A stretch of 33,545 bases of DNA from a virus. The stretch covers positions 1 to 33,545 of IMG/VR virus record IMGVR_UViG_3300000956_000068. The stretch is one strand, 5' to 3'. The notes under the pieces were generated by a model. It saw only the letters and a program-made list of their open reading frames with translations, was not told where the DNA came from and searched no databases. This document shows positions 1 through 33,545 of the stretch, one piece after another. Within the stretch, counting starts at the first letter, position 1. The number at the start of each line of letters is the position of its first letter. A program made the position numbers and the translations under genes.

Positions 1-25
1 AAAGCCGCCGCCACGTTCGAGCGGA

Positions 26-763
26 TTAGGTGCGTTGCTGACCCCAAGGAACGTTGGCGCCCCCGGCCGGAGAACCTCCACCATTGCCGGCTTGCTGACC
101 CGGCTGATTGCCTTGCCAGCCGCCGCCTTGGCCCGCTGGCGGCGTGTTCTGCGGTTGCCCGCCCGGCTGGCCCTGGTTCCAGCCACCTTGGCCCTGGCCG
201 CCTTGCGGTGGCTGCTGCTGGCCTCCTTGATTCCAGCCCTGGCCTGCTGGAGGCGCCGTATTGACCATTTGACCGGTAGCACCCCACCCGGGCTGCAGTG
301 ACTGACCCCCTCCGGTCGTCTGTGCGGCTTGCTGTTGGGGAGCTTTGCCCGGTTCGTTGCCGTGGATATCGAACACCTTGACGATTTCGGTATAGCCCTT
401 CGCCTTCGCTTCTTCGCCTTGTTGAAGCGCCGCTTCGACGACGAACGGTTTGTTGTGCAACTCGATTCCGTCGTCGACTTGAAAGACGCCGATGGCATGG
501 CAGATTGCCGACAACTTGCGTTGCGCGATTTCCTTTGCCTGCTGGCTGTTGTTGTACAAGTTCAGACGGTACGGTCCCGACTGGCCTTTGTTCGGGCCGT
601 CGATGATCGTCAACGTCAGTTCCAGATAACCACTGGTGTTATCCTTTGTCGCTTTCAGTTCGTCGTGAGTGATAACGACCGGATGACGGCCGACGGGAAA
701 AGAACCGCCGGTTTGCGTCGGATCGATACGACTTGCATCAAATCGTTCTACTAACTTCGCCAT
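26..763 (-). CDS. DUF669-like ssDNA-binding protein with disordered Gly/Gln/Pro tail
   Basis: This 245-residue protein has a compact N-terminal domain (about residues 1-140, beginning MAKLVERFDASRIDPTQ) of the kind seen in phage DUF669 proteins. They sit beside recombination ATPases and are thought to bind single-stranded DNA. Residues about 145-245 are low-complexity and rich in Gly, Gln, Pro, Asn and Trp, like the flexible linker of SSB proteins. The extreme C-terminus (VPWGQQRT) lacks the acidic DDxPF-type tip of classical SSBs. The start has a clear ribosome site (AAAGGTGAACT before ATG). It lies 12 bases downstream of the ATPase gene on the same strand. Codon use is GC-rich, suggesting high expression. 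The ssDNA-binding role is inferred from family and context. Confidence 0.75.
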   Translation of the reverse strand: MAKLVERFDASRIDPTQTGGSFPVGRHPVVITHDELKATKDNTSGYLELTLTIIDGPNKGQSGPYRLNLYNNSQQAKEIAQRKLSAICHAIGVFQVDDGIELHNKPFVVEAALQQGEEAKAKGYTEIVKVFDIHGNEPGKAPQQQAAQTTGGGQSLQPGWGATGQMVNTAPPAGQGWNQGGQQQPPQGGQGQGGWNQGQPGGQPQNTPPAGQGGGWQGNQPGQQAGNGGGSPAGGANVPWGQQRT

Positions 764-775
764 AGTTCACCTTTG

Positions 776-1489
776 TTAAGACATTGCCTTTTGAATCAAT
801 TTGCCTAAGTGCGGCTCTTCTAACGCCGCCAGATTTCCAAACCTGTCACGCGCTAAATAGTCGGCGCCTCCTTTTGTGTGTATTGCTGTCGTCTTACCGA
901 TGCCTGGAACGTGGGCTTCGGCTACGTAAAGAATCTGGTCAAATCTGTGCGGAACGGAAATATTTAACGCTTGACCTGGAAAGTAAGGTTGTGACTGATA
1001 CTGCACTTCAACGGTAAACGCTCCGCCTTGCTGAACTATCGTTTTGCCTGCTTCGGCTTTCATCATTTTGCAATTAACAATGATATGCTTTTGTGGCATG
1101 AAGTAAAGCGCATCGAACCATTCCATACAATGCTTGGCCATTTCGCCGTAAGCTTTCTTGCCGTGCTTCTCGCGGTCAAGCTCTCTAGCTAAGATCGTTT
1201 CAGCCAGCTGCGAGCCGGAGTCAATCGCTAACGTGTCGAAGTTCGATGCTTCCCGCGACTTAAGGAACCACTCAAAGAACTCTTCAATTCGGGCCGGGGT
1301 ATAGGCATCGAATGTGGGCAAGTTGGAGTCACGCATAGACCCTAGACCCGCTTCAGTCGCTAGCAATACCGGGCGCGGGCAAGTGTTCAGCATCGGCGTC
1401 TTACCGGTTCCAGGTTGACCGTAAATAATCGCTTTAACGCCAAACCGGTGTGCTAGCTCTTTAGCGGGCCTGAGGCTATTGATGTTCAT
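776..1489 (-). CDS. RecA-fold ATPase, Sak4-like recombinase (AAA_24 type)
   Basis: The 237-residue protein has a Walker A motif GQPGTGKT at residues 24-31 and a Walker B-like stretch FDTLAIDS near residue 85. This matches the small single-domain RecA-like ATPases of phages, often called Sak4-type single-strand annealing proteins. Those act with a partner SSB, which here is probably the DUF669-like gene just downstream. The start codon overlaps the stop of the upstream gene (ATGA), and GGAGG lies upstream, so translation is probably coupled. Assignment to the ATPase family is firm. The recombinase role is inferred from family and neighbour. Confidence 0.8.
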   Translation of the reverse strand: MNINSLRPAKELAHRFGVKAIIYGQPGTGKTPMLNTCPRPVLLATEAGLGSMRDSNLPTFDAYTPARIEEFFEWFLKSREASNFDTLAIDSGSQLAETILARELDREKHGKKAYGEMAKHCMEWFDALYFMPQKHIIVNCKMMKAEAGKTIVQQGGAFTVEVQYQSQPYFPGQALNISVPHRFDQILYVAEAHVPGIGKTTAIHTKGGADYLARDRFGNLAALEEPHLGKLIQKAMS

Positions 1490-1914
1490 GAGTTCACAAT
1501 CGCCTCCACGATAGCCTGTCTGGCTTTGTAGTAACGTTCTTCGCGAGTCGCATTACCTTGCTCATCCAATACCCTGTACAGACGTTCGCGTTGAAGAAGC
1601 GCTTCGCCGTATTCGTCTAACAGTTTGACGAATTTGCTAAGCCGTTGTTCGCGTTCAAATAGCCCTTCGCGCGTCGTTGTATTTAAACGCGCTTCATATG
1701 CTCGCGGGCGTTCGGGCTGTTCTTCCAGCCTACTGATATATTGAGCTAAACGGCCGCGAGCAAGCGAAACAGCTTTGTAGTCAACCGGCTTGCCGTTTGC
1801 CGCTGCGGCTTGCAAGTCGGTGACTGCTTCGCGAAGTGACTGGAGTAAATGCCGGCCCATGAACGATAACGGAATCGGGCCTAACGTGGAGGAATGGTAG
1901 ATTTCTTTGGACAT
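1486..1914 (-). CDS. Hypothetical protein, helical
   Basis: The 142-residue product starting MSKEIYHSSTLGPIPLSF is not recognised. It is mostly charged and helical (for example SREAVTDLQ-like and QRLSKFVKLLDEYGEALLQR stretches) with no Cys motif or membrane segment. I chose the start at 1914 because AAAGGAGTAACACA sits directly before it. An in-frame ATG at 1995 overlaps the upstream stop (ATGA) and would add 27 hydrophobic/aromatic residues, with a weaker ribosome site. It ends overlapping the start of the Sak4-like gene, so it belongs to the recombination operon. Confidence 0.7.
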   Translation of the reverse strand: MSKEIYHSSTLGPIPLSFMGRHLLQSLREAVTDLQAAAANGKPVDYKAVSLARGRLAQYISRLEEQPERPRAYEARLNTTTREGLFEREQRLSKFVKLLDEYGEALLQRERLYRVLDEQGNATREERYYKARQAIVEAIVNS

Positions 1915-1991
1915 TGTGTTACTCCTTTGTTCGTATACTTCGTAAATATCAGTGAAGCTGAAGTAATCAAAACAATCGGTAAATATTAAGG

Positions 1992-2288
1992 TCATGTCTC
2001 TGGACCTTGTTGTTCTGGATCTTTTCGCATGTATCGAAACTGTTCAAGCGGAGACGCTAAAATAGGTTTGTCCAATATCAACTTCTGAGGTTGAAGCGGT
2101 CCTCCGAACGTTAACACCTGATGCCAGATAACGCCAGCCCACAACAACCGCAAGCGTTCGCTAAACGACAGTTGCCAACAGAACGTAACGATGCCGTCGC
2201 GCGTGTCAATGTGAGCGGGGAGCGGTGTATATTGCGGCTGGTCTTTTGCAATGACGGTTATTTGCTCCGGAAACTCTACCGCTTTCAT
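1992..2288 (-). CDS. Hypothetical phage protein, related in part to the 2379-2666 product
   Basis: This 98-residue protein (MKAVEFPEQITVIAKDQPQY...) has a central segment LSFSERLRLLWAGVIWHQVL. It resembles WRERLSVLLFGKVWLHVM in the neighbouring gene, so the two may be divergent paralogs of a short phage family with an amphipathic W/L-rich segment. Function unknown. The ribosome site AAGGAGAAACCGTAA precedes the ATG. Its start overlaps the stop of the tiny 2285-2422 gene and its stop overlaps a possible upstream start of the next gene, showing tight translational packing. Confidence 0.7.
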   Translation of the reverse strand: MKAVEFPEQITVIAKDQPQYTPLPAHIDTRDGIVTFCWQLSFSERLRLLWAGVIWHQVLTFGGPLQPQKLILDKPILASPLEQFRYMRKDPEQQGPET

Positions 2289-2422
2289 TTACGGTTTCTC
2301 CTTCGCGATTCAATTGCCAGTTCTTCGCGGCGACGTTGACGCTGAACGTTACGACGGAACCATGTCGCGCCGTTGACGTTAACGTACTGACCTCTTGACT
2401 TGTTCTTTCGATGCGTCGGCAT
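2285..2422 (-). CDS. Very small basic protein (45 aa)
   Basis: This frame (MPTHRKNKSRGQYVNVNG...) encodes 45 residues, about a third of them Lys or Arg, with no Cys pairs. It is not recognised. Support comes from GAGGAAATATTTTC placed before the ATG and an ATGA overlap with the start of the 1992-2288 gene. Its first 44 bases overlap the end of the 2379-2666 gene in another frame. A small nucleic-acid-binding role is possible from charge alone, but this is a guess. Confidence 0.55.
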   Translation of the reverse strand: MPTHRKNKSRGQYVNVNGATWFRRNVQRQRRREELAIESRRRNRK

Positions 2423-2666
2423 GAAAATATTTCCTCGTTGCGATGATTGTTAACGCAGGATGGCTTCTGGGGTTGCCCATGACATGCAACCAGACTTTAC
2501 CAAATAGTAACACCGATAGCCGTTCGCGCCACGTCGGACGCCACAGGCTAACCATTTGGTTAAAATCCGCTGCAACTTCAATCGTTGTTAGAAAGGGCCA
2601 GATTTTCGCTTGTCGTTTGTCTGGCCGCAAACGCCAGTTGCAAAGGGCGAATTTTTCGTTCTTCAA
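2379..2666 (-). CDS. Conserved-looking phage protein, TTG start
   Basis: The product is about 95 residues and contains IEVAADFNQMVSLWRPTWRE followed by RLSVLLFGKVWLHVMG. I recognise this segment as recurring in short phage proteins of unknown function. The frame is open back to a GTG at 2738 without a ribosome site. An in-frame TTG at 2666 follows AAGGGAG with good spacing, so I chose it. The only internal ATG (2555) would cut away the conserved IEVAADF segment. The end overlaps the next small gene by 44 bases. Role unknown. Confidence 0.6.
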   Translation of the reverse strand: MKNEKFALCNWRLRPDKRQAKIWPFLTTIEVAADFNQMVSLWRPTWRERLSVLLFGKVWLHVMGNPRSHPALTIIATRKYFHADASKEQVKRSVR

Positions 2667-2783
2667 AGGCGGCGACTCCCTTTTTGTATAGCAAGTGACA
2701 CTCTCATGGCGAGGACTAACAAGACAATTGAATGTCACCCCATTTACCGCTATACAAATCAGGAGCCGCCGCGCAACCGTTGC

Positions 2784-2996
2784 TTAGTGCATCTCGCTTT
2801 TGTCAGGAGCGCGGCATATGTCGGCAGCTGCGACGACTTCGACGTCATCTCCGCTGATGTTGACTAAAGCTGCCGTTGCAATCGTTTTACCGCCACAGCT
2901 GGTACAGGTCGGACGCGAGACGCTACGACTTTCGCCGTTGTTCGCGTTCCGTCGTTCTTGCTTTGCTGCGTTCAATCGCATCTTTCGCGTTGCCAT
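2784..2996 (-). CDS. Small basic protein with one CxxC motif
   Basis: The 70-residue protein starts MATRKMRLNAAKQERRNANN and carries CTSCGGK at about residue 30 and a further Cys near residue 60, suggesting a small zinc-binding fold. The start at 2996 is supported by AAAGGAAAGAAC before the ATG. The longer frame reaching 3140 has no such signal and overlaps the upstream gene. A structured inverted repeat lies just upstream (3017-3072). Function unknown. Confidence 0.6.
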   Translation of the reverse strand: MATRKMRLNAAKQERRNANNGESRSVSRPTCTSCGGKTIATAALVNISGDDVEVVAAADICRAPDKSEMH

Positions 2997-3016
2997 GTTC
3001 TTTCCTTTGCCCGTTG

Positions 3017-3072
3017 CCCGCTGTTGCTCTAGTTTCCCGGCTTTTAGCTTTGGCACATCGAACAACAGCGGG
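3017..3072 (-). repeat. 10-bp inverted repeat in an intergenic leader
   Basis: CCCGCTGTTG (3017-3026) and CAACAGCGGG (3063-3072) are perfect inverted arms separated by 36 bases. In the minus-strand transcript the hairpin would sit about 10 bases upstream of the ribosome site of the 2784-2996 gene. There is no T-run, so it is not an ordinary intrinsic terminator. It may affect mRNA stability or translation. Confidence 0.5.
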
Positions 3073-3084
3073 GCGGGACTTCGG

Positions 3085-3648
3085 TTATTTGCCTTTGGGT
3101 TCGACAATGTCCAGCGTCGGAGCGCCGTCCGTTGTGACAATCACTTTGTCAATGACGGCCTTCAGAGGCGCGAGTTGATCCGTGAGCTTATTATACTCCG
3201 TCAGGCTGAGTTCCGGTGTCCATTTGACCAAGTTTTCGGCAATGTAGGCGCCGGCCGGGTGCATAGATTCGATTGCCGTCAAGGCGGCGTCAATTGCGGC
3301 TTTATTGACTTTACCGCTAGCTTCATCCTTAACGAAGCCGTAGTTCAGCTTCTTGACGATTTTGGCGCGGTAGCCGTTGTCCAGTTGGACATATTCCGTA
3401 CCCTTGTTCTTTTTCGGGTCGGACATAAACGCTACGAATTGCTTCCGATAGTCCATTTCGGTCGCTTTAGCGCGAGCTAACACCGCTTCTGTTTCCTGCC
3501 ATTCGGCTAGCAGGAAGTAGCCGTATGTCTTATGGTCTTCCGGTGTCAAGGGCCATCCGGAGTCAATCAGGTTCTTGATTCGGGCGATGTTCGCCAGATA
3601 TTCGGCGGTAACGTCGCGACGCACTGAAGCAACTGCAGCGGCAGACAT
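3085..3648 (-). CDS. Hypothetical phage protein of the recombination/nucleotide operon
   Basis: The 187-residue protein begins MSAAAVASVRRDVTAEYLAN. It is soluble and predicted mainly helical, with the segment AYIAENLVKWTPELSLTEY that I associate with phage proteins found near recombination genes, though I cannot assign a named family. The ribosome site CGGGAGTTCTCA precedes the ATG. It lies between the MazG-like gene and the small-gene cluster on the same strand, with 56 bases to the former. No catalytic motif is visible. Confidence 0.7.
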   Translation of the reverse strand: MSAAAVASVRRDVTAEYLANIARIKNLIDSGWPLTPEDHKTYGYFLLAEWQETEAVLARAKATEMDYRKQFVAFMSDPKKNKGTEYVQLDNGYRAKIVKKLNYGFVKDEASGKVNKAAIDAALTAIESMHPAGAYIAENLVKWTPELSLTEYNKLTDQLAPLKAVIDKVIVTTDGAPTLDIVEPKGK

Positions 3649-3704
3649 TGAGAACTCCCGGTTGTTAAAGACGGCGCCAGTTATACGCTAACGCCGTCGT
3701 TCGG

Positions 3705-4838
3705 TCAAGCGTTCAAAGGGTGTCGCGGATCTTCGCTAAACGCGTCGGCTTGCTCCGGCTTTTGTCCTTCGTAGCAAGGTGTCGCCGTTACTTCTTGAGC
3801 CGGTTTGACGCTAGCGTCGTCTTGCTGACGCTTCTTCAGGAAGCGTTCAAAGGAGTCGGCCAGAATCGGAACCTGAACGTTGTTCAGTTCGCGAATGTCG
3901 CCCGACAGCCAGCCGATGAACTCGCGAACGTAGGTACGCAACACTTCGTCGTCAACACGCTCCGGGAGTTCTTGGGTTTTTACGAACTCAGGAGGTAAAA
4001 ACTCCGGTTCGGTATTGGTAACTACGCTTTGCGCCACAATCAAGCCGTTCGCCATACCTCGCATATAGTGATCGACGTCACCGTTACCGGGTGATGATTG
4101 AACTTTGACAAGGTTCGCGATTTGTTCTTGAATTTTCCAGCGTTCGCTATCTTTGCCGCGTTCGATGGCATTGGCGAACCAAGCGCGAAGAACGTCAACG
4201 TCAACTTCGTTAGCTCGGTTGAAGTATCGGCCTAGAAATTCGTTAGCCCACAAATCGGCGTCAGTACCGAGACGTTGAAGCATGTCGGCGGCTGATTCGT
4301 TCGGTACGGCTTCTTCTGCCGCTTCGTTTCGGTGAATTGCTTGTTCTTCCGTGAACTTTTCCGGAAAGCGCTGGCGAAGCTTGTAGTTGTTCAAGCCGGC
4401 GCAGTTTTGGAAATCGGTACCAATAGCTTCTAACGCAATGGCATCATACCAAAAGCCATCGCCGATTTCGAAAATAAACTTCTGTAAGTCAAACGGCGTA
4501 TTTGTTTCGAATGTTGTACTTAACAACTCCAGCACTTCACAAGCTTCCGTAAACTTGCCTAGTGCGGCATGAAGAACGTCAATACCGCGTTGTCTGCTGT
4601 CGTTAATCAGATGGAAGGGGAGCGCGGTACAGTTCACCAGTACAGGCGGTTCGCAGTTCACCGGGTAGCTGGTGTTGTTTTTGCCGTAGAACAATGACTT
4701 CTTGATAGCGTCGATACGCTTGCCGGCGTCTAACGCTAAACGGATCGCTGATGCCAGATAATCCCTCGTGACGCGACCACCGTAAAACTTGTCCGATTTG
4801 GTTCGTTGCGCTTCGGTCTGGTATTGTAGTAGGTCCAT
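3705..4838 (-). CDS. MazG-like nucleotide pyrophosphohydrolase with long C-terminal extension
   Basis: The N-terminal ~175 residues match the MazG-like all-alpha NTP pyrophosphohydrolase pattern. MDLLQYQTEAQRT opens the protein, EVLE (101-104) and EIGD (124-127) form the metal-binding EXXE...EXXD motif, and KLRQRFPEKFTEEQAIHRN follows at 153-171. Such enzymes hydrolyse (d)NTPs to monophosphates and pyrophosphate. In phages they are linked to nucleotide pools or to ppGpp-type stress signals. The remaining ~200 residues are unrecognised and acidic/helical, making this about twice the length of a usual phage MazG-like protein. It is the first gene of the leftmost minus-strand operon, after AAGGGCTTCAA. 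Confidence 0.75.
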   Translation of the reverse strand: MDLLQYQTEAQRTKSDKFYGGRVTRDYLASAIRLALDAGKRIDAIKKSLFYGKNNTSYPVNCEPPVLVNCTALPFHLINDSRQRGIDVLHAALGKFTEACEVLELLSTTFETNTPFDLQKFIFEIGDGFWYDAIALEAIGTDFQNCAGLNNYKLRQRFPEKFTEEQAIHRNEAAEEAVPNESAADMLQRLGTDADLWANEFLGRYFNRANEVDVDVLRAWFANAIERGKDSERWKIQEQIANLVKVQSSPGNGDVDHYMRGMANGLIVAQSVVTNTEPEFLPPEFVKTQELPERVDDEVLRTYVREFIGWLSGDIRELNNVQVPILADSFERFLKKRQQDDASVKPAQEVTATPCYEGQKPEQADAFSEDPRHPLNA

Positions 4839-4875
4839 TTGAAGCCCTTAGGTTGATCTTGTTAAAGGGGTACGG

Positions 4876-4904
4876 AGCATGAACCCGGTCACTGTGGCTG
4901 TCAA
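4876..4904 (-). promoter_or_regulatory. Weak candidate promoter for the 4838-to-26 operon
   Basis: On the minus strand a perfect TTGACA (complement of 4899-4904) is followed after 17 bases by CATGCT (complement of 4876-4881). The -35 is consensus but the -10 matches at only three positions. It is correctly placed ahead of the MazG-like gene, about 38 bases upstream of its ATG. Confidence 0.35.
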
Positions 4905-4926
4905 TCAGAATACTGCACTTTACAGG

Positions 4927-4941
4927 CAGGATACTATCCTG
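4927..4941. promoter_or_regulatory. Palindromic operator candidate
   Basis: CAGGATA-C-TATCCTG is a perfect 7-bp inverted repeat with a one-base centre. It lies in the only gap between the divergent minus operon (from 4838) and the plus-strand HTH gene (from 4981). It contains -10-like hexamers on both strands (TACTAT on plus, TAGTAT on minus). A dimeric regulator bound here could control both directions. The HTH protein encoded next to it is the natural candidate. Confidence 0.5.
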
Positions 4942-4980
4942 GTAGCTTCGCTGGCCTGGGCTCATCCAAAAAGAACGGAC

Positions 4981-5229
4981 ATGACCGGACTAGATAAAAC
5001 CCCATTAATGCCGTCGCTCGCGTCTATCAAAGCGATGCTGGCGAATCGGCCGAAGTCTGTCACGCTTCCGGAGATTGCGAAGGCTTGCGACGTTTCTGAA
5101 AGTTGGCTGAAGCAAGTCATTTCTGGCGAAATAAAAGACCCGTCATATACAAAGGTTGTCGCCGTGCATGACTTCATAAAAGCTAAGAGTAACTCCGAAG
5201 CAATTCCATCTTTGAGCGCTGACGAATAG
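4981..5229 (+). CDS. Small helix-turn-helix DNA-binding protein
   Basis: The 82-residue product has a helix-turn-helix of the Cro/XRE kind at about residues 28-68: VTLPEIAKACDVSESWLKQV then the recognition-helix tail and DPSYTKVVAVHDFIKAK. It probably binds DNA as a dimer, and the nearest palindrome is 40 bases upstream. I chose the ATG at 4981 (preceded by a weak AGAACGG). The frame is open to 4879, but that longer start would cover the operator. It is followed after 7 bases by the primase gene. It may be an early transcription regulator or a replication-gene autoregulator. No second repressor-like gene is visible nearby. Confidence 0.65.
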   Translation: MTGLDKTPLMPSLASIKAMLANRPKSVTLPEIAKACDVSESWLKQVISGEIKDPSYTKVVAVHDFIKAKSNSEAIPSLSADE

Positions 5230-5236
5230 ACTTGCC

Positions 5237-7582
5237 GTGAGCAAGTTTCACAACGTACCCGCAGAAATGCGGCTGTATGCGCAATGGTGCGTCTGGCGTT
5301 ACGAAGAAGAAGAAGGAACGGGTAAGCTGACGAAAGTTCCGTATAGCCCTCGTACGGCTAAGCTGATGTCCGTTACGGACCCGTCAACCTGGGCGACGTT
5401 CGACGAAGCTGTTAGCGCGGTAACTAATACGGACTGGTATGCTGGTATTGGGTTTGTGTTATCGGAGCAAGACCCGTTTTGCTTTATCGACCTTGACGAT
5501 CCCTACGCGCTAAATGCGAACGGCACGCCGAAGCACAAAGACCCGAAACAAATCCTAGATCGGCAAATAACGATCTACAACGAGTTCCAAAGCTATGCAG
5601 AGCGTTCGCCGTCTGGCAAAGGTCTGCACATCATCGTTCGCGGAGCGGTCAAAAGCGGCCGTCGTAGATCGGCTGTAGAGCTATACTCCAGTGAGCGTTA
5701 CTTGACGATGACCGGGGAGGTATACCGAAACCTTCCCATAGTCGATTATCACGAACTAGCAAATTCCCTTTGGAAACAAATGGGCGAAGGTAAACAAGCG
5801 ATAGCGTTTTACGCTGGGCTTGAACAGGCGAAGTATTCTGACGAAGAAGTAATAAGGATAGCGTCAAATGCTGCAAACAACGAAAAGTTCAACGAACTGT
5901 TCTATAACGGTAACTGGCAGCGTTATTACCCGTCGCAATCTGAAGCCGATTTTGCTCTTGTTGATATTTTGGCGTTCTATTCTGAAAATCGTCAACAAGT
6001 TCAACGGCTCTTTCTGGCGTCGAAGCTGGGTCAGCGTGAGAAGAGTCGTGCTCAATACCGAATCAATTACATGCTGGCGCGTTGCTTCGATAGAATGTTA
6101 CCACCAGTGGACATTGAGTTTTTACAAAACCGGCTTGCTGAAGCGGTCGCGTCTGCTAAGGCTAAAGCGTCCGGTGAACCGGCATCCGTCTATGTGGCGA
6201 CGGCTCCGACACTGAAGACGGATCAAACACCATACACCGCTCCACCGGGTTTAGTAGGTGAGATAGCCCGGTTTATATACGATGCCGCTCCGCGCCCGGT
6301 TCCCGAAATCGCGCTAGCGGGAGCCATTGGGTTAGTGTCTGGTATTGTGGGCAGAAGTTATAACGTTAGCGGCACTGGACTTAATCAGTATGTTTTGTTA
6401 CTTGCTCCAACTGGAACGGGAAAAGAAGCGATTGCGTCAGGAATTGATAAACTTATGTCGACGGTTACAAGAACCGTACCCTCGGCTTCCGAGTTTATTG
6501 GACCGGCTGAAATCAGTTCTGGTCAAGCGCTCACAAAATACATGGCGAAAACATCGGCATCTTTTGTATCGACTGTTGGCGAGTTTGGACTAGCACTATC
6601 CGAAATGTGCGCGCAGCATGCGCCTCCACACTATATAGCGTTAAGGCGTATGTTTCTTGACCTGTACAACAAGAGCGGCGAAGGGCAGTTTCTTCGCCCT
6701 CGCATCTACAGCGATAAGGAAAAGAACACCGAAACGATTCAGTCGCCAGCGTTTACGTTACTAGGCGAATCAACGCCAGAACGTTTTTATGAAACGCTTC
6801 ACGAAAGTATGATTAGCGAAGGCTTACTTCCGCGCTTTACGATCATTGAATACAAGGGCGAACGACCACCGCTACGAGAAGATCATACTAAGGTTCAACC
6901 CGGTTTTCAGTTAATTGAACAGCTAGGTTCGTTATGTGCTCATAGCCTGATGTTGAACAATCAGCAAAAGGCTATCCATATTCAAATGACGCCGGAGGCC
7001 GATAAGCTGTTTAAACAGTTTGACAAGTATTGCGATCAACAAATAAATAGTAGCGACCGTGAGGTACGAAAACATTTATGGAATAGAGCGCACGTCAAAG
7101 CAATGAAGTTAGCGGGGATCGTTGCAGTCGGTTGCGATCCTTACCAACCCACAATAAACGAAGTAATGGCGCAATGGGCTCTTGGTATTGTTGTTCATGA
7201 CGCTAGAACATTGTTGGCCAAGTTCGACGCCGGGGAGATTGGAATAGATAACGACGAAACGCGTCAGCTAGTGAAGCTGATAGCTATGATTAAAGATTAT
7301 TTGTTGCGGCCCTGGAGCGAATTGGAAGGTTACAAAGTCGGTACGTCGTTACTGCACTCGGAGAAGATCATACCATACAGCTATCTTCACAAGCGGCTAT
7401 CGTCTTCAGCTGAATTTAAGAAAGACAAGCAAGGTGCGTCAATGGCGTTAAAGAGAGCATTGAAGACCCTTGCAGAACGCGGGGATATTCAGGAAGTATC
7501 CCGTGCAACGTTAACTCAGCAATATAAGACGCATGCCGTATGCTATATGGTGGCCGTACCGAGGGTATTCGGACTAGAGTGA
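5237..7582 (+). CDS. Primase-polymerase fused to DUF3987-type helicase/ATPase
   Basis: The 781-residue replication protein has two parts. Residues 1-170 form an archaeo-eukaryotic primase-like PrimPol domain, with PFCFIDLDD carrying the metal-binding D85 and D87, SPSGKGLH at 124-131, and VELYSSERYLTMTG around 147-160. Residues about 340-780 form a DUF3987-type P-loop helicase domain with Walker A LLLAPTGTGKEA near residue 390. Such fusions prime and unwind DNA at phage replication forks. The start is GTG with no strong ribosome site, 8 bases after the HTH gene, and translation may be coupled. The next in-frame ATG (5267) would remove part of the conserved N-terminal VPAEM segment. Its 3' end overlaps an antisense gene. 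Confidence 0.85.
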   Translation: MSKFHNVPAEMRLYAQWCVWRYEEEEGTGKLTKVPYSPRTAKLMSVTDPSTWATFDEAVSAVTNTDWYAGIGFVLSEQDPFCFIDLDDPYALNANGTPKHKDPKQILDRQITIYNEFQSYAERSPSGKGLHIIVRGAVKSGRRRSAVELYSSERYLTMTGEVYRNLPIVDYHELANSLWKQMGEGKQAIAFYAGLEQAKYSDEEVIRIASNAANNEKFNELFYNGNWQRYYPSQSEADFALVDILAFYSENRQQVQRLFLASKLGQREKSRAQYRINYMLARCFDRMLPPVDIEFLQNRLAEAVASAKAKASGEPASVYVATAPTLKTDQTPYTAPPGLVGEIARFIYDAAPRPVPEIALAGAIGLVSGIVGRSYNVSGTGLNQYVLLLAPTGTGKEAIASGIDKLMSTVTRTVPSASEFIGPAEISSGQALTKYMAKTSASFVSTVGEFGLALSEMCAQHAPPHYIALRRMFLDLYNKSGEGQFLRPRIYSDKEKNTETIQSPAFTLLGESTPERFYETLHESMISEGLLPRFTIIEYKGERPPLREDHTKVQPGFQLIEQLGSLCAHSLMLNNQQKAIHIQMTPEADKLFKQFDKYCDQQINSSDREVRKHLWNRAHVKAMKLAGIVAVGCDPYQPTINEVMAQWALGIVVHDARTLLAKFDAGEIGIDNDETRQLVKLIAMIKDYLLRPWSELEGYKVGTSLLHSEKIIPYSYLHKRLSSSAEFKKDKQGASMALKRALKTLAERGDIQEVSRATLTQQYKTHAVCYMVAVPRVFGLE

Positions 7583-7838
7583 TTGATAGCGACGGGTAGA
7601 TGTATTCCAGACATCTGTCGCAATCAACGGCGTTTTTATTGTCAGTCGCTACCGGTATTCGCTCGACAAATAACGCTACTTGGCAAACTGTATAATGAAA
7701 GCCGCCTGTGGCTTTCAAGTGAATACTAGGAATGCGTTCTTGACAGTTGCCGCATTTTGTTACTTGATTTCCGGAAAATATATGTAACTCTCTTCCGCAT
7801 TGTTTACACCTTCTTAGTTGACGCGGAGGTCGCTTCAT
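7416..7838 (-). CDS. Small zinc-ribbon protein running antisense into the primase gene
   Basis: The 140-residue frame begins MKRPPRQLRR followed by CKQCG and CGNCQ knuckles (Cys at 11, 14, 29 and 32), a typical zinc-ribbon, and a later DCDRC motif near residue 73. The N-terminal half is credible as a small zinc-binding protein. The last ~55 residues (7416-7582) are encoded opposite the 3' end of the convergent primase gene and show no recognisable feature. It overlaps the preceding gene by 35 bases, and the ribosome site is weak. The real extent of the functional domain is uncertain. Role unknown. Confidence 0.55.
   Translation of the reverse strand: MKRPPRQLRRCKQCGRELHIFSGNQVTKCGNCQERIPSIHLKATGGFHYTVCQVALFVERIPVATDNKNAVDCDRCLEYIYPSLSITLVRIPSVRPPYSIRHASYIAELTLHGILPEYPRVLQGSSMLSLTPLTHLACLS
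7581..7637 (+). terminator. Imperfect hairpin after the primase gene
   Basis: Arms GATTG..GCGAC..AGATGT (7581-7603) and ACATCTGTCGCAATC (7611-7625) pair with a small interior bulge. The run GTTTTTATT follows seven to twelve bases later. The position, at the stop codon of the primase gene and before convergent genes, fits a terminator. The separation between stem and T-run makes it weak. Confidence 0.4.
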
Positions 7839-8199
7839 GTTGTTTCACTTCGCCCTTCGGTGTCGTCGCGTCTTTTAGCTGATTTGTCAGCTGGTCATTC
7901 AAACGTCGTTGAATACTCGCTTCGCGCTCCAGGCGATACGCTTCCGCGAATAGTTCGCTGGTATGAACGCGGGTAAAAGACAAAGTCGGGTTGTTGAATC
8001 GGGCCTTCAGTTTGGCCAGTTCCTTGTCTGGAGCTACGTCAGGATATAAAACGTTGTCGATAAAACGCGCTTTGATCCGTTGAATGTTGGCCCGGTTCTG
8101 ACCAGTCGGTTCGGCATTGAACATCGTTACCGCTGCAATTAGCTCTTCTAGCTGATTGATTAACGTGGTCTGAAGCGGCGCTTCGTCTTGTATGCTCAT
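7804..8199 (-). CDS. Hypothetical protein, C-terminal coiled-coil tendency
   Basis: The 131-residue product (MSIQDEAPLQTTLINQLEEL...) is unrecognised. The last ~45 residues are charged and helical (EAYRLEREASIQRRLNDQLT), suggesting a coiled coil. I chose the ATG at 8199 because it overlaps the upstream stop (ATGA) and follows TAGGACACGC. The frame is open upstream to 8262, but that segment overlaps a better gene. It is the middle gene of a three-gene minus-strand set downstream of a terminator. Confidence 0.65.
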   Translation of the reverse strand: MSIQDEAPLQTTLINQLEELIAAVTMFNAEPTGQNRANIQRIKARFIDNVLYPDVAPDKELAKLKARFNNPTLSFTRVHTSELFAEAYRLEREASIQRRLNDQLTNQLKDATTPKGEVKQHEATSASTKKV

Positions 8200-8426
8200 G
8201 CGTGTCCTACGATCATGTTGGAACGGTGGAACGGTGTTGGTGTCGTCGGCTGAATCTTCCACGCCTCCATGAATACCAACCCGTTTTTGGTGTCTAGAGT
8301 AAATCGCGCATACGTCATGTGCTCGCGTCCAGCAAGCTGCGCTAGCTCGCGAAGCACTTCTCTATTCTGTTCCCGGGTTTCGAGCAACAGGCGGGTTCTA
8401 ATGAAGTCTGGCGGCGTAGCGTCCAT
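8196..8426 (-). CDS. Hypothetical protein
   Basis: The 76-residue protein begins MDATPPDFIRTRLLLETREQ and contains a short beta-rich segment TYARFTLDTKNGLVFMEAWK. No known motif is visible. It lies just downstream of a strong intrinsic terminator and overlaps the next start by four bases (ATGA). The ribosome site is poor (TGGACCC). Transcription presumably comes from read-through or an unseen promoter. Confidence 0.6.
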   Translation of the reverse strand: MDATPPDFIRTRLLLETREQNREVLRELAQLAGREHMTYARFTLDTKNGLVFMEAWKIQPTTPTPFHRSNMIVGHA

Positions 8427-8444
8427 GATTCGGGTCCAGAAAGT

Positions 8445-8483
8445 AAAAACCCCTCTATCGGTGGCCTAACCGGAGGGGTTTTT
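8445..8483 (-). terminator. Strong intrinsic terminator (possibly bidirectional)
   Basis: AAAAACCCCTC (8445-8455) and GAGGGGTTTTT (8473-8483) form an 11-bp stem, with a further CGGT/ACCG pairing inside. The A-run/T-run symmetry would allow termination in both directions. It lies downstream of the minus-strand helicase and membrane-protein genes. Confidence 0.85.
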
Positions 8484-8485
8484 GA

Positions 8486-8613
8486 ATGCCGCCTAGCTAC
8501 GCGCAGGTTGCGACGTGGTAACGTTGAACGTAGACCGGGTTCACCGGTGTTACCTCTATTCAATCGAATGCGCGAAGCTTGGAGAAGTTCCGGGCTGCTG
8601 TCAACAGGTTTCG
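8486..8613. other. Short intergenic region without a clear gene
   Basis: Overlapping plus-strand frames exist here but lack ribosome sites and look like chance. A minus-strand TTGACA (complement of 8599-8604) with CAAGCT 17 bases downstream resembles the weak promoter at 4876-4904. It would point into the terminator at 8445-8483, so its meaning is unclear. Confidence 0.3.
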
Positions 8614-8874
8614 TTATTTGGGACCGTCACGCGCGTTATAGGCTCGCTTCGCGGGCTTGGCGGGGTCTGCCTTCTCTTCGTACAGCGGACGCGACAGGAC
8701 AAGGTATAGGGCGCCGTAGAGGCAACCGCCGCCAATCGTCATAAGTAAATCGTACAAGAAGACGCGAGGGCTTTCCGCCGCTGCATAGGAGCCGGTTAGC
8801 GCCGCGCATGCGCCAGCCGCGAGGGCTAGCGACATGCTATGGCGGTATAACCAGCTACCGGCTACGCGTAGCAT
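8614..8874 (-). CDS. Small two-TM membrane protein
   Basis: The 86-residue protein has two hydrophobic segments: about residues 12-33 (SLALAAGACAALTGSYAA) and 38-60 (FLYDLLMTIGGGCLYGALYL). A charged Lys/Arg-rich tail follows. This hairpin topology with a cytoplasmic basic tail fits an inner-membrane protein. A holin is possible, but the gene lies away from the lysis block at 20.7-23.9 kb and next to a helicase, so I do not assign it. Its ATG overlaps the helicase stop (TAATG), with AAGGA upstream, so it is cotranscribed with the helicase and followed by the terminator. Confidence 0.7.
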   Translation of the reverse strand: MLRVAGSWLYRHSMSLALAAGACAALTGSYAAAESPRVFLYDLLMTIGGGCLYGALYLVLSRPLYEEKADPAKPAKRAYNARDGPK

Positions 8875-10364
8875 TAGTTTCGGGTTCCTTCTTCGATCAT
8901 GCGAAGCGACACTTTAGCGCGTGTCGCCGCCACGTAGCAAAGGTTATCTTCTTGCTTCAGCTGCCAGGGCTGACGGGCATACACCGAAGGACACTGACTG
9001 CGATTCAGCCAATACACCGTACGCGCCTCCAAACCCTTTGACTTGTGAATCGTAGCTAACGTTGTCGCGACTTTAGCTTCGTTAAATAGATCCTTAAGAA
9101 CGTCAATCAGAGCTTTGACGGTGCGGTTGTTTTCTCCAAGGCCACTCATCAATGCGCGGATTGCGTCGATACGGTCGCAAATCGCTTCAACTTTGCCTTC
9201 GTCGTTCTTTTCCAATGCCTTTTTAACTTCGCGTTCACGGTAAGCCGCGAGCTTCGTTTCAAGTTCGTCAATCGTCCATGCTTCCATTGATTCGATGAAT
9301 TCAATCAGTTGCTTGCCCACACTATCGCGGCCCATGATACGGACGGGAATGCGGGCCTTCAGCATACGCATTGCTAACGTGATTAACGGGCGAGTCGTGC
9401 GGCATACAACAAGGTCGTTTTGCTCGAAATCTTCCAGCAGCCAGTCTTCGCCCAGTTCAGCTACGCCGCCGATATCTTCACGGGCCGGGTTCGCTTCAAT
9501 GTGACTGACCCATTGACGGGCATATTCAACGACGCGAGGCGCGCAACGGTAGGAGATAGACAGCGGCATTTCGACACACTTGAACTCGTTGGCGATCAGT
9601 TCGAGCGAATCGCTATCGGCGCCGCGAAAGCCGTATATAGCTTGCGCCGGGTCGCCTACCGCGATCAGTCGGCCCGTCATCTTGCCGTTAAAGCCCGTCA
9701 GAATCTTGCGCAGAATCGCGCGCTGAATCGCGTTCGTGTCCTGCGCTTCGTCAACAAGCACGTTGTTGTAACGGCGAAGGGTCAGGTTCTTTAAGATCGG
9801 GAGGTAAAGGATATCGTCCCAATCGATCATCGGGGACTCGTTTGATTCCTTCAGCAAGAACTGCGCGAGTTCGATGGCGCGGGCATTCGTGCAGCTGTCG
9901 TTCGGCAACTCCAGGTCGTGACGGTCAATCAGCGTTTGCCAAGCGTTCGGAACGTTCGGCATTAAGCCTTCGCATTCAACGCCAGCGTTACGGGCCAGCG
10001 ACACCAGCTTGCAGACAAAGGGGCCGTAGTTGTGGGCATCGTCGGCGTTGAACGTACCCTTGACCAGCTTTTGCAGCTTGTTGCCGGTAACGTCGTCAGG
10101 GCTGCTCAGGCCCTTGAAATCGAGCACCGTGCGCATGCAAAGCGAGTGAAACGTCATGGCTTTGAGGCCGGCTTCTTTCAGCTCCTTCGCGATGGCCGCG
10201 TTGAACGCCAGGATGACGCTATAACCGCGCAGGAGGCCGAAGACGTGCTTCAGCGTGGTCGACTTGCCGGAACCAGCCACGGCCACAATGATGAGGTTGT
10301 AGGCCGTCTCCGTGACGGTCTTGTAAATCGCTTGCTGGTAGACGCTGGGGACTTTGTTCGACAT
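8874..10364 (-). CDS. UvrD/Rep-family superfamily 1 DNA helicase
   Basis: The 496-residue protein shows the SF1A motif series in order: Walker A AVAGSGKSTT (28-37), motif II LVDEAQDTNAIQR, motif III GDPAQAIYGFRGAD, a SYRC motif IV element, motif V ATIHKSKGLEA and motif VI CYVAATRAK. This is a 3'-5' DNA translocase/helicase acting in replication or recombination. It is shorter than cellular UvrD (~720) because the accessory 1B/2B regions are reduced, as often in phage. A sigma70-like promoter (10394-10421) lies just upstream, and GGAG precedes the start at 10364. Codon use is GC-rich. Confidence 0.9.
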   Translation of the reverse strand: MSNKVPSVYQQAIYKTVTETAYNLIIVAVAGSGKSTTLKHVFGLLRGYSVILAFNAAIAKELKEAGLKAMTFHSLCMRTVLDFKGLSSPDDVTGNKLQKLVKGTFNADDAHNYGPFVCKLVSLARNAGVECEGLMPNVPNAWQTLIDRHDLELPNDSCTNARAIELAQFLLKESNESPMIDWDDILYLPILKNLTLRRYNNVLVDEAQDTNAIQRAILRKILTGFNGKMTGRLIAVGDPAQAIYGFRGADSDSLELIANEFKCVEMPLSISYRCAPRVVEYARQWVSHIEANPAREDIGGVAELGEDWLLEDFEQNDLVVCRTTRPLITLAMRMLKARIPVRIMGRDSVGKQLIEFIESMEAWTIDELETKLAAYREREVKKALEKNDEGKVEAICDRIDAIRALMSGLGENNRTVKALIDVLKDLFNEAKVATTLATIHKSKGLEARTVYWLNRSQCPSVYARQPWQLKQEDNLCYVAATRAKVSLRMIEEGTRN

Positions 10365-10393
10365 TTGACGCGCTCCGCTTGGTAAGTGCTGCC

Positions 10394-10421
10394 AGTATAC
10401 GCAGACGCTCTAACGCTGCAA
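10394..10421 (-). promoter_or_regulatory. Sigma70-like promoter for the helicase gene
   Basis: On the minus strand TTGCAG (complement of 10416-10421) is followed after 16 bases by TATACT (complement of 10394-10399), about 30 bases upstream of the helicase ATG. Both hexamers are good matches. A shared 18-bp element lies immediately upstream. Confidence 0.6.
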
Positions 10422-10433
10422 GCACTTTAACGC

Positions 10434-10451
10434 TTAACGTCATGAGTACTT
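10434..10451. repeat. Shared promoter-proximal element, copy 1
   Basis: TTAACGTCATGAGTACTT matches the copy at 12110-12127 at 16 of 18 positions; only the central dinucleotide differs. It lies upstream of the helicase promoter and touches a GTACT-7-AGTAC inverted repeat (10446-10462). It may be a regulator-binding site. Confidence 0.5.
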
Positions 10452-10516
10452 ATACGTAGTACCCATAGTTCCCCAGCGTCGTCTTTTGGGGCCGTTGCAA
10501 CACTGACGTTAAGCAA

Positions 10517-10547
10517 CCTCAGAAGACGTTATACGCGCCTTCTGAGG
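10517..10547 (-). terminator. Hairpin downstream of the 10560-12059 gene set
   Basis: CCTCAGAAG (10517-10525) and CTTCTGAGG (10539-10547) are perfect 9-bp arms around a 13-base loop, directly after the stop of the 10560-10757 gene on the minus strand. The following bases (TTGCTTAACG) are not a clean T-run, so this is a weak terminator or a 3'-end stabilising hairpin. Confidence 0.5.
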
Positions 10548-10559
10548 TAGCGTCAACTG

Positions 10560-10757
10560 TCAGCCGTTCAGAAGTTCGATTTTGATATGGTTACCGACCT
10601 CCAGGTTCCACAAGCCGATTTGAGAATGTAAGCGTTCGTTCAAAGCTTCTGTGTCTAAGACTTGGTCGCTCATGTCACACTCTACCGTAAGAACGGCACT
10701 TTCAATGTCGTTGCCGTACATGCCGTCTGTCAGGCTCATTTTCACTTGTCGTTTCAT
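10560..10757 (-). CDS. Small hypothetical protein
   Basis: The 65-residue acidic product begins MKRQVKMSLTDGMYGNDIES and has alternating hydrophobic residues suggesting a small beta-rich fold (VLTVECDM, NHIKIELLNG). It is not recognised. The start overlaps the stop of the upstream gene (ATGA). It is last in a minus-strand set of five small genes and is followed by a hairpin. Confidence 0.65.
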   Translation of the reverse strand: MKRQVKMSLTDGMYGNDIESAVLTVECDMSDQVLDTEALNERLHSQIGLWNLEVGNHIKIELLNG

Positions 10758-10948
10758 GGCTGTTTACTCTCAACTGGTGTTGCGTTGCTGACGGTAACCA
10801 CGACTCTACAGCCATCGCTAAACGTCAGTTCTATTTTGTGGTTTGTCTTCTGTTCGGCCTGGAAATCAGCTCCCCAACGTTGCAGTTCGTCTAACTGTCG
10901 CGCCAGGGTATCGCAGATCCGAACCGCGTTACTAACAGGCTTTGGCAT
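10754..10948 (-). CDS. Small hypothetical protein
   Basis: The 64-residue product MPKPVSNAVRICDTLARQLD... has an N-terminal helical half and a C-terminal segment KIELTFSDGCRVVVTVSNA that looks beta-rich. No family is recognised. AGAGGTAACATTAA before the ATG is a good ribosome site. The stop overlaps the start of the next gene, so the pair is probably translationally coupled. Confidence 0.65.
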   Translation of the reverse strand: MPKPVSNAVRICDTLARQLDELQRWGADFQAEQKTNHKIELTFSDGCRVVVTVSNATPVESKQP

Positions 10949-10960
10949 TTAATGTTACCT

Positions 10961-11131
10961 CTAAAAACCCAGGTCAGGATTGCTGTTTGGTCTAGCGATG
11001 TATTCAACTGTTGCCCAACGACGCCAGAACTTGTGACTGCTCAACTGCGGCGGCTGTTCGTACTTGGCTTCAAACAGCCATACGACCTCCCAGCGCACCA
11101 ACTTCTTGTTCCATCGAATGATGACGTTCAT
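10961..11131 (-). CDS. Small Trp-rich hypothetical protein
   Basis: The 56-residue protein MNVIIRWNKKLVRWEVVWLF... contains several Trp and Arg residues and no Cys pair. GGAGGTATTTAAC before the ATG at 11131 decides the start over the in-frame upstream ATG at 11161. Unknown function. It belongs to the minus-strand early set driven from the 12.1-kb promoter. Confidence 0.65.
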   Translation of the reverse strand: MNVIIRWNKKLVRWEVVWLFEAKYEQPPQLSSHKFWRRWATVEYIARPNSNPDLGF

Positions 11132-11172
11132 GTTAAATACCTCCGGTGCCGTCCTTGGCACCCCGGTGAGTG

Positions 11173-11838
11173 TTACTTGGCGATGCGGTAGAAACTGCGA
11201 ATTGGGTAGTGAAACTCCTTGCCGTCAGAATTAATCCAGAAGGCGCAGGTAACGCGACGGCCACCGCGCCAGACTTTCTCAACCTTCGTTACCGTCACCT
11301 TGCGCCCGGAGAACAGCACTTCTTCGCCTGGGGACGCTTGCCATTTCGCCTCCGCCTTGTTCTCCACCAGCGGCTGACCCGCGAGTCGGAAGGCCAGTTC
11401 CTTCAGAAACGTCGCATGGGCTCGCATATGCTTCGCACGGCGCAGCTGGTAGTCAACCTGTCGGGTGACTTCATCGGCCTGCTGCTGCGGCGTACAGTCC
11501 TTCCAGGGGGTATAGACAGGCTTGTACTCGCTCCGATGCTCTACCCACACCTTGCCGGTCTTGCACTGAATCGGAAATGCGAGCTTCAAGTTGAACTTGC
11601 GCACCGTCTCTTCGCACGCCTTCGCGTCCTCGATGCAGTCGGCCGCGAACTTGTAGCTAAACGTCTGGTCGAGTTCCACCGGGCGCTTATCGCTACCCGC
11701 GCAGGTGCCGCTGAAGTAGCCGAACGCCTTCGTGTAGCCGTGCTTGGCTATGAGGAGCCTGACGCTGCCAATGCTCGCCGCCTGGAGGCTTCCGCAAGCT
11801 TGACAGTGGCCCTTGTGAGTGTGAGTGCGCTTTGCCAT
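11173..11838 (-). CDS. Phage hypothetical protein with N-terminal Cys/His motif
   Basis: The 221-residue protein opens MAKRTHTHKGHCQACGS and then has KHGYTKAFGYFSGTCAGSDK, a segment I recognise from many phage proteins of unknown function. The CQAC pair with later Cys/His residues suggests a metal site. A C-terminal beta-rich part (EEVLFSGRKVTVTKVEKVWR) looks SH3/KOW-like. AGGAGTCACGAAC precedes the ATG. Codons are GC-richer than in adjacent genes, consistent with high early expression. Function unknown. Confidence 0.75.
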   Translation of the reverse strand: MAKRTHTHKGHCQACGSLQAASIGSVRLLIAKHGYTKAFGYFSGTCAGSDKRPVELDQTFSYKFAADCIEDAKACEETVRKFNLKLAFPIQCKTGKVWVEHRSEYKPVYTPWKDCTPQQQADEVTRQVDYQLRRAKHMRAHATFLKELAFRLAGQPLVENKAEAKWQASPGEEVLFSGRKVTVTKVEKVWRGGRRVTCAFWINSDGKEFHYPIRSFYRIAK

Positions 11839-11879
11839 GTTCGTGACTCCTGTCGCCGTCCTTGGCGACGCTGTGGTGA

Positions 11880-12059
11880 TTACTTCGCTTGTGCTTCGCG
11901 GCGGACCAGTTCGAACACTGCATTCACCTGCTTCATGGTGACGCTGTAGTTCTGCGTGATGCCCAGCGCTCCGAAGCCTTCGCCGATCATCTTCTTGACG
12001 GCCTGGATCTGCTGAGGGCTCATGGTCGCCAAGCGACGGTTCATTTCGGCTTTTGTCAT
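11880..12059 (-). CDS. Small helical protein, first gene of a minus-strand operon
   Basis: The 59-residue product starts MTKAEMNRRLATMSPQQIQ and has a possible small helix-turn-helix-like arrangement (IQAVKKMIGEGFGALGITQN), but the match is weak. GGGAGTGAAGATC before the ATG at 12059 decides the start over a longer frame to 12131 that would cover the promoter. As first gene after a well-formed promoter it is probably abundant early in infection. Function unknown. Confidence 0.65.
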   Translation of the reverse strand: MTKAEMNRRLATMSPQQIQAVKKMIGEGFGALGITQNYSVTMKQVNAVFELVRREAQAK

Positions 12060-12090
12060 GATCTTCACTCCCGTTTGACTACGTGACGCT

Positions 12091-12119
12091 ATAGTAACTA
12101 CGTCAAACTTTAACGTCAT
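12091..12119 (-). promoter_or_regulatory. Promoter of the 12059-to-10560 operon with overlapping inverted repeat
   Basis: On the minus strand ATGACG (complement of 12114-12119) and TACTAT (complement of 12091-12096) are spaced by 17 bases, about 32 bases ahead of the 12059 ATG. A 7-bp inverted repeat GTTTGAC / GTCAAAC (12073-12079 and 12102-12108) brackets the -10, so a bound protein would block or modulate initiation. Confidence 0.55.
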
Positions 12120-12127
12120 CGGTACTT
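12110..12127. repeat. Shared promoter-proximal element, copy 2
   Basis: TTAACGTCATCGGTACTT is the second copy of the element at 10434-10451. Here it contains the -35 region of the minus-strand promoter. A CCACG-tatt-CGTGG palindrome (12128-12141) follows on the far side. Confidence 0.5.
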
Positions 12128-12141
12128 CCACGTATTCGTGG

Positions 12142-12519
12142 CTTCAGCCCACACTAACGGCTATCGGTTGACGCTGCACAGGGCCTTAGAGCTAAGTCCT
12201 TGATAAATCAGTATAAATGGAATTTAAATGGCCTAAGTCGTTGATCCGGAAGGATTTAAATGAAATAGTTCGTAAATGGGTGGGTACCTTAGTACATCAA
12301 ACTAAGAACCCGTTAACACAAACAATACAAACAATCAACATTAACATTACAAAGAAATAGAACTCTTATATAAAGAGAATATATTATATATACTGAAGAG
12401 AATCAAGGCTTTGGACAGTTTATAGAGTCGAGTATTTGTAAACGGCTTTAGTATGTTGAAATTCTAATTTTTATATGTTATTGATGCGTTGGCATTTAAT
12501 TAATGGAGTTGTTTTTAAT
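12142..12519. other. AT-rich divergent non-coding region, candidate replication origin and promoter region
   Basis: About 380 bases lie between divergent genes with no supportable coding frame. Composition is strongly AT-rich compared with the roughly 50% GC surroundings. Features are two imperfect direct repeats (12192-12262), a 41-base stretch free of G on the plus strand (12313-12353), a small CTCTT..AAGAG inverted repeat, and an alternating AT run ending in TATACT (12389-12394). The last could be a -10, with TTATAT 17 bases upstream as a poor -35. Iteron-like repeats beside an easily melted segment fit an origin. The same region must also carry plus-strand promoters. Both roles are inferred. 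Confidence 0.5.
12192..12262 (+). repeat. Imperfect direct repeats (iteron-like)
   Basis: CTAAGTCCTTGAT (12192-12204) recurs as CTAAGTCGTTGAT (12233-12245). GGAATTTAAATG (12219-12230) recurs as GGATTTAAATG (12252-12262). Together they make two copies of a composite unit of about 30-40 bases at the edge of the AT-rich region. Confidence 0.6.
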
Positions 12520-12807
12520 ATGACATATCCAATTTACGATTGTTCGCCCCAGGCGCAGAAGCTGATTGACAAACAGCCGACAGCGTCAGCTCCGCGAATG
12601 GTCGAAACAAGCGTTAATACCCATCATCGCGTTAAGTATCCTTTTTCCGAACTTGCAGTCGGCAAGTCGTTTAGTGTAGCGTTAGCTGAAGCTAACGAAA
12701 TGTCTTTGCGTAACTTGTCTTATAAATGGGGCAAGGAGCTTAATAAGAAGTTTGCTGTGATTAAGCACAAAGACTACGGCTGTATTGAAGTCGCGCGAAT
12801 CGCGTAG
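12520..12807 (+). CDS. Single-domain YPFxxLxVGxSF protein
   Basis: The 95-residue protein carries VKYPFSELAVGKSFSV at about residue 38, then a helical segment and a beta-rich end. The same pattern (SYPFEKLNVGQSFFV) occurs in the C-terminal part of the 19867-20583 product, so they share a domain. I believe this is a widespread phage domain of unknown function (a DUF7303-like family, from memory). GGAGTTGTTTTTAAT before the ATG at 12520 decides the start. It is the first gene of the long plus-strand operon, next to the AT-rich region, so a DNA-binding role near the origin is conceivable. Confidence 0.65.
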   Translation: MTYPIYDCSPQAQKLIDKQPTASAPRMVETSVNTHHRVKYPFSELAVGKSFSVALAEANEMSLRNLSYKWGKELNKKFAVIKHKDYGCIEVARIA

Positions 12808-12818
12808 GAGTGTGGGCA

Positions 12819-12956
12819 GTGACGAAAGCTGAAGCGTTGGTAGGCGTGGTTCTTGGCATTTTGCTAGCGCTCAGCGTCGGCGAGGTTGCCGAAGCATTCA
12901 CGTCGAAGGTTGCGAGTGTTCTGGCGTCTATTCCGGGAGTAATCAACAATGAGTAA
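12819..12956 (+). CDS. Tiny single-TM membrane protein, GTG start
   Basis: The 45-residue product MTKAEALVGVVLGILLALSV... has one hydrophobic helix at about residues 7-20 and a short tail ending GVINNE. AGGAGTGTGGGCA precedes a GTG start, and the stop lies 8 bases inside the next gene, which fits a genuine coupled small gene. Function unknown. Small phage membrane peptides often affect host envelope or exclusion, but nothing here shows that. Confidence 0.55.
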   Translation: MTKAEALVGVVLGILLALSVGEVAEAFTSKVASVLASIPGVINNE

Positions 12957-13557
12957 TGGCGAATTTCAAACTTGCCAAGCTTGTACAACGCCTATGGCGT
13001 GTCGTGACGTGGCGACTTGCCAGCGGCAATACAGAGCGGACACGATAGCCCGCATGTCAGCACGGGAGAACGTCGAAAGCTTGCTAGGTAAGCGTGTAGG
13101 CGTCAATAGCGGACGTTTCAAGGGTCAGCGCGGTTTGGTGACGCACGAGAACAGCAACGTGTTGAAAGTGCAGTTCGACAAGACACAGCAAACAGCGCTT
13201 TTGCAGCGTGTTGAAGTCATGCGTGAAGAAGCGTTCGACCAGCTGTACGGCAAGCCGACTACGCTTCGCGTTCACGGCTATGACAATACGCTTGCGAAAA
13301 TGACGGCTTCGATTAAGCGCGTTGATGAACTGCGTGGTAAGCGCAAAGAGCCGAAGAAGGTTGTAGCGTTGGAATGGAAGTTACATCCGACGCCGACGTA
13401 TCGCTGGGGTGTAATTCCGATCAATTTGCGCCTGGAAGACAACGTACGCTGTTTAGTTATCGAACAGCAACGTTGGTTCAAGTCGAAGCGCAGAGCGGTA
13501 GCGTTTGCGCGTTTTAATTACACGACATATGTGATTGCCGACTATCAAGAGCGGTAA
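12949..13557 (+). CDS. Cys-rich N-terminus plus KOW-like domain, hypothetical
   Basis: The 202-residue protein begins with CQACTTPMACRDVATCQRQY (five Cys in about 20 residues), a likely zinc knuckle. GKRVGVNSGRFKGQRGLVTH follows at about 47-66, a KOW/SH3-like segment typical of RNA- or ribosome/RNAP-associated proteins. The C-terminal half has TYRWGVIPINLRL and several aromatic/basic residues. Together these suggest a nucleic-acid-binding accessory protein. CGGGAGTAATCAACA precedes the ATG. The gene is followed after 5 bases by the TOPRIM gene. Confidence 0.7.
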   Translation: MSNGEFQTCQACTTPMACRDVATCQRQYRADTIARMSARENVESLLGKRVGVNSGRFKGQRGLVTHENSNVLKVQFDKTQQTALLQRVEVMREEAFDQLYGKPTTLRVHGYDNTLAKMTASIKRVDELRGKRKEPKKVVALEWKLHPTPTYRWGVIPINLRLEDNVRCLVIEQQRWFKSKRRAVAFARFNYTTYVIADYQER

Positions 13558-13562
13558 GCGTC

Positions 13563-14459
13563 ATGCCGTTAGAACAATTCATAGAAAAGCGCTTTAACCG
13601 CAAGTCTAGGGCCGTCATTCTCCAGGCGAACGAAATCATTGCTGAGTATCAAGCGGCTGGCTTTACGCTAACGCTACGCCAGCTCTATTACCAGTTCGTT
13701 GCGCGTGGTTTGCTGGCCAACAAGCAAACCAACTACGACAATCTCGGTAACGTCATTAGCGACGCGCGACTCGCTGGGTTGATCGATTGGGACGCCATCG
13801 AGGACCGAACACGGTTCCTGCGTGGTCATACGACGTATGATGACCCGGCTGACGCTATAGAGCGACTGCATGAGCGTTATCGCATCGATATGTGGCAGGG
13901 CCAGAAGCGCCGGGTTGAAGTGTGGATCGAAAAGGACGCGCTCATAGGCGTCGTACAGGCGGTTTGCAACAAATGGGATGTAAACTACTTCGCCTGTCGC
14001 GGGTACGCGTCCCAGAGCGAGCTATACGCAGCTGGGAAGCGAATTCAGGCGAGACGCTACTACGGAAACCAGGACAGTATCGTACTTCACTTCGGCGACC
14101 ATGATCCGTCTGGCATCGATATGACGCGAGACAACGAAGAACGGCTTAGTATGTTTGCGGGTCGTCGTGTTGAAGTTAAGCGTTTGGCGTTAAACATGGA
14201 TCAGGTTGAAGAGTACAACCCACCACCGAACCCGACAAAGCTCACTGATAGCCGGGCTAACGGCTATATCGACGCTTACGGGATGGAGTCATGGGAACTG
14301 GACGCGTTAGAGCCGAAGGTAATAGCGCAGCTGATTGAAGATAACGTTCAAGAAGAACTTGATTTTGACGTTTGGGACGACCGCGTCAGCCGATTCCAAT
14401 ACGATCAGCGAAAGCTGCAAGAAGCTGTCAAGTTCGTTCAGGGAAACAACGAAGGTTGA
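13563..14459 (+). CDS. TopoVI-A/Spo11-like protein with TOPRIM domain (Mini-A type)
   Basis: The 298-residue protein has LTLRQLYYQFVARG at residues 36-49, matching the RxxYY active-site pattern (Y42/Y43) of the 5Y-CAP domain of TopoVI-A and Spo11. A TOPRIM domain follows, with VEVWIEKDAL (E123) and LHFGDHDPSG (D179, D181) as metal-binding residues. Free-standing short relatives of TopoVI-A without a TopoVI-B partner are known from mobile elements as Mini-A. In cellular enzymes this fold makes double-strand DNA breaks with a covalent tyrosyl link. No B subunit is visible in the window. The exact activity of the phage version is not established. Confidence 0.75.
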   Translation: MPLEQFIEKRFNRKSRAVILQANEIIAEYQAAGFTLTLRQLYYQFVARGLLANKQTNYDNLGNVISDARLAGLIDWDAIEDRTRFLRGHTTYDDPADAIERLHERYRIDMWQGQKRRVEVWIEKDALIGVVQAVCNKWDVNYFACRGYASQSELYAAGKRIQARRYYGNQDSIVLHFGDHDPSGIDMTRDNEERLSMFAGRRVEVKRLALNMDQVEEYNPPPNPTKLTDSRANGYIDAYGMESWELDALEPKVIAQLIEDNVQEELDFDVWDDRVSRFQYDQRKLQEAVKFVQGNNEG

Positions 14460-14473
14460 AATGGTAATACGCT

Positions 14474-14647
14474 ATGTTGCATGACCGCAAAAGATATGGT
14501 ACAACGGTTCGTAACCCAGTGACGCGCTATGGTCGCTGGGGTTATACCGAATGCTGTCACTGTCACCGGTTTTACACGTGCATGGGCATTTCGCGTCACT
14601 GGGGACGGTGTCCGAAGAATCCGAAGAATGTGATGCCGGTCACTTGA
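14474..14647 (+). CDS. Small zinc-knuckle protein (57 aa)
   Basis: MLHDRKRYGTTVRNPVTRYG opens the product, followed by ECCHCHRFYTCMG and a final Cys in WGRCPKNPK. The C-C-H-C spacing with His residues suggests a zinc-binding knuckle. It is short but well formed and sits tightly after the TOPRIM gene. The ribosome site is weak, so coupling with the upstream gene is likely. The stop lies within the -35 of the next promoter. Function unknown. Confidence 0.55.
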   Translation: MLHDRKRYGTTVRNPVTRYGRWGYTECCHCHRFYTCMGISRHWGRCPKNPKNVMPVT

Positions 14648-14673
14648 CGCGTTTGTCGTTAAGCGCTTAGTAT
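14644..14673 (+). promoter_or_regulatory. Sigma70-like promoter with embedded palindrome
   Basis: TTGACG (14644-14649) and TAGTAT (14668-14673) are spaced by 18 bases, about 28 bases before the ATG at 14701. The perfect palindrome TAAGCGCTTA (14660-14669) overlaps the spacer and -10, so it could be an operator. Confidence 0.55.
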
Positions 14674-14700
14674 CGCGTTATCTTGCAACGGGAGGCGACA

Positions 14701-15069
14701 ATGTCGGCGGTTATGAAACAAAGTCACGGTTCACCGGTAGTTATCTACCTGAACGGCGAAGAAGTCATCATAGAAACTCAATATGATCCTTATGCGCCGG
14801 CGCATTTGGCTTGGTCTGCGTTCACGTCGAATTATGACCTGGGGAGTCCGCTAGGGCTTGGCCTGACGGCAAATGAAGCGATTACGGAGCTGGTCGAACA
14901 GTTGATTGATGTGCAAACTCTAGAATGCGCCAATGCCGGCGCACGGAGTAAGCCGAAATGTTCGAGCTGGCTGTCTATGTTGTCGCGTTACTGGCAATTG
15001 CCGTTTATGATCCTGGCGCAGAAAGCGAAGGCGACGGCGAGACGGTTGCGCTTGGCGTTTGATCGTTAA
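14701..15069 (+). CDS. Hypothetical protein
   Basis: The 122-residue product MSAVMKQSHGSPVVIYLNGE... has a beta-rich N-terminal half (VVIYLNGEEVIIETQYD), a helical middle (ANEAITELVEQLIDVQ) and a basic, amphipathic C-terminal helix ending KATARRLRLAFDR. It is not recognised. GGGAGGCGACA before the ATG at 14701 decides the start. A promoter lies directly upstream, so it may be separately expressed. Confidence 0.65.
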   Translation: MSAVMKQSHGSPVVIYLNGEEVIIETQYDPYAPAHLAWSAFTSNYDLGSPLGLGLTANEAITELVEQLIDVQTLECANAGARSKPKCSSWLSMLSRYWQLPFMILAQKAKATARRLRLAFDR

Positions 15070-15256
15070 TCGTCTCCTAGCAGCGTAGCCGCTACAGCTG
15101 GGTAGCGGCTCTTAACTGACCCCTTGCGCCGGTTCTTCCAAACAGGCAGAATCCTGTCTTTCGGTCTGGCATCGCTGGCGGCGGTCGCCGTGGCCTCTAC
15201 AAACCATCGGGCGAACCCTGCGGTTGACCGTCGCTCGCGATCCCTAGCGGGGTCCA
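15070..15256. other. Ambiguous stretch between plus-strand genes, with hairpin at 15087-15110
   Basis: AGCCGCTAC (15087-15095) and GTAGCGGCT (15102-15110) form a 9-bp hairpin with a 6-base loop right after the 14701-15069 gene. The following CTTAACT makes it a weak terminator at best. Frames are open here on both strands (a minus one to 15278, a plus TTG-started one with a hydrophobic stretch), but neither has a ribosome site. I see no well-supported gene. Confidence 0.4.
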
Positions 15257-15418
15257 ATGTTTTCTCATACGGCTTCATATAGGCGCCGTCGTGCCGTTGT
15301 TGGCATCGTGGTCTACGTTCTGATCGTAGGTCTGGGCATGCTCGTTTCTAGCGTCGTTCGACGCTGCAATCCCGTGATAACGTCTGCGCCATCGTACCTC
15401 CCGGAGCGTGAGCAATGA
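15257..15418 (+). CDS. Small single-TM membrane protein (53 aa)
   Basis: MFSHTASYRRRR is followed by a hydrophobic helix AVVGIVVYVLIVGLGMLVSS at about residues 13-34 and a short outward tail with one Cys. The four Arg before the helix predict an N-in membrane anchor. The stop overlaps the next ATG (ATGA), supporting reality, although its own ribosome site is weak. Function unknown. Confidence 0.55.
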   Translation: MFSHTASYRRRRAVVGIVVYVLIVGLGMLVSSVVRRCNPVITSAPSYLPEREQ

Positions 15419-15573
15419 ATCAACGAACCGGTTACGGCTTCGCGTTTGCATGCTGGATGCGTCTGCGAGCTAAGACTCGCCATTGGTCGTTAATGGCCAA
15501 GCGTGTTCACGGCTGGCACTGCTATAGCTGTCGTCATGTTTGGCGTGAAATGAATCCGGAGCGTCACCAATGA
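15415..15573 (+). CDS. Small basic protein with CxxC
   Basis: The 52-residue product has 11 Arg/Lys residues, WHCYSCRHVWRE near the C-terminus and another Cys at residue 13, suggesting a small metal site. GGAGCGTGAGCA precedes its ATG, and both ends overlap neighbours by four bases (ATGA). It is not recognised. Charge and Cys content suggest nucleic-acid contact, but this is inference. Confidence 0.6.
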   Translation: MNQRTGYGFAFACWMRLRAKTRHWSLMAKRVHGWHCYSCRHVWREMNPERHQ

Positions 15574-15908
15574 GCGATACGCCGAAGTCAGACGCGGCTG
15601 AGTTAGGCGGTTTTGACGGCAAGGGTCGAATAATCGCTAAGATTGGCGTTGTGCACATAGACTTTGCGCGTCAACAAGAGCGACGTATAGCGGAGCTAGA
15701 GAAGGACGTTGCGAACTGGAAGCGAACTGCGGAGATTGAAAAGGAATCGGCGATTATATCAGAAGATAAAATAGTAGAGCTTGAGGAAAAGCTAGCCCGT
15801 TACGAAGAGAATAAGACGTTTGGCGAAGCAGCACATGCCGGATTACAGAAGTGCGTTGACTCTCGGAATGAAATAGAGCAAGCTGTGGACGACGACAACC
15901 AATTTTGA
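15570..15908 (+). CDS. Coiled-coil protein
   Basis: The 112-residue protein MSDTPKSDAAELGGFDGKGR... has a short N-terminal segment with a beta stretch (RIIAKIGVVHIDFA). A long charged helix at about residues 38-80 (RRIAELEKDVANWKRTAEIE) with heptad-like hydrophobics follows, then an acidic tail. GGAGCGTCACCA lies before the ATG. It is probably an oligomeric small protein of unknown role, overlapping the upstream gene by four bases. Confidence 0.65.
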   Translation: MSDTPKSDAAELGGFDGKGRIIAKIGVVHIDFARQQERRIAELEKDVANWKRTAEIEKESAIISEDKIVELEEKLARYEENKTFGEAAHAGLQKCVDSRNEIEQAVDDDNQF

Positions 15909-15917
15909 GGTAGCGAC

Positions 15918-16250
15918 ATGAAGTACGATATTCCCAACGGCTTACCGCCTATTTCCATACCTCCCGGCAAACGTACTGAAGGAACGCTTCTCACGAATCG
16001 CAGCACCATTAAGCGCGCTCCGAAGTCGAAGTTCTTGAAGCAACTGGAGAAGGCGCAAGCGAAGTTGTTGCATCCTGAAGTTAGGGCGCAGCTGAGCGAA
16101 GAAGAAACCGCGCGACTGTTCGAGATTCAAACGGTACGCATTACGTCGCCCGGCGTTACGCTGGCTGGTCAGCGTTTGCGTGAAGCGTTGAAACCAGCAT
16201 CGCGCAACGTCACCTTGCTGAATTCCTACAGGAAACGTCGTAACCCGTGA
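15918..16250 (+). CDS. Hypothetical basic protein
   Basis: The 110-residue product MKYDIPNGLPPISIPPGKRT... is Pro-rich at the start, then basic and helical. GAGGTAGCGAC provides a clear ribosome site. No family is recognised. The end overlaps a GTG start of the next gene (GTGA), continuing the coupled arrangement. Confidence 0.65.
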   Translation: MKYDIPNGLPPISIPPGKRTEGTLLTNRSTIKRAPKSKFLKQLEKAQAKLLHPEVRAQLSEEETARLFEIQTVRITSPGVTLAGQRLREALKPASRNVTLLNSYRKRRNP

Positions 16251-16453
16251 AGTGTCGCTACTGCGAGCGTCCCAGGCCGAAAGGTTGGCTTACTTGTGGG
16301 TATTCGGAATGCCAGCAAGTCGCGTTTAATGAACTAATGAGAACAAACGATGAAAGACGACATGGCAGACGAAATGCAGATAGACTCCAACGTTCGACCG
16401 CCGGTGGCCAAGTCGAAGAAGCAAAAGCCGGATCTGTTTCGCGAATATGCTGA
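16247..16453 (+). CDS. Small zinc-ribbon protein, GTG start
   Basis: The 68-residue frame starts GTG (MKCRYCERPRPKGWLTCG) with Cys pairs CRYC and CGYSEC, a convincing zinc ribbon in residues 1-25. From about residue 32 the sequence is Arg-rich and overlaps the next gene by 104 bases in another frame, so the C-terminal part may be non-functional read-out. Start chosen by GTGA overlap with the upstream stop. Function unknown. Confidence 0.5.
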   Translation: MKCRYCERPRPKGWLTCGYSECQQVAFNELMRTNDERRHGRRNADRLQRSTAGGQVEEAKAGSVSRIC

Positions 16454-16601
16454 TGCCTACGAAGCTGTTTACTTGCGGCGTCCGGTTCGAAAACCTACCC
16501 CGCATGCCGGGTGGTTTAAGGCCGATACACTGCAAACTGGCGTTAGCGCGAAGCGTTTGCGTGAATTAATCAAAATGCTGAAAGACCGAAAAGGGAACTA
16601 G
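16350..16601 (+). CDS. Small helical hypothetical protein
   Basis: The 83-residue product MKDDMADEMQIDSNVRPPVA... has a basic middle and a C-terminal segment DTLQTGVSAKRLRELIKMLK that looks helical and possibly DNA-binding. Ribosome sites are weak for all three possible starts (16350, 16362, 16374). I kept the longest. It overlaps the zinc-ribbon gene upstream and is followed by the next gene after 4 bases. Confidence 0.6.
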   Translation: MKDDMADEMQIDSNVRPPVAKSKKQKPDLFREYADAYEAVYLRRPVRKPTPHAGWFKADTLQTGVSAKRLRELIKMLKDRKGN

Positions 16602-16605
16602 CGTT

Positions 16606-17088
16606 ATGAGCAATCCGACAGGCGATGCGCTGAAGCCGAAGTTTCTGACGCATGAACAGCTAATGAAGGCCGGTTTATGTGTCATGGAAGACAACAACAC
16701 CGTTGTCTTGTTCGATACGGAGCATTTCAAGGCCAGCGGCGAAGAGTTCCAGGGTATACCGATCATGTACCTGCGGCAGACGAACGAATGCCTTCACCGG
16801 CTTATACCGGCGGCTCCGATGCTGTATCGGAATGTCGTTAGTACTCAGCTAGCTGTACATCAGCTGTTAAATACCGTCACCTTTTTGCAGCAGAATTGCA
16901 AGGCCAAGCGACCCGAAGACGAAAGCACGGTACGTGCCGTCTTGAATACGGCTAGACGGCAGTTAGACGCCATGATTAAATCGGCTCATACTGCCGGCAG
17001 CGCTGCTGTCAATGGCATTGAAGAAGCTGACCGGCGTCTTTTGCTGGAGCGTAGCGGTAAGGTTAACGGGAGTAAGGCAGATGGCTGA
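16606..17088 (+). CDS. Hypothetical protein, helical
   Basis: The 160-residue protein begins MSNPTGDALKPKFLTHEQLM. It has an N-terminal mixed segment and a long helical C-terminal half (STVRAVLNTARRQLDAMIKS). AGGGAACTAGCGTT precedes the ATG. No known motif. It overlaps the next gene by eight bases. Confidence 0.65.
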   Translation: MSNPTGDALKPKFLTHEQLMKAGLCVMEDNNTVVLFDTEHFKASGEEFQGIPIMYLRQTNECLHRLIPAAPMLYRNVVSTQLAVHQLLNTVTFLQQNCKAKRPEDESTVRAVLNTARRQLDAMIKSAHTAGSAAVNGIEEADRRLLLERSGKVNGSKADG

Positions 17089-17389
17089 AGTTACTGACGA
17101 ACGCTTGCGCAATACGCGAGTCTGGGCACAAGCGCGCGTAGGTTCGCTTTCTGGCGCTGAAGTGATTGTTGCCGCTTGCGACGAAGCGTTAGCGGCTAGA
17201 GCGGCAACGTCGATTGAAGAAGCTGCGACGATCTACGATAGCATGCAAGGCGGTTACATTACCTATTCGCCTAATCCTGGCATGGGTAATGCTTGGCCTT
17301 ATATGACGCTTGACGGCGACTTTAGCGCCGAACAGCTGCGCGCTATGGCGTTACTGATGGACAAAGCGCCGGAGAAGCTAATACCATGA
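17081..17389 (+). CDS. LDGxFS-motif protein A
   Basis: The 102-residue protein MAEVTDERLRNTRVWAQARV... ends with YMTLDGDFSAEQLRAMALLM followed by DKAPEKLIP. This C-terminal segment is matched by the 17568-17765 product (FICLDGNFSVEEVEAIAFLM), so the two genes probably share ancestry by duplication. GGGAGTAAGGCAG before the ATG at 17081 decides the start over a longer frame to 17012. Function unknown. Confidence 0.65.
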   Translation: MAEVTDERLRNTRVWAQARVGSLSGAEVIVAACDEALAARAATSIEEAATIYDSMQGGYITYSPNPGMGNAWPYMTLDGDFSAEQLRAMALLMDKAPEKLIP

Positions 17390-17571
17390 TAAACGGCTAC
17401 TACATTGGTCAGCGGGTCATTTACAACGATCACGAAATCGTCAAGATTGATACCGACCAGTTCAAGGTTCAGCCTAGCACTAGCTTGCGCCAATGGATAA
17501 AACTGTCAAATGGTGTTGAACTCTACGTTGACGTTAATAACTTGAAGCCGTTGCCCGGTGGTCAGCTATGA
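17386..17571 (+). CDS. Small beta-rich protein
   Basis: The 61-residue product MINGYYIGQRVIYNDHEIVK... alternates polar and hydrophobic residues (VELYVDVNNLKPL), consistent with a small SH3-like barrel. It overlaps both neighbours by four bases (ATGA) and lies between the two LDGxFS paralogs. Not otherwise recognised. Confidence 0.6.
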   Translation: MINGYYIGQRVIYNDHEIVKIDTDQFKVQPSTSLRQWIKLSNGVELYVDVNNLKPLPGGQL

Positions 17572-17765
17572 ATCAAGGTCAAGCAACTTGGATCTTCTCC
17601 AAGTGTTTCGAACGTGAATACGTTCGTTACAGTTCTGAGGGTCGATGGCGCGACGGAGAAGAAGACAAGACGCCGTTTATTTGCCTTGACGGCAATTTCA
17701 GCGTCGAAGAAGTCGAAGCAATCGCGTTCCTCATGCGTAACAAACCAGAAGCGTTGAGGAAATGA
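17568..17765 (+). CDS. LDGxFS-motif protein B
   Basis: The 65-residue protein MNQGQATWIFSKCFEREYVR... carries FICLDGNFSVEEVEAIAFLM and a PEALRK end, aligning with the C-terminal part of the 17081-17389 product. It is a shorter paralog of that gene. Overlaps at both ends (ATGA) indicate coupled translation. Function unknown. Confidence 0.65.
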   Translation: MNQGQATWIFSKCFEREYVRYSSEGRWRDGEEDKTPFICLDGNFSVEEVEAIAFLMRNKPEALRK

Positions 17766-18313
17766 GTAGATTTCAAGGCGCCTTTTACGGTCCATTAACC
17801 GACGATGAAATCGAACTGGAGCGCTCTTTAATGAACCCCGAACAATTGGCGAAGTCAGGAAGCGAGCATGCCGAACAATGCGCGCTGTTCTGCTGGGCTA
17901 ACAAAGCAATGCAGTTCGGCTTCGCCGCTGCGGATGAAATGGACGCGTATGACGTCTATACGCCGCATCACGAAAGGCTATACGTGCCGGAATTGCGATG
18001 GCTTCACGCAATACCAAATGCCGGAGCGCGTAGTAACAAGATAGCAGCGGCTCAGCTGAAGGCCGAAGGCGTCAAAGCGGGCGTTGCTGATATCTTCTTG
18101 CCTGTCGTCAAACGGGGGCGTAACGATCAATTGAATAACCCTGTTCGCTTTTGTGGCCTGTATATCGAATTGAAGCGTCTTGACGGTCATATGAGTGACG
18201 TTAGCAACGATCAAACTAACTTTGGAAAATTTGTCGAACAGCAAGGTTATAAATGGTATGTCGCGTTCGGCTGGCGTCAAGCGGCAAGTATTATCAAGGA
18301 ATACTTGTCATGA
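17762..18313 (+). CDS. VRR-NUC-type nuclease
   Basis: The 183-residue protein shows the PD-(D/E)XK pattern of the VRR-NUC family. A helix with E38 (EHAEQCALFCWAN) comes first. Then AGVADIFLP holds D110, and GLYIELKRL holds E136 and K138, with Q151 in the following QTNFGKF helix. These nucleases cut branched or flap DNA. In phages they probably process replication/recombination intermediates or packaging substrates. An RWLHAIPNAGARS segment typical of phage members precedes the core. The gene overlaps the upstream stop by four bases. Confidence in family is good, substrate unknown. Confidence 0.8.
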   Translation: MSRFQGAFYGPLTDDEIELERSLMNPEQLAKSGSEHAEQCALFCWANKAMQFGFAAADEMDAYDVYTPHHERLYVPELRWLHAIPNAGARSNKIAAAQLKAEGVKAGVADIFLPVVKRGRNDQLNNPVRFCGLYIELKRLDGHMSDVSNDQTNFGKFVEQQGYKWYVAFGWRQAASIIKEYLS

Positions 18314-18558
18314 GACTGAACGCGCACGAATACGCAGCTATGGATTTTAAGACGCGTTCGCTAATGGCGCGTTGTTGGATCTATCTCAACAACGAGCGCG
18401 TTATGGATTGTGTTATAGCTGACGAAGAAGCTGGTTATATCGTTCAGTATGCTAGGGACCCTCGTGGCAATATCCTTGTTGACGAACACGGCGAAGCGCA
18501 GACGCGGCGCCTTGAAGGTGACGTTCGTATACTGGACCCGCAAAAAGACGCGAACTAA
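18310..18558 (+). CDS. Hypothetical small protein
   Basis: The 82-residue product MRLNAHEYAAMDFKTRSLMA... is acidic and probably beta-rich in its second half (GYIVQYARDPRGNILVDEHG). AAGGAATACTTGTC before the ATG and the ATGA overlap decide the start at 18310 over a longer frame. Not recognised. Confidence 0.6.
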   Translation: MRLNAHEYAAMDFKTRSLMARCWIYLNNERVMDCVIADEEAGYIVQYARDPRGNILVDEHGEAQTRRLEGDVRILDPQKDAN

Positions 18559-18857
18559 TGTTTCATTGGCGCTGCTACAAACGGAAGTGTAGACGAGGAA
18601 AATACATTCCCAGGCGTCGAACCAAATTCAAAGAAGCGCCGCGTTGTCGCTATTGCCGCTCTCTAATGACGTTAGACGCCTATCGAACGTCGAATAAAGA
18701 AAGCCGACGCTATAACTGCACTTGTACCGACGTTAAATGGCAACCCCATAGACGCGGCTATTGCGAGGCTCTTCGGAAACGGTTGTATGAAGAGTCTATA
18801 GCCGAATTCGAGCGGCAGACGGCTTATTTAAATTCAGACGCGAGCGTTCCGTTCTAA
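18558..18857 (+). CDS. Cys-rich basic protein, probable zinc binder
   Basis: The 99-residue protein opens MFHWRCYKRKCRRGKYIPRR and continues with APRCRYCRS and YNCTCTDVKW, giving four Cys pairs suited to two zinc sites. More than a fifth of residues are Arg/Lys. It lies directly ahead of the HNH gene with one-base TAATG overlaps on both sides, so it might assist that nuclease or bind DNA independently. I recognise no named family. Confidence 0.65.
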   Translation: MFHWRCYKRKCRRGKYIPRRRTKFKEAPRCRYCRSLMTLDAYRTSNKESRRYNCTCTDVKWQPHRRGYCEALRKRLYEESIAEFERQTAYLNSDASVPF

Positions 18858-19276
18858 TGCCCGTAAGAATCCCTAGCCGAAAGATGCGTGCGTTAGTCTT
18901 GGCTGGAGACTTGCCGTCCTGGTTACACAAGCATCCGCGCAAGGCGTATTTGATCGCGATCTACAAAGCAACGCCAGACTGGCTTGATCGTGGCGAAATT
19001 AAGAAGCTCGTAGCGATACGTAACGTTGCTACGGAGTTAACCGGCGTTGAACACGTTATTGACCATATCGTACCGCTTAACCATCCACGCGTCTGCGGGC
19101 TTAACGTTCCCTGGAACATGCAGATATTGACCCGTAAGCAAAACGCGGCTAAAAGTAACGTCTGGTTACCGGATCAACTGGAGTTGTTTAACCATGAACT
19201 CAAAACAGACGAAGCCGCGCCCACCCTTGCCGTCATTGACGAAGTTCAAAGACGCGGTAATGGACAAGGTCTATAG
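18857..19276 (+). CDS. HNH endonuclease
   Basis: The 139-residue protein has HVIDHIVPLNHPRVCGLNVP then WNMQILTRKQNAAKSN. The beta-beta-alpha metal motif can be read as D69/H70, N87 and N96, with the final NxxK helix. It has no zinc-stabilising Cys pairs. Such single-domain HNH proteins are common in phages as packaging-associated nickases or free-standing homing-type nucleases. Its position upstream of the lysis and terminase genes allows either. The last 83 bases overlap the next gene. Confidence 0.8.
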   Translation: MPVRIPSRKMRALVLAGDLPSWLHKHPRKAYLIAIYKATPDWLDRGEIKKLVAIRNVATELTGVEHVIDHIVPLNHPRVCGLNVPWNMQILTRKQNAAKSNVWLPDQLELFNHELKTDEAAPTLAVIDEVQRRGNGQGL

Positions 19277-19502
19277 CGATCCAGCGGGCTTTGGTCGCAT
19301 AATTTGCGTCAACTTGTTCTTGCAGTTCGAAGGTGTCGAACAAGAGGGTGGAGCCGGCGCTAGCTTTGACGTAGGCGAGTCGGTAAGTGTAACGGTTGCA
19401 AAGTTGCGCAACTTGGCTGATCGGCTCGAATCGCGCAAAGCCCTGGTTCAAGCCGTCAGCGATCATATGGACGGTTTGAAGGACAAGCCCGGCGGTAAGT
19501 GA
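19194..19502 (+). CDS. Hypothetical protein overlapping the HNH gene
   Basis: The 102-residue product begins MNSKQTKPRPPLPSLTKFKD and has a later segment VAKLRNLADRLESRKALVQA that is helical. GGAGTTGTTTAACC is an excellent ribosome site for the ATG at 19194, even though this puts 83 bases inside the HNH gene. The alternative ATG at 19260 has a poor site. A hairpin overlaps the stop codon. Not recognised. Confidence 0.6.
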   Translation: MNSKQTKPRPPLPSLTKFKDAVMDKVYSDPAGFGRIICVNLFLQFEGVEQEGGAGASFDVGESVSVTVAKLRNLADRLESRKALVQAVSDHMDGLKDKPGGK

Positions 19503-19516
19503 AGGTCCGGGCTTGT
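19483..19516 (+). terminator. Hairpin across the stop codon of the 19194-19502 gene
   Basis: ACAAGCCCGG (19483-19492) and CCGGGCTTGT (19507-19516) form a perfect 10-bp stem around a 14-base loop containing the stop. GTTGACG follows rather than a T-run, so termination would be weak. It may instead protect or separate transcripts. Confidence 0.5.
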
Positions 19517-19555
19517 GTTGACGCTAGTGCTGCCGCTTTCCGTTCAGACGACGGA

Positions 19556-19617
19556 CCGGAGTCGGATTCCGGAAGGTTAATCGTACCGCTAGCAGGTACA
19601 CTCACAGTATGTACTGT
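19556..19617 (+). promoter_or_regulatory. Series of inverted repeats leading into a start codon
   Basis: Three perfect inverted repeats follow each other: CCGGA-7-TCCGG (19556-19572), GTACC-7-GGTAC (19583-19599) and ACAGTA-TG-TACTGT (19604-19617). The last contains the ATG at 19609. Folded in RNA it would hide the start codon. As DNA it could bind a regulator. The first hairpin has a tRNA T-arm look, but no tRNA surrounds it. Confidence 0.4.
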
Positions 19618-19797
19618 CTCCGTTGCGAAGTCACGCGAGCGCGCATTAGAGCCGCCTACGGGCTGATTGTGGGCAGAACCCTAGCTGACATAGCGGCAGA
19701 CCTGTCAAAGCGCTACGGCGCGTCCTACGAAGTTCGAGGTAACGAAATATGGCGGCGCAATAACCCGGTAGACGTTTTTGTTTTGAAAGACGGTTGA
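19609..19797 (+). CDS. Small hypothetical protein
   Basis: The 62-residue product MYCLRCEVTRARIRAAYGLI... begins with a CLRC pair and contains a helical region ADIAADLSKRYGASYEV. A weak AGGT lies upstream, and the start codon is inside a palindrome. Its 3' end overlaps the -35 of the promoter for the 19867 gene. Function unknown. Confidence 0.5.
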   Translation: MYCLRCEVTRARIRAAYGLIVGRTLADIAADLSKRYGASYEVRGNEIWRRNNPVDVFVLKDG

Positions 19798-19822
19798 CGG
19801 TTGAATTGACGAAGCGTAGATT
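19794..19822 (+). promoter_or_regulatory. Sigma70-like promoter for the 19867-20583 gene
   Basis: TTGACG (19794-19799) and TAGATT (19817-19822) are spaced by exactly 17 bases, giving a predicted leader of about 38 bases before the ATG. With the strong terminator at 20640 this makes the 19867 gene a separate transcription unit. Confidence 0.6.
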
Positions 19823-19866
19823 TGCAACCGTTAGTTTCCCTCCAACACAACATAGGTATTACGAAC

Positions 19867-20583
19867 ATGGCAGGTAAGAAGACAGCAAACAAAGTAGCTC
19901 CGGCAGCGGTGGCGGCGGTCGGTCTGGCGGCAATCGTGGCGGCGACGCAGGGCGAAGCGGGCTTTCTGTTCGCTCCCATCGATGAAGCGAACGCGCTGGT
20001 GGCCGAGGGCTTGATCGAAGTCAACCCGAAGGTTCCCAACACGCCGACGGGTCAGATTGCAGCGAGAGCCACTCCGAAGGGCATCGAACGTGCGCAGGCC
20101 GAAGCGTCGGACAGCGGTATGCCGGCCGGTGGCGCGCCCGCCTGGGGTTCTCCAGGCGTGCAGGCTCCCGAAGCCAGTGCTGAAGCCGAAGGTGAAGAAG
20201 GCGGCGAAGAAGGCGAAGACGAAGGTGAGTTTGTCATCGAGGACAACATCGAAATTCCGGAACCGAGCGGGCGCGGCGGTCGTACCGGGTCTTCGTACCC
20301 GTTCGAGAAGCTCAACGTTGGCCAGTCTTTCTTCGTCGCGAAGCCGTCGAAGAACCTCGCTTCCACCGTCTCCAGCGCGAACGCGCGTTACTCGGAAATC
20401 GTCAAGGACGACAAGGGCAACACCGTCATGACGAAGGACAAGAAGCAGAAGGACGTTCCGTTGCGCCGTCAGACGCGTCAGTTCATCGTTCGTGCCGTTA
20501 CGGAGAAGCGCAAGGACGCCAGCGGTAACGAAATCGAGGTGAAGGGTTCGCGCATCTGGCGTGTGGCTCCGAAGGCGGCGTAA
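19867..20583 (+). CDS. Probably abundant protein with Ala-rich N-terminus and YPFxxLxVGxSF domain
   Basis: The 238-residue protein has an Ala-rich start (MAGKKTANKVAPAAVAAVGL), which could be a weak membrane or packing helix, and a winged segment up to about residue 75. An acidic Glu/Gly linker at about 100-135 follows, then a C-terminal domain beginning SYPFEKLNVGQSFFV with a basic strand-rich end. That domain is shared with the 12520-12807 product. GC-rich, TTA-poor codons, its own promoter and a strong terminator indicate high expression, as for a structural or DNA-coating protein. Start at 19867 chosen from TAGGTATTACGAAC. Function unknown. Confidence 0.7.
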   Translation: MAGKKTANKVAPAAVAAVGLAAIVAATQGEAGFLFAPIDEANALVAEGLIEVNPKVPNTPTGQIAARATPKGIERAQAEASDSGMPAGGAPAWGSPGVQAPEASAEAEGEEGGEEGEDEGEFVIEDNIEIPEPSGRGGRTGSSYPFEKLNVGQSFFVAKPSKNLASTVSSANARYSEIVKDDKGNTVMTKDKKQKDVPLRRQTRQFIVRAVTEKRKDASGNEIEVKGSRIWRVAPKAA

Positions 20584-20639
20584 GCCAGCACAGCGGCTGG
20601 AACTAGGACCCCCTCCCGGTTGAAGTTCCTGCCAATGGG

Positions 20640-20676
20640 AAGGCCGGCTAGACCTCAAGCTAGCCGGCCTTTTTGC
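20640..20676 (+). terminator. Strong intrinsic terminator
   Basis: AAGGCCGGCTAG (20640-20651) and CTAGCCGGCCTT (20660-20671) form a 12-bp stem with an 8-base loop, followed by TTTTGCTTT. It isolates the 19867-20583 unit from the lysis genes. Confidence 0.9.
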
Positions 20677-20737
20677 TTTCTGGGTCGTTGTGTTTTAATC
20701 TCCGCGCGGAACGCTCCACGGCCGGGGACATGACGAC

Positions 20738-21214
20738 ATGCCAAATCGTTTGCTATTCCTGAGGCCACCGCCGCTGCCGCAGACGGAAGACGAAGAAGAA
20801 CAGCGGAAATACAGGGCTAAAGTCGCGGCGTACCACTACAAGCTGTCCATGGTGATGCTGGCCCTGATCGTGTTTACAGGCTGGGCCTTATCTCCGTTAG
20901 GCTTAGCTCGGGCGCAGAATGTCAAGCCGCAGATTCAAGAGGCGTTAGCGCCGGTCGAAGCTGAAGTTCAACAACTTAAAACGATACTGGCGCAAGTTAC
21001 GACTAATCAGGAGTTAAACGCTAAACGTTTGACGCGCTCGTTATCGAACAGTGTAGCGAGCGAAATGCGGTTTATGCAGGCGAAGCGTTGCAAGCTGTCA
21101 AACGCAGAAGAACAGGAACGTGAACGTCTATGGAACGAAATAGAACGTAAGCAAGACGAGTATCAAGAATTGCGAAACGAACGTTACAACCTTCCGAATT
21201 GCGCGGAGCTATGA
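20738..21214 (+). CDS. Single-TM protein with periplasmic coiled coil, lysis region
   Basis: The 158-residue protein has an acidic/basic N-terminal 33 residues, one hydrophobic helix at about 36-57 (LSMVMLALIVFTGWALSPLG), then a long charged helix (about 75-150) with coiled-coil character. It lies first in the lysis block and its stop overlaps the holin-like gene. A role as antiholin or lysis accessory is possible but inferred only from position and topology. The start follows a GGGGAC-type site. Confidence 0.6.
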   Translation: MPNRLLFLRPPPLPQTEDEEEQRKYRAKVAAYHYKLSMVMLALIVFTGWALSPLGLARAQNVKPQIQEALAPVEAEVQQLKTILAQVTTNQELNAKRLTRSLSNSVASEMRFMQAKRCKLSNAEEQERERLWNEIERKQDEYQELRNERYNLPNCAEL

Positions 21215-21216
21215 CA

Positions 21217-22410
21217 ATGAAATTGCAACTTGTTACTTACTGGCGCGATGCCTGGAAGTTCTGGAGCGTTAAGCTCGCGGCTCTGGGAACTGCGTTAGTA
21301 ACGTTTGCTACGTTATTTCCAGACGCGGCTTTGCAAGCTTGGTTCGCGTTACCGGATGAATTTAAGCAGGTCATTCCGCCGTCTTACGTGCAAGGATTTG
21401 GCGTCGTGTTGATGGCGCTTTCGCTGATTGCTCGAATTATCAAGCAACAAAAGCTGCAAGACGAACTATTGGCGCAAGGTAAGATTGTGCAGACTCCCAG
21501 CAAGCCCGAGGACGGTGCTAGGGACGAACGGCCGCCGTTAGCGATCCTTGCAACTATCTACCTGGGCATTGCGCTTTTGACGTATGGCTTGGCTGCGCAG
21601 GCTGCTGTCAATGTCAACTACGTTTACGAAGTGTATATCAAGCGTGGCGGTACCACGCAGTTTCCGAGCTATCGATCTAGCGACGAAGCAGCAGCGAAGC
21701 TGGCTTGCCGAAATGCGATAGCCCAGAAGGCCGCGAACGAAACGGTTGACGTCACTTACACCTGTACTTCGCCGCAGCTGTTAGGCATTGTCGACTACAC
21801 GGCAACGCCCACAACGTTACCGGCTCCGGTGAACTTTACCGGCGTTCTGAGTTCAACGAACCCTTCAACACAAATTTCGTTAGGGTGGTCAGCAGTTAGC
21901 GGCGCGGCTGCGTATGATATCGAACGGTGCCAGAGTGCAACCTGTACGAATTTTACGCGGCTTAGCTGTTACGTCGGTGTTAACCGTGCTGTCGGATCGC
22001 TCACCCCTGGAACGACATACCGTTTCCGAATTAGAGCGTCACGGGATACAGCGTGTAGCGCGACAGCGGGCAATCTCGGTAGCTGGTCTTCGATTGTTAA
22101 CGTAACGACGCAAGCCAGCGTAGCGTTTATAGCGGTTTTGAATTGGACCTATAGCGATCCTGGCGATCAAGACGGCGTGCCTGTTGAGCGACTTATCCCA
22201 GATGCAGAAGGCTTTCGTATCGTTTACGGTAACAGTCGAGACGCGGCGAATAACCCGATATTCGACAGGACTATTGACATACCGAACCCGGTTGCAAGAA
22301 CGTATATCGTCGAGAACTTAACGCCGGGAACTTGGCATTTCGCCGTGAAGACGTACGGCGGCGGCAACGAAAGCGTGCCGAGTGTGACGCAATTCAAGAC
22401 AATCAGTTGA
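21217..22410 (+). CDS. Holin-like domain fused to two fibronectin type III domains
   Basis: The 397-residue protein begins like phage holins. MKLQLVTYWRDAWKFWSVKL leads into TM1 (about 17-34), a Pro-containing loop with LPDEFKQVIPPSYVQGF, TM2 (about 60-75), then a basic cytoplasmic stretch. A third hydrophobic segment at 106-129 (PPLAILATIYLGIALLTYGL) ends AQAA, resembling a signal anchor. Two FN3 domains follow. The first (about 200-299) has LGWSAVSGAAAYDIERCQ and LTPGTTYRFRIRA. The second (about 303-397) has LTPGTWHFAVKTY. With an N-in topology the FN3 part would be periplasmic. Start at 21217 chosen from GGAG eight bases upstream. Holins normally end near residue 90, so this is an unusual fusion. 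Confidence 0.7.
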   Translation: MKLQLVTYWRDAWKFWSVKLAALGTALVTFATLFPDAALQAWFALPDEFKQVIPPSYVQGFGVVLMALSLIARIIKQQKLQDELLAQGKIVQTPSKPEDGARDERPPLAILATIYLGIALLTYGLAAQAAVNVNYVYEVYIKRGGTTQFPSYRSSDEAAAKLACRNAIAQKAANETVDVTYTCTSPQLLGIVDYTATPTTLPAPVNFTGVLSSTNPSTQISLGWSAVSGAAAYDIERCQSATCTNFTRLSCYVGVNRAVGSLTPGTTYRFRIRASRDTACSATAGNLGSWSSIVNVTTQASVAFIAVLNWTYSDPGDQDGVPVERLIPDAEGFRIVYGNSRDAANNPIFDRTIDIPNPVARTYIVENLTPGTWHFAVKTYGGGNESVPSVTQFKTIS

Positions 22411-22538
22411 CGTAACGGTACAACGTCGGGTAGCTTCGGCGGGCTTATTAACTGGCGGGCTATATCATGGGCGACCTTATCGACATTTTAACGCTTGCCA
22501 GTACTCTCTACGTCGTTTACCTACTGAGGTTCAATATC

Positions 22539-22817
22539 ATGCCGAAACAATCCGAAATCGCAACTGGGCTGCAGCAGGCCAACGCGCAGCTGGGCAAGGT
22601 GCATACCGAAGTTCAGGGCCTGAAGGACGACTTCGAAGCCCTGCGCGAAGCGTATGAAGCCGAAGACGGCGAAGCGTCGCCCGAAGTCGTCGAAGCCTTC
22701 AGCCAGCTTCAGACGCGGTTGAACGGCGTCGATGAACTGATTGCTGACGTATCTCCGGCGCCCGAAGCTGGCACCGGAACCAGTACCCCTCCTGCGGTCG
22801 AAGGGGCGCAGAGCTAA
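22539..22817 (+). CDS. Small acidic coiled-coil protein, probably highly expressed
   Basis: The 92-residue product MPKQSEIATGLQQANAQLGK... is a predicted helical coiled coil (about 1-70) with a Pro/Thr/Ala-rich acidic tail. GAGGTTCAATATC precedes the ATG at 22539. The frame is open 24 codons further upstream to 22467, adding a hydrophobic segment (ILTLASTLYVVYLLRF), so a membrane-anchored longer form is possible. Codons become markedly GC-rich only from 22539, and a strong terminator follows. Role unknown; possibly a structural or lysis-associated protein. Confidence 0.6.
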   Translation: MPKQSEIATGLQQANAQLGKVHTEVQGLKDDFEALREAYEAEDGEASPEVVEAFSQLQTRLNGVDELIADVSPAPEAGTGTSTPPAVEGAQS

Positions 22818-22842
22818 CCCGCCAGATTAGCTTTGCACTACA

Positions 22843-22873
22843 GCCGGGAGTGGCAACGCTCCCGGCTTTTTTA
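22843..22873 (+). terminator. Strong intrinsic terminator
   Basis: GCCGGGAG (22843-22850) and CTCCCGGC (22859-22866) form an 8-bp GC stem around an 8-base loop, followed directly by TTTTTTA. It ends the transcript of the 22539-22817 gene. Confidence 0.9.
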
Positions 22874-22885
22874 TGGGAGCGACCT

Positions 22886-23404
22886 ATGTACGGTGTTGAC
22901 CCTCGTCAGTTTCTGAAGTTCGTTGTGATACCGACGTTACAGCGAATTCGTCTACATTCGGAAGTCGCGGTAGCGTTGACTTTGGGTACATGCTTGAAGG
23001 AGTCGTTGTTGAAGTACGTAGTTCAGCGACCGAACGGCCCTGCGCTAGGCTTTGGTCAAATGGAGCCGTTTACGCATGATGATTTATGGCGTACCTTCTT
23101 GCCTCAGTTTCCGCAGTTGTCCGCTCAAGTCACAAGATTGACCGGTTATCTGGAAGGCTTGAGCGTACCGCCGGCCTCCGAACTGATTGGCAACGCGTTC
23201 TACGCAGTTGCTATGACACGAGTTAGGTATTATCGCGTCGAAGAAGCGTTACCTGTATTTAGTGAACATTCCGATTTAAACGCACTATCTTTAGCGCGTT
23301 ACTGGAAGAAACATTACAACACGTCGGAAGGTAAGGGTAACGTTGAAGAAGCTTTACCGCATTTTCAAGAGGCAATAGCGTTATGGGCATCGTCGAAATT
23401 TTAA
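22886..23404 (+). CDS. Lysozyme/transglycosylase-like protein, probable endolysin
   Basis: The 172-residue protein contains LTLGTCLKESLLKYVVQ followed by NGPALGFGQMEPFTHDDLW. It resembles phage lysozyme-like proteins in which the Glu of a GTxxxES segment (here E39) is catalytic and a GPAxGxxQMEP loop lines the groove. It would cleave the glycan strands of peptidoglycan. There is no signal peptide, so export would need the holin. GGGAGCGACCT precedes the ATG at 22886. It lies between holin-like and spanin genes, the expected lysis order. Family assignment is by pattern memory. Confidence 0.65.
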   Translation: MYGVDPRQFLKFVVIPTLQRIRLHSEVAVALTLGTCLKESLLKYVVQRPNGPALGFGQMEPFTHDDLWRTFLPQFPQLSAQVTRLTGYLEGLSVPPASELIGNAFYAVAMTRVRYYRVEEALPVFSEHSDLNALSLARYWKKHYNTSEGKGNVEEALPHFQEAIALWASSKF

Positions 23405-23625
23405 TTGCAGCACTCGCTTTGCTTGGTGTTGGCGGAGCCTACGTCAAAGGTCGAATTGACGCGCGTAAGAAAAGCGACGCTGAACGCATCAAAGGCCAAC
23501 TGGCAGCGGAGCGCAGACGAAATGAAACACTTCAAAAAGCTAACGAAGTTGATGACAGTATCAATTCTTCTGATATTGCCGACGTTCATCGGCGGTTGCG
23601 CAACCGATGGACCCGTGATAATTGA
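23383..23625 (+). CDS. Inner-membrane spanin (Rz-like)
   Basis: The 80-residue protein has one N-terminal hydrophobic helix (VEILIAALALLGVGGAYVKG) followed by a highly charged coiled-coil helix (ARKKSDAERIKGQLAAERRR), the layout of i-spanins. It is shorter than lambda Rz (153). It overlaps the endolysin gene by 22 bases and contains the start of the outer-membrane spanin in another frame, the typical Rz/Rz1 arrangement. It would connect inner and outer membrane with its partner in the last step of lysis. Confidence 0.8.
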   Translation: MGIVEILIAALALLGVGGAYVKGRIDARKKSDAERIKGQLAAERRRNETLQKANEVDDSINSSDIADVHRRLRNRWTRDN

Positions 23626-23860
23626 CAGCGGCTGTGAATGGAGCAAGCCCATATACGTAAGTAAGGATGACGTTCTAACGGACGAAACAGCTAAACGTAT
23701 ATTGAGTCACAATGAAATTGTTGCAGCCCTTTGTACCGGTGGACCTAGCCGCGCCCCCGTCGTCAAGACAAGGCCCGGTAGTGGACGAAACACCGGACGA
23801 AGAGATGGCGAAGAAGGAGCGGTTCGCGGAACTACTCTTGAAGGAAGACGACCCCTTTAA
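23522..23860 (+). CDS. Outer-membrane spanin lipoprotein (Rz1-like)
   Basis: MKHFKKLTKLMTVSILLILP is a lipoprotein signal peptide ending in the lipobox IGGC with the acylated Cys at residue 26. CEWSKPIYVSKDDVLTDETA and a further segment ending ALC follow, a sequence familiar from phage o-spanins. The gene starts inside the i-spanin gene in another frame. The last ~35 residues (from 23756) are Arg/Gly-rich and overlap the terminase small-subunit frame, so the conserved part ends near residue 78 and the tail may be incidental. The upstream open frame to 23405 is ignored because it lacks a signal sequence. Confidence 0.8.
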   Translation: MKHFKKLTKLMTVSILLILPTFIGGCATDGPVIIDSGCEWSKPIYVSKDDVLTDETAKRILSHNEIVAALCTGGPSRAPVVKTRPGSGRNTGRRDGEEGAVRGTTLEGRRPL

Positions 23861-24269
23861 AGTCGGTCTGATTGTTTATCCCGATAACACTCCGCGCGCT
23901 CTCTGGGTTGCGAATCATTGGCCGAATGACCCTGACGTTATTGCTATTCGCAAATCGCTAGTTGACTCTGAAGGCGAACTTTCGTTTCTTCCTACCGAGG
24001 CCGACGCGTCTAAACTGGCCTGGAACATTGCCAGGAACGAAACTGTCGACGTTGAGCAACGTTTAAGAGCGTTAGAGCTATACGGCAAGTTAAGAGGACA
24101 CATTAAACGGCCTGACGTTGTTGTTCAAACCAATACTCAAACAAACATCATTCAGAGTAACGTCATGGTCGTTAGAGACTTTGGCGGCGTCGATCAATGG
24201 GAAAAGCGGGCCATAGCTCAGCAAAAGGAATTGAAGGCCGAAGTAATTAAAGATGTCAGCCGTTCTTAA
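23712..24269 (+). CDS. Terminase small subunit (probable)
   Basis: The 185-residue protein lies directly before the large terminase gene and overlaps it by 17 bases. After a Pro-rich start, residues 32-130 are helical with the segments FAELLLKEDDPFKVGLIVYP and LAWNIARNETVDVEQRLRAL, which fit a DNA-binding/oligomerising TerS. It would recognise the packaging site and feed DNA to the large subunit. The start is uncertain: 23712 (TGAGTCACA upstream) or 23805 (weak GAAGAG). The first overlaps the o-spanin gene by 149 bases. Assignment is mainly by position. Confidence 0.65.
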   Translation: MKLLQPFVPVDLAAPPSSRQGPVVDETPDEEMAKKERFAELLLKEDDPFKVGLIVYPDNTPRALWVANHWPNDPDVIAIRKSLVDSEGELSFLPTEADASKLAWNIARNETVDVEQRLRALELYGKLRGHIKRPDVVVQTNTQTNIIQSNVMVVRDFGGVDQWEKRAIAQQKELKAEVIKDVSRS

Positions 24270-25908
24270 AGAAGCAATCCAAGACGCGCTTCAGCCTCAG
24301 CCGACTCCGGAAGAAGCGGCAGCTGTTAATGTAGTGTGGGAACCGATACCCGGAACTAGTCAAGACCTAGCGTTATCCTGTCCTTGTCAATCAATTCTTT
24401 ACCACGGTACTCGCGGCGGCGGTAAGACGGCTATACAGTTAATGCGCTTTCGTGCTCGCGTCGGACTTGGCTATGGCGCGTATTGGCGCGGCGTTATCTT
24501 TGACCGTGAATTTAAGAATCTGTCCGATATCGTTACGCAGTCGAAGCGATTCTTCAAACTGTTTGGCGATGGTGCCGAGTTCAAAGAATCGGCGCAGGAA
24601 TATAAATGGGTCTGGCCGACAGGCGAGGAACTGTTATTCCGGCATGCCAAGAAGATAACCGACTATGACGCGTTTCATGGCCATGAGTACCCGTTCATCG
24701 GCTTTAACGAGTTAACGAAGCACGGTACAGGCGACCTGTATTACAAGCTGTTATCAACTAATCGTTCCTCGTTTGCTCCTGAACTGCATACGCCACATGA
24801 CAAGGTAGCGCCGGGCACGCCTGGAGCGATTGAAGGTATTGACCGCATTTGGCGTTTGTATAAGACAGCTAATCGTCAGCCGCTTCCGCCTATACCGTTA
24901 GAGGTATTCAATACAACGAATCCTAGTGGCCGTGGTCGTGCTTGGGTCAAGCGCGACATGATTGATGTAGCGGAGCCGGGTCAGGTTGTTCGTACTTCGT
25001 TTGAAGTCTTTAATCCTCAGACGCAACAAGACGAAACAATAACCATAACGCACGTTCACATATTCAGTAGCTGGCGAGAAAATAAATTCATATCGCCGTT
25101 GTATGTAGCGGAGCTGATGAAGATTAGTGACCCGAACTTGCGTCGGGCTTGGCTGTTGGGCGATTGGAGTGTGACGACCGGCGGAGCGTTAGATGATTTG
25201 TGGAACGACGACAAGCATATATTGCCATCTGGATTTGTGCCGCCGAAGAACTGGCGCTTAGATCGCGCTTTCGACTGGGGTTCTACAACGCCGTTTGCCG
25301 TTGGCTGGTTCGCTGAATCGAATGGTGAAGAAGCAACGTTACCGGACGGTTCGATATTTTGCCCTCCAGCTGGAACGTTAGTGATGTTTCGTGAATGGTA
25401 TGGCTGTACCAAAGACGAAAAAGGACGTTTGCAGATTGGTAAGAATAAAGGTTTGAAAATGTCGTCAACGAAGGTCGCTGAAGGCATTAAGGAGCGCGAA
25501 ATAGAATGGATGAAGCGCGGCTATATGAAGTCACAGCCGCACGGCGGGCCGGCCGACAATCAAATTAGAAATGTTGTTGACGAGAGCAATGACACCATTG
25601 AACTCAAAATGCAGAATGTTGGCATCTTCTGGACGAACTCGGATAAATCTCCAGGCTCCAACGCAGTCGGCTTGCAGGTCATACGCGACCGGTTAGAGTC
25701 CGCAGTGACAGGAGAAGGCAAAGCGTTGTATGTTACGCGGGATTGCCCGGCTACGCTGGAACTGGTTCCCCCGATTCCCCGCGACGAAGAAAAGCCCGAC
25801 GAAGCGGACCCGGACTACGAAAACCATCTGTACGACATGATTAAGTACCGCTGTCTTGCAGGCAATAGCAGCGCTCAAGGTCAAATTACTGTCAGGTTTG
25901 CTAACTGA
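24253..25908 (+). CDS. terL: Terminase large subunit
   Basis: The 551-residue packaging motor has Walker A HGTRGGGKTA at residues 51-60, a Walker B region YPFIGFNELT with the catalytic Glu near residue 153, and a coupling segment LSTNRSS. The C-terminal nuclease begins with DRAFDWGSTTPFAVGWF near residue 336, its first metal-binding Asp in DWG. Family length and order are normal for a Terminase_6/TerL. It is followed by the portal, as expected, and uses AT-richer codons with frequent TTA, consistent with modest expression. Confidence 0.92.
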   Translation: MSAVLKEAIQDALQPQPTPEEAAAVNVVWEPIPGTSQDLALSCPCQSILYHGTRGGGKTAIQLMRFRARVGLGYGAYWRGVIFDREFKNLSDIVTQSKRFFKLFGDGAEFKESAQEYKWVWPTGEELLFRHAKKITDYDAFHGHEYPFIGFNELTKHGTGDLYYKLLSTNRSSFAPELHTPHDKVAPGTPGAIEGIDRIWRLYKTANRQPLPPIPLEVFNTTNPSGRGRAWVKRDMIDVAEPGQVVRTSFEVFNPQTQQDETITITHVHIFSSWRENKFISPLYVAELMKISDPNLRRAWLLGDWSVTTGGALDDLWNDDKHILPSGFVPPKNWRLDRAFDWGSTTPFAVGWFAESNGEEATLPDGSIFCPPAGTLVMFREWYGCTKDEKGRLQIGKNKGLKMSSTKVAEGIKEREIEWMKRGYMKSQPHGGPADNQIRNVVDESNDTIELKMQNVGIFWTNSDKSPGSNAVGLQVIRDRLESAVTGEGKALYVTRDCPATLELVPPIPRDEEKPDEADPDYENHLYDMIKYRCLAGNSSAQGQITVRFAN

Positions 25909-25919
25909 AGGTTCCAATC

Positions 25920-27449
25920 ATGGCATTCGAAACAAGTAGCCCGGATAGCAGCAGAACGGATTCTGTGACTTCAATTCGAAAGGATTTGTACGAACGCTTC
26001 GAAGAATACGACTTAATCGAAGATTGTCTAGCCGGTGGCAAAGCGGTAAAGAAAAGGAAGGAGAAGTATTTACCGATTCCGGATGCTACGAACCCAGACA
26101 CAACAGCACGAGACGCGCGCTACGAAGCTTATATAACGCGGGCTGTCTTCTACAACGTTACCCAGCGCACGGCGTTAGGTTTGATTGGCGAAATCTTTAG
26201 CCGGGACCCTGAAGTAAAAGTTCCGGCTAGCCTGGAAGACGTTGTGACCGATAGCAGCGGCGGTGGTATCAGCCTTGAACAGCTCGCCCGTCAAGGTTGC
26301 TGGTACGCGCTGGGCTATGGTCGCGGAGGTTTGTTTGTTGACTATCCTCCGTCGGACGGTCCAACGTCGAAAGCCGAACAGAAGGCCGGCAACGTTCGCG
26401 CGACTATCTCTATGTATGACGCGAAGAGCGTTATTAACTGGCGCGTTAAGAAACGCAATTCAAAGCTTGTCTTGTCTCTTACTGTGTTAAAGGAAGAATA
26501 CACAATTGAAGACGACGGCTTTCAAACCAAGACCGGTATTCAGTATCGCGAACTTAGGCTAGGGCCTGGAGACGTTTACTACGTTCAATTGTGGAGGCCG
26601 AAGGACGTGGAGAACATTTCCGGCGGCTACGAACCTTACGGTGCTCCTTACTATCCAAAAGACGGCAGAGGCAATCCGCTTACCGATATCCCGTTTACGT
26701 TCTTTGGTTCGCGTGACAACGAACCATCAATTGATCCGCCGCCGCTGTACGATATGGCGGATATCAACATAGCGCATTATCGAAACAGTGCAGACTTCGA
26801 AGAAACGGTTTTTGTCGTTGGTCAGCCGACGTTATGCGTTACCGGCTTAACGAAGGAATGGTACGAAGGTGTTTTAAACAAGGTCATACCGTTCGGTTCG
26901 CGCGCAGGCTTGCCGTTGCCGAAGGACGCTGACGCGAAGATATTGCAGGTCGAAGAGACTGCAATGGCCAAGGAAGCGATGGAGCACAAGGAAAAACAAA
27001 TGGTCGCTCTCGGCGCCAAAATCGTAGAGAATCGCGACGTACAGCGTACCGCGACCGAAGCGAAGGGCGACAAGGCTACCGAACAGTCAGTTCTTGGCGC
27101 CGTCGCTAAGAACGTCTCCAGCGCGATCAAATGGGCTTTGGAATGGTGCGCGGTTTTTCACAACACGGCGGAGGCAGGGATAGAGTTCAAATTGAATACC
27201 GATTTCGAGCTAGCCAAGCTTTCGGCCGAGGATCGCGAAGCGGTCGTTAAGAACTGGCTTGACGGCGCTCTTAGCTGGACTGAAATGCGCTCCGTTATGC
27301 GCAAGGCCGGTATAGCGTCAATGGATGACGAGAAGGCCAAAGCTGAAATTGAAAAGGACAAGACAGCTGAAATCGAAAAAGCGGCCAAACAGCTTGGCAT
27401 GGAAACAAAAGCCGTTACGGACAATTCGCCGCCACCAGCTGCGGCTTAG
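25920..27449 (+). CDS. Portal protein, DUF4055 type
   Basis: The 509-residue protein has the pattern of DUF4055 phage portals: an N-terminal helix region with KRKEKYLPIPDATN, then YNVTQRTALGLIGEIFSRDP and GRGGLFVDYPP. A central beta region contains DIPFTFFGSRDNEPS and DMADINIAHYRNSADFEETV. A C-terminal helical domain with Glu/Lys repeats ends PPPAAA. It would form the dodecameric ring at the capsid vertex. GAAGGTTCCAATC precedes the ATG. The order TerL-portal-head morphogenesis supports the call. Confidence 0.85.
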   Translation: MAFETSSPDSSRTDSVTSIRKDLYERFEEYDLIEDCLAGGKAVKKRKEKYLPIPDATNPDTTARDARYEAYITRAVFYNVTQRTALGLIGEIFSRDPEVKVPASLEDVVTDSSGGGISLEQLARQGCWYALGYGRGGLFVDYPPSDGPTSKAEQKAGNVRATISMYDAKSVINWRVKKRNSKLVLSLTVLKEEYTIEDDGFQTKTGIQYRELRLGPGDVYYVQLWRPKDVENISGGYEPYGAPYYPKDGRGNPLTDIPFTFFGSRDNEPSIDPPPLYDMADINIAHYRNSADFEETVFVVGQPTLCVTGLTKEWYEGVLNKVIPFGSRAGLPLPKDADAKILQVEETAMAKEAMEHKEKQMVALGAKIVENRDVQRTATEAKGDKATEQSVLGAVAKNVSSAIKWALEWCAVFHNTAEAGIEFKLNTDFELAKLSAEDREAVVKNWLDGALSWTEMRSVMRKAGIASMDDEKAKAEIEKDKTAEIEKAAKQLGMETKAVTDNSPPPAAA

Positions 27450-27458
27450 TGTGGGCAA

Positions 27459-28523
27459 ATGCCAATAATAGAAGCTACGCGCCTATACGACGTTACCGTT
27501 AGGCTGCAGATATTCGTTGAAGCTGTCAAAGCTTATCAGGCTAGGCAGTTCGACAGAGTTTTGATTGGCGTTAGGAATGAATTCGATAAGCTGTTAGGAC
27601 GGCTTAACTTCGAAACCCTGGACGGCCTCACCAGAACGCGGCTACGCGCGCTTGTCATGGCGTTGAAGCTGTCACAGTCGCGGCTGTATAGCGTCTATAT
27701 GGAAGACGTGTTAAAACAGCTGGAGGCGTTTACGAACGCCGCGCTAGTCGTCAACAAGACCGTTTACGCCGCGCTTCGATCTAACCTAACCTTCGATATA
27801 ACCCAAGGCGAAGAAGCATTGAACAGCTACCTTCGCGCGCTGGGTCAGCAACCTGAAGACGAAAGCGCGGCTTGGTTGTTTGGATTCGCGGCGTTGACTA
27901 ATCCGTCGCGAACTTGGAACAACGTTATAAACGAACCTGTCGCGGCTAACGGAGCCTACGTCAAAGACTTCTACAGGGCGTTCGCTGCGTCGGCGCAGTT
28001 GAGCACCGCGAATTTATTGACTAAAGCTTATGCTAACGCAACCAGTACGCCGAAGGTACGCGAAGAACTGAAACAAACGTTGACCAAGATTGACAACCAG
28101 TCAGCGGCCGTTAGCAACACGGTTATGCAGCATATAGCGGCTATAGTGTCGCAAACGGTAGCGTCTGGGTTGTTTGGTCGCTATCGTTGGGTCAGCGTTA
28201 TTGACTCCAGTACAACGGACATATGCTACGGCCGAAACAACAAGATATATTTTTACGGCAAGGGTCCGTTACCGCCGGCGCATATCGGTTGCAGAAGTAT
28301 TACCGTTCCGTATCAGAACGGCCAAGACACCACTAGCGAAACGTTCTACGCGTTCCTTCAGCGTCAGTCCTCACAAATACAAGTTGTTGCTATGGGCGAA
28401 GCTGGAGCGAAGCTATTGCGTACGGGTCGCATAAAGGCGAACGAAGTAATGAAGTTCGCTAATCCCGCTCCTTTGTCTCCTGCACAGTTTCAAGCGTCTA
28501 TTCCGCTCATATTGAACGGGTAG
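27459..28523 (+). CDS. Head morphogenesis protein (Mu gpF/SPP1 gp7-like)
   Basis: The 354-residue protein is largely helical. Near residue 247-286 it carries SVIDSSTTDICYGRNNKIYF then GKGPLPPAHIGCRSITVPY, the Cys/His motif (S.T..IC..R / PP.H..CRS) that defines the Mu F-like minor head protein domain. Such proteins are made in few copies and enter the procapsid with the portal. It directly follows the portal gene. The GTGTGGGCAA upstream is a poor ribosome site. Confidence 0.85.
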   Translation: MPIIEATRLYDVTVRLQIFVEAVKAYQARQFDRVLIGVRNEFDKLLGRLNFETLDGLTRTRLRALVMALKLSQSRLYSVYMEDVLKQLEAFTNAALVVNKTVYAALRSNLTFDITQGEEALNSYLRALGQQPEDESAAWLFGFAALTNPSRTWNNVINEPVAANGAYVKDFYRAFAASAQLSTANLLTKAYANATSTPKVREELKQTLTKIDNQSAAVSNTVMQHIAAIVSQTVASGLFGRYRWVSVIDSSTTDICYGRNNKIYFYGKGPLPPAHIGCRSITVPYQNGQDTTSETFYAFLQRQSSQIQVVAMGEAGAKLLRTGRIKANEVMKFANPAPLSPAQFQASIPLILNG

Positions 28524-28570
28524 CATTACTAACCGGCGTCCCGTGGATGCCTTAACTATGACGGTGTCAT

Positions 28571-29287
28571 ATGAAGTTCAAAATCAAGAAGGCCGATTTC
28601 GACAAGCTGAACGAAGAGTTGCAGAAGGCTTATAAGAAGCTGGATGACGATACATACCAGCTCAAGCTTGAAGCGGATGACGACGACGATTTAAGACCAG
28701 AACTCCGTCGCGCTAACGAACGTCTGAAACAAGAGCGCGAGACGTTGCGTCAGGAGAAGGAAGCGGCTGAAGCGAAGCTTGCCGAACTGGAAGAACAAGG
28801 CAACAAGAAGAAAGGGAATATCGATGCTCTTGAAGCTAGCTATAAGGAAAAGATAAAGAAGATTGAAGAGACAAAAGACGCTACGATAGCAGGATTAAAA
28901 AAGCAACTATCTACGTTGCTGGTCGATAACGTCGCTCAGGCGATAGCGTCGGAGATTTCAAAGAAGCCGAAGGTTCTTTTGCCACATATCAAGGCGCGGT
29001 TAGAAGCGAACCTTGAAGGCGATACGCCGTCTACGCGCGTACTGGGTTCGGACGGTAAGCCTTCGGCTGCAACCTTGGACGAACTCAAAAAACAGTTCGT
29101 TGACAACGAGGATTTTGCAGATATCATCATCGGGTCAAAGGCGTCCGGGTCCGGTGGACCGGGGCAGGGTGGCGGCTCCCGTGGAGCTAAAAAGCCCTCG
29201 GAATACAGCGAAGCTGAGCGGATAGCGCTCTTTCGCGAAGACCGAGCTGAATTTAACAGGCTTTTTCCACCATCCGGAGCTAACTAA
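28571..29287 (+). CDS. Capsid scaffolding protein (probable)
   Basis: The 238-residue product is highly charged. A long coiled-coil stretch (about residues 45-115, with RRANERLKQERETLRQEKEA) is followed by a region LPHIKARLEANL, a Gly-rich linker and a C-terminal EYSEAERIALFREDRAEFNR helix. Position immediately before the major capsid gene, length and helical charged character match phage scaffolds, where the C-terminal helix contacts the capsid protein. No protease domain is seen. Confidence 0.8.
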   Translation: MKFKIKKADFDKLNEELQKAYKKLDDDTYQLKLEADDDDDLRPELRRANERLKQERETLRQEKEAAEAKLAELEEQGNKKKGNIDALEASYKEKIKKIEETKDATIAGLKKQLSTLLVDNVAQAIASEISKKPKVLLPHIKARLEANLEGDTPSTRVLGSDGKPSAATLDELKKQFVDNEDFADIIIGSKASGSGGPGQGGGSRGAKKPSEYSEAERIALFREDRAEFNRLFPPSGAN

Positions 29288-29289
29288 CA

Positions 29290-30333
29290 ATGTCAACAGT
29301 ACGCCTTTCCGACGCCGTCGTTCCCGAAGTGTACGAGACATACGGTCGGGGTATCGATAACCCCGAACTGACGGCGTTGTTCGATTCCGGCATCGTTCGT
29401 CGAACCGAGCTGTTCGACCAAATCGCACGGGCCGGCGGCAAGACGGGAACGATTCCCTTCTGGCTGGACCTCGATCCGACCATCGAAGAGAACCAGTCGA
29501 ACGACGATCCCGAAGACTTCGCCGTGCCGAACAAGCTCGGCAGCACGACCATGACGTACCGCAAGTGCTACGTCAATCAGTCTTACAGTGACATGGACCT
29601 TGTCACGGAACTTGCCGGCTCCGATCCCATGAAGCGCATCCGAGCGCGCTTTAACGTCTATTGGGCACGCCGCGATCAACGCCGACTGATTTCCACAGCG
29701 AAAGGTATCTACGCTTCCAACGTCGCGAACGACAGCAGCGACATGGTCGTTGATATCAGCGCGACCGGTGACGGTATCATCACAGCGGAATCTGTGATCG
29801 ATGCTGAGTATACGATGGGAGATGCAACCGGGCGTTTCTCAGCGGCGGCAATGCATTCCAACGTGGTCAAGCGTTTGGAGAAAAACGACCTGATCGATGT
29901 GATTCCGGACAGTAAGGGCAATCGTATCAAGTATTACCGGAACCTTCGGGTTGTAGTGGATGATTCGATGCCGGTCATGAGCGGCACTGGCGTTAACAGT
30001 ATCTACCTGACGATATTGTTTGGCGGTGGCGCTTTTGGCTTTGGCGGCGAAGAAGGCCACATGTTCGGCATGGGCGAAGGCTCGCCGCGTAAACCCACAT
30101 GGGTCGAACGTGTGGAACAAGCCGGTAACGGCGGCGGTATGGAAACCATCGGCGAACGTCGTACGCTCATTCTGCATCCATTCGGCTATCGCTGGGTCGA
30201 AGATCCGACCGGTACCGACAACGACCTCGTTGAATTCTCGCCAACCAATGCCGATCTGGCGAACGCCGCGCACTGGCAACGTGTCGTCGCGCGCAAGCAA
30301 GTCCCCATGGCGTTCCTTCTGTCGAAAGCGTAA
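29290..30333 (+). CDS. Major capsid protein (HK97-like fold expected)
   Basis: The 347-residue protein (MSTVRLSDAVVPEVYETYGR...) follows the scaffold gene by 2 bases and is followed by a strong terminator. Segments such as GKTGTIPFWLDLDPTIEENQ, DPMKRIRARFNVYWARRDQR and the C-terminal LADLANAAHW-type region fit a phage capsid subunit. Length is typical. Codon use is the most GC-biased of the morphogenesis genes, with TTA avoided, as expected for the most abundant virion protein. GGAGCTAACTAACA precedes the ATG. Confidence 0.85.
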   Translation: MSTVRLSDAVVPEVYETYGRGIDNPELTALFDSGIVRRTELFDQIARAGGKTGTIPFWLDLDPTIEENQSNDDPEDFAVPNKLGSTTMTYRKCYVNQSYSDMDLVTELAGSDPMKRIRARFNVYWARRDQRRLISTAKGIYASNVANDSSDMVVDISATGDGIITAESVIDAEYTMGDATGRFSAAAMHSNVVKRLEKNDLIDVIPDSKGNRIKYYRNLRVVVDDSMPVMSGTGVNSIYLTILFGGGAFGFGGEEGHMFGMGEGSPRKPTWVERVEQAGNGGGMETIGERRTLILHPFGYRWVEDPTGTDNDLVEFSPTNADLANAAHWQRVVARKQVPMAFLLSKA

Positions 30334-30365
30334 CGCAGGTTCGCCCGAACACTGCGCGTAGCTGG

Positions 30366-30399
30366 CCGAGGGTCGTTAGAAGATTCGACCCTCGGTTTT
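30366..30399 (+). terminator. Strong intrinsic terminator after the capsid gene
   Basis: CCGAGGGTCG (30366-30375) and CGACCCTCGG (30386-30395) form a perfect 10-bp stem with a 10-base loop, followed by TTTTAA. Confidence 0.88.
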
Positions 30400-30425
30400 A
30401 ACCCAAACGTTAGAGGGTTCCCGTT

Positions 30426-30614
30426 ATGGCGAAGAAAGGTTTCCCGCGAGCGATGGCGGCGGCATCTAGCAGCACGTCTACGACAAAGGCAGGACCGGTC
30501 AAGAAGATGCCGGTTCAAGCCGCTTCTACAGCGGCTGACGTTGCTGCACTGGTGACGGATTTCAACGCTCTCCTGACCAAGCTGAAGAACGCCGGCATGA
30601 TGAACAGCGCGTAA
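30426..30614 (+). CDS. Small head-fibre-like protein
   Basis: The 62-residue product has a Lys/Ser/Thr-rich, disordered N-terminus and a helical C-terminus TAADVAALVTDFNALLTKLK ending NAGMMNSA. This end resembles the short trimerising segments of phage head-fibre/decoration-type proteins (the xxLVTxFNALLxKLRxAG pattern). Position right after the capsid gene supports a head-surface role. GAGGGTTCCCGTT precedes the ATG. Confidence 0.55.
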   Translation: MAKKGFPRAMAAASSSTSTTKAGPVKKMPVQAASTAADVAALVTDFNALLTKLKNAGMMNSA

Positions 30615-30667
30615 AGCTGTTCTCCGTCTTCAGCATTTCACAACGTTTACTTTTTGAGGGTTTTACT

Positions 30668-31021
30668 ATGAAGCCACTGGAAGAGCGCAAAGCGCAACGA
30701 GCCGAACAGAAGAAGAACGAAGCGAAGGAGCGCGAAACGGTCGTACCGAAAGAACAGGAACCCGTTCAGAGCGGTCCCGGCGGCGAACCGCATCGTCACA
30801 CCATGTCGGAGACGTTGAGCAAACAGTTCGACGCCGACAAGGTTTTGTCGGGTAAGCCCGATGAAATCAAAGGTCAGCTGTCGAAGCTGAACGGCGACCA
30901 GCTTGCGCAGTTGGAGGCGAAAGAGAAGGAAGGCAAGAAGCGAACCGGCGTGCTGGACGCGATCAAGAAGCAACGAGAAGACAACGAAGCTGCCGCGAAC
31001 AGTTGGAGTAGCGGCAAATAA
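30668..31021 (+). CDS. Charged hypothetical virion-region protein
   Basis: The 117-residue protein MKPLEERKAQRAEQKKNEAK... is dominated by Lys, Glu and Gln. It has an N-terminal disordered or helical charged region and a second helical part (ADKVLSGKPDEIKGQLSKLN). GAGGGTTTTACT is a good ribosome site. GC-rich codons suggest good expression. It might be a head accessory or internal protein, from position only. Confidence 0.6.
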   Translation: MKPLEERKAQRAEQKKNEAKERETVVPKEQEPVQSGPGGEPHRHTMSETLSKQFDADKVLSGKPDEIKGQLSKLNGDQLAQLEAKEKEGKKRTGVLDAIKKQREDNEAAANSWSSGK

Positions 31022-31034
31022 CTTCGACAGCACT

Positions 31035-31066
31035 ACAACGCCGGTTAAAGCCGGCGTTGTTCTATT
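31035..31066 (+). terminator. Hairpin, possible intrinsic terminator
   Basis: ACAACGCCGG (31035-31044) and CCGGCGTTGT (31051-31060) form a perfect 10-bp stem with a 6-base loop, followed by TCTATT, which is a poor T-run. It probably attenuates transcription between head and appendage genes. Confidence 0.6.
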
Positions 31067-31094
31067 GACGGCTTTGCAACTTCAAAGGTGAATC

Positions 31095-31466
31095 ATGGCG
31101 ATTAACTACAGCACGGCCGTCAAGAACGCCCGGCTTCAGGTCGTACAGGACGCGATTCAAGCCGATGCCGGCGTTGGCGAACTGCGCATATACAGCGCCG
31201 GCTATGCCGCTTTGCTTGTCTCGATTCCGCTGGAAGACTCGCAGGTACCGGCTGGCGGCGTTCTTGCGCTGATTGATGCGCCATCTGAAGCGGCAGCTGT
31301 CGCGAGCGGTACAGCAGCAATCGCGCGCATTGTCGATAACTCCGGGGACATGGTCGGTGAAGGCTTGACGGTAGGTACAGCATCGGCAGACGTGATTTTG
31401 GATGCTACCGCCATCAACGCCGGTCAAAACGTTCGAGTTGTCAGCGCGCAAATTACTCACGGCTAA
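31095..31466 (+). CDS. Phage structural-region protein of unknown function
   Basis: The 123-residue product begins MAINYSTAVKNARLQVVQDA. It contains GELRIYSAGYAALLVSIPLE, LTVGTASADVILDATAINAG and a QITHG end. I recognise this pattern (N-terminal STxxKNARLxxV, C-terminal beta repeats ending ITHA/G) from many phage head/tail-region proteins, where it is usually unassigned. Beta-rich composition suits a decoration or tail-associated subunit. AAAGGTGAATC precedes the ATG. Confidence 0.65.
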   Translation: MAINYSTAVKNARLQVVQDAIQADAGVGELRIYSAGYAALLVSIPLEDSQVPAGGVLALIDAPSEAAAVASGTAAIARIVDNSGDMVGEGLTVGTASADVILDATAINAGQNVRVVSAQITHG

Positions 31467-31479
31467 TTGTGGGGACGCT

Positions 31480-32508
31480 ATGAGCCTTCGTCACTACGAT
31501 AGCTTTGACACTTACGTTACTGCTGATTTATCGCAGAATTACAACAACGTCAATTCTAGCGGTATGGCCATTAGTGCCGGGAATGGCAGAAGGTCAACAG
31601 CGTCCTTACGCTTTACTACTAGTTCCGGCAACGTTTTAAAGTCCTTTGACCATCAATCAACGTGGATCATAGGATTTAGTCTACGTGTAGCCGCTTTGCC
31701 GTCGACGTCGTCAAGAGAATTTATTGTATTTTATGACGGCGGTAGCGTTCAAGTTGATCTTCGGTTAAACGCTGCTGGTCAATTGTTCTTTACTCGCGGC
31801 GGAACTACAACGCTAGCTAGCAGCACTAATGCAATTTCAGCGAATACGACGTATCACATTCAAGCGAAGATTTTTATAAGTGATACGGTCGGAACGGTGG
31901 AACTGCGTGTTAACGGTACGAATACCGGCTGGATTCCTCAAGTCGGCAGTTTGGATACGAAGAACAGCACGACGAATGCAACAGTTAACGGTATCTTGAT
32001 TCAAGGCGCAGTCTCTAGCGCTAATACCGACTATGATGATCTGTGGATTTGCGACGGCCAAGGTTCCGCGCCATATAACGATTTCCTGGGAGATTTGCGT
32101 GCAGACGTGCTGACAGTAAACGGTGCTGGCAATTCAGCGCAATTTTCGCCCACTAGCGGTGGCAATTATACTTGTGTCGATGAATCGGCGCCGAACGGAG
32201 ATACCGATGTCGTTTCGTCTTCGACAGTAGGCCACAAAGATACTTACGCCTATTCAGACTTGGCGCATACGCCGACGACGATATACGGCGTTAAGATTAA
32301 AGCGGTTGTCAAGAAAGACGACGCCGGTTACCGAGCTATAAATTTAGTAACGCGATCCGGCGGAGCTGATTATGATAGTTCGGAAATGGCTTTGCCGTCG
32401 TCGTATACCGCTGTGACTCAAATTCGAGAAACCGATCCGGCTACCGGCGTTGCGTGGACGCGAACGAATCTAAACGCCGCTGAATTCGGGGTTAAGGTAG
32501 CGGCGTAA
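31480..32508 (+). CDS. LamG/concanavalin-like appendage protein
   Basis: The 342-residue protein MSLRHYDSFDTYVTADLSQN... is beta-rich. About residues 60-195 have the look of a jelly-roll LamG/concanavalin domain (IVFYDGGSVQVDLRLNAAGQ then TTYHIQAKIFISDTVGTVEL and YDDLWICDGQG). A C-terminal domain (TTIYGVKIKAVVKKDDAGYR to the GVAWTRTNLNAAEFGVKV end) is typical of phage appendage proteins. It may bind host surface glycans or decorate the virion. GGGGACGCT before the ATG at 31480 decides the start. Stop and next ATG overlap (TAATG). Confidence 0.65.
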   Translation: MSLRHYDSFDTYVTADLSQNYNNVNSSGMAISAGNGRRSTASLRFTTSSGNVLKSFDHQSTWIIGFSLRVAALPSTSSREFIVFYDGGSVQVDLRLNAAGQLFFTRGGTTTLASSTNAISANTTYHIQAKIFISDTVGTVELRVNGTNTGWIPQVGSLDTKNSTTNATVNGILIQGAVSSANTDYDDLWICDGQGSAPYNDFLGDLRADVLTVNGAGNSAQFSPTSGGNYTCVDESAPNGDTDVVSSSTVGHKDTYAYSDLAHTPTTIYGVKIKAVVKKDDAGYRAINLVTRSGGADYDSSEMALPSSYTAVTQIRETDPATGVAWTRTNLNAAEFGVKVAA

Positions 32509-33545
32509 TGGCTTCGCCTGTTGTAGCAACGCGGACTAACACGCTTGATAACACCGGTTCGCTGAACCCAACGGTTAACTTGGGTTCGCCGAATGCCGGT
32601 GACATGCTTGTTTGTTTTACTACAATAGGCGCTACAAATACTCACATTGCAACAGTTTTAGATACGACCTATTCGGGTACTAAATGGACTTGGGCGCGCT
32701 ATTCTAGTAGTTCGCAAACGTTGATGATTGCATGGAAGATTGCGGAAGGTGGTGGCGCTGACGCACTTCGTTATTTTACTAATACCGGTAATAATCAGCG
32801 CTCTACAAGTATTTGTTGTCGCGTGACTGGTCACGCTAGCGCGCTTTATTTCTCTACTGGAGCTAGCGCAATTAACGGCGCTAACGCTAATGCTCCAGGC
32901 GCAACAATTACCGGCTCCGCTCAAGATTTGTTATCGATTGCTGCTGCTGGCTTTCAAGGCATTGTTACAGCTAGCGGTGCTCCGGCTAGCTACAGCAATT
33001 TGACTTCACAAGCTGGCAATTCAAGTAACTACAGCACCAGCATTGCCGATAGAGCTATAACAGCCGGTACGACTGAAGACCCTGGAGCGTTTACTAGTTC
33101 TAACGCTACTTGGATTGCAGCGTCTGTTCTCATTCCTTCAGTTGCTATTCCGACAAATGCTGTTGTAACGCAATTGCCGGCCGAAGTTCTTAATGAACCT
33201 CAGCCGCCGAATGCCGTAATAACGCAATTGGCGTTAGAGGTGTTAAACGATCCTCAGCCGCCGAATGCCGTAATAACGCAGCTGTTAGTTGAAGTTCTTA
33301 GTACAGTTGCCGAAACCAATTACGCTACGCTAGCTGTTACTGAAGCGTCCGATACTGTTGCTGTTTCTGGTGGTGTTCGCGTTCAAGGAACGCTAGCCGT
33401 TACCGAAGCGCAAGACACCGCTGCAATTCAATGTGAAACAGATAACGACACTGAAGGTTCGTTATCGGTAACTGAAGCCGCTGATACGGTCGCGGCTTCC
33501 GGTGAAGTTTTAATCGAAGCTGCGTTAGCCGCATCGGAAGCGGCA
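32508..33545 (+). CDS. Repeat-containing tail/appendage protein, truncated by window edge
   Basis: The frame is open from the ATG at 32508 (AAGGTAGCGGCGTA upstream) to the last base, at least 346 codons, so the C-terminus is missing. The first ~205 residues are Ser/Thr/Asn/Ala-rich and beta-like (MASPVVATRTNTLDNTGSLN...). Three 18-residue repeats (PNAVITQL..EVLN) and at least three or four V-T-E-A-x-D-T units follow. Such modular beta repeats occur in phage tail and appendage proteins. It forms a likely operon with the LamG-like gene. Confidence 0.7.
   Translation, partial: MASPVVATRTNTLDNTGSLNPTVNLGSPNAGDMLVCFTTIGATNTHIATVLDTTYSGTKWTWARYSSSSQTLMIAWKIAEGGGADALRYFTNTGNNQRSTSICCRVTGHASALYFSTGASAINGANANAPGATITGSAQDLLSIAAAGFQGIVTASGAPASYSNLTSQAGNSSNYSTSIADRAITAGTTEDPGAFTSSNATWIAASVLIPSVAIPTNAVVTQLPAEVLNEPQPPNAVITQLALEVLNDPQPPNAVITQLLVEVLSTVAETNYATLAVTEASDTVAVSGGVRVQGTLAVTEAQDTAAIQCETDNDTEGSLSVTEAADTVAASGEVLIEAALAASEAA
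33150..33300 (+). repeat. 54-bp tandem coding repeats
   Basis: Units at 33150-33203, 33204-33257 and a partial one from 33258 encode P-x-N-A-V-x-T-Q-L-x-x-E-V-L-N-x-P-Q. A 29-base segment is identical at 33198-33226 and 33252-33280, suggesting recent duplication within the appendage gene. Confidence 0.85.
33330..33545 (+). repeat. Degenerate V-T-E-A-x-D-T coding repeats
   Basis: The frame reads LAVTEASDTVAVSG, then LAVTEAQDTAAIQ, then LSVTEAADTVAASG and LAASEA at the edge, with units about 21-25 residues long. They continue beyond the window. Confidence 0.75.

Follow-up and report, generated by a model that had tools for sequence, protein, structure and literature searches.

A phage Mini-A protein with a predicted topoisomerase VI A-subunit fold is an accessory gene in a Septimatrevirus-like lineage

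The virus contig that we analysed (the window, 33,545 bases, a fragment with relatives of about 43 kb) encodes a free-standing protein of 298 amino acids that is a member of Mini-A, a small phage and plasmid family that has already been named and whose original description is reportedly that of Takahashi et al. in 2020. In the Septimatrevirus-like lineage to which the window belongs, this gene is accessory, being gained and lost with the primase and the genes next to it retained, a pattern that is new here. The predicted structure contains both halves of topoisomerase VI-A, and the residues expected of the active site are conserved throughout the family. A sequence-only reading of the window had proposed a free-standing protein of the Topo VI-A/Spo11 type, and homology, the predicted fold, the residues and the absence of a B subunit all support that proposal.

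Family membership and predicted fold

The gene begins with an ATG (Table 1) and its product matches the PHROG family annotated as 'DNA topoisomerase'. We assign it to Mini-A because it is homologous both to the protein of Pseudomonas phage NP1 and to a gene deposited as 'Topo Mini-A' on an 8.8-kb archaeal plasmid (two records, E = 4e-24). Mini-A proteins are truncated Top6A homologues found in archaeoviruses and bacteriophages, with NP1 as an example (2021 review, PMC7614492), and they have been described as close to Topo VIII (PMC8185306). The window protein has the features of the family, being a short Topo VI-A-like protein with a winged helix and a TOPRIM domain in its predicted fold, retaining the putative catalytic tyrosine and the TOPRIM acids, and being carried by a virus in which, within the fragment available, no B subunit is encoded. 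The NP1 protein is of the same length, shares the RQLYY, EK, GDHDPSG and WELDAL motifs, and is likewise phage-encoded without a B subunit; however, its gene adjoins Sak4, whereas in the window 12 kb separate the two, and the window represents a Septimatrevirus-like phage in which the gene is accessory. Relatives are encoded by 75 of 50,697 phage records (69 of these cover at least 80% of the query) and by 42 of 72,556 plasmid records. Very small plasmids with few other recognisable genes also carry Mini-A, among them the archaeal P-7H_11 and a 15-kb plasmid of Paenibacillus durus. In Roseobacter phage RDJL Phi 1 (about 9970-10900) the gene is split over two frames, with RQLYY in one and TOPRIM in the other, through either a frameshift or a sequencing error.

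Table 1. Coordinates of the mini-A gene, its predicted domains and residues, and other features of the window
Feature	Position	Strand	Evidence
Sak4-like ssDNA annealing protein, core recombination gene of the phage	776..1489	-	phrog_124, E = 9.9e-36; Pfam AAA_24
Replicative primase/helicase, marker of the Septimatrevirus-like lineage	5237..7582	+	phrog_3022, E = 8e-265; 62-64% identity to relatives
Upstream neighbour called KOW-like	12949..13557	+	Sub-threshold KOW matches
mini-A gene, 298 aa	13563..14459	+	ORF; phrog_6247, E = 1.3e-111; 46% identity over 93% of the query to NP1 Mini-A
Predicted winged-helix (5Y-CAP-like) domain, residues 11-81	13593..13805	+	Match to 1d3y_B; sub-threshold Pfam TP6A_N, residues 17-48
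R39-Q-L-Y42-Y43, with candidate catalytic tyrosine Y43 and R39 at the place of M. mazei R102	13677..13691	+	R39 and Y43 in every residue-bearing row
Predicted TOPRIM domain, residues 115-264	13905..14354	+	VIA alignments
E123, putative first TOPRIM metal ligand	13929..13931	+	178/178 rows; structure alignment
D179-H-D181, TOPRIM DxD	14097..14105	+	Both D in 178/178 rows; M. mazei D254/D256 in FTDGDPW
E245-L-D247, candidate counterpart of the M. mazei E342 clasp (KKAE..AF)	14295..14303	+	E245 in 175/178 rows; pairing from motif only

Comparisons of sequence profiles gave little signal. The Pfam family TP6A_N scored 13.1 bits on the window protein against a cut-off of 26, and neither it nor TOP6A-Spo11_Toprim matched the protein above cut-off; among 119 family members, ten matched TP6A_N (best E = 0.0013) and two matched TOP6A-Spo11_Toprim. 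Alignment of Mini-A with archaeal Topo VI-A in hhalign was not significant (P = 0.02, with column-shuffled decoys scoring higher), the outcome was the same with the plasmid relatives, and profile searches of the PDB with 19 and with 119 members returned no matches. The link of Mini-A to Topo VI-A is suggested by the predicted fold, the order of the motifs and the weak Pfam matches, the sequence profiles by themselves being non-significant.

A structure model computed from 119 sequences (mean pLDDT 94.8, pTM 0.84) has a single PDB match in Foldseek at E ≤ 0.001, the Topo VI-A of M. mazei in its cleavage state (9o0g_C, E = 1.7e-4), and this match extends over the whole chain (294 alignment columns). 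The overall TM-score against 9o0g_C is low (0.33), which a different relative placement of the two domains would explain. An earlier model from 19 sequences (pLDDT 80) produced an unspecific Foldseek list and the deeper model was used in its place; a BFVD fold search yielded no informative match. The winged-helix half, compared in the earlier model, superposes residues 11-81 on residues 71-141 of M. jannaschii Topo VI-A (1d3y_B; Z 8.5, rmsd 2.5, 68 residues), an offset of 60 that therefore places Y43 on residue 103 of 1d3y. For the TOPRIM half the best VIA score is again with 1d3y (Z 12.2, rmsd 2.8 over 138 residues), and the other Z values are 11.6 for 9o0g, 11.4 for MksG, 11.0 for JetD, 10.8 for 2zbk (an intact type II topoisomerase) and 9.7 for Spo11. 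The presence of a winged-helix 5Y-CAP domain had been set beforehand as a test of the sequence-only reading; the domain is found in the predicted structure and matches that of M. jannaschii. By predicted fold and alignment, both halves of the topoisomerase VI A subunit are present, with the candidate catalytic tyrosine in one and the TOPRIM acids in the other. In common with the enzymes of M. mazei and M. jannaschii are the winged helix and TOPRIM, the order of the R...YY and DxD motifs and the whole-chain fold match, but the window protein is about 60-70 residues shorter, is only 11-21% identical, comes without a B subunit, and has WELDAL where the C-terminal motif of Topo VI-A is KKAEQQAF.

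Conservation of the putative active site

Read directly from the protein, the segment LTLRQLYYQFV occupies residues 36-46 and includes R39, Y42 and Y43; both this RxxYY segment and the TOPRIM triad E123/D179/D181 are located where they had been claimed. In a first homologue scan, with search patterns that did not include the catalytic motifs, we obtained 18 full-length distinct relatives, and R39, Y43, E123, K124, D179, D181 and W244-L249 are invariant in these and in the window protein. The set was larger when relatives were drawn from phages, viral contigs and the genomes of bacteria and archaea (169 distinct sequences): none of the 168 sequences that cover R39 and Y43 departs from these residues, none of the 169 lacks E123, D179 or D181, and Y42 is F in four members. 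In this larger scan part of the conservation of GDHDPS and WELDAL comes from the search itself, both motifs having served as patterns; unbiased support for conservation is provided by the pattern scan without them, by phages found with tblastn and by the plasmids. With the plasmid relatives added (about 25-55% identity), the alignment has 178 rows, and R39, Y43, E123, D179 and D181 do not vary in any residue-bearing row, down to about 25% identity. Because these five residues are unchanged across homologues, the motif match is not a chance one. Y43 is the candidate catalytic residue, since Y42 is replaced by F or W overall and Y43 is unchanged.

In the Topo VI-A of M. mazei the catalytic residue is Y106, R102 and E342 form a clasp, and E202, D254 and D256 bind metal (PMC13040014). 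The sequence of that protein at the place of RQLYY is TLRELYY, and E123 of the window protein falls on residue 197 of 1d3y and on E202 of M. mazei (aligned starts 115 = 189 and 115 = 194). Judging from the motif, WELDAL of Mini-A may stand in for the region of E342. Position 245 is Q in the three rows that lack E, and position 247 is always D or E. In a diverged branch of three actinobacterial plasmids (L327, L328 and L330), TQAEA replaces WELDA, with Q at 245 and E at 247; E342Q, at a possibly equivalent place, raises cutting by M. mazei Topo VI (PMC13040014).

Genomic setting and accessory distribution

The B-subunit families PF09239 (Topo-VIb_trans) and PF13589 (HATPase_c_3) are absent from the window and from 49 other Mini-A records, in searches that were positive in the expected control genomes. 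This agrees with the earlier claim that no B subunit lies nearby, and the pairing with a B subunit carrying a GHKL ATPase and a transducer, as in Topo VI, is found in none of the 50 records. A fixed partner gene was not detected either: after exclusion of Mini-A itself and of an antisense ORF-caller artefact, the commonest family within 9 kb occurs at 15 of 169 loci, which is a lower bound, automatic gene calling being poor in GC-rich contigs. In annotated phages Mini-A often lies beside genes of DNA metabolism. It is located between ligase and Sak4 in NP1; in Microbacterium phage Fizzles it follows an exonuclease of the Cas4 family and a recombinase, with a RuvC-like resolvase also adjacent; Brevundimonas phage Delta and Salmonella phage SPN19 both have it next to ThyX; other Mini-A phages have DNA polymerase or reductase genes nearby, and three phages that we read have no recombination or DNA-metabolism gene close to it. 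This pattern, seen without a control set, is suggestive only. The Sak4 of the window co-occurs with Mini-A in six of 49 records at E ≤ 0.001, a count from a single query of a diverse family that we excluded as evidence.

The sequence-only reading had also pointed to two features close to the gene, a KOW-like neighbour and an AT-rich origin candidate. The neighbour does adjoin Mini-A upstream, but its KOW matches (E = 0.013 to 0.06) are under the Pfam cut-off, and it was rejected as a partner, there being no homologue near other Mini-A genes. The AT-richness is likewise real (38% GC at 12001-12500 against about 51%), but this is a divergent intergenic region without iterons, its repeats are short and in two copies only, its promoter matches are not above those of shuffled sequence, and nothing links it to Mini-A; as an origin it was set aside on these results. 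The interval 12180-12480, which may be either a promoter region or an origin, lies upstream of a conserved small ORF (phrog_10287), an ORF that precedes Mini-A in the nearest relative (L028) as well.

The phage lineage was identified by the primase, which has 62-64% identity to its counterparts in Xanthomonas phage Pfeifenkraut and Septimatrevirus phages. The window, Kakheti25 and Pfeifenkraut have a common layout, with an HTH protein and the primase on one strand, Sak4-like or AAA genes on the other, and a variable early region; Pfeifenkraut additionally shares VRR-NUC, lysis, terminase and portal genes. Mini-A is absent from both Kakheti25 and Pfeifenkraut. A search with the primase alone recovered 42 viral contigs of 38 kb or longer, and Mini-A is present in five of them. 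In the tree built from the primase, the window groups with its nearest relative (support 99); these two have Mini-A, whereas the remaining members of the set of eight around them do not, and the presence or absence of Mini-A requires at least five changes of state (on a quick tree with some long branches). The Mini-A tree pairs the window with the same nearest relative. The carriage by five of 42 relatives and the changes of state on the tree indicate that Mini-A is gained and lost independently of the primase.

These results bear on the roles in replication initiation and concatemer handling that had been suggested from the sequence. Mini-A is missing from complete close relatives whose genes for replication, recombination and packaging are the same, and no link was seen between it and either the KOW-like neighbour or the AT-rich region; neither suggestion is borne out. 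It is unlikely that Mini-A is part of the core replication machinery, and the existence of close relatives without it makes core roles in origin firing, in the handling of concatemers and in packaging unlikely too.

Two other ORFs of the window are recorded here. One (21199-22410, + strand, 403 aa) has an unusual pairing of a holin-like N-terminus (phrog_1356, E = 5.9e-22; Pfam DUF7940) with a fibronectin type III domain (E = 1.7e-6). The other (20738-21214, + strand, 158 aa), in the lysis region, has a weak Pfam match below cut-off to the eukaryotic kinetochore protein Spc19 (E = 2.4e-4) that is probably a coiled-coil artefact.

Possible activity and alternative readings

On balance we favour the view that Mini-A is a homodimeric, ATP-independent enzyme that cleaves DNA through a 5'-tyrosyl linkage and is an optional helper of phage recombination or topology. 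The protein would be a compact type IIB topoisomerase A-like enzyme, with Y43 in its winged-helix half and E123, D179 and D181 in its TOPRIM half. By analogy with Topo VI-A and Spo11, two copies would meet on DNA and form two composite active sites, in each of which one subunit supplies the tyrosine and its partner holds the metals; both strands would be cut and the protein joined to the 5' ends, with ATP not needed. SPO11 alone makes double-strand breaks in vitro, stays on the 5' ends and can reseal nicks (PMC11922746), and because it cuts without partners, the missing B subunit is no obstacle to cleavage. Spo11 and Mini-A share the two domains, the catalytic residues and, for the TOPRIM half, the similarity to the Spo11 core complex given above, but Spo11 is a eukaryotic, meiotic protein with Top6BL-type partners, and orthology to Mini-A is unsupported by the tests made. 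With less certainty, Mini-A would act alongside Sak4-type and resolvase-like functions of the phage as a dispensable aid to DNA recombination or topology and, again with less certainty, would take no part in basic replication or packaging; this helper role fits best because of the accessory pattern and the genomic settings. A more specific version is tentative: Mini-A could be a self-sufficient, ATP-independent enzyme of the Spo11 type in phages and plasmids, whose programmed, protein-capped double-strand breaks start recombination together with Sak4-type annealing proteins, gained and lost as an accessory module.

Resealing is where the nearest competing explanation departs from this. An ATP-independent relaxing topoisomerase would relieve supercoils during phage replication or transcription and leave no breaks, and we regard this as somewhat doubtful. 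ATP is not required for DNA relaxation by the Topo VIII of Microscilla marina (PMC7614492), resealed topoisomers are obtained from SPO11 mixtures (PMC11922746), and plasmids also carry Mini-A. However, Topo VIII and Mini-A, although both type IIB enzymes of mobile elements, differ in the B-type ATPase part, which Topo VIII has and which was not found here; a strand-passage ATPase is missing from the 50 Mini-A records, and most close relatives replicate without the gene.

Host DNA cleavage had been the third role suggested from the sequence. The patchy, accessory distribution in a variable region would fit a conflict gene directed against the DNA of the host or of rivals, through which the chromosome of the bacterium or competing replicons would suffer protein-capped breaks, and JetD and MksG, relatives of the TOPRIM fold, are defence nucleases. 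We consider this unlikely, as Mini-A is also found in temperate or plasmid-like elements (Listeria phage LWP01, archaeal and bacterial plasmids) and we saw nothing by which the DNA of the element itself would be protected.

JetD and MksG, the nucleases of Wadjet and MksBEFG, also suggest a tyrosine-independent TOPRIM nuclease in which the winged-helix tyrosine is not the nucleophile, given that the TOPRIM half is as close to them as to Topo VI-A. This is distinctly improbable: JetD and MksG belong to SMC-like complexes and the 5Y-CAP-like domain of MksG offers no candidate tyrosine (PMC10123090), whereas Y43 is present in all residue-bearing rows of Mini-A, and the defence-nuclease profiles of PADLOC gave a weak AbiEi match (E = 0.017) and no match to a model of the JetD/MksG type. 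A DNA-binding regulator or structural protein that kept the fold and lost catalysis, in line with the 'DNA binding protein' label of Mini-A in several phage records, is very improbable with the arginine, the tyrosine and the three acidic metal ligands unchanged to such low identity.

Mini-A has been named since 2020 and no activity is reported in the papers that we found, nor did we find biochemistry for the family, for which the window gives a clean, small representative. That close relatives equipped alike for replication, recombination and packaging manage without the gene narrows its role, and the defined sets of relatives with and without the gene make its function testable by deletion or transfer within one phage lineage. 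If Mini-A makes protein-capped breaks, it would be a virus-borne counterpart of meiotic break formation, and if it cuts DNA alone, it would provide a minimal model for the cleavage core of Topo VI-A and Spo11.
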